Shown here one piece after another: positions 1 through 64,000 of a DNA stretch of 64,000 bases. The notes under the pieces are model-generated. The model did not search any database, had not been told where the DNA came from, and saw only the letters and a program-made list of their open reading frames with translations. Numbering within the stretch: position 1 is the stretch's first letter; the number at the start of each line of letters is the position of its first letter. A program made the position numbers and the translations under genes. The stretch comes from Pseudoruegeria sp. HB172150. Lineage in GTDB: Bacteria > Pseudomonadota > Alphaproteobacteria > Rhodobacterales > Rhodobacteraceae. Location of the stretch: contig NZ_JAATNG010000002.1 in assembly GCF_013184805.1 (NCBI RefSeq), positions 248,001-312,000 of the forward strand. Reading direction: 5' to 3'.

Positions 1-495
1 GGTCTGCTGCCCATCGGCAATTTCGTCGCCGCCCTGCCGATCATCGGCATCGCGCCGATCCTGGTCAGCTGGTTCGGTTTCGACTGGCATTCCAAGGCGG
101 CGGTCGTGGTCGTCATGGTGTTCTTCCCGATGCTGGTGAACACGGTACAGGGCCTCGCCGACACCACCCAGATGCAGCGCGACCTGATGAAGACCTACTC
201 GGCCAGCTACTGGCAGTCGCTGGTCAAGCTGCGGCTGCCCGCCGCTTTGCCCTTCATTTTCAACGGGCTGAAAATTTCAACAACGCTGGCGCTGATCGGA
301 GCGATTGTCGCCGAATATTTCGGTTCCCCCACCCGGGGCATGGGCTTTCGCATCTCGACAGAGGTGGGGCGGCTCGGGATTGATATGGTCTGGGCCGAGA
401 TCACCGTGGCCGCCATCGCCGGTTCCGTCTTTTACGGGCTTGTGGTGCTGGCCGAACGGGGGCTGACCTTCTGGCATCCCTCGCAACGAAGCTGA
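1..495 (+). CDS. ABC transporter permease, NMT1/HMP-type uptake system (5' end missing)
   Basis: The reading frame is open from the first base, so the N-terminus lies outside the window; 164 residues remain. They show hydrophobic membrane segments and an EAA-type loop around SYWQSLVKLRLPAALPF, the contact site for the ATPase subunit in BPD_transp_1 permeases. The gene directly downstream encodes an NMT1/THI5-like binding protein, so the pair probably imports a pyrimidine- or vitamin-precursor-like compound. Family membership is clear; the substrate is inferred from the neighbour only. The missing ATPase is presumably upstream. Confidence 0.85.
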   Translation, partial: GLLPIGNFVAALPIIGIAPILVSWFGFDWHSKAAVVVVMVFFPMLVNTVQGLADTTQMQRDLMKTYSASYWQSLVKLRLPAALPFIFNGLKISTTLALIGAIVAEYFGSPTRGMGFRISTEVGRLGIDMVWAEITVAAIAGSVFYGLVVLAERGLTFWHPSQRS

Positions 496-525
496 GAATA
501 CCTGAACGACAACAAGGAGGTAACG

Positions 526-1518
526 ATGAAGAAACTGATGATCGGCGCAATGGCGCTGGGGATGGGCACGGGTGCTGCCCACGCCGCCGATGAGGTCACG
601 CTGCAGCTGAAATGGGTCACCCAGGCGCAGTTCGCGGGCTATTACGTGGCGCAGGAAAAGGGCTTCTACGAAGAGGAAGACCTTGACGTCACCATCAAGC
701 CGGGCGGCCCGGATATCGCGCCCGAGCAGGTGATCGCCGGCGACGGTGCCGATGTGATCACCACCTGGATGGCCGCCGGCCTTGCCGCCCGCGAACGCGG
801 CCTGCCTCTGGTCAACATCGCCCAGCCTTTCAAATCCGGCGGCCTGCAGCTGACCTGCCTGAAGGAATCCGGCATCGAAACGCCCGATGACTTCCCCGGC
901 CACACGCTGGGCGTCTGGTTCTACGGCAACGAATATCCCTTCTACGCCTGGATGGCGAAGCTGGGCGTGCCGACCGATGGCGGTGCCGAGGGCGTCGAGG
1001 TGCTGAAACAGGCATTCAACGTCGATCCGCTTCTGAACAAGCAGGCCGACTGCATCTCGGTCATGACCTATAACGAATACGGTCAGGTGCTGGATGCGGG
1101 CATCTCCGAGGATGAGCTGGTCACCTTCAACTACCTCGAAGAAGGCGTCGGGATGATGGAGGACGGCCTCTATGTCATGGAAGAGGACCTGCAGGATCCG
1201 GAATTCGTCGACAAGATGGTCCGCTTCGTCCGCGCTTCGATGAAGGGCTGGAAATACGCCGAGGAGAACCCGGAAGAAGCGGCCGAGATCGTGGTCGAAG
1301 CCGACGAAACCGGCGCGCAGACCTACGAGCACCAGCTCTACATGATGGGCGAGATCGCCAAGCTGACCGCCGGCTCCGACGGTTCGCTTGATCCGGCTGA
1401 TTTCGACCAGACCGTGGCCACGCTGCTGTCCGCCGTGTCGCCCGAGAACCCGGCGATCACCGAGGAACCCAGCGAAGGTGCCTGGACCCACATGATCACC
1501 GACGAAGCGCTGAAGTAG
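526..1518 (+). CDS. ABC transporter substrate-binding protein, NMT1/THI5-like
   Basis: This 330-residue protein starts with a Sec signal peptide (MKKLMIGAMALGMGTGAAHA) and should be periplasmic. The mature part begins with the LQLKWVTQAQFAGYYVA stretch typical of NMT1/THI5-type binding proteins, which bind pyrimidine precursors, riboflavin or similar small ligands. An AAGGAGG ribosome site lies just before the ATG. It follows the permease gene by 30 bases and the unit closes with a clear terminator. The ligand cannot be read from sequence; a hydroxymethylpyrimidine or riboflavin-like compound is a guess from the family. Confidence 0.88.
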   Translation: MKKLMIGAMALGMGTGAAHAADEVTLQLKWVTQAQFAGYYVAQEKGFYEEEDLDVTIKPGGPDIAPEQVIAGDGADVITTWMAAGLAARERGLPLVNIAQPFKSGGLQLTCLKESGIETPDDFPGHTLGVWFYGNEYPFYAWMAKLGVPTDGGAEGVEVLKQAFNVDPLLNKQADCISVMTYNEYGQVLDAGISEDELVTFNYLEEGVGMMEDGLYVMEEDLQDPEFVDKMVRFVRASMKGWKYAEENPEEAAEIVVEADETGAQTYEHQLYMMGEIAKLTAGSDGSLDPADFDQTVATLLSAVSPENPAITEEPSEGAWTHMITDEALK

Positions 1519-1541
1519 GCATTCGTTCCGACAAATAGAAA

Positions 1542-1568
1542 GGGCGGTCCCGTGGGGCCGCCCTTTTT
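1542..1568 (+). terminator. Rho-independent terminator after the NMT1-type uptake operon
   Basis: A nine-base-pair GC stem (GGGCGGTCC with GGGCCGCCC, one G-U pair) around a CGTG loop is followed directly by five T residues. It starts 23 bases after the binding-protein stop codon. Confidence 0.9.
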
Positions 1569-1590
1569 CGTGGGGTGTGAGTGGTGGGAA

Positions 1591-1860
1591 TTACGGGCAG
1601 GGCGCCGTGTAATAGGTGCCGTCACCGTTGGAATAGGCGCAGGTATTCTGCTGCTGGTTACGGGCGACCATGGTCCCCGCAGCCACGCCGCCGAGCGCGG
1701 CGATTACAGTCCAGTTGTCATCGGCCCCAAGCATCTTTGCGGTAACGGTGCCAACGCCGGCGCCGACGAGCGCACCGGCCACTTCGTCGTTCGAATATCC
1801 GCTGCAGGCGGACAGGCCGACAATACCGGTAAGGGCGATGGCGGTTGCGATGCGTTTCAT
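1591..1860 (-). CDS. Small glycine-rich lipoprotein
   Basis: This 89-residue protein has a lipoprotein signal peptide ending in the lipobox LSAC, so Cys19 should be acylated. The mature region is rich in glycine and alanine (VAGALVGAGVGTVTA and AALGGVAAGTMVA), resembling glycine-zipper segments of small outer-membrane lipoproteins. Two further cysteines lie near the C-terminus and could form a disulfide. An AGGAGA ribosome site precedes the ATG. It stands alone, convergent with the uptake operon. The function is unknown. Confidence 0.75.
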   Translation of the reverse strand: MKRIATAIALTGIVGLSACSGYSNDEVAGALVGAGVGTVTAKMLGADDNWTVIAALGGVAAGTMVARNQQQNTCAYSNGDGTYYTAPCP

Positions 1861-2121
1861 AGGGTCTCCTCAGTTCCTTAGTACTGTCCAGCCTGCCGCG
1901 TTCTGCGGGACGGCACGCCGGATACCTGCTTTGCTAACGTTATGCCGTACGGAAAGTTCCCTGCCGGACATAACCGCAGCGCAGGCCCGTTTCCGTGGGG
2001 ATCGTGGAAGGTCTGGTTTTCCTGACTGGCCGGTCAAAAACCGAAATGATACGCCACGTCATACGCAGAATTATTTCTCTGCAACATCTGATTTTGAACA
2101 TGAATTTCAAAGGAGGTCGGC

Positions 2122-2235
2122 ATGAACGTGCACGTCGCGAGATGCCTTTTGCCTGTCCGGAACCGGAGTGACTGGAAAACCGGACGATTATCCTACCTGC
2201 CGCCGAACCTTTACGGTCGGAAGGCACGGCGTTAA
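2122..2235 (+). CDS. Micro-protein A, 37 residues, paralogue of the 2581 gene
   Basis: An AAAGGAGGT ribosome site, nearly perfect, sits six bases before this ATG, and a perfect 11-base-pair hairpin follows the stop. The product is very basic (nine Arg or Lys) with one Cys and one Trp. Aligned without gaps to the 43-residue product at 2581, 14 of 37 positions are identical, including Ala6-Arg7, Leu9-Leu10-Pro11, the core RLSYLP at 22-27 and Tyr31. That similarity between two separate short ORFs argues that both are translated. No known family is recognised, and neither a signal peptide nor a membrane segment is visible. Confidence 0.6.
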   Translation: MNVHVARCLLPVRNRSDWKTGRLSYLPPNLYGRKARR

Positions 2236-2257
2236 CGAGTATCGTCGAAACGACTGC

Positions 2258-2285
2258 GATGGCCGGAGAATTAGCTCCGGCCATC
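2258..2285 (+). terminator. Hairpin after micro-gene A
   Basis: GATGGCCGGAG and CTCCGGCCATC form a perfect 11-base-pair stem with a six-base loop, 22 bases after the micro-gene stop. Only a weak T-rich run follows, so it may stabilise the 3' end or terminate inefficiently. Confidence 0.55.
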
Positions 2286-2499
2286 TGCGTTTCCGACCCC
2301 TGCAACGCACAGAGAACTCAAATGCGCCGGCCACGTTGCCAGTGCCGAATTCGCCGGTTGACCGCGTCCGGCTCCGGCCTAAGTCAACGCTCTTGCCGGC
2401 TGGAAAGCGTTTCCGCCGGCGCGTCTGTGCACGACAGACGCATTCGGGGTTCCGAACCGGAAACTTGGCCAGACTCCGAAAAAATGTATATACAAAGTA

Positions 2500-2528
2500 T
2501 TGACGTTTCCGTTGTGCGGATCTATATG
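2500..2528 (+). promoter_or_regulatory. Sigma-70-type promoter of micro-gene B
   Basis: TTGACG at 2500-2505 and TATATG at 2523-2528 are separated by exactly 17 bases. The predicted start near 2535 leaves a leader of about 45 bases before the ATG at 2581. Confidence 0.6.
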
Positions 2529-2580
2529 AGAACCATTCGCAATACAGCGAGACGAAATAGAAACTGAATAGGAGAGCATC

Positions 2581-2712
2581 ATGACTGTTGTGACCGCACG
2601 CGCGCTGCTGCCCTTCCACCCTGTGAAGAAGAATGGACAGCTGCGCCTGAGCTACCTGCCCAAGGCAGTGTACAAGACCGCGAAATCGATGAAGGCTGCG
2701 CTGGTTCGGTAA
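2581..2712 (+). CDS. Micro-protein B, 43 residues, paralogue of the 2122 gene
   Basis: The gene has its own promoter (2500-2528), an AGGAG ribosome site seven bases before the ATG, and a strong hairpin after the stop, so it looks like a complete small transcription unit. The product is basic and shares with micro-protein A the N-terminal pattern MxVxxARxLLP and the core RLSYLP followed by a conserved Tyr. It is longer at the C-terminus, where a Lys/Ala-rich helix is likely. No family is recognised. A nucleic-acid or ribosome-binding role would fit the charge, but that is only a guess. Confidence 0.68.
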   Translation: MTVVTARALLPFHPVKKNGQLRLSYLPKAVYKTAKSMKAALVR

Positions 2713-2736
2713 ACCCGATACGCAGCTAGACAGTTT

Positions 2737-2772
2737 GACAAAGGGCCGGGGCGCACGCTCCGGTCCTTTGTC
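2737..2772 (+). terminator. Terminator hairpin after micro-gene B
   Basis: GACAAAGGGCCGG pairs with CCGGTCCTTTGTC over 13 base pairs with one G-U pair and a ten-base loop. It begins 24 bases after the stop codon. The following bases are only moderately T-rich. Confidence 0.7.
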
Positions 2773-2897
2773 GTTGATGCCATGGGCAACCGCGCCGGCG
2801 GAAATGCGCGGGATCGCGGACCCGTCGCACTCTGCTGTTGGCGGCTCGGTTGGCCGGTTGCGATACTGCCAATGTATCAGGCCCTCGGAACCGGACC

Positions 2898-3899
2898 ATG
2901 ACGATGAAGAAAGTGTCGATGTCGATGACCGGAGCAGCTGTTCTGGTGGCCGCCGTCGCTGTGCTGTCGTTCTGGGTGGCGCCATCACGGGCGGATACCG
3001 CCTGGCTTGAGGCCCGGATCGCCAACCCGAAGCTGCGCTGTCGCGCGTCCGACCGGTTCACGATCATAGTACATGGCGGCGCCTTCTGGGGTGATCCGCC
3101 TGGCACGACGCGCAGAACGGTCCTGCGCGATGTCGCCGTGCAAGCCGCCCGTTGGCTCGACGGAGGCGCACCCGCGCTCGCCGTGGTGGAGGAAGCCGTC
3201 GCAATGCTCGAGGACTCGGGTGCGTTCAACGCGGGCAAGGGCGCGAACGCCAACGCGAAAGGTGTCGTCGAACTCGATGCCGGCATCATGGATGGTCGCA
3301 CCCGCCGTGCCGGGGCAGTCGCGGCGGTCCGGAGCTTGAAGAATCCGGTGCGTGCCGCACGGCTGGTGATGACATGGACGCCGCATGTAATGCTTTCCGG
3401 GGTATCGGCGGACGAAGCCCTGTCCGAGCTCGGCGCAGAGACAGTTGATACAGGCTATTTCGAACGCACCGGTAACGGTGAGGCCTTCGAAGAGAAGGGG
3501 ACGGTCGGCGCTGTGGCGCTGGACCGCTGCGGTGATCTTGCTGCCGCGACCTCCACCGGCGGGTTCGGGGCAAAGTTGCCCGGCCGTATCGGCGACAGCC
3601 CAATCCCCGGCGCCGGATTATTTGCCGAGAACGGGCTGGTGGCGATTGCGGCCACCGGGCATGGCGAAAGCTTTCTGCAGACGGTACTGTCACACGAGGT
3701 AGCGGCGCGAATGCGCTACGGCGGTGAAACACTGGACGCCGCTGTGCGGGGCGCAATCCTCGAGACGCTCGCTTCGGTCGGAGGCGAGGGTGGGCTCGTC
3801 GCCGTGGATGCAGCCGGGAACGCCGTATCGCTCTTCAATTCGGATGGAATGCTGAGCGAAATGATGAGCAGTGCTTCTTTGACGGACCCCGATAAATAG
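2898..3899 (+). CDS. Exported isoaspartyl peptidase / plant-type L-asparaginase
   Basis: This 333-residue protein belongs to the N-terminal nucleophile hydrolases that cut isoaspartyl dipeptides and asparagine. The sequence VHGGAF opens the domain, and GTVGAVALD places the catalytic Thr at residue 202, where such precursors self-cleave into two chains; the STGG substrate loop follows. A hydrophobic N-terminal segment ending in SRA suggests export to the periplasm, which is less usual for the family. I chose the ATG at 2898 (MTMKK) because upstream in-frame residues look non-coding; an ATG six bases later is equally possible. It stands alone between the micro-genes and the dehydrogenase. Confidence 0.85.
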   Translation: MTMKKVSMSMTGAAVLVAAVAVLSFWVAPSRADTAWLEARIANPKLRCRASDRFTIIVHGGAFWGDPPGTTRRTVLRDVAVQAARWLDGGAPALAVVEEAVAMLEDSGAFNAGKGANANAKGVVELDAGIMDGRTRRAGAVAAVRSLKNPVRAARLVMTWTPHVMLSGVSADEALSELGAETVDTGYFERTGNGEAFEEKGTVGAVALDRCGDLAAATSTGGFGAKLPGRIGDSPIPGAGLFAENGLVAIAATGHGESFLQTVLSHEVAARMRYGGETLDAAVRGAILETLASVGGEGGLVAVDAAGNAVSLFNSDGMLSEMMSSASLTDPDK

Positions 3900-3936
3900 G
3901 GTGCAGGCAGCCGCCATCTTCCCAACGTACATCCAG

Positions 3937-3965
3937 TTGACTTACATCCGCCCCTTCGGTATCGC
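3937..3965 (+). promoter_or_regulatory. Promoter of the leader peptide / dehydrogenase unit
   Basis: TTGACT (3937-3942) and TATCGC (3960-3965) are 17 bases apart. Seven bases past the -10 box falls on the A of the leader ATG at 3972, so the transcript would be leaderless. The -10 box is weak. Confidence 0.45.
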
Positions 3966-3971
3966 CACCCC

Positions 3972-4022
3972 ATGACGACTGCATCGCATCACGCCGGGAT
4001 CTATTACGCGCCGCTCTCATAG
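3972..4022 (+). CDS. Putative 16-residue leader peptide with tandem Tyr codons
   Basis: The small frame reads MTTASHHAGIYYAPLS and ends at TAG. Two adjacent Tyr codons (4002-4007) lie just before the first arm of a hairpin, and the stop codon sits in its loop-arm junction, as expected for ribosome-mediated attenuation. There is no Shine-Dalgarno sequence, but the predicted transcript begins at or next to the ATG. Leaderless trpL in Sinorhizobium is a precedent for this layout. The adjacent His-His pair could be incidental. The gene it would control makes a tyrosine-pathway enzyme. Confidence 0.5.
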   Translation: MTTASHHAGIYYAPLS

Positions 4023-4071
4023 CGGCGGATGCTCAGTCTTTGTTCAACCGCTGCATCGCCAGCGGTTTTTT
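4009..4071 (+). promoter_or_regulatory. Four-segment transcription attenuator ahead of the prephenate dehydrogenase
   Basis: Segment 1 (CGCCGCT, 4009-4015) pairs perfectly with segment 2 (AGCGGCG, 4021-4027). Segment 3 (AACCGCTG, 4046-4053) pairs perfectly with segment 4 (CAGCGGTT, 4060-4067), and T residues run to 4071, making an intrinsic terminator 43 bases before the gene. AGCGG of segment 2 can instead pair with CCGCT of segment 3, giving an antiterminator. This is the classical attenuator arrangement. The alternative is that the second hairpin simply terminates the peptidase transcript. Confidence 0.55.
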
Positions 4072-4080
4072 CATGGGATG

Positions 4081-4106
4081 CCTCTGGCGCTGCGCCACTA
4101 CAGAGG
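4081..4106 (+). promoter_or_regulatory. Hairpin masking the dehydrogenase ribosome site
   Basis: CCTCTG (4081-4086) can pair with CAGAGG (4101-4106), which contains the AGAGG ribosome site for the ATG at 4114. A competing inner GGCG/CGCC stem is also possible. This suggests an extra translational control level. Confidence 0.4.
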
Positions 4107-4113
4107 TCACCCC

Positions 4114-4893
4114 ATGCGGAACGGCACGGAACCCACGAAAAATACAGTCGGCATCGTCGGCTTCGGCGCCTTCGGGCAGTTGATGGCGCGGGAATTGCGG
4201 CGCTATGTGCCGTTGTGCGCATACGACCCCGATCCGGGGTTGGCGGCGGTGGCGGATCGGTTGGGTGTGGAACTGACCGACCTCGCGCAGGTCGCGCGCT
4301 GCCACATGGTCGTCCTGGCTGTGCCGGTAGCCAAGCTGGCTGAAACGGTGGCGGCCATCGCCCCGCATTTCCGGCCCGGCGCTTTGGTGCTCGATGTGGG
4401 CTCGGTCAAGGTGAAGCCCGCCGAGATCATGCGGCGCGGCCTGCCTGATCACGTCGATATCGTTGCGACGCATCCGCTCTTCGGCCCGCAAAGCGCCGCG
4501 AACGGTGTCGCCGGGCTGAAGATTGCGCTTTGCCCTGTGCGCGGGCGGCGGCACCTGCGGCTGGCCGCGTTCCTGCGCCGGGCGCTTGGGCTGCGGGTAA
4601 TCATCACCACGCCCGAGGCGCATGACCGGGAAGCCGCCACCGTGCAGGGCCTGACCCACCTGATCGCGAAGGTGCTGGTGCGGATGGAACCGCTGCCAGG
4701 CGAGATGACGACCCTCAGCTACGACCGCCTGATCGAGGCCGTGGATATGGTGCGCCACGACGCGCCGGGGGTCTTCGAGGCAATCGAGCGCGACAATCCC
4801 TTTGCGGACGATGTACGGCGGCAGTTCTTTGGGCTGCTGGCGGAGCTGGATGCCGAAATGTCCGCCCGCGCCATGGCCTGTGCGGCGGAATAA
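4114..4893 (+). CDS. Prephenate/arogenate dehydrogenase family protein
   Basis: The 259-residue protein opens with a Rossmann NAD(P)-binding loop GIVGFGAFGQ and carries the family signatures DVGSVK and HPLFGP, followed by a helical C-terminal dimerisation domain. It would oxidise prephenate or arogenate in tyrosine synthesis. It is shorter than fused TyrA enzymes and has no chorismate mutase or ACT domain. The start at 4114 is chosen because AGAGG lies seven bases upstream; an in-frame ATG at 4078 lacks a ribosome site. The upstream leader and terminator suggest tyrosine-dependent attenuation. Substrate preference is not decidable from sequence. Confidence 0.85.
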   Translation: MRNGTEPTKNTVGIVGFGAFGQLMARELRRYVPLCAYDPDPGLAAVADRLGVELTDLAQVARCHMVVLAVPVAKLAETVAAIAPHFRPGALVLDVGSVKVKPAEIMRRGLPDHVDIVATHPLFGPQSAANGVAGLKIALCPVRGRRHLRLAAFLRRALGLRVIITTPEAHDREAATVQGLTHLIAKVLVRMEPLPGEMTTLSYDRLIEAVDMVRHDAPGVFEAIERDNPFADDVRRQFFGLLAELDAEMSARAMACAAE

Positions 4894-4923
4894 ACGGGGT
4901 GCGCGGTCAACGCGCACCCCGTT
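4893..4923. terminator. Bidirectional terminator between the dehydrogenase and acs
   Basis: AACGGGGTGCGCG and CGCGCACCCCGTT form a perfect 13-base-pair stem with a five-base loop, placed between the two convergent stop codons. T/A runs are short on both sides. Confidence 0.75.
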
Positions 4924-4941
4924 CAAGGCTGGAATCGGGCG

Positions 4942-6897
4942 TTACTTGTTCGCCCGGTTCTCGATCAGTTCGTCAACCACCGACGGATCGGCCAGCGTCG
5001 AGGTATCCCCCAGCGCACCGTAATCGTTCTCGGCGATCTTGCGCAGGATGCGGCGCATGATCTTGCCCGAGCGGGTCTTGGGCAGGCCCGGCGCCCACTG
5101 GATCACGTCCGGCTTGGCAATCGGGCCGATCTCCGTACGCACCCAGGTCTCCAGTTCCTTCTTCAGCTCGTCCGAAGGCGTCTGATCGTTCATCAGGGTC
5201 ACGTAGCAATAGATGCCCTGACCCTTGATGTCGTGCGGAAAGCCGACGACGGCGGCCTCGGCGACCTTGGCATGGGCGACAAGCGCGGATTCGATCTCTG
5301 CCGTGCCCATCCGGTGGCCGGAGACGTTGATCACGTCATCAACGCGGCCGGTGATCCAGTAGTAGCCGTCCTCATCCCGGCGGCAGCCGTCGCCCGAGAA
5401 GTAGTAACCCTTGTACTGTTGGAAATACGTGGCCTGGAACCGTTCGTGATCGCCCCAGACGGTGCGCATCTGGCCGGGCCAGCTGTCCTTCACGGCCAGC
5501 ACGCCCTCGGCAGGGTTGCTGTCGATGATCTTGCCGCTTTCGGCCTCCAGCACCACCGGCTGCACGCCGAAGAAGGGCAGGGTGGCCGAACCCGGCTTGG
5601 TCGCAACCGCGCCGGGCAGCGGCGTGATCATGTGGCCGCCGGTTTCGGTCTGCCACCATGTATCGACGATCGGCAGTTTTCCTTTGCCGATATGGTCGTT
5701 GTACCAGTTCCAGGCTTCCGGGTTTATCGGTTCACCGACCGTTCCCAGCACCTTGAGGCTGGACAGGTCGGATCTCGCCGGGAATTCCGTGCCCTGACCC
5801 ATCAGCGCGCGGATCGCGGTGGGGGCGGTGTAGAATTGGTTGACCTTGTGTTTCTCGATCACCTGCCAGAAACGGCCGGCATCGGGATAGGTCGGCACGC
5901 CTTCGAACATCAGCGTCGTCGCGCCGTTCGCCAGCGGGCCATAGACGATATAGGTATGGCCAGTGACCCAGCCCACATCTGCACCGCACCAGAAAATATC
6001 GCCGTCGTGATAGTCGAAGGTGTATTCCTGCGTCATCGAGGCGTAAACGAGATAACCGCCCGAGGTATGCACCACACCCTTCGGCTTCCCTGTGGAGCCT
6101 GACGTGTAGAGGATGAACAGCGGGTCTTCCGCCTTCATCGGGCGCGGCGGACAATCCGGTGCGGCCGTCTCCATCAGCGCCTTCACGTCGACATCGCGGC
6201 CCTGGATCCAGGTGGTCTGGTCGCCGGTATGCTTCACGACCAGACAGCGCACCTTGTCCGAGCAGTGCAACAGCGCAGCGTCGGTGTTGGATTTGAGGTT
6301 GGTCCGGCGGCCGCCGCGCGGCGCGGTATCCGCGGTTATCACCAGCTTGGCGCCGCAGTCGTTGATCCGGTTCGCCAGCGCGTCGGGCGAGAAGCCGGCG
6401 AAGACCACCGAATGGATTGCGCCGATACGGGCGCAGGCGAGCATCGCATAGGCCGCCTCGGGGATCATCGGCAGGTAGATGATCACGCGGTCGCCGCGCA
6501 TCACGCCCTGGCTCAGCAGCACGTTCGCAAAGCGGCAGACCTTCTCATGCAACTCCCGATAGCTGATGTGCTGCGCCGGGGTCTCCGGGTCGTCGGGCTC
6601 GAAGATGATCGCGGTCTGATCGGCGCGCGTTGCCAGGTGACGGTCGATGCAGTTGGCGGCGACGTTCAGGACGCCATCCTCGTACCACTTGATCGAAACC
6701 TTGCCGAAGCTGAAGTCAGTGTCCTTCACCTTGCTGTAAGGCTCGATCCAGTCGATCCGCTTGCCGTGCTCGCCCCAGAACGCTTCCGGGTCGGCGACGG
6801 ATGCCTCGTACATTTCCTTGTATTTCTCGGGAGTCACATGCGCCTTGGCGACAAAATCGTCGCTTGGCTTGTAGACGTTATCTACGGTGTCCAGCAT
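4942..6897 (-). CDS. acs: Acetyl-coenzyme A synthetase
   Basis: This 651-residue enzyme makes acetyl-CoA from acetate, ATP and CoA through acetyl-AMP. The AMP-binding loop [15 protein letters not shown] lies near residues 262-276, the hinge and A8 region contains [11 protein letters not shown], and the catalytic, acetylatable lysine is in RSGKIMRR near residue 610. The start MLDTVDN is chosen over an ATG five codons earlier because GGAGGAG precedes it. It sits 78 bases downstream of livF on the same strand, so it may be the last gene of the uptake operon. The divergent sensor system at 14-17 kb is of the type known to control acs. Confidence 0.97.
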
Positions 6898-6975
6898 TGC
6901 TATCTCCTCCATCCCTTAGCACCCCCGGCCCGGAGAGGGCGGGGGCTTGGTACCGCCCGGCTAGGGGCATCCGGC

Positions 6976-7758
6976 CTAGATCGCCAGGTACTCGGCGCGC
7001 AGCGCCTCGTTGTCGAGTACTTCCTGTGCCGTTCCGTCAAACACAACGGTCCCGGTGTCAAGGATCACCGCCCGGTCAGCGAGCATCAGCGCGCGGACAG
7101 CGTTCTGCTCCACGATGACAGTGGTGATGCCCTGTTCCTTGATGATGTTCAGTGTCTTTTCGATCTCGTCCACGATGACAGGGGCCAGTCCCTCGTAAGG
7201 CTCGTCGAGCAGAAGCACCTTGATGCTGCGTGACAGCGCGCGTGCGATGGCCAGCATCTGCTGCTCCCCGCCCGACAGCGTCACACCCTCCTGCTTGCGG
7301 CGTTCTCCGAGCCGGGGGAAAAGTTCGTAAATCCGGTCCAGCGACCAGCCCACTGGCGGGGTGATCTGCGCCAGTTGCAGGTTCTCTTCGACGGTCAGGC
7401 CGGGAATGATACGCCGGTCCTCGGGGACCAGCTGGATTCCGGCTGCGGCGGCCTGATGGCTGGTCATGCTGTGCAGCGGCTGATGATCCAGCCAGACTTC
7501 ACCGTGGGTCAGGAGCGGGCTGCCGACACGCGCAATGGCGCGAAGCGTCGAGGTCTTGCCGGCGCCGTTGCGGCCCAGCAGGGCCAGGATCTCGCCCTCG
7601 TGGATGTTGAAGCTGACGCCCTGCACGATGTAGCTCTCGCCGTAATAGGCGTGCAGGTCCCAAGCCGAAAAGAAGGCTGGCGCGGTCGCGGCGTGATTGG
7701 AATGCCGGGAAAAATCCGGCCTTTCGCGCGTTGTCAGCTGATCTTCGGTCAACGTCAT
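6976..7758 (-). CDS. livF: Branched-chain-type ABC transporter ATP-binding protein LivF
   Basis: The 260-residue ATPase has Walker A GRNGAGKTS (62-70), the signature LSGGEQQ and Walker B VLLLDEP. Its end TVEENL...EYLAI and length match LivF of Liv-type uptake systems. About 30 residues precede the usual start, an extension with no evident domain. An AAGGAA site lies before the ATG. It works with LivG on the cytoplasmic face of the LivHM channel. Confidence 0.93.
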   Translation of the reverse strand: MTLTEDQLTTRERPDFSRHSNHAATAPAFFSAWDLHAYYGESYIVQGVSFNIHEGEILALLGRNGAGKTSTLRAIARVGSPLLTHGEVWLDHQPLHSMTSHQAAAAGIQLVPEDRRIIPGLTVEENLQLAQITPPVGWSLDRIYELFPRLGERRKQEGVTLSGGEQQMLAIARALSRSIKVLLLDEPYEGLAPVIVDEIEKTLNIIKEQGITTVIVEQNAVRALMLADRAVILDTGTVVFDGTAQEVLDNEALRAEYLAI

Positions 7759-7793
7759 CTTCAGGTTTCCTTCGTTCCCGCCCTAGCCGGGCG

Positions 7794-7964
7794 TCATTGC
7801 GGTTCGCATCGCCACTGCACGAACGCCCGCGACTTGGTGATGCCTTCCGCGGCGGCCTTGCAGGTTTCTTCCGTCGTGAATGCCTGCATTTCTATGCCGA
7901 TTACGGTTTCCATGCGCGCGTTGCTGAATAGGAGCAGTACCAATACGTAGGTGGTCTCAGCCAT
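7794..7964 (-). CDS. 56-residue protein inside the liv operon
   Basis: The ATG overlaps the livG stop codon as TGATG, a sign of translational coupling, and the frame ends 35 bases before livF. The product has a hydrophobic start (YVLVLLLF), then a short strand-helix-strand pattern with two cysteines (in EETCKAAAEG and QWRCEP) that could pair. It resembles the small one-helix proteins with paired cysteines seen in many proteobacteria, but I do not recognise a named family. Context suggests an accessory role in the transporter, or simply co-expression. Because it is short, it is easily missed by automated gene calling. Confidence 0.6.
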   Translation of the reverse strand: MAETTYVLVLLLFSNARMETVIGIEMQAFTTEETCKAAAEGITKSRAFVQWRCEPQ

Positions 7965-8719
7965 CAGTGTGCCTCTCCGAGATACGCCTCCCGTACTTTG
8001 GGATGGCCCTTGATATTCTCGGGCGTATCCTCAACCAGAGGCGTGCCTTGCGCAAGTACGGTAATCCTTTGCGCGAGAGAGAAAACTACGTGCATGTCGT
8101 GTTCGATGATGCACATGGTGATGTCGCGGTCGGCGTGTATCTGCTTCAGCAGGTCGATCGTGTTGTTGGTGTCGGCCCGCGCCATGCCGGCGGTGGGCTC
8201 GTCCAGTAGCAGCAGCTTGGGCTGCTGGACCAGGCACATTGCCATCTCCAGCCGCCGCTTGTCGCCGCGTGACAACGAGGCCGCGAGCATGTTGCGCTTT
8301 TCCAGCATGTTGACGTCGGCCAGCATCTGCTCGGCCTGATCGTTGATCTCGCCCTCGTTGGCGACGGTTTCGAAGGCGTGCATGCGAAACGCGCCGTCGC
8401 GGCGGGCGAAACAGGGGATCAGGACGTTTTCCAGCACCGACAGATCAGCGAAGATTTCGGGCGTCTGGAACACCCGGCTGATGCCCATCTGGTTGATCTC
8501 GTGCGGCTTGCGCCCCAGCACCGACTGGCCGTCGAACATCACCGAGCCGGTGTCGGGGATCAGCTTGCCGACCAGGCAGTTGAGCAGTGTCGACTTACCC
8601 GCTCCGTTCGGTCCGATGATCGCGTGGACCGACTGTTCGGCAACCGAAAGGTTTACATCTCCCAGCGCCTGCAATCCGCCGAAGCGCTTGTTGACGCCCT
8701 TGACTTCAAGAATGCCCAT
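7964..8719 (-). CDS. livG: Branched-chain-type ABC transporter ATP-binding protein LivG
   Basis: The 251-residue ATPase carries Walker A GPNGAGKST (36-44), Walker B LLLLDEPTAGM and a variant signature LSRGDKRR in place of the usual LSGGQ. It ends with the IEHDMHVVFSLA region and the EAYLGE tail typical of LivG. An AAGGAGG site precedes the ATG. It lies 12 bases downstream of livM, and its stop overlaps the next small gene. Confidence 0.94.
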   Translation of the reverse strand: MGILEVKGVNKRFGGLQALGDVNLSVAEQSVHAIIGPNGAGKSTLLNCLVGKLIPDTGSVMFDGQSVLGRKPHEINQMGISRVFQTPEIFADLSVLENVLIPCFARRDGAFRMHAFETVANEGEINDQAEQMLADVNMLEKRNMLAASLSRGDKRRLEMAMCLVQQPKLLLLDEPTAGMARADTNNTIDLLKQIHADRDITMCIIEHDMHVVFSLAQRITVLAQGTPLVEDTPENIKGHPKVREAYLGEAH

Positions 8720-8731
8720 GGTCGCGCCTCC

Positions 8732-9937
8732 TTACTCGCCAACGTGTGGGGCGGGTTTCGGGTGATGCTCGGCGTCGCTGTCCGAGGTCTTCTTGCGGCG
8801 GAACATCCGTGCGATGCGCTGGCCGCCCTCGACCAGGCCACCGGGCAGGAAGATGACCACCAGCATGAACAGCAGGCCCAGCGTCAGGTGCCAGCTCTTG
8901 CCGACGAAGAAGTGAGAGACCGAGATAATCGCATCCTCCATCCCGTCAGGCATCCAGCCGAACCAGCCGTGCAGGACGCTGTCGTTGATTTTCGAGAAGA
9001 TGTTCTCGAAGTACTTGATGAAACCCGCGCCCAGAACCGGCCCCATCAGGGTGCCCGCGCCGCCGAGGATCGTCATCAGCACCACCTCGCCCGAGGCGGT
9101 CCATTGCATCCGCTCGGCCCCGGCCAGAGGATCCATGGCCGCCAGCAGCCCGCCTGCGAGCCCGGCATACATGCCGGAGATCACGAAGGCCGCCAGCGTG
9201 TAAGGCCGCGAATGCAGTCCGGTGTAGTTAAGCCGCGTCTGGTTGGTCTTGATTGCGCGCAGCATCATGCCGAAGGGCGAGCGGAAGATCCGAAGCGACA
9301 GGTAGAAGGCCAGGATCGCGACGATGGCGCAGAAATAATAGCCGTAGTTGAAGGTGAACTCCCACCCACCGACACTCGGTTGCCAGAAGTTGTCGCGCAT
9401 CACGATGCCGAAGAGATGCGGAGAGGTCGGAGAGTTCTCTCCGGCCAGGATCTGCGGGTCATCGGTATAGACCTGCAAACCCGTTTCGCCGTTGGTCAGC
9501 GGCGTCAGCACCGAGTAGGCGAGGTTGAACGACATCTGCGCGAAGGCCAGCGTCAGGATCGAGAAGTAAATCCCCGTCCGCCGTAGCGAGATGTAGCCGA
9601 TCGCCAGCGCGAAGATGCCCGAAACGATGACTGCAAGGATCAGCCCCGGCAGGATGTTGTAGCTCAGGAGCTTGTACATCCAGACCACCGAGTAGGACCC
9701 CACGCCCAGGAACGCGGCGTGACCGAAGGACAGGTATCCGGTCAGGCCGAACAGGATGTTGAAGCCGATGGCGAAGATCCCGAAGATCGCGAAGCGCTGC
9801 ATCAGGTCCGGGTAGCCTGCGTTGAACTGCGCCAGGCCGGAACCTTCCGGGAACGGCTGCAGCAGGATCGGCGTCAGCAGAGTGAGCGCGATGACGATCA
9901 GCAGGAACCGGGTGTCTTTTTTGGAAAGGCCAAGCAT
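8732..9937 (-). CDS. livM: Branched-chain-type ABC transporter permease LivM
   Basis: The 401-residue membrane protein contains the LivM hallmarks [16 protein letters not shown] and [13 protein letters not shown]. About ten transmembrane segments are visible. A charged C-terminal tail ([15 protein letters not shown]) extends into the cytoplasm. The ATG has GAGGAA upstream and starts six bases after the livH stop, so the two are tightly coupled. Together with LivH it forms the membrane channel. Confidence 0.94.
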
Positions 9938-9943
9938 GGTCTC

Positions 9944-10975
9944 TTATTCCTCCATCACGCCCTTGCGCCCCATGAGGCCGCGCGGACGGGTCAGCAGGAT
10001 CACGATTGCGATCAGGTAGATGATGATCTGGTCGATGCCGGGAATGATGTCCTTGATCCAGTTCATCGAGGCGAACGCCTCCAGGATCCCAAGCAGGAAG
10101 CCCGCCAGCACGGCCCCGGGCAAAGAGCCCATGCCGCCGACGACGACCACGACGAAGCTGAGCACGAGGAAATCCATGCCCATGTGATAGTTCGGCGAGT
10201 TGATCGGCGTGTACATCACGCCCGCTACCCCGGCCACCGCGGCCGCTATGCCGAACATGATGGTGAACTTGCGGTCGATGTTGATGCCCAGCAGCCCGAC
10301 GGTCTCGCGGTCGGCCATGCCGGCCCGAACCACCATGCCGAACGTCGTGAACTGCAGGAAACCGAAGACCATCGCGATTATGAGCAGCGAGAAGACGAAG
10401 TAGATCATCCGCCAGTAGGGATAGATGATCGCATTCGGCGGAAAGCCGATCAGGACGCCGAAATCGAACGAGCCCTGGAACACCTCGGGCGCGGGGGTCG
10501 GGATCGGGTTGGCGCCGAAGAAATACTTGATCAGTTCCTGCAGAACGATGGCCAGGCCGAAAGTCACCAGGATCTGGTCGGCATGTGGACGCTTGTAGAA
10601 ATGCTTGATCAGGCCGCGTTCCAGGATGAAGCCCAGAAGGATCATCACCGGGATCGCGAACAGCACTGCCAATGGCACCGACCAGTCGATCAGCCAATGC
10701 CCGAAATCCTCGCCGAACCAGGATTCCACATAAGGAATCTGCACCTTCTTCGGATTGCCGAGAAAATCTGTCTGCGTCTCATCGATCACGGTGTAGCTGA
10801 GGGTGAACAGCCGCTGCAGCGTCACCGCGCAGAAGGCCCCCAGCATGAACAGCGCGCCGTGGGCGAAGTTGACCACGCCGAGCGTGCCGAAGATCAGCGT
10901 CAGCCCGAGCGCGATCAGCGCATAGGCGGAGCCCTTGTCGAGCCCGTTCAGCACCTGGAGAATGATTGCGTCCAT
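9944..10975 (-). CDS. livH: Branched-chain-type ABC transporter permease LivH
   Basis: The 343-residue permease shows the LivH patterns GLTLIFGTLGVVNFAHGA and VVVGGMGSLPGAVLAG. I use the ATG at 10975 (MDAIILQ), which fits family alignments; a GTG seven codons upstream is an alternative. It follows the binding-protein gene after a gap of about 105 bases containing a strong hairpin, a common layout that gives more binding protein than permease. Confidence 0.93.
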   Translation of the reverse strand: MDAIILQVLNGLDKGSAYALIALGLTLIFGTLGVVNFAHGALFMLGAFCAVTLQRLFTLSYTVIDETQTDFLGNPKKVQIPYVESWFGEDFGHWLIDWSVPLAVLFAIPVMILLGFILERGLIKHFYKRPHADQILVTFGLAIVLQELIKYFFGANPIPTPAPEVFQGSFDFGVLIGFPPNAIIYPYWRMIYFVFSLLIIAMVFGFLQFTTFGMVVRAGMADRETVGLLGINIDRKFTIMFGIAAAVAGVAGVMYTPINSPNYHMGMDFLVLSFVVVVVGGMGSLPGAVLAGFLLGILEAFASMNWIKDIIPGIDQIIIYLIAIVILLTRPRGLMGRKGVMEE

Positions 10976-11033
10976 CGGTCCCACCAGAACAGCCACAGGG
11001 AAATGGCACGCTGCGACGGGCAGCGTCCATCCT

Positions 11034-11061
11034 GTTAGGGCGGGAGTTTCCCCGCCCTAAC
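11034..11061 (-). promoter_or_regulatory. Intercistronic hairpin between the binding-protein gene and livH
   Basis: GTTAGGGCGGG and CCCGCCCTAAC form a perfect 11-base-pair stem with a six-base loop. No T run follows on the transcribed strand, so it is better read as an mRNA-stabilising or partially terminating element than as a full terminator. Confidence 0.6.
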
Positions 11062-11080
11062 GGTTAGCATTTTTCGTCTG

Positions 11081-12424
11081 TTAAGCGCCCGGGTTGCAGG
11101 ACCCGAGATCGCCGCCGGCGAACATCGGATGATCCGGCGGATAGGTCACCTGGGTGACCGGCGTCACTTCGACGATCTCCACCAGGTGGAACTCGTCTTC
11201 CGGGTTCTCGGCGCCACGCACGACCAGCACGTCCTTGAAGCACTGGTGGTCGTCGGCACGATACAGCGTCGGGCCGTTGCCGAGGCCGTCGAACTCGTAG
11301 CCTTCCAGCGCTGCGGCCACGTCGCACGGGTTGAACGACCCGGCGCGGGTGACGGCATCCGCATAGATCAGTGTCTGAGCGTAGCAGGTGTGTGCAGCCT
11401 GGCTCGGCGGGAAGCCGTACTTGGTGCCGAACGACTGCACGAAAGCCTTGGTGCCCTCGTCCTCCAGTTTCCAGTCCCAGTTCTGCGAGCCGACGATGCC
11501 AGAAATGTTCTCGCCCGCACCCTTCGCCATCAGTTCGGAGTAAAGCGGCACGACGATCTCGAAGTTCTTGCCGTTCACCTGCTTGTCGCGCAGGCCGAAC
11601 TGAACTGCCTGGGTCAGCGAGTTGACCATGTTGCCGCCGTAGTGGTTCAGGACCAGCACGTCGGCGCCAGAGTTCAGGACCGGCGCGATGTAGGACGAGA
11701 AGTCCGTCGATGCGAGCGGCGTCATCACGTTGTTGACGGTGTTCCAGCCCATGGCTTCGGTCGCCGCGGCGATCGATTCCTGCTGGGTCCAGCCCCAGGT
11801 GTAGTCGGCGGTCAGGTGATAAGCCGAACGGTCAGTGCCATAGAGCTTCTCAAGCACCGGCGCCAGCGCGGCGGCCGACATGTAGGCATTGAAGAAATGG
11901 CGGAAGCCGTTGGCCTTTTTGTCCTTGCCGGTGGTGTCGTTGGAGTGGGTCAGACCCGCCATGAAGATGACGCCGGCTTCCTGGCAGAGGCCCTGAACGG
12001 CAACAGCCACACCCGAGGACGAACCCCCGGTGATCATGATGGCGCCGTCTTTTTCGATCATTGACTTGGCCGAGGCGCGTGCGGCGTCCGACTTGGTCTG
12101 CGTGTCGCCGGTCACGTAGCTGACCTTGCGGCCCAGAATGCCGGTTCCGTCGAGAACCTTCGACGAGAAGGTGTTCAGCATGCCGCCGTCACCACCGCCG
12201 TTCAGGTGCTCGACCGCCAGTTCATAGGCGCGCAGTTCGTCGGCGCCCTCGTCTGCATAGGGGCCGGTCTGCGGCACGTTGAAGCCGAGAACGACCTCGC
12301 TGTCGCCGGGCTCGTTGGTGAAGGCGGAGGCGCCGGAGGTGAAGATCGTCGGCAGCGCCAGGCCGGCGCCGGTAGCGGCGCCCGTTCTGAGCATGCCACG
12401 ACGAGTCAGAGTCGTTTTGGACAT
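11081..12424 (-). CDS. Liv-type ABC transporter substrate-binding protein, Tat-exported
   Basis: The 447-residue protein begins with a twin-arginine signal (LTRRGMLRTGAATGAGLALP), so it is folded before export to the periplasm. The mature part is a Peripla_BP_6 domain (VVLGFNVPQTGPYADEG). It is the first gene of the operon and has a GGAGGA ribosome site. It is longer than classic LivJ/K proteins, closer to amide/urea-type members. Because the operon runs into acs and lies beside acetate-type regulators, the ligand may be an organic acid or amide rather than leucine; this is inference only. Confidence 0.9.
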   Translation of the reverse strand: MSKTTLTRRGMLRTGAATGAGLALPTIFTSGASAFTNEPGDSEVVLGFNVPQTGPYADEGADELRAYELAVEHLNGGGDGGMLNTFSSKVLDGTGILGRKVSYVTGDTQTKSDAARASAKSMIEKDGAIMITGGSSSGVAVAVQGLCQEAGVIFMAGLTHSNDTTGKDKKANGFRHFFNAYMSAAALAPVLEKLYGTDRSAYHLTADYTWGWTQQESIAAATEAMGWNTVNNVMTPLASTDFSSYIAPVLNSGADVLVLNHYGGNMVNSLTQAVQFGLRDKQVNGKNFEIVVPLYSELMAKGAGENISGIVGSQNWDWKLEDEGTKAFVQSFGTKYGFPPSQAAHTCYAQTLIYADAVTRAGSFNPCDVAAALEGYEFDGLGNGPTLYRADDHQCFKDVLVVRGAENPEDEFHLVEIVEVTPVTQVTYPPDHPMFAGGDLGSCNPGA

Positions 12425-12646
12425 GAAAATCCTCCCGTTGCGATGTTGCGGCGCACCCGTTTCCTCCCCGGTCGCGCCCTGTCCCTTTTACAGGATGCGG
12501 CAATTATTGGGCGTGGTCCGATAATTTCGCAACAAGGTCTTTTAAAGTAACGAAAAATCTGTAAATAAATACACAATGCCCACGCGGCATTTGTAAAGTA
12601 TTTTTCACCGCAGCGCGGAAACCGTTTCAGAACAGAGGTCTAGGCG

Positions 12647-13957
12647 ATGGCCATTGGAACGTTAACAGGCAGTCGCATACGTGAGCGCAGAACGCTTCTG
12701 GGTCTTAAACAGGCCGGGCTGGCAAAGGCGGTCGGAATCTCCGCCGCCTATCTCAACCTGATCGAACACAACAAGCGCAGAATCGCGGGCAAGCTGCTGA
12801 CCGACATCGCCCGCGCGCTTCAGGTGGAACCGTCGGTTCTGGCCGAAGGCGCGGAGGCGACGCTGGTCACGAACCTGCGCTATGCCGCCGCGGCTCTTCC
12901 CGATATCGGTGCCGAAGAGGCGCGGGCAGAGGAGTTCGCCGGCCGTTTTCCCGGCTGGGCGACGCTGGTCGCGGCACAGCGCCGCCGCATCGGCCATCTC
13001 GAGCGCACAGTCGAGCAGCTGACCGATCGCATGGCGCACGATCCGCATCTCGCCGCCTCGCTGCACGAGTTGCTCTCGACCGTTACCGCGATCAACGCCA
13101 CCGCTTCGATCCTCGTCGAACCGGGCGAGATCGAGCCCGAATGGCGCGACCGCTTTCACCGCAACATCCACGAGGACAGCCAGCGCCTGGCGGACTCGAG
13201 CCAGGCGCTGGTCTCTTATTTGGAGGCGACCGGGGAAGAGACACGATCGACCGGCACGCCGCAGGAGGAACTTGAGGCATGGCTCGAGGCGCGCGACTAT
13301 CATATCCGGGCGATGGAGCGCGAACTGCCGGTGGATGCGGACATGCTGGTCCGGGACGCACCGGAACTGACCACGGCGGCGGGGCGCGAACTGGCAACGG
13401 CGTGGCTGAACCGCTACCGGCGTGATGCCGAAGCGCTGCCGCTCGCCGCGTTTCAGAAGACCGCCGAGGACCTGCAATGGGACCCCGGCGCACTGGTCGA
13501 GCACTTCGGCACCGGCATGGCCGGCATCCTGCGCCGCCTCGCCACGTTGCCGACACCGCGGGGCGCCGGGCGGATCGGCTTGGTAACCTGCGACGGCTCC
13601 GGCGCGCTGACATTCCGCAAGCCGGTGGACGGTTTCCCGCTGCCGCGCTTCGGCGCTGCCTGTCCGCTCTGGCCGCTCTATCAGGCGCTGGGTCGCCCGC
13701 TGGCGCCAGTGCGCGCCGTCGTCGAGATGACCGGCCGCGACCGACGCCGCTTTCTCGCCTACGCAGTGGCCGAACCCGTCGGCCAGCCTGGCTTCGACGC
13801 GCCGCCGGTTTTCGAGGCGGTGATGCTGATCGTGCCGGGTGACCGGGTGCGGATTCCGGAAGAGCGCGGGCTGGCCGTGGGCACAAGCTGCCGGATCTGT
13901 CCGCAGCGGCGCTGCGCCGCGCGTCGCGAACCCTCGATCCTGGCCGAGGCGGGATAG
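12647..13957 (+). CDS. XRE-family regulator, short-chain acyl-CoA (ScfR/RamB) type
   Basis: The 436-residue protein has an N-terminal helix-turn-helix (residues 8-62, RRTLLGLKQAGLAKAVGIS), a helical middle resembling a histidine-kinase dimerisation helix (LHELLSTVTAIN) without an obvious phospho-acceptor, and a C-terminal DUF2083-like domain ending in the Cys motif GTSCRICPQRRCAARRE. RamB and related regulators control acetate and propionate genes in response to acyl-CoA levels. The typical IrrE-like peptidase middle of RamB is not evident here. It is divergent from the liv-acs operon, 222 bases apart, making that operon a likely target. Confidence 0.82.
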   Translation: MAIGTLTGSRIRERRTLLGLKQAGLAKAVGISAAYLNLIEHNKRRIAGKLLTDIARALQVEPSVLAEGAEATLVTNLRYAAAALPDIGAEEARAEEFAGRFPGWATLVAAQRRRIGHLERTVEQLTDRMAHDPHLAASLHELLSTVTAINATASILVEPGEIEPEWRDRFHRNIHEDSQRLADSSQALVSYLEATGEETRSTGTPQEELEAWLEARDYHIRAMERELPVDADMLVRDAPELTTAAGRELATAWLNRYRRDAEALPLAAFQKTAEDLQWDPGALVEHFGTGMAGILRRLATLPTPRGAGRIGLVTCDGSGALTFRKPVDGFPLPRFGAACPLWPLYQALGRPLAPVRAVVEMTGRDRRRFLAYAVAEPVGQPGFDAPPVFEAVMLIVPGDRVRIPEERGLAVGTSCRICPQRRCAARREPSILAEAG

Positions 13958-14071
13958 CCGCAGTGCCAAAGCCACCGTCGTGCCCTTCTGTCGTTGCTTT
14001 TGACACGGTCCGATGCTTGGGGGATAGTCGCTGAAAACGCGCAGGTGCGGGCCAAGGGGAGGGGTCGGCAG

Positions 14072-14440
14072 ATGGGAAAGCGTGTTCTGCTCATCGAAGA
14101 TGAGCCGAATATCATACAAGCGATCAGTTTCATCCTGTCGCGCGACGGATGGGCGGTGGATACCCATGCCGACGGCCGGACCGCCATGGACGAGATCGCG
14201 CGGCGCGCACCGGATCTGGTGATCCTCGACGTGATGCTGCCGAACCGGTCGGGCTTCGACATTCTGGCCGACCTGCGCGCCGATCCGGCGATGCAGGCGC
14301 TGCCGGTACTCATGCTGACCGCACGCGGCCAGACGCGCGACCGCGAAATGGCCGAGCGCATGGGTGCCAGCCGCTTCATGACCAAGCCCTTCGCCAACGC
14401 CGAGGTGCTCGAGGCGGTGCGCGAACTGGTGGCGACATGA
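14072..14440 (+). CDS. Single-domain response regulator (CheY-like)
   Basis: The 122-residue receiver contains the acidic pocket IEDEP, the phospho-acceptor Asp53 (LVILDVMLP) and the conserved Lys in MTKPF, and nothing else: there is no DNA-binding output domain. AGGGGAGG lies before the ATG at 14072. Its stop overlaps the start of the next gene, which in turn overlaps the sensor kinase, so the three form one coupled operon. It is probably the phosphorylation partner of the kinase at 14697, acting by protein contact. Confidence 0.9.
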   Translation: MGKRVLLIEDEPNIIQAISFILSRDGWAVDTHADGRTAMDEIARRAPDLVILDVMLPNRSGFDILADLRADPAMQALPVLMLTARGQTRDREMAERMGASRFMTKPFANAEVLEAVRELVAT

Positions 14441-14700
14441 GCCGCCGCCCCGTCTTTCTGGAACGCCGCGGCTACCGCCGTCGGCGCGCTATGGACGGGG
14501 CGCGGCTGTTGCCGGTTCTGGGGGCGTTTCTGCTCCTGATGCCCCTGATGTGGGCAGCCGCGCCGGATGGCCGGCTTGGAACCGCATTGGGCGGCATCTA
14601 TGTCTTCACGGTCTGGGGCGGCCTGATCGTGGGCGCCTTCGTCTTCGCGCGCTTCCTGTCGCGTCCCGAAGACCCGGAGGACAAGGAGCCCGGCGAATGA
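14437..14700 (+). CDS. Two-helix membrane protein coupled to the sensor kinase
   Basis: The start overlaps the receiver stop as ATGA and the end overlaps the kinase start the same way. The 87-residue protein has an Arg-rich N-terminus, two membrane helices (LLPVLGAFLLLMPLMW and IYVFTVWGGLIVGAFVFA) and an acidic tail. The size and layout recall the small subunits (DUF485/DUF4212 type) that accompany acetate-type sodium:solute symporters. Since the next protein is a symporter fused to a kinase, this may be its small subunit. I do not recognise a named family with certainty. Confidence 0.75.
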   Translation: MSRRPVFLERRGYRRRRAMDGARLLPVLGAFLLLMPLMWAAAPDGRLGTALGGIYVFTVWGGLIVGAFVFARFLSRPEDPEDKEPGE

Positions 14701-17387
14701 TCGGGTTCAACCTGCTTGTCGTTGTCTGCCTGGCCTATGTGGTGCTGCTGTTCAGCGTCGCCTTCGCCGCCGAGCGACGGGCGGAACGCGGCGACGTGGG
14801 CTGGCTGCGCTCGCCGCTGGTCTACACTCTGTCGCTCTCGATCTACTGCACTGCCTGGACCTTCTACGGTGCCGTCGGCTACGCGGTGAACTCCGGGCTG
14901 GAATTCGCCACCATCTACCTCGGCCCGACGCTGGTGATGGCGGGTTGGTGGTGGATCTTGCGCAAGCTCGTCCGCATCGGCCGGTCGCAGCGCATCACCT
15001 CCGTCGCCGACCTGATCTCCAGCCGGTATGGCAAGTCGAACCTGCTGGGCGTCTGCGTTACCCTGCTCGCCGTCGTCGGGACCACGCCCTACATCGCTCT
15101 GCAGCTCCAGTCGGTGACGCTGTCCTTCTCGGTCTTCGCGGGGCACGAGGGCGCTGTTCCTGATTTCGAGCAGCTCAACGCCACCGCAGTGGTGGTCGCC
15201 ATCGGCCTGACCGTGTTCACCATCCTCTTCGGGACCCGCACGCTCGATGCGAACGAGCGGCACCACGGCGTGGTCACCGCCATCGCACTGGAGGCGGTCG
15301 TGAAACTGGTCGCCCTGCTCGCCGTCGGTATCTTCGTGGTCTGGGGCCTGGCCGACGGGCCGGTGGACATCGCCCGCAAGATCGAGGCGTCGAAGCTGGC
15401 GGAATGGAACCCTGCCCCGGGCCGCTGGGCGGGGCTGATCTTCCTGTCGGCCGCAGCGTTCCTGTGCTTGCCCCGCATGTTCCAGGTCATGGTGGTCGAG
15501 AACTCGAACGAGCGTCACGTGGCCGTCGCGTCCTGGGCTTTCCCTCTGTACCTGTTCCTGATGAGCCTATTCGTGGTTCCCATCGCTGTGGTGGGGCTGG
15601 AAGTTCTGCCGAACGGGAATGCCGACCTCTATGTGCTGACCGTTCCTTTGGCCGAGCGGCGCGAGGGATTGGCAATGCTGTCCTTCCTCGGCGGGTTCTC
15701 TTCCGCCACCTCGATGGTGATCGTGGCGGCCATCGCGTTGTCGACCATGGTCTCGAACCATATCGTGATGCCGATCTGGCTGAACATGCGGCGAGAACGG
15801 GCGAGCATGTCGGGCGATGTGCGCGACGTGGTGATCACGGCGCGGCGCATCTCCATCGCAGGGGTTCTGTTGCTGGGCTACCTCTATTTCCACCTCTCGG
15901 GCGGCTCGACGGCACTGGCGGCAATCGGCCTGATCAGCTTCGCCGGCGTGGCGCAGGTCCTGCCGGCGCTGCTGGGCGGACTGTTCTGGCGCGGTGCATC
16001 TCGCAACGGCGCTGCGGCGGGGCTGGGGATCGGTTTCGCGGTCTGGGCCTATACCCTGTTCCTGCCCAGCTTTGGCGAAACCATCCTGATGTCGGGGCCG
16101 TTGCTCGCAGAGGGCCCGTTCGGCATCTCATGGCTGCGCCCGCAGGCGCTCTTCGGCGTTTCGGGGCTGGACCCGGTGGTGCATTCGGTCTTCTGGTCGA
16201 TGGTCCTGAACACGGCCGCCTTCGTGGTCTTCTCGCTGGCCAGCTTTCCCGGCCCGTTGGAACGCTTGCAGGGCGCGCAATTCGTGAATGTCTTCGAGCA
16301 TTCGACGGCAGCGCCCGGCTGGTCCTCGGGCGGCGCCGAAGCGGAGGATCTGCTGATAATGGCGCAGCGCATCCTCGGCCCCGACGAGGCACAGGCGCTG
16401 TTCCAGAAAGAAGCGGCGCGCCAGGGCGGGGCCGGATACCTGCCCGACACGACGCCTGATTTCATCGAAACGCTGGAACGCCAGCTTGCCGGTTCCGTCG
16501 GCGCCGCGACGGCGCACGCCATGGTCGGGCAGATCACAGGCGGTGCCTCCGTCTCGGTCCAGGACCTGATGGCTGTGGCCGACGAAACCGCGCAGATCAT
16601 GGAACACACCACCCAGCTCGAGGCGCAGCGCGAAGAACTCTCGCGAACCGCGCGGCAGCTGCGCGAGGCGAATGAGAAACTGACGCAGCTTTCGATCCAG
16701 AAGGACGCCTTCCTTAGCCAGATCAGCCACGAGCTGCGCACCCCGATGACCTCGATTCGCGCCTTTTCGGAAATCCTGATGACGGAAAGCCCGATGCCTG
16801 AAGCCGATCAGCGCCGGTTCTCGACCATCATTCACGACGAGACGATCCGCCTGACCCGCCTGCTGGACGATCTGCTGGACCTGAGCGTTCTGGAAAACGG
16901 CCAGGGCTCGCTTAACTGGCAGAACGCGGATCTGGGCCACGTGATCGAACGCGCCGTCGCTGCGACCACCGGGCGCGAGGCCGGCGCTCCAATGACCATC
17001 CTGCGTGATCCGACCGTGGAGAAGGTGCGCCTCGTCACCGATCCCGACCGGCTGGCGCAGGTCTTCATCAACCTTATCGCCAACGCGCAGAAATACTGCG
17101 ACGCCGAGGCGCCGGAGCTCCGTATCTCTGTGTCGGGTCGGGACGACGCTGTACGGGTAGATTTCACCGATAACGGCACCGGCATCCCGAAACAGAGCCA
17201 GGCTGTGATATTCGAGAAGTTTTCCCGCCTCAGCGATCAAAGCCGTGCCGGGGGTGCGGGGCTCGGACTTGCGATCTGCCGCGAGATCATGGAGCGGCTG
17301 GGCGGCTCGGTTTCGTATCTGCCGGGACAGGGCGGCGCGGCATTCCGCGTGGTGCTGCCAAGGGCGCAGGCGAAGGCGGCCGAATAG
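14697..17387 (+). CDS. Sodium:solute symporter-histidine kinase fusion (CbrA/CrbS-like)
   Basis: The 896-residue protein has an SSS transporter domain of about 13 helices (residues 1 to about 520), a linker matching the STAC region of CbrA-type sensors, a coiled-coil, and a histidine kinase core. The phospho-acceptor is His678 in QISHELRTPMTS; the ATPase boxes are INLIANAQKY (N), DNGTGIP (G1) and GGAGLGLAI (G2). CbrA and CrbS kinases sense carbon status or acetate; CrbS controls acs. There is no fused receiver; the partner is the upstream single-domain protein. Nearby acs and the ScfR-type regulator support a role in short-chain acid use. Confidence 0.93.
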   Translation: MIGFNLLVVVCLAYVVLLFSVAFAAERRAERGDVGWLRSPLVYTLSLSIYCTAWTFYGAVGYAVNSGLEFATIYLGPTLVMAGWWWILRKLVRIGRSQRITSVADLISSRYGKSNLLGVCVTLLAVVGTTPYIALQLQSVTLSFSVFAGHEGAVPDFEQLNATAVVVAIGLTVFTILFGTRTLDANERHHGVVTAIALEAVVKLVALLAVGIFVVWGLADGPVDIARKIEASKLAEWNPAPGRWAGLIFLSAAAFLCLPRMFQVMVVENSNERHVAVASWAFPLYLFLMSLFVVPIAVVGLEVLPNGNADLYVLTVPLAERREGLAMLSFLGGFSSATSMVIVAAIALSTMVSNHIVMPIWLNMRRERASMSGDVRDVVITARRISIAGVLLLGYLYFHLSGGSTALAAIGLISFAGVAQVLPALLGGLFWRGASRNGAAAGLGIGFAVWAYTLFLPSFGETILMSGPLLAEGPFGISWLRPQALFGVSGLDPVVHSVFWSMVLNTAAFVVFSLASFPGPLERLQGAQFVNVFEHSTAAPGWSSGGAEAEDLLIMAQRILGPDEAQALFQKEAARQGGAGYLPDTTPDFIETLERQLAGSVGAATAHAMVGQITGGASVSVQDLMAVADETAQIMEHTTQLEAQREELSRTARQLREANEKLTQLSIQKDAFLSQISHELRTPMTSIRAFSEILMTESPMPEADQRRFSTIIHDETIRLTRLLDDLLDLSVLENGQGSLNWQNADLGHVIERAVAATTGREAGAPMTILRDPTVEKVRLVTDPDRLAQVFINLIANAQKYCDAEAPELRISVSGRDDAVRVDFTDNGTGIPKQSQAVIFEKFSRLSDQSRAGGAGLGLAICREIMERLGGSVSYLPGQGGAAFRVVLPRAQAKAAE

Positions 17388-17487
17388 GCCGCGATCCCCG
17401 AAAATTCCCGTGTGAAAGAGCTGGGTTATCGCTTTGGTAACGCTGATCTGTCAGCACTGCCCCCGTATGCGTACATGGGCGAGAGGC

Positions 17488-18651
17488 ATGGGCGACAAGG
17501 CGGATACTCCGGTCCTCAGGCGCAAGCTCGCGGCGCGACGCGCGTCGATGGGACTGGCAGAAATGACGCCCGCAAAGGCGATGCGAATGTCCCTGGCGAA
17601 GGCCGGGGACGATGCTCTCGGCGTGCCCGTCTCTCTGGTGGACCTGCAGCAGGACAGTGTGACGCCGGACGACCTGCAGGGCGTGCTTCCGACCCCGTCC
17701 CTCATCCTGCGGCTGGAGGGCCCAGGCGGTTCCGTCGCGTTGGCCGTGCTGTGCCCCCAGGCGGTGGCCGCCGCGAACGAGGCGCTGACAATGGGTAAGG
17801 TACTGCCCGGCGCCGCGGCAGAACGAAAGCCGACCAATACCGACGCCCGCATGGTGCAGGAATTCGTCGAGACCGGTCTGGCCGGCTTTGCGCTCCTTTC
17901 GGGCGATTGCCGCGGGCTGCCTCCTGTGGATGGCTACAGGGTGGCGGAGCGGATGGGAGATGTGCGCGTGGCCGCGATGGTCCTGCAGGACGCGCCGCAC
18001 CTGCATCTGACCGTGGGCCTCGATTTCGCCAGCGGCACCAAGACAGGCTTAATGCACTTGGTGCTGCCAACCCGGGCGCGATCAGTTTCCGGTGGCGAGG
18101 ATGGCGAAGAAGACTGGTCTGCCGCGCTGGAAAAGGCAGTCCTCGGCGCCCGTACCCGGCTGGAGGCTGTGCTCTGCCGCGAAAAGCTGCCGCTGTCGCG
18201 GATTACCCGGCTGGAGGTTGGGCAGGTGCTGCCGCTCGCCTCCGCCGACCTCGACAATGTCGTGCTGCGGGCCAGCGACGGGCGCAAGGTGATCACCGCA
18301 CGGCTGGGTCGTTCGGGGGTGATGCGCGCGCTGCGTTTGCAGCTGGTCGAAGGTGCTCCGCGCCGCGCGGCGCTGCCGCAGGAATTTGGCGGCGGCGTCG
18401 CGGCAGCCGCGGCCGTAGCCGTGCCTGACCCGGCGATGCCTGAGCCGATGTCCGGTGGCATGGATCTGTCGGATCCCGCGCCATTGGATGACCTGCCCGG
18501 GCTCGACAACCTGCCAGAGCCCGGCGACCTGCCGGGCCTGGACGAACTGCCGGATCTGGACACAGCGGATCCCACCCCGCTTGGCGACCTCCCGGAACCA
18601 CAACCGCTTGATATCGCGCCGACGCCGGCACCGCTTGATCTGCCGGACTGA
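17488..18651 (+). CDS. FliM/FliN-type (SpoA) protein with acidic Pro-rich tail
   Basis: The 387-residue protein has a FliM-like middle (NEALTMGKVL, ARMVQEFVETGLAGF) and a SpoA fold at about 205-275 (PLSRITRLEVGQVLPL). The last 70 residues are acidic and proline-rich with repeated LPxLDxLP units. FliM and FliN form the flagellar switch C-ring, but the N-terminal CheY-binding peptide of FliM is not evident and no other flagellar gene lies in the window. I prefer the ATG at 17488, preceded by GAGAGG, over one 18 codons upstream. It may be a motor-switch variant, or a FliM-like protein with another role. Confidence 0.7.
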   Translation: MGDKADTPVLRRKLAARRASMGLAEMTPAKAMRMSLAKAGDDALGVPVSLVDLQQDSVTPDDLQGVLPTPSLILRLEGPGGSVALAVLCPQAVAAANEALTMGKVLPGAAAERKPTNTDARMVQEFVETGLAGFALLSGDCRGLPPVDGYRVAERMGDVRVAAMVLQDAPHLHLTVGLDFASGTKTGLMHLVLPTRARSVSGGEDGEEDWSAALEKAVLGARTRLEAVLCREKLPLSRITRLEVGQVLPLASADLDNVVLRASDGRKVITARLGRSGVMRALRLQLVEGAPRRAALPQEFGGGVAAAAAVAVPDPAMPEPMSGGMDLSDPAPLDDLPGLDNLPEPGDLPGLDELPDLDTADPTPLGDLPEPQPLDIAPTPAPLDLPD

Positions 18652-18677
18652 CCCGGCGCGGCGCGCCGTGGCCGGGT
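18651..18677. terminator. Hairpin between convergent FliM-like and DUF442 genes
   Basis: ACCCGGC pairs with GCCGGGT around an inner GC-rich loop; the element fills the 26-base gap between the stop codons. The T run is short (TTTA). Confidence 0.5.
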
Positions 18678-19103
18678 TTAGCCCTTCGACAATGCGTCGA
18701 TCTGACCGCGCAGACCGCCAAGGTCGTAGCCCGCGTCCTGCGCGGCCTTCAGCAGGTCATCCGTAGGCTGCGTGCCCGCCTGGCTCAGGGCCCAGACGAT
18801 GGAAGACCGCGTGCCAGACCGGCAATAGGCAAAGACCGGTCCCTCGGACGCCTCGATCGCCGCGCCCTGGCCGATCACCATGTCCATGGTCATCGCGCCG
18901 TTGACCACCGGGTTTTCGACATAGTCGAGTCCCGCCGCCTCGGCCGCCGCGCGCATCGTGTCCGACTGCAGCTCGGGCGGTACTTCGCTGTCCGGACGGT
19001 TGTTGATCACCGTCCGGAATCCTTCCGCGGCCAGCGTGGCCATATCGGTGGGTTCGATCTGCGGGGCGACGGCGTATTCGGGGGTAATGCGACGGATATC
19101 CAT
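18678..19103 (-). CDS. DUF442 / beta-lactamase-hydrolase-like phosphatase
   Basis: The 141-residue protein is a TIGR01244-type domain with the Cys-loop FAYCRSGTRSS (Cys94), related to dual-specificity phosphatases, preceded by the conserved INNRPD. In many proteobacteria this domain is linked to persulfide dioxygenase and YeeE/YedE transporters in sulfide detoxification gene sets, as here. It is the last gene of the cluster, separated from the transporter gene by an eight-base-pair hairpin (19106-19125) whose loop holds the upstream stop codon. Whether it acts on phosphate or on sulfur species is not settled by sequence. Confidence 0.85.
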   Translation of the reverse strand: MDIRRITPEYAVAPQIEPTDMATLAAEGFRTVINNRPDSEVPPELQSDTMRAAAEAAGLDYVENPVVNGAMTMDMVIGQGAAIEASEGPVFAYCRSGTRSSIVWALSQAGTQPTDDLLKAAQDAGYDLGGLRGQIDALSKG

Positions 19104-19113
19104 ATGCGTCGTC

Positions 19114-19545
19114 TTACGACGACGCTGCGATGCCGTCTACCCAGACCCTCACCGGCGGCGCCGCCAGCATGCCGGCGATCATCGCCGCCATGAAGACCAG
19201 TCCGCCCATGCCGCCCCAGGTCAGCGAGGCCATCGCCGGGCCAGGACACAGTCCGGCCAGCCCCCAGCCGGCGCCGAACAGAAGCGATCCCAGGACCAGG
19301 TTATGTCCCAGCTTCGCTTCTGGTTTCGCCGGGAAGGCGCCGCCAAGCGCCGGGACCCGCCCCATGGCAAACCGCCATGCGATCGCCATCGGCAGGATCG
19401 CACCGCCCAGCACGAAGGCCAGCGTCGGATCCCAGTCGCCGAATATGTCCAGCCAGCCCTGCACCTTGGTGGTGTCGGTCATGCCGGAAATCAGCAGCCC
19501 GGCGCCGAACAGGCCACCGGCGAGAAAGGCGAAGACATTGCGCAT
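19114..19545 (-). CDS. YeeE/YedE (DUF6691) sulfur transporter half, PmpB-type
   Basis: The 143-residue membrane protein has about four helices and the signature GFGLAGLCPGPA-like stretch (WGLAGLCPGPAMASL) whose Cys takes part in sulfur-compound passage in YeeE-type carriers. The ATG at 19545 overlaps the stop of the partner gene as TGATG. The two short halves together correspond to one long YeeE (TsuA-like) transporter. The likely cargo is thiosulfate or another sulfur species. Confidence 0.85.
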   Translation of the reverse strand: MRNVFAFLAGGLFGAGLLISGMTDTTKVQGWLDIFGDWDPTLAFVLGGAILPMAIAWRFAMGRVPALGGAFPAKPEAKLGHNLVLGSLLFGAGWGLAGLCPGPAMASLTWGGMGGLVFMAAMIAGMLAAPPVRVWVDGIAASS

Positions 19546-19973
19546 CAAATCACTCCCAGCAGGTGGCGGAAGATAACGACGGAAAAGCCGCCCGCCAGAA
19601 GGTAGAAGACCGTGGCGACCATGCCCCGCAGGGAAAAGCGCGAGATGCCGCAGACGCCGTGGCCCGAGGTGCAGCCATTGGCCAGCCGCGTGCCGATGCC
19701 CACCAGCAGTCCCGCCGAGATCACGACGGCAAGATTGGGTGTCAGGTTGGTCTCCGGCTCGAAGAACAGCAGCGCCAGCACCGCCGGCACCGTGACGAGC
19801 CCCGCGATGAATGCGGCGCGCTCGGCCCGGTTCGGGCTGCCAGAGCCATCCACCAGCCCGCCCAGAAGGCCCGAAGCCCCCATGATGCGGCCATTGACCA
19901 GCAGGAAAAGCGCCGCCGCCCCGCCGATCATGAGGCCCCCGACGAGGCCCCAGATCCAGTCCATTTCAATCAT
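19545..19973 (-). CDS. YeeE/YedE sulfur transporter half, PmpA-type
   Basis: The 142-residue membrane protein carries the YeeE hallmark [14 protein letters not shown], with two cysteines in the pore motif, plus further helices at both ends. It is followed by the overlapping PmpB-type half and preceded by the persulfide dioxygenase gene 12 bases away, so the three are one operon. It probably moves a sulfur compound across the inner membrane. Confidence 0.88.
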
Positions 19974-19985
19974 GATATCTTACCG

Positions 19986-20849
19986 TTACAGCTTGTTGAT
20001 CGGCACTTTGAGATAGCTGGTGCCATTGTCCTCGGGTTCGGGGAAGTGGCCCGCCCTCATGTTCACCTGCAGCGATGGCAGGATCAGCCGGGGCATGCCC
20101 AGCTTGGCGTCGCGCGCTTCGCGCATCGCGACGAAATCGTCCTCGGTCTTGCCCGCGCCGACATGTACGTTCTTGGCCTTCTGCTCGCCCACTGTGCTTT
20201 CCCAGGCATAGGTGTCGCGGCCCTCGGCCTTATAGTCGTGGCAGGTGAAGATCCGCGTCTCGTCCGGCAGGGCGAGGATCTTCTGGATCGACCGATAAAG
20301 GTCCCGCGCCGAGCCGCCCGGGAAATCGCAGCGTGCCGTGCCGTAATCCGGCTGGAACAGCGTGTCGCCGACAAAGGCCGCGTCGCCGATGACATATGTC
20401 AGGCAGGCGGGCGTATGGCCTGGCGTGTGCAGCACGTCACCGCGCATCTGGCCAATGTGGAAACTGTCGCCCTCCTGGAACAACTGGTCGAACTGCGATC
20501 CGTCGCGCTGGAACTCGGTGCCCTCGTTGAAGATCTTGCCGAACGTGTCCTGCACCACGGTGATCCGGTCGCCAATGCCGACCTTTCCTCCCACGGCCTC
20601 CTGGATATAAGGCGCTGCGGACAGATGGTCGGCATGAACGTGCGTTTCCAGAAGCCAGGCGACCTCCAGTCCCTCGTCGCGGATCCAGTCGATTATGGCA
20701 TCGGCGGATGCGGTGCTGGTCCGGCCGCTGGCATGGTCGAAATCCAGCACGCTGTCGATCACGGCACAGGCGCGTCCTGCCGGGTCGCGGACCACGTAAG
20801 ATATTGTATTCGTTGCTTCATCAAAGAAAGCTTTGACCTCTGGCGACAT
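19986..20849 (-). CDS. Persulfide dioxygenase-type metallo-beta-lactamase fold enzyme
   Basis: The 287-residue protein has the metal motif THVHADH, further ligands in TPGHTPACL and VGDTLF, and a CHDYK motif typical of ETHE1/Blh-type persulfide dioxygenases, which oxidise glutathione persulfide to sulfite. The start at 20849 is supported by AAGGAG upstream; in-frame codons further upstream look non-coding. It heads the sulfur operon. An FNR/DNR-type box lies 76 bases upstream, shared with the divergent DksA-like gene. No sulfide:quinone reductase gene is nearby. Confidence 0.88.
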
Positions 20850-20924
20850 CGCGACAACTCCTTGGGCAAGAGGGGCTTCGAGACACATAGCATTCTTTGC
20901 ATGTGTTTCAATAGGTCTAGGACA

Positions 20925-20938
20925 TTGACTTGTATCAA
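20925..20938. promoter_or_regulatory. FNR/DNR-type box between the sulfur operon and the DksA-like gene
   Basis: TTGAC-TTGT-ATCAA matches the FNR-family consensus TTGAT-N4-ATCAA at nine of ten defined positions. It is centred about 55 bases before the DksA-like ATG and about 82 bases before the dioxygenase ATG, and could serve either direction. Confidence 0.55.
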
Positions 20939-20986
20939 GGCGGCCACTGGCTGAAGCTAGGATAATGCAGTGCAAGGGAGTGTGCG

Positions 20987-21325
20987 ATGCCTTTGACAAC
21001 GATAAACCAGCGCCGCGAAGCGCTCGAAGCCCGGCTTACAGAGCTGGAAAACCGGCTCGAGGGGATCGAACAGGAACTCGATTCACACCAGTCGAGGGAC
21101 TGGGAGGAATTGGCCACCGAGCGCGAGGAAGACGAAGTCCTCGAAGGGCTCGGTTCCTCGGGTCAGGTTGAGATCCGCATGATCAAGGCGGCGCTCCAGC
21201 GAATGGACGAGGGAGAGTACGGTTTTTGTGCCCGCTGCGGCGAGGTGATTCAGCCGGAGCGGCTAGACGTGTTACCCTATACTCCGCTATGTCGGGCATG
21301 TGCCGGGGCAACGGCAAAAGGCTAG
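20987..21325 (+). CDS. DksA/TraR-type zinc-finger protein
   Basis: The 112-residue protein has an N-terminal coiled-coil (QRREALEARLTELENRLEG) and a C-terminal four-cysteine zinc finger (CARCGEVI and CRAC). This is the layout of short DksA-like proteins that enter the RNA polymerase secondary channel. It lacks the DxxDxA coiled-coil tip of classic DksA, so it is a paralogue rather than the main DksA. It is divergent from the sulfur operon and shares the FNR-type box. Confidence 0.85.
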   Translation: MPLTTINQRREALEARLTELENRLEGIEQELDSHQSRDWEELATEREEDEVLEGLGSSGQVEIRMIKAALQRMDEGEYGFCARCGEVIQPERLDVLPYTPLCRACAGATAKG

Positions 21326-21376
21326 CCCGGTCGGTCCGGCACGCGGGGTGGGGAGACCCGCAATGAGGAGGACGAT

Positions 21377-21589
21377 ATGGGACTCGACAAGCATAGGACG
21401 TCTATTGTCGAAATCATCGACGATATTGCCCGTAAGCCCGAAGATCGCGACGAGCTGCAGGACCTGCTGCGCGAGAAAATCGCAGAGCTGGAAGAGATGG
21501 GTCAGACTGTGCCGGACCACTACCTCCGCTATGCCGAGGATATGTCCGAGGACGAGGCCGACGCGCTTTTCAACAATATGCCGGTCTGA
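21377..21589 (+). CDS. Small acidic helical protein, 70 residues
   Basis: A GAGGAGG site precedes the ATG, and the gene lies 51 bases after the DksA-like gene on the same strand, so they may be co-transcribed. The product is strongly acidic and predicted helical (EIIDDIARKPEDRDELQDLL, EDMSEDEADALF) with no cysteine and no membrane segment. I do not recognise a family. The acidic surface next to a polymerase-binding protein gene is suggestive but not proof of a link. Confidence 0.7.
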   Translation: MGLDKHRTSIVEIIDDIARKPEDRDELQDLLREKIAELEEMGQTVPDHYLRYAEDMSEDEADALFNNMPV

Positions 21590-21670
21590 CGCAGCCCGGA
21601 CTCAGTACAGATGAAAAACATTCCGCGTCGGGTCTGTCCCGGCGCGGCTTTGCTTTTCCGCCGCAGTTTC

Positions 21671-21886
21671 TCAGCCGAGCGCGATCCCCATCACCACGAG
21701 GATCAGCCCGAACACGGACAGCAGCAGCGCGCCCATGTTCAGCGGGATGACCTTGCGCACCTTCTCGCGCAGTTCCTCGTCCGGCAGGTTGGCCTTCCGG
21801 GCGCGGCTGACCAGAACGATGCACCAGACCAGCCCCGCCAGTCCTACCAGCGACACCGCCGCGCCCGTCCAGATCAGCCAGTCCAT
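21671..21886 (-). CDS. Small two-helix membrane protein, 71 residues
   Basis: The product has two hydrophobic helices (residues 5-27 and 48-70) joined by a charged loop (RARKANLPDEELREKVRKV). A GGGAG site precedes the ATG. It stands alone between convergent and divergent genes. Such short inner-membrane proteins are common in Rhodobacterales, but no function is apparent. Confidence 0.7.
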   Translation of the reverse strand: MDWLIWTGAAVSLVGLAGLVWCIVLVSRARKANLPDEELREKVRKVIPLNMGALLLSVFGLILVVMGIALG

Positions 21887-22016
21887 CCCGGTCTCCCGTC
21901 ATTCATCGCCCGCCCGGTACCCCGTAAGCCGCCCATGAGCAAGTCCGGGCCTTGCGGGGCAGGGGCGGCAAGGGTAATTCCGTTTCCCTGACACAGAGGC
22001 AGGAGAGACCCCCGAG

Positions 22017-22280
22017 ATGAGCGACACCGCCACCGATATCGACCAGAGCTACCGCGTGACCGCCGACGAACTGCGCCAGTTCATCGAACGCTTCGAACGG
22101 CTGGAGACCGAGAAGAAGGACATCGCCGACCAGCAGAAAGAGGTGATGGCCGAGGCCAAGGCCCGCGGCTACGACACCAAGGTGATGCGCAAGGTCATCG
22201 CGCTCAGAAAGCGCGACCGCGACGAGATCGCCGAGGAAGAGGCCGTTCTGGAAATGTACAAGCAGGCGCTGGGAATGTGA
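22017..22280 (+). CDS. gapR: Nucleoid-associated protein GapR (DUF2312)
   Basis: The 87-residue protein carries the DUF2312 core VTADELRQFIERFERLE, a helical segment EKKDIADQQKEVMAEAK and RGYDTKVMRKVIALRK, matching GapR. In Caulobacter GapR clamps overtwisted AT-rich DNA ahead of forks and polymerases and stimulates type II topoisomerases. An AGGAGA site precedes the ATG. It is monocistronic. Confidence 0.95.
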   Translation: MSDTATDIDQSYRVTADELRQFIERFERLETEKKDIADQQKEVMAEAKARGYDTKVMRKVIALRKRDRDEIAEEEAVLEMYKQALGM

Positions 22281-22470
22281 CCCTGGGCGGCGCGCAGCCA
22301 GACTGAGCGCTGCCGCGCATGCCAGTTCCAGACTTCGCGAGTCGACCGCGGCGTCAAGGACCAGCCGCCTTCGGTGGCCGCCTCCTGCGTTCATTGTTCC
22401 GGCGGTCGCCTCGCGGCCGCGGGTGGCGGCCGCTGGACAGATTTCCCGCGCTCGGCTAGGCCCTTGCGGA

Positions 22471-24126
22471 ATGATCGATCAAACCACTCAGGTTTCCGCG
22501 CCGTCGCGGCGGCTACCCTTCGACCGCTGGTCGGCCGGCGCGCTGCTAATCGCGGCGCTGGTCCTGATGCCGATCGTCTCGGTCGCCTGGATCGCTTTTC
22601 ACCCGACAGAGAACATCTGGCCGCACCTCGTTTCCACCACCCTCCCGCGTTATCTGAAGAACACCATCGTGCTGACCCTGTCGGTCGGGGCGATCTGCGC
22701 CGTGACCGGCACCGCGCTGGCGTGGATGACCACGCTCTACCGGTTCCCCGGCTCGCGGATACTGCAGTGGCTGCTGTTGCTGCCGCTGGCGATCCCGGCC
22801 TATGTCGGCGCCTACGCGCTGGTCGATTTCCTCGAATATGCCGGCCCGGTGCAGACCGCCCTGCGCCAGATGTTCGGCTGGCAGTCGTCGCGCGACTACT
22901 GGTTCCCCGAGATCCGCTCGCTCTGGGCCGCCATCGTGGTGCTGTCCGGCGCCCTGTTCCCCTATGTCTACCTGCTGGCCCGCGCCGCCTTCCGCGAGCA
23001 GTCCGGCGCCGTATACGAGGTGGCGCAGGCGCTGGGAGCGGGCCCGTTCCGCCGGTTCTTCCGTGTCGGCGTACCGTTGGCGCGGCCGGCCATTGCCGCA
23101 GGAACCGCCATCGTCATGATGGAGACCGTCAGCGATTTCGGCACCGTCGACTATTTCGCGGTCCAGACGCTGACCACCGGCATCTTCTCCACCTGGCTGC
23201 AGACCGGCAATGCCGGCGGCGCGGCACAGATCGCCGCAGTGATCCTGGTGCTGATCCTTGCGCTGGTCACGCTGGAAAAGATCGGCCGTCGCCGCAGCCG
23301 GTTCTATCGAATGGGCCGGTCGCAGCGCCCGCTTGAGCCGATCCGCCTGACCGGCTGGCCCGCCTGGGCCGCGACCGTGCTTTGCACGCTGCCCTTCCTG
23401 ATGGGGTTCGTCCTGCCCGGCGGCGTGATCCTGAGCCACGCGCTGGACAACCCCGAACATTGGGTCGATCGCGGCTTGGGCCTTGCGCTCTGGCACACGC
23501 TGGTTGTGGGCGGATCGGCGGCGGCGATCACGGTGGTGGCGGCGTTGTTCCTCGTCTACGGCCTGCGCCAGTCGCGAAACCGCCTGCCGAAACTGCTGCT
23601 GCCGCTGACCACCATCGGTTACGCCGCGCCGGGGGCCGTTCTGGGTGTCGGCCTGCTGATCCCGATGGCGGCGGCGGACAATGCCATCGCCGACGCGGTG
23701 GAGGCACTGACCGGCGCCGATATCGGCCTTCTGATGACCGGCTCGGCCTTTGCCATCGTCTATGCCTACGCGGTGCGGTTCTTCGCCATTGCTCAGGGGG
23801 CGGCGGACGCCGCGATCGGGCGTGTCTCGCCGAGCCTGCCGATGGCGGCACGGTCGCTGGGTCGAACCGCGGGCGGCACCCTGCGCGAGGTCTACGTGCC
23901 GCTGATCCGCGGGTCGGTCGGCACCGCGCTGCTTCTGGTCTTCGTCGATTGCGTCAAGGAACTGCCCGCAACGCTGCTGCTGCGCCCGTTCAATTACAAC
24001 ACGCTGGCCACCCGCGTGCACGAGAAGGCGTCGCTGGAACAGATCGGCCAGGCCTCGCCGGCTGCCCTGCTGGTCGTGGCCGTCGGGCTGCTGGCGGTGC
24101 TGATGCTGGCCCGCGCCAACCGTTAG
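22471..24126 (+). CDS. Ferric-iron-type ABC transporter permease (FbpB/SfuB-like)
   Basis: The 551-residue protein is a double permease with about 12 helices and two EAA-type loops (YEVAQALGAGPFRRFFRVGV and ARSLGRTAGGTLREVYVPL), typical of FbpB/AfuB iron permeases in which two copies of the domain are fused. The final stretch FVDCVKELPATLLLRPFN is characteristic of the family. Binding-protein and ATPase genes are not adjacent, so they must lie elsewhere. The start at 22471 has only a weak ribosome site (GCGGA). Iron is the likely cargo. Confidence 0.9.
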   Translation: MIDQTTQVSAPSRRLPFDRWSAGALLIAALVLMPIVSVAWIAFHPTENIWPHLVSTTLPRYLKNTIVLTLSVGAICAVTGTALAWMTTLYRFPGSRILQWLLLLPLAIPAYVGAYALVDFLEYAGPVQTALRQMFGWQSSRDYWFPEIRSLWAAIVVLSGALFPYVYLLARAAFREQSGAVYEVAQALGAGPFRRFFRVGVPLARPAIAAGTAIVMMETVSDFGTVDYFAVQTLTTGIFSTWLQTGNAGGAAQIAAVILVLILALVTLEKIGRRRSRFYRMGRSQRPLEPIRLTGWPAWAATVLCTLPFLMGFVLPGGVILSHALDNPEHWVDRGLGLALWHTLVVGGSAAAITVVAALFLVYGLRQSRNRLPKLLLPLTTIGYAAPGAVLGVGLLIPMAAADNAIADAVEALTGADIGLLMTGSAFAIVYAYAVRFFAIAQGAADAAIGRVSPSLPMAARSLGRTAGGTLREVYVPLIRGSVGTALLLVFVDCVKELPATLLLRPFNYNTLATRVHEKASLEQIGQASPAALLVVAVGLLAVLMLARANR

Positions 24127-24176
24127 GTCTTGCGGGACGGCGCCGGACTGCGTAGATCACCCGCACTTGCAGCCGT

Positions 24177-24252
<76 letters not shown>

Positions 24253-24588
24253 CCCTCACCGATTCACGCGACACGTTTCGATCCCGAAGGACGCTGGGCT
24301 CAGCACATGGGCGAGACGAATGCGTGGTTTCGTTGGCTGAGACAGGGCGCATTTGTGCCGTTTTGGACCGTTTGAAAAGGTTCGGCGAGCCTGACGCGGC
24401 GGAAAGTGATGCCTATACAAAAGGTTATCTATGAAGGCACACTTCGATCCCATATCCAGAATGCATTGATACCAAAGTCGATTCTGGGTGTGTGCGTGTG
24501 CTGAGTGAGATGTTGGGTGTTTATTTTCCAGTAACGGATACCGCTTTCTTTTACGTGTCAGCCGCTCCGGCGTACATGCTGGCATAAT

Positions 24589-24685
24589 AGATCCTTTCTC
24601 GGCCCGGCAGAGCGACTGTCCTGCCGGGCTGACTATCAATTTGGGGGCAGGGAGCCTCGCCATCCGGCGGGGCTCTTCATTTTTT
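24589..24685 (+). ncRNA. Candidate small RNA ending in a strong terminator
   Basis: A CATAAT box at 24583-24588 is followed by two consecutive hairpins: CCCGGCAG/CTGCCGGG, then GAGCCTCGCC/GGCGGGGCTC with a T-rich tail. No protein gene on the plus strand needs this terminator; the nearest is tRNA-Thr, 400 bases upstream. A -35 box is not convincing. Alternatively it is a distal terminator for the tRNA transcript. Confidence 0.3.
24652..24685 (+). terminator. Rho-independent terminator
   Basis: A ten-base-pair stem (GAGCCTCGCC with GGCGGGGCTC, one G-U pair) is followed by TTCATTTTTT. The polarity is plus strand, although the next gene to the right is on the minus strand. Confidence 0.75.
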
Positions 24686-24702
24686 CGGCTATGGCCGTGC
24701 CA

Positions 24703-25500
24703 CTAAGGGAACAGCAGCTTCGCCGTGAAATTCAGCGTGTCCGCCGGCATGACCCCGGCATCCGCAAAGTTGTGTTCGTAGGCCAGAGTGAACTGAACCG
24801 GCGTATCGCCGATCGGTTGCAGTTTGTTGATTGCCACGCCCAGAGGCAGGCTGGACCATTGATCGGCCTCCCAGTCATACGTGATCGACATGTCCGAGGT
24901 GCCCAGAGACCAGCCGTTTCCAAGCGAAACGTTCACGATCGGCTGGATGATCGAAATGTTCACGTCCGGCATCGACTCGTCGCCGCCCACGGTAAAAATG
25001 TTCTGGTTGAACACGCCCCACAGCCCCCAGTCGGCCGATGCGATGAAACCCGCCGCCGGTCCAATCCCCCATTTCTCGGCGCTCAGCCCGTCCGATCCAG
25101 TCGGCAGCAGCGCCACGGCGCCAACACCGAACCGGCCCCAGGGCTGCTCGAAGGTCGCGAGATTGAAGATCGTCGCGTCCGACCATCCCGTGCGCCCGCT
25201 CGGGCTCTCGGTGACATAGGGCAGAGTGACCCGGAAGATGTTATCCACGCCGCCCAGCTGGAACGGAATGGCGGCGCGGAACTGCAGGAGGTTCTTCGTC
25301 GCATCTTCATCGTTGTGGTAGTTGTAGGTGTAGAAATCTTGCAGTTGAATTGCCGTGACGGACGCGGTGGGATCGTTCGCGGCCTGGCCGAGATCGTCCT
25401 GCGCCACTGCAGCCCAGGAAGAAAGCATTGCTGCAACGGCAGTTGCGGCCGCTGCGAAACCGCGCGGAGATACGTTCATGGAACTCATCGAAAAACCCAT
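24703..25500 (-). CDS. Outer-membrane beta-barrel protein, phenol-MetA-pathway-like
   Basis: The 265-residue protein has a Sec signal (AAAATAVAAMLSSWAAVAQ) and alternating aromatic/hydrophobic strands ending in a terminal Phe-Pro pair, as in outer-membrane barrels. Segments such as LLPTGSDG and GIGPAAGFI resemble the Phenol_MetA_deg type of transporter-like barrels found near aromatic degradation genes. Its neighbour on the same strand is an aromatic hydroxylase gene, which fits a role in substrate entry. Three in-frame ATGs near the start are possible; none has a clear ribosome site. Confidence 0.65.
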   Translation of the reverse strand: MGFSMSSMNVSPRGFAAAATAVAAMLSSWAAVAQDDLGQAANDPTASVTAIQLQDFYTYNYHNDEDATKNLLQFRAAIPFQLGGVDNIFRVTLPYVTESPSGRTGWSDATIFNLATFEQPWGRFGVGAVALLPTGSDGLSAEKWGIGPAAGFIASADWGLWGVFNQNIFTVGGDESMPDVNISIIQPIVNVSLGNGWSLGTSDMSITYDWEADQWSSLPLGVAINKLQPIGDTPVQFTLAYEHNFADAGVMPADTLNFTAKLLFP

Positions 25501-25812
25501 AGGTTTGATATTGAGGGAAAATTCTGGCTACCGAACTCGGAAGAGAACAGTCGCAATGGCGCGCGGCTGGCACGAAAACTGGGAAGAGTTTGGCCCTGAA
25601 ACTGCGCTGCATGACTGCCTCGCGCCCACCAAGTAAACGGGGCCATGATCTCACAACTTCAGGTTTATAACAACGCTTTCGGCATTGCCCTTTTGATCAT
25701 GCGGTCCGGGAAAGGTCCCCTCATTGCCGTTGCCGAGCAAGTGCCCTCCAAACGTCGCCGGGACCTGCAACGACAGGTCCGGGCGATTAGCGCATGGCTC
25801 AGCCGAGTTCTG
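25501..25812. other. Intergenic stretch between the hydroxylase and the barrel gene
   Basis: It holds a seven-base-pair hairpin (GGACCTG/CAGGTCC, 25761-25780) shortly downstream of the hydroxylase stop on the minus strand, a possible terminator without a T run, and the upstream region of the barrel gene. Nothing else is recognisable. Confidence 0.4.
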
Positions 25813-27762
25813 CTATGCCGGTTCCATCGCTTTGACCGGCGCGGCCACCGGCAACATAAACGCATCGAAATACGCGGCCAGCGCGCCGTACCCGTCCAGC
25901 GGCAGCACCTGCGCCACGTACTGATCCGGCCGCACCAGCACCATGCACCCCTTCGCACGGTCGATGCCCCGCAGATCGAAGATATCGCGCCCGCCGCTCA
26001 GGTCCGCGCAGAACATCTTCTCGTAATCGCGAAGCCCGTGCCGGCCCTTCGCCGGCAGCAGCAGCGTGGGCATGTCCTGCAGCCGCAGGTCCCGGTGGTT
26101 CTGCTGGAACACCGCGCGCACATCTAGGATGGAGTCGATATCGGCCCCCTCGGCGGTGTATTTTACCACCGGAGACGCCGGATCGTCCGCCAGCCAATCG
26201 CACAGCTTCCCGACCGCAGATCCCACTGCCATAGGATCCCCCGCATCCGCAAAGGCATACAGCCGCCAGCGCCCGTCCGCCTCCGCCGCATGGCCCAGAT
26301 GCATCGGCTTCGCATCCCCCAGCCGGATCGCCGGCGCCGAATGGAACCGCGTCCCGATCACGAACCCTTCCGCCAGCCCCTGATGCTCCGACGTCCCCGT
26401 CAGCAGCGACGGCGCATAGACCGTCGCCGTCCCCGCCGTGTACCGCCCGTGCTGCACGAAATACCGCTGCACCTCCTCCGGATCGACCCCCGGCGCCTCC
26501 GGTTCGTCCGAGGACCGCAACGGCGCGCTCAGCATCTTCGCCCATTCCCGGTCGAAATCGATCAGGTTCTTCGCGATCGCCTGCCGCTCGTCGGAATAGG
26601 AATGCAGCAGTTCCGGCTTCGCCTGACCGCGCAGCACATGCGCCAGCTTCCAGCCCAGGTTGAACGTGTCCTGCATCGACACATTCATGCCCTGGCCCGC
26701 TTTCGGGCTGTGTGTGTGGCAGGCATCGCCCGCGATGAACACATGCGGCAGGCGCGTGTCCAGTTCCGCCGCCGGCACATCGTCGAACTTGTCGGTCAGC
26801 CGCTGGCCGATCTCGTAGACCGACCACCACGCCACCTCCTTCACATCCAGCGAATAGGGCCGGAACACCTTCTGTGCCGCCGCGATCAGTTCTTCCAGCG
26901 TGATGTTCCGGCTGCGCACCCGCTCGTCCTGGCCCAGTTCGTCCAGTTCCACGTAGATCCGCACAAGGTACCCGCCCTCGCGCGGGATCAGCACGATGCT
27001 GCCGCCCTCGGTCGACTGGATCACGTTCTTCAGCCGGATGTCCGGGAAATCCGTTACCGCCAGCACATCCATCACGCCCCAGGCCTGGTTCGCGGAATCG
27101 CCGCGCAACTCCCGCCCGAGGAAGCCGCGCACAGCACTCCGCGCGCCATCGCAACCGACAACATACCGCGCCCGAAGTGTCTTGAGCTGCCCTTCATGCG
27201 CCGGGTCGGTGTGTTCCAGCGTGACCGCCACCGGATAATCGCCCTCGCCGATCTCCATCCCCGACAGCCGCCGCGAATAATCCGGCACCAGCCGGTTCGG
27301 CGACTTGCGCATGATGTCGAGGTAGAAATCATGCACCCGCGCCTGGTTCAGGATCACGTGCGGGAATTCCGACAGGCCCTCTTCCACGTCGTCCACCCGG
27401 CCGCTCCGCGCGATGTTCCCCGGCGCTTCCGTGTCCGGTTTCCAGAACGCCGTCTCGCTGACCCAGTAGGCCTCGCGCAGCACCCGCTCGGCGAACCCGA
27501 ACGCGTTGAACATCTCCATCGTGCGGCAGGCGATACCGTCCGCCTGACCAAGCTGCAGCGGCCCGTCCTTCTGCTCCACGATCCGGACCGAGATATCAGG
27601 AAAGGCGGCAAGCTGCGCCGCCAGCGTCAACCCGGCTGGCCCGCAGCCGACGATCAGGACATCCACCGTCTCCGGCATGCCGCTGTCCTGCGATTCGGCG
27701 CCCGGGGCTGGCTGCGCGAGGTCGGGATCACCGGTATGAAATCCGTTGAGATGAAACTGCAT
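25813..27762 (-). CDS. FAD-dependent aromatic hydroxylase, 3-hydroxybenzoate 4-monooxygenase (MobA)-like
   Basis: The 649-residue protein has the FAD dinucleotide loop VDVLIVGCGPAGLT, the DG motif VGCDGARSAVR and the second FAD motif FIAGDACHTHSPKAGQGMN, with a C-terminal thioredoxin-like domain as in phenol 2-monooxygenase and MobA. Such enzymes hydroxylate phenolic rings with NADPH and O2. The start at 27762 follows GGAGGAGGAAAGG. The divergent MarR gene and the palindrome between them match the mobA/mobR arrangement described in Comamonas testosteroni. The exact substrate (3-hydroxybenzoate or phenol type) is inferred. Confidence 0.85.
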   Translation of the reverse strand: MQFHLNGFHTGDPDLAQPAPGAESQDSGMPETVDVLIVGCGPAGLTLAAQLAAFPDISVRIVEQKDGPLQLGQADGIACRTMEMFNAFGFAERVLREAYWVSETAFWKPDTEAPGNIARSGRVDDVEEGLSEFPHVILNQARVHDFYLDIMRKSPNRLVPDYSRRLSGMEIGEGDYPVAVTLEHTDPAHEGQLKTLRARYVVGCDGARSAVRGFLGRELRGDSANQAWGVMDVLAVTDFPDIRLKNVIQSTEGGSIVLIPREGGYLVRIYVELDELGQDERVRSRNITLEELIAAAQKVFRPYSLDVKEVAWWSVYEIGQRLTDKFDDVPAAELDTRLPHVFIAGDACHTHSPKAGQGMNVSMQDTFNLGWKLAHVLRGQAKPELLHSYSDERQAIAKNLIDFDREWAKMLSAPLRSSDEPEAPGVDPEEVQRYFVQHGRYTAGTATVYAPSLLTGTSEHQGLAEGFVIGTRFHSAPAIRLGDAKPMHLGHAAEADGRWRLYAFADAGDPMAVGSAVGKLCDWLADDPASPVVKYTAEGADIDSILDVRAVFQQNHRDLRLQDMPTLLLPAKGRHGLRDYEKMFCADLSGGRDIFDLRGIDRAKGCMVLVRPDQYVAQVLPLDGYGALAAYFDAFMLPVAAPVKAMEPA

Positions 27763-27842
27763 GGACCTTTCCTCCTCCACTCGCGGCCAGTGCCGCCCAG
27801 GTCGATTTTCGCGCCAATCCTGCGATCGGCTATTTACTCAGC

Positions 27843-27859
27843 ATACTGATTGTCAGTAT
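27843..27859. promoter_or_regulatory. Perfect palindrome, probable MarR-family operator
   Basis: ATACTGA-TTG-TCAGTAT is a 17-base perfect inverted repeat with a three-base centre. It lies 29 bases before the MarR gene start and about 80 bases before the hydroxylase start, suited to control both. Confidence 0.7.
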
Positions 27860-27888
27860 ACTCGTCAATAACCGGAACGGAGGAGACG

Positions 27889-28359
27889 ATGCAGGAAACC
27901 AACGACATGCCCGGCCACCTGATCCGGCGGTTGCAGCAGGCGGCGGTGGCGATCTTCTATCGCGAGGTCGCGGAAACGGATGTCGACGTCAGCCCGGTGC
28001 AGTTCGCGGCCCTCGACGCGGTATCGAAGGCGCCCGGCATCGACCAGGCGACGCTGGCGGGGCTGATCGCCTATGACCGCACGACGATCACCGGCGTGGT
28101 CGACCGGCTGGTGGCCAAGGGCTACCTGCAGCGGACGCAGAGCGAAAAGGACCGGCGCGCCAAGGTTTTGAAGGTCACCGAAAAGGGGCAGGCGGCGCTG
28201 CTACAGGTGCGCCCGGCGGTCATGGCAGCGCAGACAGTGATGCTGCGTGGTCTCGACGAGGCAGAGGCCGAAGCCTTCATGACGCTTCTCAGGAAAGCAC
28301 TCGGCGCCGTCAACGAACTCAGCCGCGCGCCGATGGTCGCCCGCGAAAACGCAGGCTGA
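27889..28359 (+). CDS. MarR-family transcriptional regulator (MobR-like)
   Basis: The 156-residue protein has the winged helix typical of MarR: VSPVQFAALDAV, then a recognition helix around DQATLAGLIAYDRTTITGVV and the wing LQRTQSEKDRRAKVLKVTEKG. MarR proteins are dimeric repressors released by phenolic ligands. A GGAGGAG site precedes the ATG. It is divergent from the aromatic hydroxylase gene and faces a perfect palindrome, so it most likely represses that gene and itself until its aromatic inducer is present. Confidence 0.88.
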   Translation: MQETNDMPGHLIRRLQQAAVAIFYREVAETDVDVSPVQFAALDAVSKAPGIDQATLAGLIAYDRTTITGVVDRLVAKGYLQRTQSEKDRRAKVLKVTEKGQAALLQVRPAVMAAQTVMLRGLDEAEAEAFMTLLRKALGAVNELSRAPMVARENAG

Positions 28360-28360
28360 A

Positions 28361-28382
28361 CGGGGCGGCCGCAGCCGCCCCG
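28361..28382. terminator. Hairpin between convergent MarR and amt genes
   Basis: CGGGGCGGC pairs perfectly with GCCGCCCCG around a CGCA loop, immediately after the MarR stop. No T run follows. Confidence 0.55.
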
Positions 28383-28392
28383 CCCGAAGGTC

Positions 28393-29694
28393 TTAGCCGA
28401 GGTTGTGGGCCGCCAGCCCGAACTCGGCCAGGTCGCCGCCTGCCTGCTCATCGGCATCGCGCAGCCGCGCGCCCATGGCCGCATCGATGATCTTCCAGAC
28501 CACCCACGAGGCACCGCCGACGAACAGCGCGACCGCCGCAACGCCGATCAGCTGCGTGGCAAAGCTCGCGTCGGGGTTCGACAGAGCGACGGCCAGCGTC
28601 CCCCAGATCCCGGCGGCAAGGTGAACAGGCACCGCGCCCACCGCGTCATCCAGACGGGCCCGCTCCATCAGTCGGGCCGCGCCCATCATGATCAGCGCAC
28701 CCACCGAACCGATGGCCAGCGCCAAGGCGACCGACGGCGCCGACGGCTCCGCCGTGATGCTGACCAGCCCGGCCAGCGCGCCGTTCAGCATCAGCGGCAG
28801 GTCCAGCTTGTGGCGCATCAGCCAGCTCGCCAGCGCCATCGTCACCACGCCCGCAGCCGCCGCCGCGTTGGTGTTGACGAAGATGTTCGCCACCGCCACC
28901 GCATCGTCCACGGACGAGAAGGACAGCTGCGATCCGCCGTTGAACCCGAACCAGCCCAGCCAAAGGATGAAGGTCCCGAGCGTGACATAGGGCATCGAGG
29001 TCGGCGCGATCGCCAGCGGGTTGCCCGCCGCGTCGAACCGGCCCATCCGCGGCCCCAGCACCATGATCCCGGTCAGCGCAACCCAGCCGCCCACCGAGTG
29101 CACGATGGTCGAACCGGCGAAATCGCTGAAGCCGATCTCGTAAAGCCAGCCGCCGCCCCAGGTCCAGTGACCGACGACCGGGTAGATCGCCGCCGCCAGA
29201 ACCAGCGTCGACAGCGCGAACGGCCAGAACCGCACCCGCTCCGCCAGACCGCCCGAGACGACCGATGCCGCCGTCGCGACAAAGACCATCTGGAAGAACC
29301 AGTCCGCCGCCGAGGCATGGCCAGAGATGTCCTCGCCCGACAGCGCGGCCGCGTCGTCGGCGCCCCAGATGTCCGGAATCCCGAACAGCCCGGAAACGGA
29401 CGTGCCGTACATGACCTCGTAGCCCACGAAGTAGAACGCGATCCCCGCCAGCGCGTAGAGCGAGACGTTCTTCGCGCAGATCGCGGTGACCGACTTGCCG
29501 CGCACGGTGCCTGCCTCCAGCATCGCAAAGCCCGCGGCCATGAACATGACCAGAGCGCCGCACAGAAGCAGGAACAGCGTGTTCAGGATGTAGGCGGCAA
29601 CGGCATCGGATAGTGTCGTGCCTGCCGCCGCTGGTCCGGCGGCCAGCAGGGCCGCCAAAGCGACCATGCCGGCACCGGTAAACCGATGTCTCAT
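28393..29694 (-). CDS. amt: Ammonium transporter, Amt family
   Basis: The 433-residue protein starts with a signal peptide (ending AAGPAAAG) and has 11 helices. The twin pore histidines are found in TIVHSVGGW and VPVHLAAG, and the selectivity region includes GWFGFNGGSQ. Amt channels import ammonium. No glnK-type PII gene is adjacent, unlike the usual amtB operon; instead a type II glutamine synthetase gene lies 35 bases upstream on the same strand, so uptake and assimilation appear coupled. Confidence 0.93.
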   Translation of the reverse strand: MRHRFTGAGMVALAALLAAGPAAAGTTLSDAVAAYILNTLFLLLCGALVMFMAAGFAMLEAGTVRGKSVTAICAKNVSLYALAGIAFYFVGYEVMYGTSVSGLFGIPDIWGADDAAALSGEDISGHASAADWFFQMVFVATAASVVSGGLAERVRFWPFALSTLVLAAAIYPVVGHWTWGGGWLYEIGFSDFAGSTIVHSVGGWVALTGIMVLGPRMGRFDAAGNPLAIAPTSMPYVTLGTFILWLGWFGFNGGSQLSFSSVDDAVAVANIFVNTNAAAAAGVVTMALASWLMRHKLDLPLMLNGALAGLVSITAEPSAPSVALALAIGSVGALIMMGAARLMERARLDDAVGAVPVHLAAGIWGTLAVALSNPDASFATQLIGVAAVALFVGGASWVVWKIIDAAMGARLRDADEQAGGDLAEFGLAAHNLG

Positions 29695-29729
29695 CGTTAA
29701 ATCCTTAAAAGATAATCTTTAGTTGAAAC

Positions 29730-30821
29730 TCAGTCGGCCGCTGCCGCGACCTGCGGCATCCGGTTGGCGTTGTCCGCCTTAACGCAGACGGTTTCCACCA
29801 GGCACATCACCACGCGGTAGGGGTCCGCGTTGGCACCCGGGCGGCGGTCTTCGAAATAGCCGAAGCCGCGTCGCGCCACCGGCTGCGGGATGCGGATCGA
29901 CGCGCCGCGATGCGCCACGCCAGAGCGGAAGTCCTCGATGCTGCAGGTCTCGTGCAGCCCGGTCAGCCGCGCCGCCAGCCCGGCGCCGTAATGCGCGATG
30001 TGATGCGCGTGCCGCTTCGACAGCGCCTGAACAGCGGCCTGGATCGCCGCCGGGCCGGTGCGCCGCTCGCGCGTTGCGGCGGTCGAGAAGTTGGTGTGCA
30101 TCCCGGCGCCGTTCCAGTCGCCCATCATCGGCTTGTTGTCGAACGAGATCCGATACCCGAACCGCTCCGCCTCGCGTTGCAGCAGGAAGCGCGCCAGCCA
30201 GACATGGTCCGACATGGTCAGCGCATCCGCCGGCTCGCCGTCGATTCCGCGGAACCCGATCTGGAACTCCCACTGGCCCGGCATCACCTCGGCATTGATA
30301 CCGTAGATCACGATGCCCGCATCCAGACAGGCCTGCGCATGCGCATCCGCCAGCTCACGGCCATAGGCGACATCGGCGCCGACGCTGCAGTAATAGGGCC
30401 CCTGCGGCGCCGGGAACCCGTTCACCGGAAAGCCCAGCGGCCGGCCATCCCTGTAGATGGTGTATTCCTGCTCGAACCCTGCCCAGGGATCGGCCTCGGC
30501 CCCGGCCTCTTCCAGCACCCGGCGCAGTTCGGCCCGGTGGTTGGACGCATGCGGCGTACCGTCGGCATCCTGCACCTCGCAGAGCACCAGGTAATTGCCC
30601 TCGCCCCGGCGCGGATCCTTCACCACGCGCACCGGCTCCAGCAGGCAGTCGGAATCCTCGCCGCGCGCCTGACCGGTCGAGGACCCGTCAAAGCTCCAGC
30701 TCGGAAAATCGCCCGCCGTCGGGTTCTTCGGCACGCAGACGACGCGCGCCTTCGACCGGATCTGTTGCGTCGGCTGGGTTCCATCCAGCCAGATGTATTC
30801 GGAAAAACCGTTGATTTGCAT
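29730..30821 (-). CDS. Glutamine synthetase, eukaryotic-like type II
   Basis: The 363-residue protein shows GSII features: WSFDGSSTGQA, the metal-binding EQEYTIY, NGAGMHTNFST and the Arg-rich ATP site RIPQPVARRGFGYFEDRRPG. GSII enzymes are much shorter than bacterial GSI and occur as a second, nitrogen-regulated synthetase in rhizobia and relatives. GGAGATACTT lies before the ATG at 30821. It precedes amt in the same direction. It most likely assimilates ammonium, but since a P450 lies 2 kb away, a gamma-glutamyl ligase role on another amine cannot be excluded. Confidence 0.9.
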   Translation of the reverse strand: MQINGFSEYIWLDGTQPTQQIRSKARVVCVPKNPTAGDFPSWSFDGSSTGQARGEDSDCLLEPVRVVKDPRRGEGNYLVLCEVQDADGTPHASNHRAELRRVLEEAGAEADPWAGFEQEYTIYRDGRPLGFPVNGFPAPQGPYYCSVGADVAYGRELADAHAQACLDAGIVIYGINAEVMPGQWEFQIGFRGIDGEPADALTMSDHVWLARFLLQREAERFGYRISFDNKPMMGDWNGAGMHTNFSTAATRERRTGPAAIQAAVQALSKRHAHHIAHYGAGLAARLTGLHETCSIEDFRSGVAHRGASIRIPQPVARRGFGYFEDRRPGANADPYRVVMCLVETVCVKADNANRMPQVAAAAD

Positions 30822-30854
30822 AAGTATCTCCAATGTTTTGGGTTTCAGTAGGTG

Positions 30855-30894
30855 TGAGACCCGGCGCGCGGACAGCCCGCGCGCCATCGTCTCA
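30855..30894 (-). terminator. Composite hairpin between the DUF1127 gene and glutamine synthetase
   Basis: GGCGCGCGG/CCGCGCGCC (nine base pairs) is nested inside TGAGAC/GTCTCA (30855-30860 and 30889-30894). The outer arm overlaps the upstream stop codon. It may terminate, attenuate or stabilise the upstream mRNA. Confidence 0.6.
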
Positions 30895-31122
30895 GAAGTA
30901 GGAGCGCTTCATCGCAACGATGACCTGGCCCCGATCCAGCCCGAGATCCTCGAGCAGGTAATCCGGCAAATCCAGAAGACGCCGGTATTCGCGTCGGAAA
31001 CGAAAGTATTCGAAAATATTGCGCGGCTGGGAAAGATCGCGCCGCTGAACCGGTGCGCCCGCTTTCCGGCGGATCACTGTCCGGGAAGGTTTCGCACGCG
31101 GCGAAAGGTACTCATAAAACAT
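30892..31122 (-). CDS. DUF1127 small basic protein A
   Basis: The 76-residue protein ends with a DUF1127 motif (RREYRRLLDLPDYLLEDLGL) after a basic N-terminus. An AGGAGGA site precedes the ATG. DUF1127 mini-proteins in Rhodobacter and Agrobacterium bind RNA and influence sRNA, stress and nutrient responses. A second member lies 640 bases away beyond the YgjV-like gene. Position beside nitrogen genes suggests a nutrient-linked role, which is inference. Confidence 0.8.
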   Translation of the reverse strand: MFYEYLSPRAKPSRTVIRRKAGAPVQRRDLSQPRNIFEYFRFRREYRRLLDLPDYLLEDLGLDRGQVIVAMKRSYF

Positions 31123-31201
31123 CTCCAGTCCTCCTCCTTGGGGTTGGATGGTGCCCGCCCGCTTCACGGATGGGCGCGCGGCATTGCCTGTCCTCCTCCG
31201 G

Positions 31202-31765
31202 TCAGGCGGCGGCGGGCATTCCCGCCGTGGCGGCCGGGCGCCATTCGATGGTCACCCGCACCAGCATCGTGAAAAGCGCGGCAATCCCGGTCGTGAAGGC
31301 GCCGATATCGGCCGCCAGCGCGATCCATGCCCCGCCGATGAAATCGTGCAGGATCCAGAAGAACCCGCCCGCTAGCAGCAATAGCCGCAGATGCAGCTCG
31401 TTGGTCTGCATCCGTCCCAGCGCCAGCAGGCTCAGTGCGATCACGCTCAGGGCGGAAATCGGCCCCTGCCAGAACACCAGCCCGCACAACACCATCGCCG
31501 CGATCAGCGCATAGCCCAGCCGCGTCATCGCGGCGCTGCGGCCCGCGAACAGCGCCGCGCCGGTCTGCACCAGACCCAGCAGGTTGGCCAGCGCCGCCAC
31601 GGCGATGCCCAGCAGCGCGTAATGCGCGGCAAAGAACACCCCGGCCGCGATCTGCACCAGCAGGATCGCCTGCCTGTCGCGGCACATCGGCGCCGCCGTC
31701 AGGCAGATCATGGCTCCCAGCCCGGTCAGCAGAGCGGGAAGCTCCATTCCCAGAACCAGCGTCAC
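31202..31765 (-). CDS. YgjV-family inner-membrane protein
   Basis: The 187-residue protein has about six helices and the YgjV pattern CRDRQAILLVQIAAGVFFAAHY followed by GGFFWILHDFIGGAW. The family function is unknown. The GTG start overlaps the upstream DUF1127 stop (GTGA), so the genes are translationally coupled; an ATG six codons later is an alternative. It sits between two DUF1127 genes. Confidence 0.75.
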   Translation of the reverse strand: MTLVLGMELPALLTGLGAMICLTAAPMCRDRQAILLVQIAAGVFFAAHYALLGIAVAALANLLGLVQTGAALFAGRSAAMTRLGYALIAAMVLCGLVFWQGPISALSVIALSLLALGRMQTNELHLRLLLLAGGFFWILHDFIGGAWIALAADIGAFTTGIAALFTMLVRVTIEWRPAATAGMPAAA

Positions 31766-32028
31766 GGACGGTCTCTCCGCAGCGCGCGTTCTTCCTCAAG
31801 CGCCTGCACGATGTCGTGGCGGCAAAGTCCGATATCGTTCAGCAGCGCGTCGGACATGTCGAACAGGGCGGCGCAGTCGCGCGCGTCCTTCCGGTCCTCG
31901 CGCCACAGCCGCACGGTGCGTGCGGCCCAAAGAAACGGGGCCTGCAGCGACTCGATGATCGCATGGGCCGGGGCGCTGGACAGGGTGGTGAACGTCAGCG
32001 CGACGACGGGAGATTTCTGAATGGTCAT
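31762..32028 (-). CDS. DUF1127-like small protein B
   Basis: The 88-residue protein has a hydrophobic/aliphatic N-terminal half and a C-terminal DUF1127-type motif (CAALFDMSDALLNDIGLCRH). A GAGGAAAA site precedes the ATG. It begins an operon with the YgjV-like gene and possibly DUF1127 protein A. A large inverted repeat lies just upstream (32054-32124). Confidence 0.72.
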   Translation of the reverse strand: MTIQKSPVVALTFTTLSSAPAHAIIESLQAPFLWAARTVRLWREDRKDARDCAALFDMSDALLNDIGLCRHDIVQALEEERALRRDRP

Positions 32029-32053
32029 TACTATTTTCCTCCTCAAGAAAGGC

Positions 32054-32124
32054 ATCCTCCGACGCGCGGCCGCAGCGGCACAGTCTCAGTGGCCGCCCGG
32101 CCAGGGGCGAGCGCGCCGGAGGAT
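32054..32124 (-). repeat. 71-base nested inverted repeat, possible terminator or structured RNA
   Basis: ATCCTCCGACGCGC (32054-32067) matches the reverse complement of GCGCGCCGGAGGAT (32111-32124) at 13 of 14 positions. An inner GCGGCC/GGCCGC pair extends the structure. It fills the gap between the STAS-HTH gene and the DUF1127 B gene and would fold into one long hairpin in RNA. Confidence 0.6.
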
Positions 32125-32157
32125 CTGGTTGAAATCGGGGTTAGGGTTGCGCCGCCG

Positions 32158-32856
32158 TCAGGCGACCGACCCCTTCAGTTCGTGGACGGAGCCGCCGGCC
32201 CGGGGCTTCACGCAATCGTCGGTCGTGATCCCCAGATGACGCAGAAACGCGTCCTTCATCATCGCGGCATCGGAAAAGCCGCAGATGATCGCGACCCGGT
32301 CCAGCGGGATCCGGTCGTCGGACAGAAGAAACCGCGCATAGTCGATCTGCATCGACTCGACGAAACGGCCCAGCGGAACCGACAGCTCCGGCTCCGCCGT
32401 GCGGATCGGATCGAAGGCGCTGACATTGGCCCACTCCTTCGGGGCTTCTGCCGGGCTGGTCAGGAACTCGGCCAGCGACATGACGTCCGGCGTGGCAGCC
32501 TTGGGGCGGCCGGGCGCGGCCTGCGCCATCGCGGCCATCGACGCCTCGCGCGTGGGATCGCATTTCAGCAGGTGGTTGAAGCTCAGGCTGCGCAGCAGCG
32601 CTTCGGCCGACTTGTCGGCGCCGCAGATACGCATCTGGCCGTCCGCCGAATGCAGCAGCTTCGACGCCACGACCAGGCCGCGCACGCCGGCGCGGGTCAG
32701 CGTGGTGACGCGCGACAGGTCGACGATCAGCCGGTCGCGGCCGCACTGCACCTGCTCGACCAGTGCGTCGTAAAGGGTTCCCGCGGCAGTCCGGTCAACG
32801 GTGCCCGAGACTTCGAAGATCAGAAATTCGCCAATGATATCAAATGAAAGTTCCAT
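32158..32856 (-). CDS. STAS domain fused to an AraC-type helix-turn-helix
   Basis: The 232-residue protein opens with an anti-sigma-antagonist-like STAS domain (residues 1-100, ending in strand-helix repeats with LIVDLSRVTTLTRAGVRGLV). After a linker comes a segment matching the second helix-turn-helix of AraC regulators: ARFLLSDDRIPLDRVAIICG then FSDAAMMKDAFLRHLGI. The usual STAS phospho-serine site reads TTLTRAG, so a Thr may replace it. AAGGATT lies before the ATG. It is downstream of the P450 gene on the same strand. I know of no common family with this pairing; the HTH assignment rests on pattern reading. Confidence 0.7.
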   Translation of the reverse strand: MELSFDIIGEFLIFEVSGTVDRTAAGTLYDALVEQVQCGRDRLIVDLSRVTTLTRAGVRGLVVASKLLHSADGQMRICGADKSAEALLRSLSFNHLLKCDPTREASMAAMAQAAPGRPKAATPDVMSLAEFLTSPAEAPKEWANVSAFDPIRTAEPELSVPLGRFVESMQIDYARFLLSDDRIPLDRVAIICGFSDAAMMKDAFLRHLGITTDDCVKPRAGGSVHELKGSVA

Positions 32857-32886
32857 ACTAAAATCCTTACTTGGTAGGGGACTGAT

Positions 32887-32906
32887 CCTCCCGAAAATGC
32901 GGGAGG
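32887..32906 (-). promoter_or_regulatory. Hairpin between the P450 and STAS-HTH genes
   Basis: CCTCCCG and CGGGAGG form a perfect seven-base-pair stem with a six-base loop, 30 bases upstream of the STAS-HTH ATG. It contains a GGAGG-like arm and may act as a weak terminator. Confidence 0.45.
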
Positions 32907-32939
32907 AGTTACGGGTTAAATGAATGCGTTTGTCTTGGG

Positions 32940-34163
32940 CTAGGGGATGCGAACCTGCATCGGGGTGATCCGGCGGAGGCTGCGATAGCCCTGCAGTTTC
33001 GGCGCAACTTCCAGCTCGATATCGGGCGCTCCGGCGATCAGCGCCGCCAGGCTTTCCTCCAGTTCGATCCGCGACAGCACATCGCCGATGCAGCGATGCG
33101 GTCCCAGCCCGAACACCGAATGCAGTTTCGGATGGTCGGTCCGCGTGATGTCGAACCGGTCGGGGTCGGCGTACAGCGCCGGATCGCGCAACGCCGACAT
33201 CGTGCTGGCCGACAGCATGACACCGGCCGGCAGCGTCACACCAGCGATCTCGACCGGCGCGACGGTGAACCGCGGCACAGAGGCGGCCGGCGGCTCGTAT
33301 CGCAGCCCCTCGGCCACCGCACCGGGCAACAGCGAGGGCTCGCCGCGAAGCATCTCCCACTGCTCGGGGTGCTGCAGCAACAGCGTCGTCAGCATGGCGA
33401 AACCCGCGCGGGTCGTATCGCTGCCGGCGATGACGATGCCGATCACCTGGTTCACAAGGCTGTCGAACGGGATCACCCGGTTTTCCTGCCAGTCGGTCAC
33501 CAGCATCGACAGCATGTCGTCGCACGGTTCGTCGAGGCGCCGCAGCAGGTGCTCCTCGACATAAAAGAACAGTTCCGCCGTCGCGGCCTCGATCACCGAG
33601 TGGTGGTCGAGCGGGTAGGGCGGCACGACGGCCCGCGTGGTCTCGTAGACAAGGGTCGTGAAATAGGGCGCGTCCGATTCCGGCAGCCCCAGGATCAGCG
33701 CGATCATTTCGGCCGGCATGCGCGACGCCATGGCCTCGACAAAGTCAAAGCTCTCGCCTCGCGGCAGTTCGGCCACGATCGCCGCGGCCTTGGCGCGAAC
33801 CTGACCGCGCGATGCCTCGATCGCGCGATGGGCAAAGCTCCGGGCAAACAGGCTGCGCAGGGTGCGGTGCGTCTTGCCGTTGCTGAACAGAAAGAAGTCC
33901 GACATCAACCGGGACACGGCGCCCTCGGGTACGCGGTTCAACCGGGCATAGTCCGCCCCCTCGATCTGGACCGTCCGCGAGTCTGTCAAAAGCGACAGGA
34001 CGTCCTCGCCGCGCAGCGCAAGGTATTGCTGCTCGCCGACCTCGATCACCGGATAGTGATCGCGCAGACCCGCGAACATCGCGTGCGGGTTCTGCGAGAG
34101 GGTTAACGGGTCAACAAAAAGCGCCGAAGCGCCATCGGCCCCGAAGGGCACTACCTTATTCAT
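32940..34163 (-). CDS. Cytochrome P450
   Basis: The 407-residue protein has the oxygen-binding I-helix AGSDTTR (near 245), the ExxR motif in EGLRYEPPA, and the heme loop FGLGPHRCIGDVLSRIELE with the thiolate Cys near 358. It is a soluble class I bacterial P450, needing separate ferredoxin and reductase, neither of which is nearby. A TGGAGC site precedes the ATG. It is divergent from a SARP-hydrolase gene and lies upstream of a STAS-HTH gene. The substrate is unknown; P450s of this size act on terpenoids, fatty acids or secondary metabolites. Confidence 0.93.
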   Translation of the reverse strand: MNKVVPFGADGASALFVDPLTLSQNPHAMFAGLRDHYPVIEVGEQQYLALRGEDVLSLLTDSRTVQIEGADYARLNRVPEGAVSRLMSDFFLFSNGKTHRTLRSLFARSFAHRAIEASRGQVRAKAAAIVAELPRGESFDFVEAMASRMPAEMIALILGLPESDAPYFTTLVYETTRAVVPPYPLDHHSVIEAATAELFFYVEEHLLRRLDEPCDDMLSMLVTDWQENRVIPFDSLVNQVIGIVIAGSDTTRAGFAMLTTLLLQHPEQWEMLRGEPSLLPGAVAEGLRYEPPAASVPRFTVAPVEIAGVTLPAGVMLSASTMSALRDPALYADPDRFDITRTDHPKLHSVFGLGPHRCIGDVLSRIELEESLAALIAGAPDIELEVAPKLQGYRSLRRITPMQVRIP

Positions 34164-34279
34164 TTTATGCTCCAGTTACGGTATGTAACGGCCAGCACCG
34201 CCGAGTGTTTTTCCCGGTGTTGGGGACGGCTGGACTGGCCGCAGGCAAATTGCCGCTGCGGAAGCCATGTCCAACCCGA

Positions 34280-34309
34280 CCGTTGTTGTCACCGTTGTGC
34301 GACCGGTGT
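34280..34309 (+). promoter_or_regulatory. Three heptamer direct repeats, possible SARP/OmpR-type binding site
   Basis: CCGTTGT (34280-34286), CCGTTGT (34292-34298) and CCGGTGT (34303-34309) repeat with a 12- and 11-base period; a further CCGGTGT lies at 34214-34220. SARP and OmpR-class winged helices bind direct heptamers at about one helical turn. The array lies between the P450 gene and the gene for a SARP-type protein. Confidence 0.5.
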
Positions 34310-34356
34310 TAATGGCGCGTTCGGAACGTTGTTTTTTGCATTTTACGGAGTGGGAA

Positions 34357-35928
34357 TTGCCCGAAACCCTTGAGATCTCGCTGTTTGGCGAGCTGCGCGT
34401 GGCGTCGCAAGGACAGCCCGTCGCACTGCCCGCGTCAAAGAAGGCGCGGGCCCTGTTGGCCTTTCTGATTGCCACCGGCCGGCCGCACCGGCGCGAACGT
34501 CTGTGCGAACTTTTCTGGGACCTGCCGGACGATCCGAAGGCCGCGCTGCGCTGGTCGCTCAGCAAGCTGCGCAAGGTCGTTGACGGACAGGACCACCCCC
34601 GCATCGTTGCCGACCGCGAGCGCGTCTATTTCGATGCCGACGGGGTCGAGGTCGACTTTCGCGAGATGCACACACGGCTGCGCCGCCATACCGGGCCGAT
34701 TCCGGTCGAGGAACTGGAGCAGATGGCGCACCGGCTCGAGATGGTGTTTCTCGATGGTCTCGACGGCAGCGGCGACGATTCGTTCGAGTCCTGGCTGACT
34801 GCCGAGCGCGAGGATTCGCGCGCCGCCCGCGTCGCCGTTCTGCAGCAACTGGCCACTCACCCTGACATGCCGCCGATCCAGACCCAGAAATGGATGCGTC
34901 TCTGGGAAGAGGAAGACCCGTTCGGCGTCGAGGCCCACCGACGCGCCAGCCCCGAACCCGAAGCAAAGCCCGTCGCCACGCCGGAACCCGTCGCGGCTCC
35001 GGTCTCGGAGTTGTCAGCGCCCGTCGCTCCCGTTCCGGCCAGCAAGGAGGAACGAGTCGCACGGTCCCGCGCCCGCGCCCTTCGCGCACAGCGCATCGGA
35101 TTCTGCGACGTCCCCGACGGCACAAAGATCGCCTATGCCACCATCGGCGAGGGTCCTCCGCTGCTGAAGGCAGCGAACTGGCTCAATCACCTCGAATTCG
35201 ACTGGAACAGCCCGATCTGGGGCAAATCCTTTGCCGAGATCGCCCGCAACCGCACCTTCATCCGCTATGACGAACGCGGCTGCGGCCTGTCGGACTGGGA
35301 AGTCGACGATCTCAGCTTCGATGCTTTCGTCGAGGATCTCGAGGCGGTCGCAGACAAGCTCGAGCTGGAACGCTTCCCGCTCCTCGGCATCTCGCAGGGT
35401 GCCGCGGTCTCCATCGAATACGCAGTCCGCCACCCCGAACGCGTCAGTGCATTGATCCTGCTGGGCGGCTATGCTGCGGGCTGGCGCTATCTGGCAACGC
35501 CCGACGAACAGGCCCGCCGCGAGACCGTGCTGACCCTGACCGAACTGGGCTGGGGCACCGACAACCCCGCTTACCGCCACATCTTCTCGCAAACCTTCAT
35601 GCCCGACGCGAGCGCCGAAGATCTCGCCTGGTTCGACGAGTTCCAGCGACAGACCACGTCGCCGAAGAACGCCGCGCGGTTCCAGGATGCCTTCGGCTAT
35701 ATCGACGTCCGCCACCGGCTGGCCGAGGTCAAGGCGCCGACCATCGTGCTCCATTCGAAACACGATCAGCGTATCCCGCTGGAACTTGGCCGCGACCTGG
35801 CGACTGGCATTCCGGACGCTCAGTTCATCCCACTGGAAAGCCGCAATCACATCCTGATTGACAGCGAACCCGCCTGGAAGGATTGCGTCGAGGCCATCGG
35901 CCAGTTCCTTCTTGAAAAGAACATCTGA
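34357..35928 (+). CDS. SARP-type winged helix and BTAD region fused to an alpha/beta hydrolase
   Basis: The 523-residue protein starts with an OmpR/SARP winged helix (ISLFGELRVAS, RERLCELFWDLPDDPKAALR) and a partial bacterial transcription activation domain (FESWLTAERED), then a Pro/Ala linker, then an alpha/beta hydrolase with nucleophile elbow GISQGAA, acid in KHDQRIP and catalytic His in SRNHIL. The hydrolase half resembles those fused to adenylate cyclases or LuxR domains and may sense or cleave a ligand. I prefer the TTG at 34357, which follows GGAGTGGGAA; an ATG at 34267 would place the heptamer repeats inside the gene. It is divergent from the P450. Confidence 0.8.
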   Translation: MPETLEISLFGELRVASQGQPVALPASKKARALLAFLIATGRPHRRERLCELFWDLPDDPKAALRWSLSKLRKVVDGQDHPRIVADRERVYFDADGVEVDFREMHTRLRRHTGPIPVEELEQMAHRLEMVFLDGLDGSGDDSFESWLTAEREDSRAARVAVLQQLATHPDMPPIQTQKWMRLWEEEDPFGVEAHRRASPEPEAKPVATPEPVAAPVSELSAPVAPVPASKEERVARSRARALRAQRIGFCDVPDGTKIAYATIGEGPPLLKAANWLNHLEFDWNSPIWGKSFAEIARNRTFIRYDERGCGLSDWEVDDLSFDAFVEDLEAVADKLELERFPLLGISQGAAVSIEYAVRHPERVSALILLGGYAAGWRYLATPDEQARRETVLTLTELGWGTDNPAYRHIFSQTFMPDASAEDLAWFDEFQRQTTSPKNAARFQDAFGYIDVRHRLAEVKAPTIVLHSKHDQRIPLELGRDLATGIPDAQFIPLESRNHILIDSEPAWKDCVEAIGQFLLEKNI

Positions 35929-35956
35929 ATAGCAGGATCACGGCATGCAGCCGCCC

Positions 35957-35982
35957 CGCGGGCCGGTTCTCGCCGGCCCGCG
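35957..35982 (+). terminator. Hairpin after the SARP-hydrolase gene
   Basis: CGCGGGCCGG and CCGGCCCGCG form a perfect ten-base-pair stem with a six-base loop, 28 bases after the stop codon. No T run follows. The remaining bases up to 36178 hold the upstream region of the sensor kinase. Confidence 0.55.
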
Positions 35983-36178
35983 CCACCGTCGGTAATGGCG
36001 CATGCCTCAGTTACGAAAACATGCATTTAACTGTCATCTTTGCGCGATGACACTCCTCGAATATGGTTGACCGTGGGGAAATGGAACGAGACAGTACTTC
36101 CGGGTACCGTCAGTGCAGTTGTCCGGTCGCCGCCTGTTGCCAGGGCGTTTTTCGGCCGCGGGGAGAGTGAGCGTCTGA

Positions 36179-38326
36179 GTGCCGCAAAGTAGCAGAGACG
36201 AAACTCCGCAGACCGCCTCGCATGCAATGGATTTCGCGCGGTTTGTGGATCACCTCCTGGAACTCTTCTCCATTCTTCTGGTGGTCGTCTTCCTCGCCAC
36301 GGTTTTCCAGATGCTCCAGCACGGCTTCAACTGGATCCTGGCGATAGAACTCGTGCTGCTGGCGGTGCTGCTGTTCATGCTCAACATGACCGGACTGCTC
36401 AGCAAGAAAGTGCGCGTGGCGGCATTCCTCATTGCCACGATGGTCATCGCCAGCAGCTTCCTTGTCCGGAACGGGCTTGGCCCGGTGCCGGTGACCGCGA
36501 TCTGCTTCGTGATCATGATGGCCGCCCTCCTGGCAGGCTCCCGCTATGCGCTGGCCCTGATGGCGGTTCAAGCCCTGATATTCTCGGCCGTAGGAGTCGC
36601 TTTCGTGCGCGGCTGGCTGACCGCGGCGCCGGACCTCGCGGCATTTTCCGCCGATCCCGTCCAATGGTTCATTGCGGGCGGCGTGGCGACAGTGGTGTCG
36701 CTGGTCCTGATCCTCGCCGTGCACAGCCTTGTCGGCTACTGGAAAGGCGCCAGCAAAGCGGCCCTGCGCGAGTCCGAGCAGGCGCAGGCCCTGGTGGAAA
36801 ACGCGCCCGAAGCGATTGTCATCTACGATCTCGATACCGAACTTGTCACGGCGATGAACCCGATGGCCGAAGAACTGTTCGGCGCCCGCCGCGAAGAGAT
36901 CATCGGCAGGAAATCCGCGACCGATCTCAGCCCGCCGGTACAGCCCGACGGTGTCGCGTCGCGCCTTGCCGCACAGCGGCATTTTCAGCGTGCGCTGGAC
37001 GGGCAGGTCCCAAAGACCGAATGGGTCGTGCGGCGGCCGGACGGCAAAGAGATTCCCTGTGATGTTTCGCTCTCGCGGCTGCCCCCGGCCGACCGGCGGC
37101 TGATCCGGGCCTCCCTCATCGATATCCGCGACCGCAAGTCGGCGCAGGCCCGGCAGGAGGAATTGCAGACCCAGTTGGCCCAGTCGCAAAAGCTGCAGGC
37201 CGTAGGCAAGCTCACCGGCGGTGTCGCCCACGACTTCAACAACCTGCTCGCCGTCATCCTCGGAAACCTCGAACTGCTGCAGGAAGGCGAACATGACGAC
37301 GAACAGACGGCCCTGATCGAGGCCGCCATCGGCGCCACCCGGAAGGGCGCGGAACTCACAAGCTCGATGCTGCGCTACGCCCGCCGCGCCCCGCTGGAGC
37401 CGCAGGTCCTCGATCTGAACGCCGTGGTGCGGGAGACCCGCAACTGGACCACCCGCACCATTCCCAAGACCATCGCGGTGGAAACCTCGCTACTCGCCGG
37501 GCTCTGGCCGATAGAGGCCGATCCCGGCGCCACCGAAAGCGCGCTTCTGAATCTGATCCTGAACGCCCGGGATGCGATGCCCAATGGCGGTCGGCTGACC
37601 ATCGAAACCAACAATGTCCGGATCGACGGCGAATACATCCACGAGCGCAACGAAGAGGTGGAGCCCGGCCGTTACGTGATGCTCGCCGTCAGCGATACCG
37701 GCACCGGTATCCCGGCAGAGGTGCTGGACAGGATCTTCGACCCGTTCTTCACCACCAAACCGCCCGGCACGGGGTCAGGCTTGGGCCTGTCGATGATCGA
37801 GGGCTTTCTCAAGCAATCAGGCGGCACCGTCCGCGTCTATACCGAGCCGGGTCGGGGCACGACCTTCAAGCTGTATTTCAGGGCCTGCGAGAACCTGAAG
37901 CTCGAGCCGCCGAAACCGCCGGAAGTTACCATCGGCGCGACCGGCGGCCAGAAAATCCTGGTGGTCGAGGACGAACCGCAGGTGCTCGACGTGCTGATCG
38001 CGGTGCTGGACCGCGCCGGTTATGCGGCGCACGGTGTCACGACCGGAGACGAAGCCCAGAGCATCTTTCTCGACGACCCCGGCTTCGACCTGGTGCTGAC
38101 CGACATCGTCATGCCGGGGGAACTGCAGGGTCCGACGCTGGCCCGGTCACTACGCGACAGGAACCCGGACCTGCCGGTGGTCTTCATGTCCGGATACGCC
38201 GCCGAAGCGACCGTGCACGGCAACGGATTGCGGCCAGAGGATATCCGCCTGATGAAACCGGTGCGCCGCGTTGAACTGCTGCAGGCCGTCGCAACCGCGC
38301 TCGGAACTGCGGTCGAAACGTCGTGA
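36179..38326 (+). CDS. Hybrid histidine kinase with PAS and receiver domains
   Basis: The 715-residue protein has five to six N-terminal helices (about residues 20-190), a PAS domain (ENAPEAIVIYDLDTE), a HisKA domain with His351 in GGVAHDFNNLLAVILGN, an ATPase domain (DTGTGIP, GTGSGLGLSMI) and a C-terminal receiver with Asp in DLVLTDIVMP. The HDFNN box is shared with many CckA-like hybrid kinases, but the rest differs. The GTG at 36179 is preceded by GGGGAGAG; an ATG at 36227 is an alternative. No response-regulator gene is adjacent, so the output is presumably through a phosphotransfer partner elsewhere. Confidence 0.88.
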   Translation: MPQSSRDETPQTASHAMDFARFVDHLLELFSILLVVVFLATVFQMLQHGFNWILAIELVLLAVLLFMLNMTGLLSKKVRVAAFLIATMVIASSFLVRNGLGPVPVTAICFVIMMAALLAGSRYALALMAVQALIFSAVGVAFVRGWLTAAPDLAAFSADPVQWFIAGGVATVVSLVLILAVHSLVGYWKGASKAALRESEQAQALVENAPEAIVIYDLDTELVTAMNPMAEELFGARREEIIGRKSATDLSPPVQPDGVASRLAAQRHFQRALDGQVPKTEWVVRRPDGKEIPCDVSLSRLPPADRRLIRASLIDIRDRKSAQARQEELQTQLAQSQKLQAVGKLTGGVAHDFNNLLAVILGNLELLQEGEHDDEQTALIEAAIGATRKGAELTSSMLRYARRAPLEPQVLDLNAVVRETRNWTTRTIPKTIAVETSLLAGLWPIEADPGATESALLNLILNARDAMPNGGRLTIETNNVRIDGEYIHERNEEVEPGRYVMLAVSDTGTGIPAEVLDRIFDPFFTTKPPGTGSGLGLSMIEGFLKQSGGTVRVYTEPGRGTTFKLYFRACENLKLEPPKPPEVTIGATGGQKILVVEDEPQVLDVLIAVLDRAGYAAHGVTTGDEAQSIFLDDPGFDLVLTDIVMPGELQGPTLARSLRDRNPDLPVVFMSGYAAEATVHGNGLRPEDIRLMKPVRRVELLQAVATALGTAVETS

Positions 38327-38329
38327 CCG

Positions 38330-38773
38330 TCAGGCCGCGGTGTCCATCCAGATCGTGACCGGGCCGTCATTCAGCAGGCGCACCTTCATGTCCGCGCCGA
38401 AGGACCCCGTCGCCGTCTCGATCCCCTGCGCCCGGACCTGTCCTGCGAAATACTCATAAAGCCGTTCGCCCTCCGCCGGCGGCGCGGCGGTGGAAAATCC
38501 CGGCCGGTTCCCGCGCGAGGTATCGGCGGCCAGCGTGAACTGGCTGACGACCAGAGCCGCGCCTCCGGTGTCCAGAACGGACCGGTTCATCTTCCCCGCC
38601 TCGTCCTCGAAGATCCGCAGCTTGGCGATCTTCGCCGCCAGCTTGTCCGCCTCGGCCTCGCCGTCGCCCTGCATTGCGCAGATCAGGATCAGCAGCCCGG
38701 CGCAGATCTCTCCGATCACCTCGCCATCGACCGTCACCGACGCTTCGGTGACCCGCTGGATCAGCGCCCGCAT
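38330..38773 (-). CDS. dtd: D-aminoacyl-tRNA deacylase
   Basis: The 147-residue protein begins [18 protein letters not shown] and contains SQFTLAADT and the GP motif [11 protein letters not shown] that holds the cross-subunit Gly-cisPro site. Dtd removes D-amino acids (and glycine) mischarged onto tRNAs. It ends four bases from the convergent kinase stop and is preceded, four bases away, by the sugar kinase gene, so those two are probably co-transcribed. Confidence 0.96.
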
Positions 38774-38777
38774 GCGT

Positions 38778-39698
38778 CTAAAGCTCGCTTGCCCAGGGCG
38801 GGTTCGCGCCCGCCCGGCTGACCGTGACAGCCGCGGCCTTTACGCCAAGGCTCAGCGCGTCGGTCAGCACCCGGTCGTCCAGGTCGGCCAGCGCGTCCTT
38901 GGTCAACGCACCGGCCCCGTCCAGCGCCGCCAGCACGCCCGCGTTGAACGTGTCGCCCGCGCCGACCGTGTCTGCGACCTCGACCTTTCTTGCGGGCACG
39001 AAAACCTCTCCGCCCGCCGTCACACCGTGGGCGCCTTTGGCCCCTTCCGTGATGCAGACGATCTTGGGGCCCTTTTGCAGCATCGCGCGCGCCAGCGCAC
39101 TGGTCTCGCCTTCGCCCATGATCCAGTGCAGATCCTCGTCCGACACCTTCACGATATCCGCCAGCGCCACCATCCGCTCGATCCGCGCGCGATAGGCGGT
39201 CTCGTCGGTGATGAAAGAGGTGCGGATATTCGGGTCGATCATGATCGCGCGGCGTCCCGCCTCGCGTTCGGCCAGCGCCTGGAACGCCGAACCGCAGGGT
39301 TCGCCTACCAGGCTGATCCCGCCGAAGAACAGCGCGGAGGTGTCGTCATCCAGCTTCGGCAGGTCGGCCGCCGTCATCATGCGCAGCGCCGTGCCCTCGT
39401 CGTAAAAGGCATAGGTGGCCTGACCGTCGACCAGCTTCACGAAGGCGAGCGTGCACGGTCGTTGCACGACCGGCGCATAGCCCGTGTGAACCTTGCTTTC
39501 CGACAAAGCGTCCCGCAGCATATCCCCGAACAGGTCCGCGCTCAGGCCGCAGAAGAAACCCGAAGGTGCCCCCAGACGCCCCAGTGCAATCGCCGTGTTG
39601 AACACCGCGCCGCCCGGGTAGGGCGCAAACGCATCCTCCCCGTTCTTGGTCTCTCGCGGCAGCATGTCGATCAGCGCCTCGCCGCAGCACAGGATCAT
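38778..39698 (-). CDS. PfkB-family carbohydrate kinase (fructokinase-like)
   Basis: The 306-residue kinase has the PfkB N-terminal signature around [17 protein letters not shown] and the C-terminal ATP/base motif [18 protein letters not shown] with the catalytic Asp. Fructokinases of this length are common, and the start [14 protein letters not shown] matches them. No transporter or sugar operon is adjacent, so the sugar is not certain. Confidence 0.9.
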
Positions 39699-39789
39699 CG
39701 CGGGCCCTCCTTTCCGGTTCCCGAACCTCTATCGCCACAGGCCCTGCGGGGCAATCCGCGCCCTGCGGCATGATGCGCATCAAGGCGCT

Positions 39790-39820
39790 CTTGAACCGGA
39801 AATGGTAGAATTCCCATATT
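39790..39820 (+). promoter_or_regulatory. Sigma-32 (RpoH)-type heat-shock promoter of the Hsp20 gene
   Basis: CTTGAA (39790-39795) and CCCATATT (39813-39820) match the RpoH consensus CTTGAA...CCCATNT with a 17-base spacer, close to that of known heat-shock promoters. The predicted start is about 20 bases before the Hsp20 ATG. Confidence 0.6.
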
Positions 39821-39847
39821 AAAACAAAGACGAAAAGGAGGACTGAC

Positions 39848-40264
39848 ATGGTTGAAAAATCCCATACTTCGGGCCTCTGGCCCTCTCTCTACGAACCCTT
39901 CCGCTCCATCGGGCAGCGCGTGTCCGACTGGCTCGCGCCCGCATCCGAAGCGTCGGCCAGCGGCGATGCCTATGTGATCTCGATCGAGCTTCCGGGCGTC
40001 GACGAAAAGGACATCGAACTGTCCGTCGACAACAACGTCGTCACCGTGAAGGGCGAGAAGAAGACCGAGCGCGAGGAAAAGGGCGACACCTGGTACTTCA
40101 GCGAACGCCAATACGGCGCGTTCCAGCGCAGTTTCCGGCTGCCGCCCGACGCCGACGAGTCGAAAATCGGCGCCGACCTGAAGGACGGCGTGCTGACCGT
40201 GACCGTGCCCAAGGCCGGCCCGGAAAGCGCGAAGGCCACGAAGGTCAAGATAAACAAGGCGTAA
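39848..40264 (+). CDS. Small heat-shock protein, Hsp20/alpha-crystallin family
   Basis: The 138-residue chaperone contains the alpha-crystallin domain (YVISIELPGVDEKDIELSV to GVLTVTVPK) including the conserved GVLT motif. It would hold unfolding proteins for refolding by DnaK. AAGGAGGA precedes the ATG, an RpoH-type promoter lies upstream and a strong terminator downstream, so it is a self-contained heat-shock unit. Confidence 0.94.
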   Translation: MVEKSHTSGLWPSLYEPFRSIGQRVSDWLAPASEASASGDAYVISIELPGVDEKDIELSVDNNVVTVKGEKKTEREEKGDTWYFSERQYGAFQRSFRLPPDADESKIGADLKDGVLTVTVPKAGPESAKATKVKINKA

Positions 40265-40277
40265 CAGCCCGTTAGCG

Positions 40278-40302
40278 ACGGCGCCCCACGGGGCGCCGTT
40301 TT
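40278..40302 (+). terminator. Rho-independent terminator after the Hsp20 gene
   Basis: ACGGCGCCCC pairs with GGGGCGCCGT over ten base pairs and is followed by TTTT. It abuts the stop codon of the convergent permease gene and may serve both. Confidence 0.85.
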
Positions 40303-41716
40303 ACATCGCGGCCCAGATCAGAACCCAGCCTGACAGCAGCACGCCGGTCAGAGCGACGTAGCCGAGGTTCCAGTTCAGCCCCACATGCCGCGCGGTGACC
40401 CCGCCGAAATTGCCCACCAGCAGCGTGGTCGCGGTGTAGGGGGAAGTTACACCGCTCATCGCCCACCCGGCGGTGATCGCGACGATGATGTCCGTCGGCG
40501 TCAGCCCCAGTTCCGCGGGCGATGGCAGTACCGGTGCCACCAGCGACACCGCAAGGATCGGGTTCGCCCCGATCTGCCCCGCCAGCGGGATACCCCAGAT
40601 CAACACCAGCAGGATCACCCACCCCGGCACCACCGTCAGATCCAGCCCCGAAGCCTGGATCACCGGCACCAGCAGGTGAGAGCCCATCGTCCCGATGAAC
40701 CCCGCCATCATCAGCAGAACCAGTTCGCTCCGGTATTTCGGCAGATCTCGCGCGAAATATCCGCCGCCGCGCCCCGCCAGCGCCCGGCCTCGGCCGGTCT
40801 CCGACTGGATCAGCACCCAACCGGCCGCGATCAACGGCACGACCACCATCACGACTCCCACCGACCGGATACCGGTGGTCACATGCAGCCCGCCCACCAG
40901 CACCGCCAGCAGCACCAGCAGCAGTAACAGCGGCAGCATCAGCGCCCAGCTGCCCTCCGGCTCATACCGGCGCGGCCCGGTGGCAGTGCGGATTCGCGGC
41001 TTGAAGATCGTGTCCAGCGCCCAGCCTGTCACGATCAGGATCGCGGCGCTCACCAGGCACGGCCCCACCGCCTTGGCCCAGCTCGATCCCGGCACAACCG
41101 AAAGCGATACGGCCATGGCGAAGGCCAGCGGCGACCACGGCAATGACGAAATGAACCCGCGCTGGATCGCCAGCAGCATGCGCCTTATCCGATGCCCCCG
41201 GATCTCCTCGTTCGGCTCGGTCCGGGCGCTGGTCATCGCAAGGCTGCCCAATAGCGCGATAGCCCCGTAATTCAGCAGCAGCGCAAAGATATGCGCCCCG
41301 CCGGTCAGCGCCAGATACCTGCGCCCCGGCGGCTGTTCCGCCAGGAACTTGCCGCACCGCGCGATGGCGGGCGACGTATCGGCGGCATGCCTCAGCGAGG
41401 TCAGCGCCGTGAAGAAGGCCGCGATGAAACTCGCCTTGCCCAGCGCAATGACCAGATCCTCGCCCCATGCCGCGCTGGTCAGCGCCAGCGCGACCGTCAG
41501 CAGGACGCCGACACCGACGAAAATCCTGCCGGTGCGCCCGACGAAGGGTGTCATCAGGGCCAGTGCCGCGATGGCGAACACGCCCGAAACCGGCTCGAAA
41601 ACCGCCAGCCCGGTCCATTCTGTCCCGATCACGGCAAGCAGGACCACCGCCAGCACGAACCCGGTCAGACGGTCCGCGACCGGCGCGGCCGTTGTGGAAG
41701 GTGTGTCTTTCGTCAA
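40301..41716 (-). CDS. Polytopic permease, ion-transporter-superfamily-like
   Basis: The protein of about 470 residues has ten or more helices and two re-entrant-type segments: LLNYGAIALLGSLAMTSART and, near the C-terminus, WAMSGVTSPYTATTLLVGNF. This layout resembles ArsB/NhaD/CitMHS-type carriers, but I do not recognise the specific family or the substrate. No ATG is available near the start; I use the TTG at 41716 (LTKDTPSTT), while a TTG at 41794 would overlap the upstream zinc-ribbon gene by 41 bases. It is probably co-transcribed with that gene. Confidence 0.7.
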   Translation of the reverse strand: MTKDTPSTTAAPVADRLTGFVLAVVLLAVIGTEWTGLAVFEPVSGVFAIAALALMTPFVGRTGRIFVGVGVLLTVALALTSAAWGEDLVIALGKASFIAAFFTALTSLRHAADTSPAIARCGKFLAEQPPGRRYLALTGGAHIFALLLNYGAIALLGSLAMTSARTEPNEEIRGHRIRRMLLAIQRGFISSLPWSPLAFAMAVSLSVVPGSSWAKAVGPCLVSAAILIVTGWALDTIFKPRIRTATGPRRYEPEGSWALMLPLLLLLVLLAVLVGGLHVTTGIRSVGVVMVVVPLIAAGWVLIQSETGRGRALAGRGGGYFARDLPKYRSELVLLMMAGFIGTMGSHLLVPVIQASGLDLTVVPGWVILLVLIWGIPLAGQIGANPILAVSLVAPVLPSPAELGLTPTDIIVAITAGWAMSGVTSPYTATTLLVGNFGGVTARHVGLNWNLGYVALTGVLLSGWVLIWAAM

Positions 41717-41753
41717 ATCCGGTCGTCCGCGATACTCATCAAGCCGCTCGAAG

Positions 41754-42836
41754 TCATTGCGATTGCGCCATGAAATACCCCACTCCAATCGCAACGATCA
41801 GCCCCAGCATGACAGCCACGGCGATCTTCCACGCGGAATACGGCCGCTCGCCCTGAACCCGGCCCGAGCGTCCGTTGACCACGAAACGATAGGTCTTTCC
41901 CTGGTACTTGTAAGCTGCCAGCCACACCGGCAGCAGGATATGCTTGAACGTCACGCCGGACACCTGCGTATCGATCCGGTGAATCCGCTGCCGGTCGCCG
42001 CCGATATCGAACCGCACGTCCCGCTCGATCACCCGGTCCATATAGGCCCGCGCCTCGTGATACCCGTCGCCCAGCTCCACCTGGTAGGCCTCGGCCCGGA
42101 ACCCGGCCAGGTATTCCGGGCTGTAGGGGATCAGCGCCTCCAGATCCCAGGGCTGCAGCGCATCGGTATAGGATTTCGGCAGCGACTTCGACGCCAGCAC
42201 CAGCACGTCGTCGAAGAACCGTGCCACCCGCCCGCGTTTCGACGACCAGCGCACACGCGCCTCCCGCACCTGTTGCGTCTTGCCGTCCCGCGTGACCGTC
42301 CGCGTCACGTAATAGACCGTGCCGCGCTCGCCCGAATACTGCGACTTCGTGTCCGCGTCATAGGTCCAGAACGGCACGTAGATGCCCTGCATCTTGCGCC
42401 CCTTGCGGGCGTATTCCTGCAGCCCGTTCGGCGCGAACCACAGCCGCCCCAGCCAGTCCGTCATCGCCTTGCGCGCCGTGCGCTCGTCCAGCGAAAAGGG
42501 CAGCAGGGCGCGCGGCTTGATATGCCTGTTTACCCCGGTGCCGGTGACCACCGGCGTCGCGCAGAACGGGCACTCCTTGGCGTGCACCGTCTCGTCGAAT
42601 TCGACCTGCGCACCGCAGTTCGGGCATTGCAGGACCCGCGTTTCCTCGATCTCCGCCTCCGGCAGCGCCGCATCCAGCGCCGCCTTGAAGTCCAGCTCGC
42701 GGATCGCCTGAACCCGTTCGCCCTGTTCCAGCAGCACCTCGTTGCCGCAATGATCGCAGATCAGCTTGCCCTCGGCGGGCGCAAACCGAAGGTCGGCGCC
42801 GCACTGGTCGCAGGGAAAGCGGTGCTCTTCTGTCAT
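41754..42836 (-). CDS. Zinc-ribbon protein with C-terminal membrane anchor
   Basis: The 360-residue protein has two zinc ribbons (CDQCGADL...CDHCGNE and CPNCGAQ...CPFCATP), a large soluble middle (VPFWTYDADT, LPVWLAAYKYQGKTY) and one C-terminal helix (AVAVMLGLIVAIGVGYFMA). Genes of this kind, often labelled TFIIB-type or PriA-like zinc ribbon proteins, recur beside SPFH-domain and TelA genes, as here. GGAGAG lies before the ATG at 42836. It probably takes part in a membrane-associated complex; no enzymatic motif is visible. Confidence 0.82.
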   Translation of the reverse strand: MTEEHRFPCDQCGADLRFAPAEGKLICDHCGNEVLLEQGERVQAIRELDFKAALDAALPEAEIEETRVLQCPNCGAQVEFDETVHAKECPFCATPVVTGTGVNRHIKPRALLPFSLDERTARKAMTDWLGRLWFAPNGLQEYARKGRKMQGIYVPFWTYDADTKSQYSGERGTVYYVTRTVTRDGKTQQVREARVRWSSKRGRVARFFDDVLVLASKSLPKSYTDALQPWDLEALIPYSPEYLAGFRAEAYQVELGDGYHEARAYMDRVIERDVRFDIGGDRQRIHRIDTQVSGVTFKHILLPVWLAAYKYQGKTYRFVVNGRSGRVQGERPYSAWKIAVAVMLGLIVAIGVGYFMAQSQ

Positions 42837-42984
42837 GGATCTCTCCGGTGGGGCAGGCATGCAGAAACTAGTGCGCTTCTGCGCGGGGGGAAACCGCGTT
42901 TTCCTGCCGATCGCACGGGCCCATGATTGCATCGCGACGACCGGTGCGTATGGTGCGCCCGAGATCGACGCAGGGAAATTCCCG

Positions 42985-43539
42985 ATGAGAAACAGGCTGA
43001 TCTGCCTCTGCCTGGCAGCCGCAACAGGCGGCGTCCTTGGTGGCCCCGCCGCCGCGCAAAGTGTTGCCTACCGTTTCGAATGGGTCGGCGAGGGCGGTTT
43101 CGTGATGCGTGGCGGCCTGTCATTCCCGGCGGACTTGATGGGCTCTCAGGTGGTGCTCGAGGAGGACGTCGACTGCTTCGTGATCGAGGGCGAGCGCGAC
43201 GGCCAGCCGCTGGGGCGCTGGGCGCTGGGCATGCTGGAAGACGACACGACCTGGATGCTGACTTTCGACCCGGTGGTCGAGGAATTCATCGTCTACGGGC
43301 CAGAGGCACCGATGCCGCAGGCCTGGAACATGGACGGCTTGGGCTACGACTGCGGCGCCGAGGGTTTCGGCTTCAACATCGGCAACGCGGCGCAGGATCT
43401 CTGCGTCAATGGAGAGCTGATGGTGGCAAGCCAGGTCGATCCCAGACGGCCCTTCCCGGTGGAACGCGACGACAATTTCGCGTTCCCGTCCGACGCCTGC
43501 CACGGAACCATGCTCATGAGTTCGCTGGAATCTGACTGA
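42985..43539 (+). CDS. Secreted protein of unknown function
   Basis: The 184-residue protein has a clear Sec signal (CLCLAAATGGVLGGPAAAQ) and an acidic mature domain with four cysteines (DCFVIEG, YDCGAEGF, DLCVNGE, DACHGTM) that could make two disulfides in the periplasm. It is the only plus-strand gene within the minus-strand cluster. The family is not recognised. Confidence 0.75.
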   Translation: MRNRLICLCLAAATGGVLGGPAAAQSVAYRFEWVGEGGFVMRGGLSFPADLMGSQVVLEEDVDCFVIEGERDGQPLGRWALGMLEDDTTWMLTFDPVVEEFIVYGPEAPMPQAWNMDGLGYDCGAEGFGFNIGNAAQDLCVNGELMVASQVDPRRPFPVERDDNFAFPSDACHGTMLMSSLESD

Positions 43540-43566
43540 GGCGCCGCCGTTCAGCGGCGCACCACG

Positions 43567-44058
43567 TCAGCCGCGGGCTCGGATCATGCGGGTAAGCGTG
43601 CCATCCCGCATCACGTACTGATGGAAGATCGCCACGGCCGCATGGGCGAGCGCAAGAATGACCAGCAGATTGCCGATGGTCTCGTGAACTTCCCCGGCCT
43701 CGCGAAGCCCGAAATACCACGCGGCGCTGCCCGACAGCGGCACAAACAGCATCAGCAGATACAGCAGGCGATGCCCCCAGACAGCCGTGATCTCCATCCA
43801 TTTCGGCGTGCCGTCCGCAGGCTCCGGCGCGCCCTGAACGGCCCGGACGACAAGCCGGATCAGCACCAGCACGAAAACGGCGGTGCCCAGCCAGACATGC
43901 GGCGGGTTGTCGGCAAATCCGGTCCAGCCGGTATCGCGGATCGCGCGCGTCGCGTCGCGCATCTGGTCGTGGCTGAACCACGCCGCGGCGATCAGAACAG
44001 CGACCAGCCAGTGAAGACTGATCTGCAGGGTCGAATATCCGGCTTTGCCCTCGGGCAT
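43567..44058 (-). CDS. Cytochrome b561-type protein
   Basis: The 163-residue protein has four helices with heme-ligand histidines in ISLHWLVAVLIAAAWFSHD, PHVWLG, and AHAAVAIFHQYVMRDG near the end. Bacterial b561 (CybB-like) proteins shuttle electrons from quinol, some to superoxide. It lies 70 bases downstream of the SPFH-GYF gene on the same strand and could be part of the same stress cluster. Confidence 0.9.
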   Translation of the reverse strand: MPEGKAGYSTLQISLHWLVAVLIAAAWFSHDQMRDATRAIRDTGWTGFADNPPHVWLGTAVFVLVLIRLVVRAVQGAPEPADGTPKWMEITAVWGHRLLYLLMLFVPLSGSAAWYFGLREAGEVHETIGNLLVILALAHAAVAIFHQYVMRDGTLTRMIRARG

Positions 44059-44128
44059 GGCTGAGTCCTTTCCGGTAAAACGGCGCGCTTCGAGGAATAC
44101 TACGCGGCAGCGCGCCGTTTCCGTCGCC

Positions 44129-45253
44129 TCAAATGCCCGGAGGCGGAGGCGGCGGCATCACCGTGAAAAGCTGTGCCAGTTCGTTCACATCCTCGGCCTT
44201 CATCCAGCCGTCCTGCCCGGCGGTCCAGACAAAGCTTTCGCGCGTCAATTCTCCGGCTGCTGCCATCCGCCCCAGCGACGCCTTCGAAAACGGCCCCTTG
44301 GTCGCGCCATTCTCGGCGATGTGCCAGACTTTCTCGGCCGGCGGCGGTGGCGGGGCAGGGGCGGCTGCCGCCTGCGGCGCGTGCTGCGCCTGCGGTACCG
44401 CGCCCCAAGGTCCCATGTTCTGCGCCATCGCCATTCCCATCCCGGCACCCAGCCCCGCGGCCATCCCGCCGCCCGCCGGGTTCTTCGCCGCCGCGGTCAT
44501 CGCTTCGGCCGCCGAGAACTGGGTGTATTTCCCAAGATCGCCCACCACGCCCATCGAGGTGCGCCGGTCCAGTGCCTCCTCCACCGCGGGCGGCAGAGAG
44601 ATGTTCTCGATGTAGAATTCCGGGATCGCCAGCCCGTACTCTGCGACGATGGGCGAGATTTCCGCCGCGATCATCTTGCCCAGATCCGCCGTGTTCGCCG
44701 CCATGTCCAGCACCGGGATGCCGGAACTCGCGATCACCCGCGAAAACTCCTGCACGATGATGTTGCGCACCTGGAACGAAATCTCGTCCATGGTGAACTC
44801 GCCGTCGGTCCCGACGATTTCTGTCATGAACTTCGCCGGATCCGTCACCCGCACCGCGTAGGTCCCGAAGGCGCGGATCCGCGTCGGCCCGAACTCCGGA
44901 TCACGCAGCATGATCGGGTTCTTCGTGCCCCATTTAAGATCGGTGAACCGCGTCGTGTTGACGAAATAGATCTCGGACTTGAACGGCGATTTGAAACCGT
45001 GGTCCCAGTGCTGCAGCGTCGTCATGATCGGCATGTTGTTGGTCTCGAGCATGTAGAGACCGGGCGTGAAAACGTCCGCCAGCTGCCCCTCGTGCACGAA
45101 AACCGCCGCCTGTCCTTCTCGCACCGTCAGCTTGGCGCCGTACTTGATCTCGTGGCCATGCCGCTCGAACCGCCAGACCATGGTGTCGCGGGTGTCGTCG
45201 ACCCAGTGAATGACGTCGATGAATTCGCCGCTGAGGAAATCGAAAATGCCCAT
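44129..45253 (-). CDS. SPFH-domain protein with C-terminal GYF_2 domain (YdjI-like)
   Basis: The 374-residue protein has an SPFH/virion-core-like domain (residues 1 to about 240; VIHWVDDTRDTMVWRF, RIRAFGTYAVRV), an Ala/Gly/Pro-rich linker, and a GYF_2 domain (WHIAENGATKGPFSKASLG) that binds proline-rich or other short peptides. GGAGGT lies before the ATG at 45253. Relatives such as Bacillus YdjI work with zinc-ribbon and PspA-like membrane-stress proteins. The gene lies in the TelA/XpaC cluster. Confidence 0.88.
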   Translation of the reverse strand: MGIFDFLSGEFIDVIHWVDDTRDTMVWRFERHGHEIKYGAKLTVREGQAAVFVHEGQLADVFTPGLYMLETNNMPIMTTLQHWDHGFKSPFKSEIYFVNTTRFTDLKWGTKNPIMLRDPEFGPTRIRAFGTYAVRVTDPAKFMTEIVGTDGEFTMDEISFQVRNIIVQEFSRVIASSGIPVLDMAANTADLGKMIAAEISPIVAEYGLAIPEFYIENISLPPAVEEALDRRTSMGVVGDLGKYTQFSAAEAMTAAAKNPAGGGMAAGLGAGMGMAMAQNMGPWGAVPQAQHAPQAAAAPAPPPPPAEKVWHIAENGATKGPFSKASLGRMAAAGELTRESFVWTAGQDGWMKAEDVNELAQLFTVMPPPPPPGI

Positions 45254-45421
45254 CGGGGACCTCCGCAATGCTTTTGCCGAAGGTGTAGCGCATCGGCGCA
45301 GGACGGACTAGGGAAACCGGCTATACCCCGGCAACAGTGGCGAAAAGCTGATCGTGCGGGACTGCAGGGCGGGGGGTTCGTGACCCGGTGCAGCTGTCGG
45401 ATGGCGTGTGCCGGCCCCATA

Positions 45422-45856
45422 TTACCCTGCCACCGTCCGCGGCGACGTGGCATCGCGCGCGCCGTCGAGCATCGCACCCGCGGCAATGGAATATAGCTCC
45501 GACCACGCTGCCATGTCCGTTTCCGACCAGTTCGGCACCTGTTCGGCAAGCGTTTCCAGCAGCGCCTGCGCAACGACCCCGTAATGCGCCTCGACCGCGC
45601 CGTACCCGGCGTGACGACGGCCCAGGTCGCCCAGTGCCGGAACGAGAGCTTCAAGGTTGTCCAGCATCTGCACCACCAGCGCCAGCGTCTTCTGCAGCTT
45701 TACCGCCTGCGCGGTAATGTCATCCTCGAACAGCGGCCGCACCTCCGGCGCCAGATCGAACAGCCGGGCATAGAATTCGCGGGCAAATTGCGGTGTCGCG
45801 ATCTTCATGTTCGCGAAACCGGTCCGGATACGAAGTTTCTGGGTGTCGTCGAGCAT
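45422..45856 (-). CDS. Bacterial haemoglobin-type globin
   Basis: The 144-residue protein matches single-domain globins such as Vgb. The proximal His82 is in LGRRHAGYG, a Gln near position 50 fits the distal E7 site, and the N-terminal helix IRTGFANMKIATPQFAREFY is typical. Such globins bind O2 or NO. It lies between the DUF2927 and SPFH-GYF genes on the same strand. Confidence 0.87.
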   Translation of the reverse strand: MLDDTQKLRIRTGFANMKIATPQFAREFYARLFDLAPEVRPLFEDDITAQAVKLQKTLALVVQMLDNLEALVPALGDLGRRHAGYGAVEAHYGVVAQALLETLAEQVPNWSETDMAAWSELYSIAAGAMLDGARDATSPRTVAG

Positions 45857-45925
45857 CGCGGTACCCTCCGTTGGCGCAGCGAAGGGTAGGGCCGATAATC
45901 TGAAGATCGGGTTAGGGCCGGGCGA

Positions 45926-46873
45926 TCAGGATTCGCCGCCCAGTAGCTCGGCGGCGATCACTTCGGCAACCGGACGCGCCTCCTGCTCCGTCATGTTGCT
46001 GCGCATCCGCGGATCGTAGAGCATCTGCAGCAACATCTCGTCATGCGTCGTCAGCAGCCCGAATTCCTCGTCGTCGTTGAAGATCGACGGCCGCGCCTTG
46101 GGGCTGTCGTTCGACAGGCCCAGACCCTGCGCCAGTTCTTCGTGGAAGCAGGACAGGCGCAGCAGATCGGGATGCTCGCCGCGGATCACCGCCACGGCCT
46201 GCGTGTAAGATCCGTCATCCCGCGCATCGCGTGCGAAGACCAGACAAAACGTCGACCGGCGCATGTTTTCCACGGTACTGATCGCGCCCTGGCTGATATC
46301 CGGAATGATCTTGCGCAGCTCAGGGCCGATATTCCGCCGCTCGTCCTCGTTGACGACAAAGACATGGTAATTGGCGTTGCGCCCGTTGGTCATGGTGATC
46401 GGCAGCCCGCTGACCCGCGACAGCCTGGCCGCATAGGATGCGATCGACCGCCGGTCGATCTCGCGCTGGTCCTCGGGCACCGTGGCACCGAAATTCACCT
46501 GCATGCGCACCGGCTCGTTCCAGCGGTGCAGCCGGCTTTCGGTCTGCTGCGGCACCAGCCTGCCACCGATATTCGCGAATTCCTCGTAAAGCGCGATGCG
46601 GATGAAGTTTTCGACCAGCTGACGCTCGGAAAACGGCGTGTCCGGGCCACCGCCATCGGTGCGCAGCAGGCCCTGCGCCTTCAGATCGGCCTCGACCCGG
46701 GCGAAATAGGCGGCGAGCTCGCGGCTTTCCTCCGACGGTTCAACCGGATCTGCCTCGACCGGGGCTTCCGGCCGGGTCGCGGGGGGCGGAGAGGTCAGCA
46801 GGACATTGTCGCAGCCCGACAGAACCAGCATGCCCGCCAGTGCAATCCCTCCCAGTCCCCTCGGCCGCGGCAC
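45926..46873 (-). CDS. DUF2927 lipoprotein
   Basis: The 315-residue protein starts (GTG) with a lipoprotein signal ending LVLSGC, then a Pro-rich stretch and a DUF2927 domain containing CFHEELAQGLGLSND, a histidine-glutamate motif like that of metallopeptidases (HEELAQ) without the full HExxH. The start lies eight bases after the TelA stop and follows GAGGAA, so the two are coupled. The family function is unknown; this gene order with TelA and XpaC recurs in Rhodobacterales. Confidence 0.85.
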   Translation of the reverse strand: MPRPRGLGGIALAGMLVLSGCDNVLLTSPPPATRPEAPVEADPVEPSEESRELAAYFARVEADLKAQGLLRTDGGGPDTPFSERQLVENFIRIALYEEFANIGGRLVPQQTESRLHRWNEPVRMQVNFGATVPEDQREIDRRSIASYAARLSRVSGLPITMTNGRNANYHVFVVNEDERRNIGPELRKIIPDISQGAISTVENMRRSTFCLVFARDARDDGSYTQAVAVIRGEHPDLLRLSCFHEELAQGLGLSNDSPKARPSIFNDDEEFGLLTTHDEMLLQMLYDPRMRSNMTEQEARPVAEVIAAELLGGES

Positions 46874-46880
46874 CCGTTCC

Positions 46881-48074
46881 TCAGTTGCCGGGTACGGCAG
46901 AGCCGACGGTGTCGCCCGATTTGTCCTTGCGGGCCTTGGCGGATGCGAGCGTGTCGCGCAATTCCTTCTCCATCTTCTGCAGGTCTTGCTCGGCGGCGGC
47001 GCGACGGGACTTGCCCTCGTCGGCGATCTGTAGGCTTTCCTCGATGGTGGCGATCAGATCGGCATTCGCGGCCTTCACCGACTCGATGTCGAACACGCCC
47101 CGCTCCATCTCGGTGCGCACGGCCGCGTTGGCCTCGCGCAGGTTCTTTGCATTGGCGGTCAGCAGTTCGTTGGTCAGGTCGTTCGCCTCGCGCACTGCCT
47201 TGGCGGCTTCCGAGGAACGCTGGATCGTGACCGCCTGCGCAAGCTGCGTCTCCCACAGCGGCACGGTGTTCACAAGGGTGGAGTTGATCTTGGTGACCAG
47301 AGACTTGTCGTTCTCCTGCACCAGCCGGATCGACGGCAGCGATTGCATCGTCACCTGACGCGTCAGCTTGAGGTCATGCACCCGGCGCTCCAGGTCGTCG
47401 CGGGCAGAGCGCATGTCGCGCAGCTCCTGCGCCTTCATCACGCCCTGATCCTCGGCGGCGGCCTCGACTTCCTTTTCCTTCGCAGGGATCGTCTGGGTGT
47501 CCAGCTCCTCCAGCTTCTCCTCGCCGGCGGCGATGTAAAGGCCCAGCTCGTCGTAGAAATCCAGCGTCTTCTCGTACAGCACGTCGAGCGACTTGATGTC
47601 TTTCAGCAGTTTGTGCTCATGGCCAAGCAGGTTGTCGGTGATCTTGTCGATCTGGCCCTGCACATCCTCGTAGCGGGCCACGAACTTGGCCATCGGGGCC
47701 ATTTTGCCCGTCAGTTTCTCCCACCAGGTCTGCTTGCGCCTCACGTCCAGTTCGGACACCGAGAAGCCGCGGATCGCGGTGACGATATCGCGCAGCGAAT
47801 CTCCGGCGGGGCCGACATCCTTGTTGCGCACGTCGGTCAGCATCGCCTGGCTAATCTGCTGCAGTTCCGCCTGCGCGGCAGAGCCGAAGCCGATGATCGA
47901 ATTGGCGTCGCCCATGTCGAGCTCGTCCATCCGCTTGCGGATTTCCGCGGCGACCGGCGCGTCGGCCTCCTTCAGGGGCACCAGCTCGCCCTTCGGTTCC
48001 GGCAGGATCACCGCAGTAACCTTCTCGACATCCTTGAGCGCTTCCTCGGCCTTCTGACGTACAGACTCAGTCAT
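46881..48074 (-). CDS. Toxic anion resistance protein TelA-like
   Basis: The 397-residue, mostly helical protein matches TelA throughout, including MDELDMGDANSIIGFGSAAQ, the central WWEKLTGK and IPAKEKEVE, and LVTKINSTLVNTVPLWETQL. TelA proteins were first linked to tellurite resistance and are now tied to envelope-stress functions together with TerD/XpaC-type proteins. It starts 26 bases after the XpaC gene. It contains no membrane helix and probably acts at the inner membrane face. Confidence 0.93.
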   Translation of the reverse strand: MTESVRQKAEEALKDVEKVTAVILPEPKGELVPLKEADAPVAAEIRKRMDELDMGDANSIIGFGSAAQAELQQISQAMLTDVRNKDVGPAGDSLRDIVTAIRGFSVSELDVRRKQTWWEKLTGKMAPMAKFVARYEDVQGQIDKITDNLLGHEHKLLKDIKSLDVLYEKTLDFYDELGLYIAAGEEKLEELDTQTIPAKEKEVEAAAEDQGVMKAQELRDMRSARDDLERRVHDLKLTRQVTMQSLPSIRLVQENDKSLVTKINSTLVNTVPLWETQLAQAVTIQRSSEAAKAVREANDLTNELLTANAKNLREANAAVRTEMERGVFDIESVKAANADLIATIEESLQIADEGKSRRAAAEQDLQKMEKELRDTLASAKARKDKSGDTVGSAVPGN

Positions 48075-48100
48075 GGTTCAGACCCCCTGGTTCCCCAATG

Positions 48101-48982
48101 CTATTCCGGCCGAACGCCTTCACGGGCCAGCCTGTCACGTAATACTTCTATCTCGATATCCAAATCGGTTCGATTGTCGGTCAACAGCTTCTCTGTCTGT
48201 GCGCTGAAATTCGCCTCGAGGTCGTCGAGAAGCGATTCATAATCAGCACGCGCGCTTTCATCCCGGGTTCGTGCGTAGAGGTCCGCAAACTTGACCGTCG
48301 CATCCCGCACGCCCAACAGGTAGACGCTCAGGTATTTCCGCGCGCCGGTCAGGTCGCGCGGGTCGTTTTCCACCGTCCGGAACATCTCGCGCACCGTCGC
48401 CTGAAACTGCGACACGCGCCGCTCCAGTTTCCGGTCTCCGGCGCGAAGGATGGCGTCGGACATTGCCTTGAGGTGCTTTTCCGCCTCATCGACCGCGCGC
48501 GCCACGCGATCCGACTGGAACTGGTCGATCCCTTCGGCGCCCTTGTCGCGCATCGGATCCGGCCCGAAGGCCATGAAATGCAGGATAACACCCAGACCGG
48601 CGAAAATTGCCGGGTTCAGCAGGCTGGCCTCCGCGCTGTATCCGGCGATCGCAAGCCCGGCCCCGGTCATGATCGAACCGAACATCTTCCGGGGAAAGCC
48701 CGGACGCCGCGCCACCCGGCGCGCGTCATATTCGGCCTCGGCCCGCAGCCCCTCGCGCGTCAGCCATGCAGCCAGCATCAGCACGCCGAACCCGACGATG
48801 TTCTGCGCCATGCCTAGCGGTTCGTGGAAGAAGGCAGAAACGATCAGCGGCAGCGGCACGATGAACAGCAGGTTTGCCCGCACGGTACTGGGCCATTTGC
48901 CGCGAAAGCCTGTCCGCGGGGGCGCTCCGCTCCCTCCCGGTGTGCCATCCGGGCTGTATTTGCCGCCATACCTTTCGGCCAT
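48101..48982 (-). CDS. XpaC-family membrane protein (5-bromo-4-chloroindolyl phosphate hydrolysis protein)
   Basis: The 293-residue protein has a Gly/Pro-rich N-terminus, two to four membrane helices (FIVPLPLIVSAFF, MAQNIVGFGVLMLAAW, GLGVILHFMAFG) and a helical C-terminal half (ARTRDESARADYESLLDDLE) characteristic of XpaC. XpaC is regularly paired with TelA, as here. It follows the 67-residue membrane gene by three bases. Confidence 0.87.
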   Translation of the reverse strand: MAERYGGKYSPDGTPGGSGAPPRTGFRGKWPSTVRANLLFIVPLPLIVSAFFHEPLGMAQNIVGFGVLMLAAWLTREGLRAEAEYDARRVARRPGFPRKMFGSIMTGAGLAIAGYSAEASLLNPAIFAGLGVILHFMAFGPDPMRDKGAEGIDQFQSDRVARAVDEAEKHLKAMSDAILRAGDRKLERRVSQFQATVREMFRTVENDPRDLTGARKYLSVYLLGVRDATVKFADLYARTRDESARADYESLLDDLEANFSAQTEKLLTDNRTDLDIEIEVLRDRLAREGVRPE

Positions 48983-48985
48983 CGG

Positions 48986-49189
48986 TCAGGAGCCTCCGCC
49001 GAAGGACACGTACAGGATCAGCCCAAGCAGAAGCACATATGCGATTTTCGGCAACATTCCGCTCTCCGCTATGTCGAGCCCGCTGGTCTGGCCCGCGCCC
49101 CTCGTCACAGCACGCACCGCCGTGGCCACGATAGCAAAGCCGATCAACAGAATAACGACGAAGAGAAGGGCCAGGAACAGCCTAATCAC
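48986..49189 (-). CDS. Small two-helix membrane protein at the head of the TelA cluster
   Basis: The 67-residue protein has helices at residues 2-28 and 46-65 separated by a loop (RGAGQTSGLDIAESG). It stops three bases before XpaC starts, so it is the first gene of the operon. The family is not recognised; its position suggests a partner of XpaC in the membrane. Confidence 0.75.
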   Translation of the reverse strand: MIRLFLALLFVVILLIGFAIVATAVRAVTRGAGQTSGLDIAESGMLPKIAYVLLLGLILYVSFGGGS

Positions 49190-49384
49190 GGGGGGTCTCT
49201 CCTTTGACTTAGGGGCATCGTAGGCGAATTCCGTCGGGTCGGCCAGACGGCCCCTGCGTCATCATGCAAGGTGGCCCGTCACGGCCGAAGTTGGCCATTG
49301 AAAGCTGTCCGTTCCCATGAGCAATCGCTCGGCCTGCCCGAATTCTTTCTGAAAACCCGCACCGGGGAAATCGCAGTTTCCCGA

Positions 49385-50227
49385 CTATTGCCGCCGACCG
49401 CGCGGGCTCTTGCGCGGCGAAGCACCCGGCGCGGCTTTGTGCGGCCGCTTCGGCCCGCCCGGACCCCGGCCACGCACCGCCGGTTTCGCCTCCTCCGGCG
49501 ACATGCCCAGCTGATCGCGCAGCACGCGGCCCTTGATCTCGCTGACCTCACCCGAGGCGAGGTTCCCCAGCTGGAACGGACCGTAACTTACCCGGATCAA
49601 CCGGTTCACGCTCAGCCCCACGGCTTCCATCGCTCGCCGGATCTCGCGGTTCTTGCCCTCGCGCAATCCCACCGTCAGCCACGCATTCGCGCCCTGCTGC
49701 CGGTCCAGCGACACGCTCATGCCCTGGAAACGTTCGCCCTCGATCTCGATCCCGCGCCGCAGCGGATCCAGCATCGCCTCGTCCGGCGCGCCCTTGACCC
49801 GCACACGGTATTTCCTCAGCCAGCCGGTCGAGGGCAGCTCCAGCCGCCGCTTGATCTCGCCGTCATTGGTCAGAAGCAGCAGGCCCTCGGAATTCAGGTC
49901 CAGCCGCCCCACGCTCATCACACGCGGCATGCCTTCGGGCAGGGCATCGAACACGGTCTTCCGGCCCTGCTCGTCCTTCGCGGTTGTCACCAGACCCGGG
50001 GGCTTGTGATACAGCCACAGCCGCGGCGGTTCCGGCGCGGCCAGCGGCTTGCCGTCCACCTCGACCCGGTCCTTGTCCGTCACATTAAGGGCAGGGGAGG
50101 TGATCGCCTTCCCGTTGACCGAAACCCGACCCGCCTCGATCATCCGCTCCGCCTCGCGCCGGCTGGCGACGCCGGCACGCGCCAGCACCTTTGCGATCCG
50201 GTCGCCGGGAGGGGTGGAGTTTTCCAT
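49385..50227 (-). CDS. rluB: 23S rRNA pseudouridine synthase, RluB/RsuA family
   Basis: The 280-residue enzyme has an S4 RNA-binding domain (RIAKVLARAGVASRREAERM) and the catalytic motif GRLDLNSEGLLLLTNDG with the Asp nucleophile, plus NREIRRAMEAVGL. The C-terminus is a basic, Gly/Pro/Lys-rich tail of about 50 residues, usual in alphaproteobacterial RluB. GAGGACACC lies before the ATG at 50227. Confidence 0.93.
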   Translation of the reverse strand: MENSTPPGDRIAKVLARAGVASRREAERMIEAGRVSVNGKAITSPALNVTDKDRVEVDGKPLAAPEPPRLWLYHKPPGLVTTAKDEQGRKTVFDALPEGMPRVMSVGRLDLNSEGLLLLTNDGEIKRRLELPSTGWLRKYRVRVKGAPDEAMLDPLRRGIEIEGERFQGMSVSLDRQQGANAWLTVGLREGKNREIRRAMEAVGLSVNRLIRVSYGPFQLGNLASGEVSEIKGRVLRDQLGMSPEEAKPAVRGRGPGGPKRPHKAAPGASPRKSPRGRRQ

Positions 50228-50265
50228 GGTGTCCTCTACCGCGCGCAACCGCGCGGGGCAAACGC

Positions 50266-50736
50266 TCACAGCGGTTTGCGCATCCGGTAATTGGTCAGCT
50301 TCACGTCCTGGCGCGTCACCTGCTGCTCCGCCACGGTGACCCAGCCCATCTTTTCAAAGAGCGGCCGCGCCACCTTGCTGGCCTGCACCGTCAGCTCGCA
50401 CAGCCCCTGCTTCCGCGCCCGCGCCTCCACCGCCTCGTACAGCCGCCGCCCGATCCCGTGCCCCGCCGCCGAAGGCAGGACGAATGCAAGGTCGATATAC
50501 CCGGCGTCATCCAGCGTCATGAATCCCAGCGGCTCGCAATCCCGCTCCGCCACGAACCCGTCCACGCCCTTCAGGCGCCGGCGCCAGACCGCCGGGTCCA
50601 CCGTCAGCCCGCCCCAGGCCAGCCGCTGCGAATAGTCGTAGTGGCCCCGCGACCCTTCATGGATGGCGCAGAAATAGATCCGCGCGACATGCGGCGCATC
50701 TTCAACCGTCAGCGGACGGATCCTGATCGCCGTCAT
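50266..50736 (-). CDS. GNAT-family N-acetyltransferase
   Basis: The 156-residue protein has the GNAT fold with acetyl-CoA loop VLPSAAGHGIGRRLYEAVE and the C-terminal element ARPLFEKMGW. The start at 50736 (MTAIRIRPL) fits the domain boundary. It lies 38 bases upstream of rluB on the same strand. The substrate is unknown. Confidence 0.88.
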   Translation of the reverse strand: MTAIRIRPLTVEDAPHVARIYFCAIHEGSRGHYDYSQRLAWGGLTVDPAVWRRRLKGVDGFVAERDCEPLGFMTLDDAGYIDLAFVLPSAAGHGIGRRLYEAVEARARKQGLCELTVQASKVARPLFEKMGWVTVAEQQVTRQDVKLTNYRMRKPL

Positions 50737-50846
50737 ACGGGGGCCCTCGTTACTGTCCGGCACATTCCTAGCGCTGCATGCACCCGGCGCAAGCCCGTCC
50801 GCGCCGCCGGACTGGCAAAACCCGACGCCATCGGCCAAGAAAGGCC

Positions 50847-51299
50847 ATGAGCCGCTTCGCAAGCCATATGGAAACCGCCCTGTCCGAGGCCCGCGCCGCC
50901 GCCGCACGCGGCGAGGTTCCCATTGGAGCCGTCATCGCCGATCCCGGCGGCAACATCGTGGCGCAGGCCGGCAACCGCACGCGCGAACTGAACGACCCCA
51001 CCGCCCATGCCGAGATCCTCGCGATCCGCGCCGCCTGCGCCGCCGCCGGTTCGGAACGGCTGCCGGGCCACACGCTCCACGTCACCCTCGAACCCTGCCC
51101 GATGTGCGCCGCCGCCATCGCCTTCGCCCGCATCGCGCGCCTCTACTACGGCGCCGCCGATCCGAAATCCGGCGGCGTCGCCCACGGCCCGCGCATCTTC
51201 ACCCACCCGCAGATCCACCACGCGCCCGAAGTCTACGACGGCATCGCCGCCGCCGAATGCGAAGCCCTCCTCAAAGAGTTCTTCGGCGGCCTGCGCTGA
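50847..51299 (+). CDS. tadA: tRNA adenosine(34) deaminase
   Basis: The 150-residue deaminase has the zinc/catalytic motifs HAEILAIR and PCPMCAAAIAFARI. TadA converts A34 to inosine in tRNA-Arg(ACG). AAGAAAGG precedes the ATG. It is divergent from the GNAT-rluB pair, linking two RNA-modification genes. Confidence 0.92.
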   Translation: MSRFASHMETALSEARAAAARGEVPIGAVIADPGGNIVAQAGNRTRELNDPTAHAEILAIRAACAAAGSERLPGHTLHVTLEPCPMCAAAIAFARIARLYYGAADPKSGGVAHGPRIFTHPQIHHAPEVYDGIAAAECEALLKEFFGGLR

Positions 51300-51371
51300 T
51301 CCGTCTCTCCCCGGTTTCCCGTTTTGAACGCCCCGTCCCATCAGCTATCATCCCCGCAAGGGAGTGGTGGA

Positions 51372-53999
51372 GTGACGAAAGGCGACCTCCTCGAACGCGA
51401 TAACGATCTCGCCGCGCTCGAGGCGGCGTTCGCCGACGCCTGCGCCGGCACCGGCCGGATCGTGCTGGTCAGCGGCGAGGCCGGGATCGGCAAGACCTCC
51501 CTCGTCGAGTCCTTCGCCGCCCGCCACCACGACACGGCGCGCGTCCTGCGCGGCTATTGCGACCCGCTGCTGACCCCGCTGGCACTCGGCCCCTTGCACG
51601 ACATCTCCCGCAGCCTCGGCACCGACCTCGCCGCACAGATCGACCGCGGCGCCCGTACCTCGACCCTCTTCGCGCAGCTTCTCGACACCCTCCTCGCCCC
51701 GATCCGTCCCGCGATCCTGGTGGTGGAGGATATCCATTGGGCCGACGAGGCGACGCTCGACCTGCTGAAATATCTCGGTCGTCGGCTCGACGCCGCCCGC
51801 GTCCTGCTGATCGCGACCTATCGCGACGACGAGGTGCAGCGCCATGATGCCCTGCGCCTGCTGCTGGGCGACCTCGCCACGGTGCGCATCGTCGAAAGGC
51901 TGCAGCTCGCCCGCCTAAGCCGTGACGCCGTGCGGGCGCTGGCCCGTGACCGCGCGGGCGACACGGATGCCATCTACAGCCAGACCGGCGGCAACCCGTT
52001 CTTCGTCACCGAGGTCATCGCGTCGGAAGCCTCCGGCGTCCCCGCCACCGTCCGCGATGCCGTGCTCGGCCGCGCCGCGCGGCTCGCGCCCGGGGGCATG
52101 GCGATGCTCGACCTTGCCGCTGTCATCGGCGCCCGTACCGAATACGCGCTGCTGGAACAGTTCCCAGATATCGCCGCCGCCGGCCTGCCGGAATGCCTGG
52201 CGCTCGGCCTGTTGCAGGACACCGGCACAGGCGTGGCCTTCCGGCACGAGCTGGCCCGCAACGCCGTGCTCGAGGCCATCGACACGCTCCGCCGCCGCGC
52301 GCTCTGCCGGGACGTGCTGGCGGGCGCGATCCGCGCCGGGTACGCGGAACAGGGATACGCCGCGCGCCTGGCGCATTATGCCGAGGGCGCGGCCGATGCC
52401 GGGGCGGTGATCCGCTACGCCGATGCCGCCGGACGCACCGCCTCCAGGGTCGGCGCGCATCGCGAAGCCGTGGCGCATTTCCACAGCGTCCTGCGCTTCT
52501 CGGACGGGCGCAGCACGGCCGAACGCGCAACCGCCGCGACGAACTACGCCCGCGAATGCGCCGTGGTCGACCAGCTCGCCGACGCCATCGCCGGCTACCG
52601 GCAAGCCGTCGCCCTCTGGTCAGATCTGGACGACCCCCTCAAACACGGCGAAACGCTTGCCGCGCTCGCATGGCCGCTGGTCCGCCACGGCGCCACGGCA
52701 GAGGCCGACACGGCGGCGGCAGAGGCCATCGCACTCCTGGAGCCGCTGGGCCCCACCCGCCAGCTCGCCCATGCCTACCGCACCCAGGCGCATCTTCGGA
52801 TGCTCGACCGCGACACCGCCAGGGCCGTCGAAATCGGCGGCAAGGCCATCGCCATGGCAGGGGGGCTGGGCGATATCCCGACGCTCGCCGGGGCCGAGAT
52901 GGTGGTTGGCGCGGCACGGCTCGTCTCCGACGATGCCGGTGGCCGCGCGCAGCTAGACCGCTGCCTCGATCTCGCCCGCGACAACGGGCTCGACGAACTC
53001 ACGGCACTGGCGCGGATGAACCTCGGCTCGGCCTATGGCGAACAGTACCGTTTCGCCGAGGCCGAACAGGAACTGCTCATTGGCCTCGCCTTCACCCGCG
53101 ACCACGACCTCGATCACTCCGGCCATTACATGTCGTCCTGGCTGGCGCTGACCCTGTTGTTCCAGGGCCGCTGGAAAGAGGCTGCCGAACGGGCCGCCGA
53201 CCTTCTCGACCAGCCCGATCTTGCCGCGATCAGCCGCATCATGGCGCTGGTGGCGCTGGGCCGGATCCGCACCCGGCGCGGCGATCCCGGCGCGCGGGAG
53301 GCACTGGACGAGGCGCTGACACTCGCCCGCAGCACCGCCACCCTGCAGCGTCTCGCCCCGGTCCATGCCGCGCGGGCGGAAATGGAATGGTTCGCGGGCG
53401 ACCCCGGCGCCGTCTCCGCCGAGGCCAGCGCCGTTTTCGACCTCGCCGCCGCCCGCCGCCACGCCTGGCATAGCGGCGAATTCCTCTACTGGCGCAGCCT
53501 CGCGGGCGAAACCCTGTCGCATTGCGACTGGGCCGCCGCACCCTACGCCCTGCAGATCGCGGGCAACTGGAAGGCAGCCGCCGGCCTCTGGCGCGCCCGC
53601 GGCTGCCCCTATGAAGAGGCGCGCGCGCTCGCCGCAGGCAGTCAGACGGCACGGCTCCGTGCCCTGGAACTCTTCGACGCGCTGGGCGCCGCTCCCGCCG
53701 CCGCCAGCCTGCGCCGCACAATGCGCGCCGACGGCAGGCGTCAGGTCCCGCGCGGCCCGCGTGCCAGCACCCGGAACAACCCCTTCGGCCTGACCAACCG
53801 CGAGATGACCACGCTCGGCTACCTCGTTCGCGGCTTCAGCAATGCCGGGATCGCCGACGAGCTCTTCATCTCGGCCAAGACGGTGGATCACCACGTCTCC
53901 GCGATCCTCGGCAAGCTCGGCGCCGCTTCGCGAAAGGATGCGGCCGAGATCGCGGTGCAGGAGGGCCTCTACGCGAAAAATGGGGAAGAGCCCGCGTAA
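51372..53999 (+). CDS. Large ATPase-type LuxR-family regulator
   Basis: The 875-residue protein has an N-terminal STAND-type ATPase (Walker A GEAGIGKTS at 35-43, Walker B ILVVEDIHWADE), a long helical, TPR-like middle and a C-terminal LuxR helix-turn-helix (LTNREMTTLGYLVRGFSNAG, ISAKTVDHHVSAILGKLGA). This is the MalT/LAL layout: ligand and ATP binding trigger oligomerisation and DNA binding. The GTG at 51372 follows GGAGTGGTGGA. The DUF4242 gene 80 bases downstream is the obvious candidate target. The inducer is unknown. Confidence 0.9.
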   Translation: MTKGDLLERDNDLAALEAAFADACAGTGRIVLVSGEAGIGKTSLVESFAARHHDTARVLRGYCDPLLTPLALGPLHDISRSLGTDLAAQIDRGARTSTLFAQLLDTLLAPIRPAILVVEDIHWADEATLDLLKYLGRRLDAARVLLIATYRDDEVQRHDALRLLLGDLATVRIVERLQLARLSRDAVRALARDRAGDTDAIYSQTGGNPFFVTEVIASEASGVPATVRDAVLGRAARLAPGGMAMLDLAAVIGARTEYALLEQFPDIAAAGLPECLALGLLQDTGTGVAFRHELARNAVLEAIDTLRRRALCRDVLAGAIRAGYAEQGYAARLAHYAEGAADAGAVIRYADAAGRTASRVGAHREAVAHFHSVLRFSDGRSTAERATAATNYARECAVVDQLADAIAGYRQAVALWSDLDDPLKHGETLAALAWPLVRHGATAEADTAAAEAIALLEPLGPTRQLAHAYRTQAHLRMLDRDTARAVEIGGKAIAMAGGLGDIPTLAGAEMVVGAARLVSDDAGGRAQLDRCLDLARDNGLDELTALARMNLGSAYGEQYRFAEAEQELLIGLAFTRDHDLDHSGHYMSSWLALTLLFQGRWKEAAERAADLLDQPDLAAISRIMALVALGRIRTRRGDPGAREALDEALTLARSTATLQRLAPVHAARAEMEWFAGDPGAVSAEASAVFDLAAARRHAWHSGEFLYWRSLAGETLSHCDWAAAPYALQIAGNWKAAAGLWRARGCPYEEARALAAGSQTARLRALELFDALGAAPAAASLRRTMRADGRRQVPRGPRASTRNNPFGLTNREMTTLGYLVRGFSNAGIADELFISAKTVDHHVSAILGKLGAASRKDAAEIAVQEGLYAKNGEEPA

Positions 54000-54079
54000 A
54001 ATGGGGAACGCCTCCCGATGTGGCGCGCGCAGCATCCCGCCATTCTCTCCTCGTCAGTCAGACCAAGGAGAATGACACG

Positions 54080-54352
54080 ATGAACAGATACCTTGTCGAA
54101 CGTACCTTTCCCGACGGCCTCGGCCTCATGCCGACGCAGGAGGGCAACGGCGCCGCGCAGACCGTCGTGGCCAACAACGCCGCCAAGGGGGTGACCTGGG
54201 TGCATTCCTACGTCACACCGGACAAGAAGCGCACCTTCTGCATCTACGACGCGCCATCGCCCGAGGCGATCCGCCAGACCGCCGACACCAACGGCCTGCC
54301 GGTGGAGCGCATCACCGAGGTGCGGGTCCTCGACCCGTATTTCCACTACTGA
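54080..54352 (+). CDS. DUF4242 (SCO4226-like) small protein
   Basis: The 90-residue protein matches DUF4242 with MNRYLVERTFPDGL, VTWVHSYVTPDKKRTFCIYD and APSPEAIRQTA. A Streptomyces relative (SCO4226) binds nickel. AAGGAGAA precedes the ATG and a perfect hairpin follows the stop. It lies directly downstream of the ATPase-LuxR regulator, suggesting co-regulation. Confidence 0.87.
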   Translation: MNRYLVERTFPDGLGLMPTQEGNGAAQTVVANNAAKGVTWVHSYVTPDKKRTFCIYDAPSPEAIRQTADTNGLPVERITEVRVLDPYFHY

Positions 54353-54356
54353 CCCG

Positions 54357-54383
54357 GGTGCGGCCGCGGTTCGCGGCCGCACC
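54357..54383 (+). terminator. Hairpin after the DUF4242 gene
   Basis: GGTGCGGCCGCG and CGCGGCCGCACC form a perfect 12-base-pair stem with a three-base loop, five bases after the stop codon. No T run follows. The next 170 bases hold no gene. Confidence 0.6.
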
Positions 54384-54555
54384 ACCCTCCCGCATGGCAG
54401 AGAAATCCGCATGCTTCTTCTGGTCAGAAATATCCCCGCCGGAGGCTCCCGAACCCACCACGCGCGCACCGCCGGGATGCTGGCGTCCCCACCCTACGTT
54501 TCCGCTAACATGCCTGAAATCAATGACTTGACCCCCCGTCCCCATGGGGACGCCC

Positions 54556-55014
54556 TCAGCTGAACCGCCGCCCCAGCTCCGCCGGATCGCTCACCTCGAC
54601 CGCCCAGAACGCCTCCGCCTCCGGCCCGATCCCCGCCAGCACCCGGTCGAAATCCACCAGCCGCACCTGCCGCCTGACCGCCCAGGCCACCGCCTCGATA
54701 CAGTCATCCGGGGTCAGGTTGTGGTCCTTCCGGACCGCCTTCGCCTCCGCCACCAGCGCCGCCCGCGGCCCCCATTCCACCGGCCCCGCGCCCACATCCC
54801 AGCGATAGACGAACATCGCCCTCAGAACCGCCGGCAGCTCGTCGGCAAAGGCGATCCCCTCCGCCACCGTCAGCCGCCGCCGGAACACCTGCAGCACCCC
54901 GTCCGTCGCGGTATAGGCCATGTTGTCCGAGACCAGCCCCATCCGCTCCTTCGCGTCGTCGAGAAAGGCGCGCCAGTCCTTGCTGGCCGTGCGATAGGCA
55001 TGGGGCATCGGCAT
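54556..55014 (-). CDS. DUF2267-domain protein
   Basis: The 152-residue protein opens with a DUF2267-like domain (DWRAFLDDAKERMGLVSDN, FADELPAVLRAMFVYRWDV), an all-helical fold of unknown function. It continues with a segment VRKDHNLTPDDCIEAVAWAV and an acidic C-terminal part. The start at 55014 (MPMPHAYRT) or the Met two codons later fit the domain. No ribosome site is strong. Confidence 0.8.
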   Translation of the reverse strand: MPMPHAYRTASKDWRAFLDDAKERMGLVSDNMAYTATDGVLQVFRRRLTVAEGIAFADELPAVLRAMFVYRWDVGAGPVEWGPRAALVAEAKAVRKDHNLTPDDCIEAVAWAVRRQVRLVDFDRVLAGIGPEAEAFWAVEVSDPAELGRRFS

Positions 55015-55090
55015 GCCGCCACACTGCCCCTGCCGCCCGCCCGTCGCAACCGGTTCCGCTCCCGCGCGTTCCCCTCTAGGCTCGGCCTTC

Positions 55091-56866
55091 ATGACCCAGG
55101 ACCAGATCATCCTCTTCGCGCTCTTCGTCGGCGTCTTCGGCCTCCTCCTCTGGGGCCGGTTCCGCTATGACCTCGTGGCCTTCTCCGCGCTGATGCTCGG
55201 CGTCGTCCTCGGTGTCGTCCCGACCGAGGAGGCCTTCTCCGGCTTCGGCCATTCCGCCACCCTGATCGTCGCTCTGGTCCTGATCGTCTCCGCCGGTCTC
55301 ACCCGTTCCGGCGCCGTCTACCTTATCACCCGCACGCTGGTGGACAGCTCCCGTTCGCTCGGCACCCATATTGCCATCATGGGCGGCGTCGGCGGCGTCC
55401 TCTCGGCCTTCATGAATAATGTCGCCGCCCTCGCCCTGCTGATGCCGGTCGACATCCAGACCGCCCACAAGGCCGGCCGGCCGCCCGGCCTGTCGCTGAT
55501 GCCGCTCTCCTTCGCGACGATCCTAGGCGGCATGGCCACCCTGATCGGCACGCCGCCCAACATCATCATTGCCTCGATCCGCGCCGACTCCCTCGGCGAA
55601 AGCTTCCGCATGTTCGACTTCGCCCCGGTCGGCGGGATCACGGCGCTGGTCGGGCTGGCCTTTGTCGCCCTGATCGGCTGGCGCCTGATCCCCCAGAGCG
55701 AAGCCAAGCAATCCGCCGGCGCGCTGGACCTGACCGACTACATCGCCGAACTCACCGTGCCGGAGGAGTCGAAACACATCGGCAAGCGCCTGTCGGAACT
55801 GACCGAAGAGGCTGAAAAAGCCGACGTCGCCATTCTCGGCCTCGTGCGAAATGGCAAGCGGCTTTACGGGCGCCAGGCCAACGCCGTTCTGGAAGCACAG
55901 GACGCGCTGGTCCTGCAGGCCGAGCCGAAGGCGCTGGACGAGTTCCGCGCCGCGCTGTCGCTCAGCTTTGCCGAGAAGGAGCGGGAAGAGAAGCTGCTGG
56001 CGGACGGCGAGGGCCTGTCGAAGATCGAGGTCGTCGTTCCGGAAGGCGCCCGCATTTCAGGCAGGGCGGCGATGACCATCGGTCTGAACTGGCGCCGGCG
56101 CTCAGTACTGCTGGGTATCTCACGCAAGGGCTCCGTGATCCAGAGCCAGGTCAGACGTACCCCGATCCAGCCCGGTGACATTCTGTTGCTGCTGGTACCA
56201 CAAGGGCAGGAAGCGGAAGTGACCGCCTGGCTGGGCTGCCTGCCCCTGGCAGAGCGCGGGCTGGCAGTGACGCAGGACAGCAAGGTATGGCTCGCCATAG
56301 GCATGTTCGGCGCGGCCGTGGCTGCGGCATCCTTCGGGCTGATCTATCTGCCCGTCGCGCTTGGTCTGGTCGTGATCGGCTACACGCTCGCCCGGATCGT
56401 GCCGATTACCGAAGTCTACGACCATGTAGAGTGGCCGGTTGTGGTGCTGCTTGGTTCGATGATCCCGCTTGGGGCCGCGCTCGAAAGCTCGGGTGGTACC
56501 GAGTTGATTGCCAATGCATTGGTCGGTCTGACCGGAGGCATGCCGGCCTGGGCGATCCTGACTGTGCTAATGGTCGTGACCATGACCCTGTCGGATGTAT
56601 TGAACAACACGGCCACCGCCATCGTCGCGGCACCGGTCGGCATCCAGATGGCGCAGATGCTGGAGGTTAGCCCCGATCCGTTCCTGATGGCTGTCGCGGT
56701 GGCCGCGTCCTGCGCATTCCTTACGCCCATCGGGCACAAGAACAACACGCTGATCCTGGGGCCTGGCGGCTATAGATTCGGCGACTACTGGCGAATTGGA
56801 CTGCCGTTGGAAATTCTGGTCGTGTCGGTGTCGGTGCCGGCGATCCTGGTCTTTTGGCCATTATGA
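55091..56866 (+). CDS. SLC13-family permease with RCK_C (TrkA-C) domains
   Basis: The 591-residue protein has two DASS-type membrane halves with hallmark loops (FMNNVAALALLMPV, LGGMATLIGTPPNIIIAS, LSDVLNNTATAIVAAPVGIQ) and two cytoplasmic TrkA-C domains between them (about residues 205-375). Members import sulfate, dicarboxylates or related anions coupled to sodium. The base composition becomes visibly less C-rich at third positions in the second half of the gene, from about 56050 onward. Confidence 0.92.
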   Translation: MTQDQIILFALFVGVFGLLLWGRFRYDLVAFSALMLGVVLGVVPTEEAFSGFGHSATLIVALVLIVSAGLTRSGAVYLITRTLVDSSRSLGTHIAIMGGVGGVLSAFMNNVAALALLMPVDIQTAHKAGRPPGLSLMPLSFATILGGMATLIGTPPNIIIASIRADSLGESFRMFDFAPVGGITALVGLAFVALIGWRLIPQSEAKQSAGALDLTDYIAELTVPEESKHIGKRLSELTEEAEKADVAILGLVRNGKRLYGRQANAVLEAQDALVLQAEPKALDEFRAALSLSFAEKEREEKLLADGEGLSKIEVVVPEGARISGRAAMTIGLNWRRRSVLLGISRKGSVIQSQVRRTPIQPGDILLLLVPQGQEAEVTAWLGCLPLAERGLAVTQDSKVWLAIGMFGAAVAAASFGLIYLPVALGLVVIGYTLARIVPITEVYDHVEWPVVVLLGSMIPLGAALESSGGTELIANALVGLTGGMPAWAILTVLMVVTMTLSDVLNNTATAIVAAPVGIQMAQMLEVSPDPFLMAVAVAASCAFLTPIGHKNNTLILGPGGYRFGDYWRIGLPLEILVVSVSVPAILVFWPL

Positions 56867-56957
56867 CGGAACAGGCGCTCGCAATAGTGACGTGAGCGAC
56901 GCCCAGAACATCAAGAATGCCGGCCTCTTCCCGCGATGCAGGCTGGCAGTCAGACTG

Positions 56958-57884
56958 TCAGAATGCCGACACGGCGCCTGAACTGATCGCGCTGCGACGG
57001 CTATTGATAACGCCACCGGCCACCGAGTTCAGCGGAAGGTAGGTTCCGGAGCCCGACAGCGGGATCGTCAGGCCGAATCGAACCGTGTTCATTTCGCCGT
57101 CGCCAAGCGAAGAATCCAGGTTCGACCGCGCGTATTCCAGGCTGGCGGTCAGTGGGACCTTGAAGGTATCGCCGAAATAGTAGCTGCCGCCGATGCCGAA
57201 CGTGCTGATATCTCCGTCTTCGGTCGGGGTGTCGACCGAACCGAAACTCGCCCCACCGAACAGACCCCAAGACTGGTTAATCTGGTAGGTTGCGGCGAAC
57301 TGATAGAGGTCAGCATCGCCGTCCCCGCCACTGGTATCCGCACGAGTCTGAATGGTGTTTGCGGCCAGCGTCACGCGGTCCGACAGGATGTAAGTCAACC
57401 CGAGTCCGTAATCGGTGACATCGGACCCGTCGGGCAGGGCGCCCTCGGTGTCCGAAATGCCGTAAAACGCGCTGAAAGACCAAGGGCCGGTTTCATATCC
57501 GGCGGTGAGGCCGTAGGAGGTCGCCTCCGTGTCGATGGAGAGGCCTGTCGCCGCGACCGTCGCATTCTCCAGATAAGCTCCGGCCGAGAAACCGCTGCCG
57601 AAGCGGTAACGTGGTGCCAGCCCGATCATGGATCCGTCCGTATCGCCGGTGATGTCGCCTGGTTCCGCCCTCAAAAGGCTCAGATCATATTCAAGTACAA
57701 AGCCGGAGCGGTATGAAACGTCCCCGGATGCGTCGAGCGTGTAGAAGACAACCTCGCCATTGCCGTCGGAAAGATTGCCGCCGCCAACGCCGAGTGTAAC
57801 GGTGTTGTTCCAGTCCTGCGCGTTCGTAGCCATGGGCAGAGCAACCGCAGCAGAAAGCGTAAAAACGCTGATGACCTGTTTCAT
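56958..57884 (-). CDS. Outer-membrane porin-like beta-barrel
   Basis: The 308-residue protein has a Sec signal (FTLSAAVALPMATNAQ) and repeated amphipathic strands with Gly and aromatic girdles (SYGLTAGYETGPWSFSAFYG, FGIGGSYYFGDTFKVPLTAS). The final residue is Phe, as needed for BAM-mediated insertion. The mature protein is acidic, typical for Rhodobacterales porins. An FNR-like box overlaps its 5' untranslated region. Confidence 0.82.
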   Translation of the reverse strand: MKQVISVFTLSAAVALPMATNAQDWNNTVTLGVGGGNLSDGNGEVVFYTLDASGDVSYRSGFVLEYDLSLLRAEPGDITGDTDGSMIGLAPRYRFGSGFSAGAYLENATVAATGLSIDTEATSYGLTAGYETGPWSFSAFYGISDTEGALPDGSDVTDYGLGLTYILSDRVTLAANTIQTRADTSGGDGDADLYQFAATYQINQSWGLFGGASFGSVDTPTEDGDISTFGIGGSYYFGDTFKVPLTASLEYARSNLDSSLGDGEMNTVRFGLTIPLSGSGTYLPLNSVAGGVINSRRSAISSGAVSAF

Positions 57885-58239
57885 TCGATGCTCGATTTAT
57901 CGTTTTGATTTGGATCGATCATAGCCGAAATATCGCCCAAGATTGAAGGTTTTGAAGCGCAAAGTTAACAAGTGGGCTGACCAGTGTGGCAATGTCGGCA
58001 CTACCGGCATTTCTTTACTATGCCGGAAATCCATTAAATCAGGAGTGAAATCCTGTACTGGGCAGTGGTTACCAATCAGAAACTGGTTGTTTTGATACAG
58101 AATGGAGATAACCGGATCTCGGTTTGTGCATCCGTCGTTGTAGTGGCCCAATTAGAAATCACAATCTTGCCTGCTCCGGCTTACGTGAAAGGTCACAATA
58201 ACTCCGGACGCAGTGCAAGCTCGTGTGTGTCGCTGCTTG
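57885..58239. other. Intergenic stretch upstream of the porin
   Basis: It contains an FNR-like box next to the porin start (57905-57918) and an imperfect hairpin AATGTCGG/CCGGCATT (57991-58011). It is AT-richer than the flanks. Open frames crossing it show no family resemblance. Confidence 0.4.
57905..57918 (-). promoter_or_regulatory. FNR-like box upstream of the porin
   Basis: TTGAT-TTGG-ATCGA matches TTGAT-N4-ATCAA at nine of ten positions. It ends about 20 bases before the porin ATG, a position more suited to repression. Confidence 0.35.
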
Positions 58240-58332
58240 CTAGATTACCCGCACCAGCATGAAGATGCCGAAGGTAATCGCCAGAAACGCGATGTCGCCA
58301 AAAGGTATACTGAAGGCGCCTGCCGTGCCCAT
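58240..58332 (-). CDS. Putative 30-residue single-helix membrane protein
   Basis: The frame starts at an ATG preceded by GAGGACAAGAAA and ends at TAG. The product has a short polar start and one membrane helix (DIAFLAITFGIFMLVRVI), resembling tiny subunits of respiratory oxidases or transporters, though no partner gene is adjacent. It lies downstream of maeB on the same strand (150-base gap). The call rests on the ribosome site and membrane pattern only. Confidence 0.4.
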   Translation of the reverse strand: MGTAGAFSIPFGDIAFLAITFGIFMLVRVI

Positions 58333-58483
58333 TTTCTTGTCCTCGAAAGATGGCCCCCACGAAGCAGATAGGGTGAAGATGGCGCGACCGAAAGCTACCG
58401 ATTTCGGCAGGTAACCTTTTGCATAGGAACGAAAAATTCAGAGCCGATCGAACCGTTCCAGTGACGCGACGGCAGTTGCCGTG

Positions 58484-60763
58484 CTATCCGTAATGCGCCA
58501 CTGGCGTGCCTGCTATGGCGGACATGTTCAACAGTCCGCGGGCGGTGATCGAAGGGGTCACGACATGGGCGCGGTTGCCCATGCCCATGAGAATCGGTCC
58601 AACCTCCAGCCCGTTCGCCTTCATCTTGAGAACGTTGCGCACACCGCTCGCCGCGTCGGAGGACGAGAAGATCAGCACATTGGCTGCTCCGTCGAAGCGG
58701 CTGCCCGGAAGGAGGCGGTCGCGGAGTTCCTGATCCAGCGCTGAATCGACATGCATTTCGCCGTCGAAGGCAAAGTCGGCCTGATACTCCTCCAGAAGCT
58801 CCAGCGCGCGGCGCATTCGGCGGCCGCTTTCACTGTCGAGATTGCCGAATTGCGAATGCGAACACAGTGCGATCTTGGGTTCGACGCCGAAGCGGCGAAC
58901 ATGGCGAGCGGCGCCAATCGCGGTTTCAGCGATCTCTTCGGCCGAGGGCGTCTGATGTACTTGCGTGTCAGCAATGAACAGCGGGCCGTCCTCGAGGATC
59001 ATCAGCGAGAGCGCGCCGACCGGGTGCAGGTGCCGGGTCGCCAGCACCTGGCGGATGTAATTCAGGTGCCAGCCATACTGGCCGAATGTACCGCAGATCA
59101 TGCTGTCGGCCTCGCCCCGATGCACCATGACGGTGCCGATGGCCGTAGTGTTCGTGCGCATTATCGCGCGGGCGAGATCCGGCGTTACACCTCGGCGAGC
59201 CATGATCTGGTGATAGGTCTCCCAGTATTCGCGGTAGCGCGGGTCGTTCTCGGGATTGACCAGGTCGAAGTCTCTGCCGGGGCGGATCGAAAGGCCCGCA
59301 CGCTCGCAGCGGGTTTCCACCACCTCGGGCCGGCCGATCAGAATGGGTGTATCGGTGGTTTCCTCGATCATCGCATTGGCGGCGCGGAGCACGCGTTCGT
59401 CCTCTCCTTCGGCGAAGACGATATTGCGCTTAGCGGTTGCAGCAGCCTGAAAAACCGGGCGCATGATCAGGGCGGATCGGAAGACCGACCCGTCGAGGCG
59501 GCTTTTGTATGCATTAAGGTCTTCGAGTGGACGGGTTGCCACTCCTGACGCCATTGCTGCCTTTGCCACGGCAGAGGCGACAACGCCGATCAGTCGGGGG
59601 TCGAAGGGTTTCGGGATCAGGTAGTCGGCCCCAAAGGTAAGTTGCTCGCCCTGATAGGCTGCAGCGGCCTCGGCGCTCGTCGTGGCCCGGGCCAGCGCGG
59701 CGATTCCTTCAATGCAGGCGATCTGCATCTCGTCGTTGATCTCGGTCGCGCCTACATCCAGCGCGCCGCGGAATATGAAAGGGAAACAGAGGACGTTGTT
59801 GACCTGGTTCGGGTAGTCGCTGCGTCCGGTGGCAATGATCGCGTCCGGTTTGGCTTCACGCGCCAACTCGGGCAGAATTTCGGGCGTCGGGTTGGCGAGG
59901 GCAAATACGATAGGTCGGTCGGCCATCTTCGCAACCATCTCTGGCTGCAGCACCCTTGGTCCGGAGAGGCCCAGGAACATGTCCGCGCCGCCAATCACGT
60001 CATCCAGCGTCTTCGCTCCGCCAGGCTGGGCATAGGCCGCCTTTTGCGGGTTCATGTCCACGTCACGGCCCTCGTGGACCAAGCCGTGGATGTCGCAGAG
60101 CCAGACGTTTTCGCGTTTCACGCCCAGCTTCAGCAGCATGTTCAGGCAGGCAATCCCTGCTGCCCCGCCGCCGGTCGAGACGATCTTGATATCCTCGACT
60201 GACTTGCCGGCGACACGCAACGCATTGGTGGCCGCCGCTCCCACCACAATGGCTGTTCCGTGCTGATCGTCGTGGAAGACGGGGATATTCATTCGCTCAC
60301 GGCACAGCTTTTCCACGATGAAGCAATCCGGCGCCTTAATGTCTTCAAGGTTGATTGCGCCGAAGGTCGGCTCGAGTGCGCAGATGATATCGGCCAGTTT
60401 TTCCGGATCGGGTTCATTCAGCTCGATGTCGAAGCAGTCGATATTCGAGAACTTCTTGAACAGGACCGCCTTGCCTTCCATCACGGGTTTCGAGGCGAGC
60501 CCCCCGATGTTCCCCAGGCCCAGCACGGCCGAACCGTTCGAAACGACGGCAACGAGGTTTCCGCGCGCGGTATACCGGCTCGCAGTTTGCGGATCTGCCT
60601 TGATTTCAAGGCAAGCTTCGGCAACGCCGGGGGAATAGGCAAGCGACAGATCGCGCCCATTAGCCAATGGCTTGGTGGCGCGAACCTCTAGTTTCCCAGG
60701 CTTTGGATTCTCGTGGTATGACAGTGCGTTCTGGCGGAACGCATCGCTGTGTTGTTCTGACAC
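58484..60763 (-). CDS. maeB: NADP-dependent malic enzyme with phosphotransacetylase-like domain
   Basis: The 759-residue protein has a malic enzyme N-domain ([20 protein letters not shown], with YSPGVAEAC), an NAD(P)-binding domain ([16 protein letters not shown]) and a C-terminal PTA_PTB-type domain (about residues 430-755) that mediates acetyl-CoA control but is usually catalytically inactive. It converts malate to pyruvate and CO2 with NADPH. The GTG start at 60763 follows GGGGAAGAGG and gives the usual family length. Together with acs it places C2/C4 carbon metabolism genes in the same window. Confidence 0.95.
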
Positions 60764-61179
60764 GGCCTCTTCCCCGTAACGGCTTCGAGGCTTCCTTACC
60801 CAGATTTCCAGTTGGCCGAAACGGGGTGAATACGCCGCAATGCAGCAAGCGTTTGAACGAACTTTGCTGATAGCGTTGTTGGGTGTTGCCCTCATCGGCT
60901 ACTGCAGCGGTCAGGTTGCCGGAGAACGACGCGTCAGTTTCTTCCGCCAGTTTTTCAGCTTCACAGATTGCTTGTTGGTCATCAGTTCGTCGATTCAACG
61001 GTTTAGATAACCGCGGTCATCCGGGCGACTGCTACTGCATGAGGCCGTGCTACATAGCGTGAACCAACTCTGGCCATCGTCAGAGTCGTACTCCGCCGGA
61101 TCATGTTGCTCTCGGTGCTTCTGGTCTTGCGCTTCGACCTCCGCCGCAGCAGGCTGGTCCGAAACGGAAAGGCCCGCCC
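60764..61179. other. Intergenic stretch between maeB and cdd
   Basis: About 416 bases between divergent genes. It must hold both promoters, but I see no convincing boxes or hairpins. Short frames on both strands (including a 23-codon basic frame on the minus strand around 60920-60990) lack ribosome sites. Confidence 0.4.
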
Positions 61180-61572
61180 ATGTCGTTGCTGGAAGATGCC
61201 GCAAAGGTTCGCGAAAACGCTTATGCCCCGTATTCCGGTTTCAAGGTCGGCGCGGCGCTGCGGACACTCTCGGGCAATGTCTATACTGGTTGCAATGTCG
61301 AGAACGCGGCCTATCCGGAAGGCACCTGCGCCGAGGCCGGAGCCATCGCTGCGATGGTTGCCGCAGGAGAGACCGAGATCGCAGAGCTATCGGTTATCGC
61401 CGATAGTTCCGAACCAGTAGCGCCCTGTGGTGGTTGCCGCCAGAAGATTGCGGAATTTGCCAAGCAGGACGTGGTAGTTACACTGGCTACGACTTCTGGC
61501 CTAACCCAGGGTATTACCGTGCGTGACCTGCTGCCGGGTGCATTCAACGCCGCCGCGATGGACAAGGGCTGA
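61180..61572 (+). CDS. cdd: Cytidine deaminase
   Basis: The 130-residue enzyme has the zinc site TCAEAGAI and PCGGCRQ and the substrate motif GCNVENAAYPEG typical of homotetrameric Cdd. It deaminates cytidine and deoxycytidine to uridine forms. It is followed after three bases by deoA, so nucleosides pass directly to phosphorolysis. Confidence 0.95.
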   Translation: MSLLEDAAKVRENAYAPYSGFKVGAALRTLSGNVYTGCNVENAAYPEGTCAEAGAIAAMVAAGETEIAELSVIADSSEPVAPCGGCRQKIAEFAKQDVVVTLATTSGLTQGITVRDLLPGAFNAAAMDKG

Positions 61573-61575
61573 ACC

Positions 61576-62883
61576 GTGGACGCGCGCGGCATCCTCGCGC
61601 GGTTGCGCCGGGGCGAACCCCTGACAGACGAAGACATTTCGTGGTTCGCAGAGGGCCTGGCCACAGGTGCGGTCGAAGATGCGCAGGCCGGCGCATTCGC
61701 GATGGCTTTGTGCCTGCAGCCGCGGACCGAACAAGAACGCGTGGCATTGACACTCGCGATGCGAGACAGTGGTCACGTGCTAGACTGGGATTTGCCCGGA
61801 CCTGTGCTCGACAAGCATTCTACCGGCGGAATTGGGGATTGCGTCTCGCTTCTGTTGGCCCCTGCGATGGCAGCGCTTGGCACCTTCGTGCCAATGGTCT
61901 CGGGCCGTGGACTTGGCCACACAGGCGGCACACTCGACAAGCTGGAAGCGATTCCGGGGCTCAGCACCGAGATGTCCGAGGCCAAGTTTCGCGCGATTGC
62001 CGAAGAGGCCGGCTGCGCTATCGTCGCCGCTTCGGCGGATACCGCCCCCGCCGACCGCCGGCTTTATGCGGTGCGCGATGTTACTTCGACAGTGGAGTCA
62101 ATTGATCTCATCACTGCCTCGATCCTGTCAAAAAAGCTGGCGGCCGGATTGGAGGCGTTGGTCCTGGACGTCAAGGTCGGCTCAGGCGCATTCATGAAGT
62201 CGATGGCGGAAGCCGAGGCGTTGGCCGAGGCACTGGTTTCCACCGCCAATGGTGCCGGCTGCGCTGCCTCGGCATTGATCACCGACATGAACCAGCCCTG
62301 TGTTCCCGCGGTTGGCAACGCGCTGGAAATTATCGAGGTAATGGAGGCGCTGGCTGGGGGCGATACCGCCAATCTGATCTGCGACCTGACAGCCGATCTT
62401 GGTGGCGAGATGCTTCGCCTGGCTGATATGGCCGAGACCCGCGCCGAAGGGGCCGAGATGGTGCTGCAGGCCATCGGCACCGGGGCCGCCGCCGAACGGT
62501 TCGGCCGGATGATTACCGCGATGGGCGGACCGGCTGATTTCGTTGATCGATGGCGTGACAGGTTGCCTTCCGCTCCTGTCTTTGCAACCGTTCCGGCGCC
62601 GGAGACCGGTTTTCTTGTCGGGGTCGATGGCGAGGCGCTGGGAAATGCAGTTGTTCGCTTGGGCGGTGGGCGGATGATCTCCGGTGATCGTATCGATCCG
62701 TCTGTCGGCCTCTCAGACATCGCGATGCTGGGTGATCCTGTGGATGCGGGTGCGCCGCTGGCCGTAGTCCATGCCGCAAACGAAGATGACGCGGCAGAGG
62801 CCATCTCCGCGCTTGCGTCCGCGTTTTCCATTGGTGAAGAGGTGCCTGATCTCCCACCCACGGTCTACAGGAGTGTACCCTGA
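61576..62883 (+). CDS. deoA: Thymidine phosphorylase
   Basis: The 435-residue protein shows the family signatures DKHSTGGIGD (phosphate/pyrimidine site), SGRGLGHTGGTLDKLE and VLDVKVGSGAFMK. It releases thymine or uracil and 2-deoxyribose-1-phosphate. The GTG start lies three bases after the cdd stop. The stop overlaps the deoB start as TGATG. The order cdd-deoA-deoB forms a deoxynucleoside salvage operon. Confidence 0.96.
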   Translation: MDARGILARLRRGEPLTDEDISWFAEGLATGAVEDAQAGAFAMALCLQPRTEQERVALTLAMRDSGHVLDWDLPGPVLDKHSTGGIGDCVSLLLAPAMAALGTFVPMVSGRGLGHTGGTLDKLEAIPGLSTEMSEAKFRAIAEEAGCAIVAASADTAPADRRLYAVRDVTSTVESIDLITASILSKKLAAGLEALVLDVKVGSGAFMKSMAEAEALAEALVSTANGAGCAASALITDMNQPCVPAVGNALEIIEVMEALAGGDTANLICDLTADLGGEMLRLADMAETRAEGAEMVLQAIGTGAAAERFGRMITAMGGPADFVDRWRDRLPSAPVFATVPAPETGFLVGVDGEALGNAVVRLGGGRMISGDRIDPSVGLSDIAMLGDPVDAGAPLAVVHAANEDDAAEAISALASAFSIGEEVPDLPPTVYRSVP

Positions 62884-64000
62884 TGCCGCGTGCCTTCCTC
62901 ATAGTCCTGGACTCCGTCGGCTGCGGCGGCGCGCCGGACGCGGCGGATTTTGGCGACGAGGGATCGAACACGTTGGCTCATATCGCACAGTGCTGCGCTG
63001 AGGGAAGAGCGGAAGAAGGTCGGACCGGATCGTTAACACTACCAAATCTGGATGCCCTCGGCCTCGGTGCGGCGATCCGGCTCGCCAGCGGCGCGGAAAC
63101 GCCCGGGCTCGACGCGACGCCGCAAGGTCTTTGGGGGGCCGCGACAGAGGTATCGCCGGGCAAGGATACGCCGTCCGGACATTGGGAACTGGCGGGAGTA
63201 CCAGTGCCTTGGGACTGGCACTATTTCCCCGACATCCAGCCCTGTTTTCCAGAAGACCTGGTCGCCAAAGTCTGCAATATCGCCGCAACTGACGGCATCC
63301 TCGGCAATTGTCATGCGTCCGGCACTGCCATCGTGGCCGAACTTGGGGCTGACCACATCCGCACCGGCTGGCCGATCTGCTACACTTCCGCCGACAGCGT
63401 CTTCCAGATAGCCGCGCATGAGGAACATTTTGGCCTCGAACGCCTTCTCTACCTCTGCAAGCGCCTCGCGCCCACGCTCCACGCGATGAAGGTCGGTCGG
63501 GTCATCGCCCGGCCTTTCGTCGGGACAGAGGCCGACGGGTTCACCCGCACCACCAACCGCAAGGACTACGCCATCGCGCCACCCAGCCCGACGATCTGCG
63601 ACTGGGTGCAGGACGCGGGCGGCCGAGTTCAGGCTGTGGGTAAGATCGGGGACATTTTCTCGATGCAGGGCATCGACGAGGTCCGCAAGGGCGCCGATCT
63701 TGCCCTCTTCGAACATCTTTGCGATTTCGCCGCCGAAGGCCCCGACTGTTCCTTTACCTTCGCGAACTTCGTCGAATTCGACAGCCTCTACGGCCACCGC
63801 CGCGACGTGTCCGGCTATGCGCGCGCGCTGGAGTGGTTTGACGCCGCGCTGCCACGCTTCCTGGGGTACCTGAAAGCCGGCGACCTCGCGCTCTTCACCG
63901 CCGACCACGGAAACGATCCCACCTGGGCCGGAACCGACCATACCCGCGAACGGGTGCCCGTGGTGGGTCATGGCCTCGGCCAGCGCGACATCAGCCAGGT
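62883..64000 (+). CDS. deoB: Phosphopentomutase (3' end beyond the window)
   Basis: The frame starts at the ATG overlapping the deoA stop and stays open to the last base, giving 372 residues of an expected 390-410. The metal and nucleophile motifs are present: LIVLDSVGCGGAPDA at the start, DTPSGHWE (with the phospho-acceptor Thr), and TADHGNDPTWAGTDHTRE near the end. DeoB converts deoxyribose-1-phosphate to the 5-phosphate. Only the last few residues are missing. Confidence 0.95.
   Translation, partial: MPRAFLIVLDSVGCGGAPDAADFGDEGSNTLAHIAQCCAEGRAEEGRTGSLTLPNLDALGLGAAIRLASGAETPGLDATPQGLWGAATEVSPGKDTPSGHWELAGVPVPWDWHYFPDIQPCFPEDLVAKVCNIAATDGILGNCHASGTAIVAELGADHIRTGWPICYTSADSVFQIAAHEEHFGLERLLYLCKRLAPTLHAMKVGRVIARPFVGTEADGFTRTTNRKDYAIAPPSPTICDWVQDAGGRVQAVGKIGDIFSMQGIDEVRKGADLALFEHLCDFAAEGPDCSFTFANFVEFDSLYGHRRDVSGYARALEWFDAALPRFLGYLKAGDLALFTADHGNDPTWAGTDHTRERVPVVGHGLGQRDISQ

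Follow-up and report, generated by a model that had tools for sequence, protein, structure and literature searches.

A short open reading frame with two adjacent tyrosine codons lies ahead of a second TyrA gene in Pseudoruegeria sp. HB172150, and comparison with related bacteria points to a tyrosine-responsive, ribosome-mediated attenuator that probably controls this accessory TyrA. The element recurs, conserved, before such a spare gene of tyrosine synthesis in various alphaproteobacteria, where it would probably turn the gene on when tyrosine is short. The arrangement is best read as tyrosine sensing by a stalled ribosome. We located the element in a window of 64,000 nucleotides (the whole stretch of DNA that was analysed), where it comprises the following features.

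3937–3942, + strand: −35 element TTGACT; TTGAC lies 34–37 nt 5′ of the leader ATG in 36/36 leaders
3960–3965, + strand: TATCGC, a weak −10-like sequence in a region that is variable among relatives
3972–4022, + strand: leader ORF MTTASHHAGIYYAPLS followed by a stop, 16 codons; its AUG is the predicted transcript start, making the leader putatively leaderless
4002–4007, + strand: TAT TAC, two adjacent Tyr codons proposed as the sensor; YY in 34/36 leaders
4009–4027, + strand: hairpin 1:2, CGCCGCT (4009–4015) with AGCGGCG (4021–4027), overlapping the stop codon at 4020–4022
4023–4053, + strand: alternative helix 2:3, CGGCGG (4023–4028) with CCGCTG (4048–4053), conserved without covariation
4046–4067, + strand: hairpin 3:4, an 8-bp stem of AACCGCTG (4046–4053) and CAGCGGTT (4060–4067)
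4066–4071, + strand: T6 tract that makes 3:4 terminator-like; U tract in 2/36 leaders
4057–4089, + strand: alternative helix 4:5, CGCCAG (4057–4062) with CTGGCG (4084–4089), exclusive with 3:4 and 5:6
4072–4116, + strand: hairpin 5:6, enclosing the AUG with its ribosome-binding site; CATGGG (4072–4077) with CCCATG (4111–4116) and GCCTCTG (4080–4086) with CAGAGGT (4101–4107)
4102–4106, + strand: Shine–Dalgarno-like AGAGG inside 5:6, 7 nt 5′ of the ATG at 4114
4114–4893, + strand: second TyrA (PF02153), 259 aa, plant-type, predicted arogenate dehydrogenase

In the window, the ATG at 3972 lies 35 nt past TTGAC, the TAG stop at 4020–4022 falls inside hairpin 1:2, and AGCGG at 4021–4025 is complementary to CCGCT at 4048–4052. 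A preliminary description of this DNA had named the TTGACT/TATCGC promoter, the ATG, the Tyr codons, the stop within 1:2, the 3:4 stem with its T run and the AGCGG/CCGCT pair, all of which we found in place; it had also called the −10 box weak, and TATCGC at 3960–3965 was indeed missing from the output of a consensus promoter scanner run on the window. A terminator scan of the window returned two overlapping sites against 1.0 expected (s.d. 1.0). The fold of 3972–4080 was no better than those of shuffled sequences (z = −0.69; 44/200 as good), and the fold from just past the Tyr codons to the gene start gave z = −2.7 (1:2, −2.0; 3:4, −4.4; 5:6, −2.4). Because the 3972–4080 fold is ordinary and the promoter weak, the window by itself is unconvincing and the case depends on relatives. 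A T-box or another known Rfam element was rejected, since no curated family matched: at gathering score there was none in the leader region (MicF alone appeared, at E 4.3) and none at the leader in the loci of 14 relatives. Elsewhere in the window, a tRNA gene at 24177–24249 is its only Rfam match at gathering score.

We searched for the dehydrogenase gene at E 1e-40 and found it in 25/394 genomes of the family (the own genome included) and in 11/385 genomes of the class, with an overlap of three between the two sets. A named collection gave 25 loci with the gene; we used its 12 alphaproteobacterial loci, L019–L028 lying outside the comparison, and three Saccharibacteria loci that we inspected had no leader. 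The leader precedes 36 of the 45 gene copies compared (the window's and those of 44 alphaproteobacterial relatives) and is absent from eight (L014, L039 and L057–L062); one locus, L052, is cut by a contig end and has its leader on another contig, adjoining the 5′ end of the gene. The 36 leaders are 15–21 codons long, have their stop in hairpin 1:2 and are followed by hairpin 3:4. Adjacent Tyr codons occur in 34 of them, 10–11 codons past the start (15 in one leader) and 5–6 codons before the stop, the exceptions being L048 (YR) and L050 (YF), and the residue following YY is P or A in most. The pair is spelled TATTAC in 16 leaders, TATTAT in 16, TACTAC in one and TACTAT in one. Since the Tyr pair is retained in 34/36 leaders through synonymous codons, we conclude that the element is real; alignment of the relatives' upstream regions, the check proposed at the outset, thus found the Tyr codons conserved. 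Histidine sensing by the His-His pair in the window's peptide was ruled out, as HH is absent from all other leader peptides compared.

Leaders were sought with a script that required TTGAC 25–45 nt 5′ of an in-frame start and, given several candidates, took the start nearest 36 nt, so the spacing counts hold partly by construction. Among the 34 script-found leaders, 22 had a single candidate, and in all 22 the distance from TTGAC to ATG was 34–37 nt, though 25–45 nt was allowed. From this spacing we infer leaderless translation of a transcript whose first base is the A of the leader AUG or a base next to it. Carriers of the leader include Ruegeria pomeroyi and Chelatococcus asaccharovorans.

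A covariance model trained on 31 of the 36 leaders matched 24/394 family genomes at E 1e-5, always directly before the second-TyrA gene, that is, 24 of the 25 family genomes with the gene (the exception being G054) and 0/369 without it. Twenty-one of the 24 belong to the training set and three (G359, G110 and G374) lie outside it; model searches of more than 40 genomes ran with stricter filters and may overlook weak cases. Within the own genome, the leader scored 101.3 bits; the other 13 matches scored at most 22.9, and the best five, on inspection, showed no leader. The 385 class genomes gave seven matches at E 1e-4, namely five known leaders, G605 (see below) and G751 (L138), a 32-bit match with no visible Tyr leader. 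Among plasmid loci, which lay outside model training, we examined 10 of 23 matches. Seven carry the leader, from Roseibium (two, near-identical, YYY), Methylobacterium, Paracoccus (three) and Haematobacter (YN); those from Thioclava, Bradyrhizobium and Phaeobacter do not. The Methylobacterium and Haematobacter leaders are near-copies of training leaders (95% like L056 and 93% like L051, respectively); the remaining five, of which four are distinct, are 69–81% like the nearest training leader. The Methylobacterium plasmid copy has no TTGAC at the expected distance. Six of the examined plasmid records with a leader have a gene table, and none of these tables, which are incomplete, lists the leader. 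On the Paracoccus sp. SMMA_5 plasmid pNSM5b (L131), genes for tyrosine breakdown are neighbours of the leader-linked dehydrogenase gene, with hmgA two genes away and fahA nearby.

Three hairpins recur in the leaders: 1:2 around the stop codon, then 3:4, and finally 5:6, which covers the dehydrogenase gene's ribosome-binding site or AUG. The distance from the leader stop to the chosen gene start is 92–112 nt. The leader alignment (A1) holds 31 of the 36 leaders, and near-copies were reduced to 20 cluster representatives for permutation tests. For these 20 the mean shuffle z was −2.71 for 1:2, −2.98 for 3:4, −1.44 for 5:6 (below −1 in 12/20) and −2.78 for the whole, against 0.04 for coding controls. 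In the permutation test, segments were swapped between species and we counted the permutations, out of 10,000, that reached the native pairing. We rely on the figures from 24 representatives, which were 1 for 1:2, 0 for 5:6 and 21 for 3/4:5, with controls at 2,617 and 6,201; pairing 2:3 was without covariation in this set (1,078). The 20 original representatives alone gave 1, 0, 54 and 2,259 for 1:2, 5:6, 3/4:5 and 2:3 (controls 4,196 and 6,772), and a 26-row run gave 0, 1, 5 and 761 (controls 5,353 and 5,663); relative to the latter, the 24-representative run limits the 3:4 search and drops L127 and L132, which are 95% and 93% identical to included leaders. Taken alone, the six added plasmid sequences did not place 5:6 above mismatches (8,487/10,000), and in two of the six 4:5 was taken for 3:4. 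RNAalifold on the leader alignment returned only five pairs, all in 3:4; the 5:6 region aligns poorly across subgroups.

Hairpins 1:2 and 3:4 are strong by shuffle z, and helix 2:3, which would exclude both, has a conserved GCGG/CCGC. The sequence of helix 4:5 varies with complementarity kept, from CGCCAG/CTGGCG in the window to GTGCCAG/CTGGCAC in L045 and GGTCAGCG/CGCTGGCC in L049. In other subgroups, the partner of segment 5 is the distal part of segment 3, as in GCCGCGAT/ATCGCGGC (L008) and CGCTGCC/GGCAGCG (L034). Comparison of the sequences thus establishes the leader with its Tyr codons, the three hairpins, and the complementarity of segment 5 to hairpin 3:4. The preliminary description had proposed a four-segment tyrosine attenuator in which 2:3 pairing prevents termination. 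A Tyr-Tyr leader with 1:2 and 3:4 ahead of TyrA, probably leaderless and sensing tyrosyl-tRNA, is supported by this comparison, and both stems are conserved in relatives, native 1:2 pairing beating mismatches (1/10,000); antitermination by 2:3 is plausible, its pairing depending on the conserved GCGG/CCGC without covariation (1,078/10,000). The four-segment architecture proved incomplete, since it overlooked the conserved hairpin over the start site and its alternative partner, and an intrinsic terminator did not hold up as the conserved output (2/36).

Two of the 36 leaders, the window's and L055, have at least five T among the 8 nt that follow the 3:4 stem; with the six plasmid sequences added the count is 3/42, L132 also having five T. 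The cysS attenuator of Rhodobacterales, by contrast, has a U run in all cases as PMC8632094 summarizes it, so an intrinsic terminator seems to be something additional in the window's copy and a few others. For the same reason we do not class the leader family as a terminator attenuator of the trp, his or phe type, although the window's copy may act so, and its 3:4 stem with T6 probably terminates transcription. The start site lies in a hairpin (5:6, reached by 0/10,000 permutations, 24 representatives), the arrangement looked for in an ermC-like element. In ermC-type translational attenuators, a stalled ribosome exposes a hidden ribosome-binding site; the stalled ribosome and hidden site would be shared here, ermC differing in having an antibiotic as its signal, a likeness drawn by description only.

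We modelled folding in 20 representatives with the RNA masked up to a ribosome either on the first Tyr codon (stalled) or on the stop codon. Stalled versus stop, the mean number of pairs was 5.82 versus 8.30 for 3:4, 2.59 versus 0.13 for 2:3, 4.00 versus 1.35 for 3/4:5 and 8.09 versus 10.37 for 5:6. Opening of the start site was 0.363 versus 0.348 (0.375 without a ribosome), rising in 5/20 and falling in 4/20. In the window's model, 3:4 went from 8.0 pairs to 0 on stalling and start-site opening was 0.25 versus 0.26; segment 4 of the stalled fold pairs beyond 5:6 and not with segment 5, and 5:6 persists. In stepwise folds before the Shine–Dalgarno sequence emerges, 3/4:5 was not favoured by stalling (higher in 7/20, lower in 10/20). 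The equilibrium and stepwise folds are thus weak and mixed, and the folding models back a relay of alternative helices only weakly; our confidence is accordingly good for the tyrosine sensor and lower for the relay.

The order of switching that we infer has a leaderless start, ribosome stalling and a response to tyrosine. With charged tRNA-Tyr plentiful, the ribosome would reach the stop codon and cover segment 2, letting 3:4 and 5:6 form; 5:6 would mask the ribosome-binding site or AUG and keep the dehydrogenase off, and in the window's copy 3:4 with T6 would additionally end transcription. With charged tRNA-Tyr scarce, the ribosome would stall at Tyr11/Tyr12 and cover segment 1, segment 2 would take segment 3, and segment 4, now free, would take segment 5 and release the start site. 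Such a six-segment relay would act mainly on translation, the terminator being an addition in the window's copy. The full account is a leaderless Tyr-Tyr switch (1:2, 3:4 and 5:6 off; 2:3 and 4:5 on) with translation initiation as its output, mostly terminator-free and serving spare tyrosine genes. In Rhodobacterales and Hyphomicrobiales the spare would be an additional arogenate dehydrogenase gene, and in at least one alphaproteobacterium outside these orders it would be an additional gene for tyrosyl-tRNA synthetase. We put this account forward tentatively, as a possible reading of the whole.

Other explanations divide on what 5:6 and the U tract mean. Plain transcription attenuation would make 3:4 an intrinsic terminator, 2:3 its antiterminator and 5:6 incidental. 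The window offers it an 8-bp stem with T6 and a model in which the stalled ribosome removes 3:4, and the cysS uORFC-8-2 attenuators of Rhodobacterales work in this way according to their authors, in the account given in PMC8632094. As the explanation for the family it is doubtful, however: only 2/36 leaders have at least five T in the 8 nt past the stem, whereas the cysS consensus described there always has a U run, and the native 5:6 pairing beats mismatches (0/10,000). The 34/36 leaders without a U tract and a start site paired in the folds would also suit Rho-dependent or coupling control, with the leader ribosome and 5:6 deciding translation and Rho ending untranslated transcripts, which we consider unlikely.

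The two remaining alternatives concern the leader itself. If the nascent peptide caused arrest, the conserved YYP/YYA..L. end, up to the stop, would stall the ribosome itself, with tyrosine or another ligand as co-signal, and a P or A does follow YY in most leaders. Yet the codons after YY overlap segment 1 of hairpin 1:2, which can account for the constraint, the residues preceding YY vary, and the second Tyr is changed in L048, L050 and L132, all of which leaves this explanation improbable. The idea that the hairpin is only the terminator of an upstream peptidase gene, with the ORF there by chance, takes its strength from a gene that ends at 3899, upstream of the element. Gene neighbours upstream of the leader differ among relatives, however, the window's being of the asparaginase family, and leader and hairpins recur before the same gene despite this; the model, moreover, found no other site in 394 family genomes at E 1e-5. 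Because the element keeps its place before the dehydrogenase gene whatever gene lies upstream, we do not regard it as an upstream-gene terminator, an outcome that the preliminary description had named as fatal to its proposal and that now seems hardly credible.

The gene behind the leader had been described as a prephenate dehydrogenase; it is a TyrA gene, though a second, plant-type one predicted to use arogenate and not the housekeeping TyrA. Among solved structures, the closest to it is 'Prephenate dehydrogenase 1' of soybean (5t9f, E 5e-22). Two His residues of catalytic motifs are invariant in 44/44 rows of a protein tree. Asp216 aligns with residue 222 of the 5t9f chain and is Asp in 35/35 leader-linked proteins aligned. 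An acidic residue at position 222 accompanies arogenate use in plant and related bacterial TyrA, in the part of PMC5681985 that treats this position, and the protein has the acidic residue at plant TyrA 222 that marks clade I (plant-type) arogenate dehydrogenases. The gene product is probably an arogenate dehydrogenase isozyme beside a housekeeping TyrA. An in-frame ATG at 4078, inside 5:6, is unmatched by the starts chosen in relatives.

Another PF02153 gene scored over the cut-off in 26/26 leader-bearing genomes tested; genomes with a leaderless copy had another TyrA in 2/7 and none in 5/7, and these genomes are not independent, since most belong to one family. In the tree (44 rows), a branch with support 97/95 parts seven leaderless copies from a group made up of the 35 leader copies, L039 and the contig-cut L052. 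This topology suggests a single origin and a single loss. L035 was left out because of its frame of 58 aa; this locus (G129) has an intact leader and an internal stop codon in the dehydrogenase frame. L039 (G054) is a copy within the leader clade that has no visible upstream leader.

The class-wide match in G605 leads to a different gene. There an ORF (MTEMMHITAVYFARLP, then a stop) lies 36 nt past TTGACA and precedes tyrS. This leader, at 1465–1656 of L137 and in the same place in L169, stands before a second tyrosyl-tRNA synthetase gene and encodes a peptide ending ...VYFARLP. Its 3:4 stem is followed by a T-rich tail, and the GGAG preceding the ATG is covered by a 5:6 stem, GGTCTCC/GGAGACC. 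With one Tyr codon it joins the single-Tyr leaders L048 (YR), L050 (YF) and plasmid locus L132 (YN), and 3:4 is predicted in both its stalled and stop states. G605 is the only genome with two tyrS matches (E 1e-50) among 43 of its order. As a general target tyrS was rejected, the leader occurring in 1/60 screened tyrS loci (some genomes counted twice), the second copy of G605. As a control for the U tract we turned to trpE loci, where a tandem-Trp leader was found in 3/8 over the cut-off (L100, L102 and L106), too few to rely on. Within the 300 bases before trpE in L100 (G446) are a trpL ORF (MNTSSLLLSRRWWRPV, then a stop) after TTGACA and a T5 terminator-like hairpin. Downstream, a hairpin of GGTGGCGTC/GACGCCACC surrounds the GGAG preceding trpE; judging from L100, hairpins at the start site may be more widespread among attenuators of alphaproteobacteria.

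Leaderless ORFs that respond to Cys occur in mycobacteria; the leader described here would be like them a leaderless sensing ORF and differs in the amino acid, the two being set side by side by description only. A 2004 survey reportedly treated proteobacterial attenuators. To our knowledge, no tyrosine-specific attenuator has been described. Among the matches listed in the open-licence literature there was no tyrosine-responsive attenuator, and attenuators for other amino acids were present; the main text of a premature-terminator screen (PMC2965389), as available to a word search, has no occurrence of 'tyrosine'. The closest relative in design is the tryptophan attenuator trpL-trpE (rnTrpL) of Sinorhizobium meliloti, which PMC10117765, in its outline of the system, gives as leaderless with a 14-aa leader peptide. 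Both are alphaproteobacterial leader-peptide attenuators with an AUG at the transcript start (as we predict here), but that one pairs tryptophan with trpE where ours pairs tyrosine with a second TyrA; it also yields, on the same outline, a small RNA produced by termination, whereas a U tract is missing from most of the tyr leaders. The Rhodobacterales element uORFC-8-2 before cysS, in the entry given in PMC8632094, has two tandem Cys codons, two stems and a U run in all cases. It resembles our leader in being a short upstream ORF with two tandem codons and two stems, thought to be ribosome-mediated, and differs in its Cys codons, constant U run and aminoacyl-tRNA synthetase target; the same compilation has a Phe uORF before aroF in Acholeplasma. 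The aroR leader of Corynebacterium glutamicum likewise has a leader peptide with Tyr and Phe codons before an aromatic-pathway gene, but it reads Phe-Tyr-Phe, is insensitive to Tyr availability and precedes an operon that includes aroF, encoding DAHP synthase, as stated in the portion of PMC11802643 on this leader. Attenuation ahead of tyrA was itself predicted in a 2005 study, whose Table 7 has attenuators before tyrA operons, including hisHb > tyrA of Agrobacterium tumefaciens (PMC1173090). These are database predictions, mostly for operonic tyrA, and 'leader peptide' has no occurrence in the text as searched.

If true, the six-segment switch would be the first known attenuator specific for tyrosine. 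Conserved and without an Rfam match, the element marks a pathway enzyme present as a presumably regulated spare copy, and so yields a testable claim on why these bacteria keep two TyrA enzymes. With its start-site hairpin and rare U tract, the family would also allow transcriptional and translational outputs to be compared within one set of homologous leaders.
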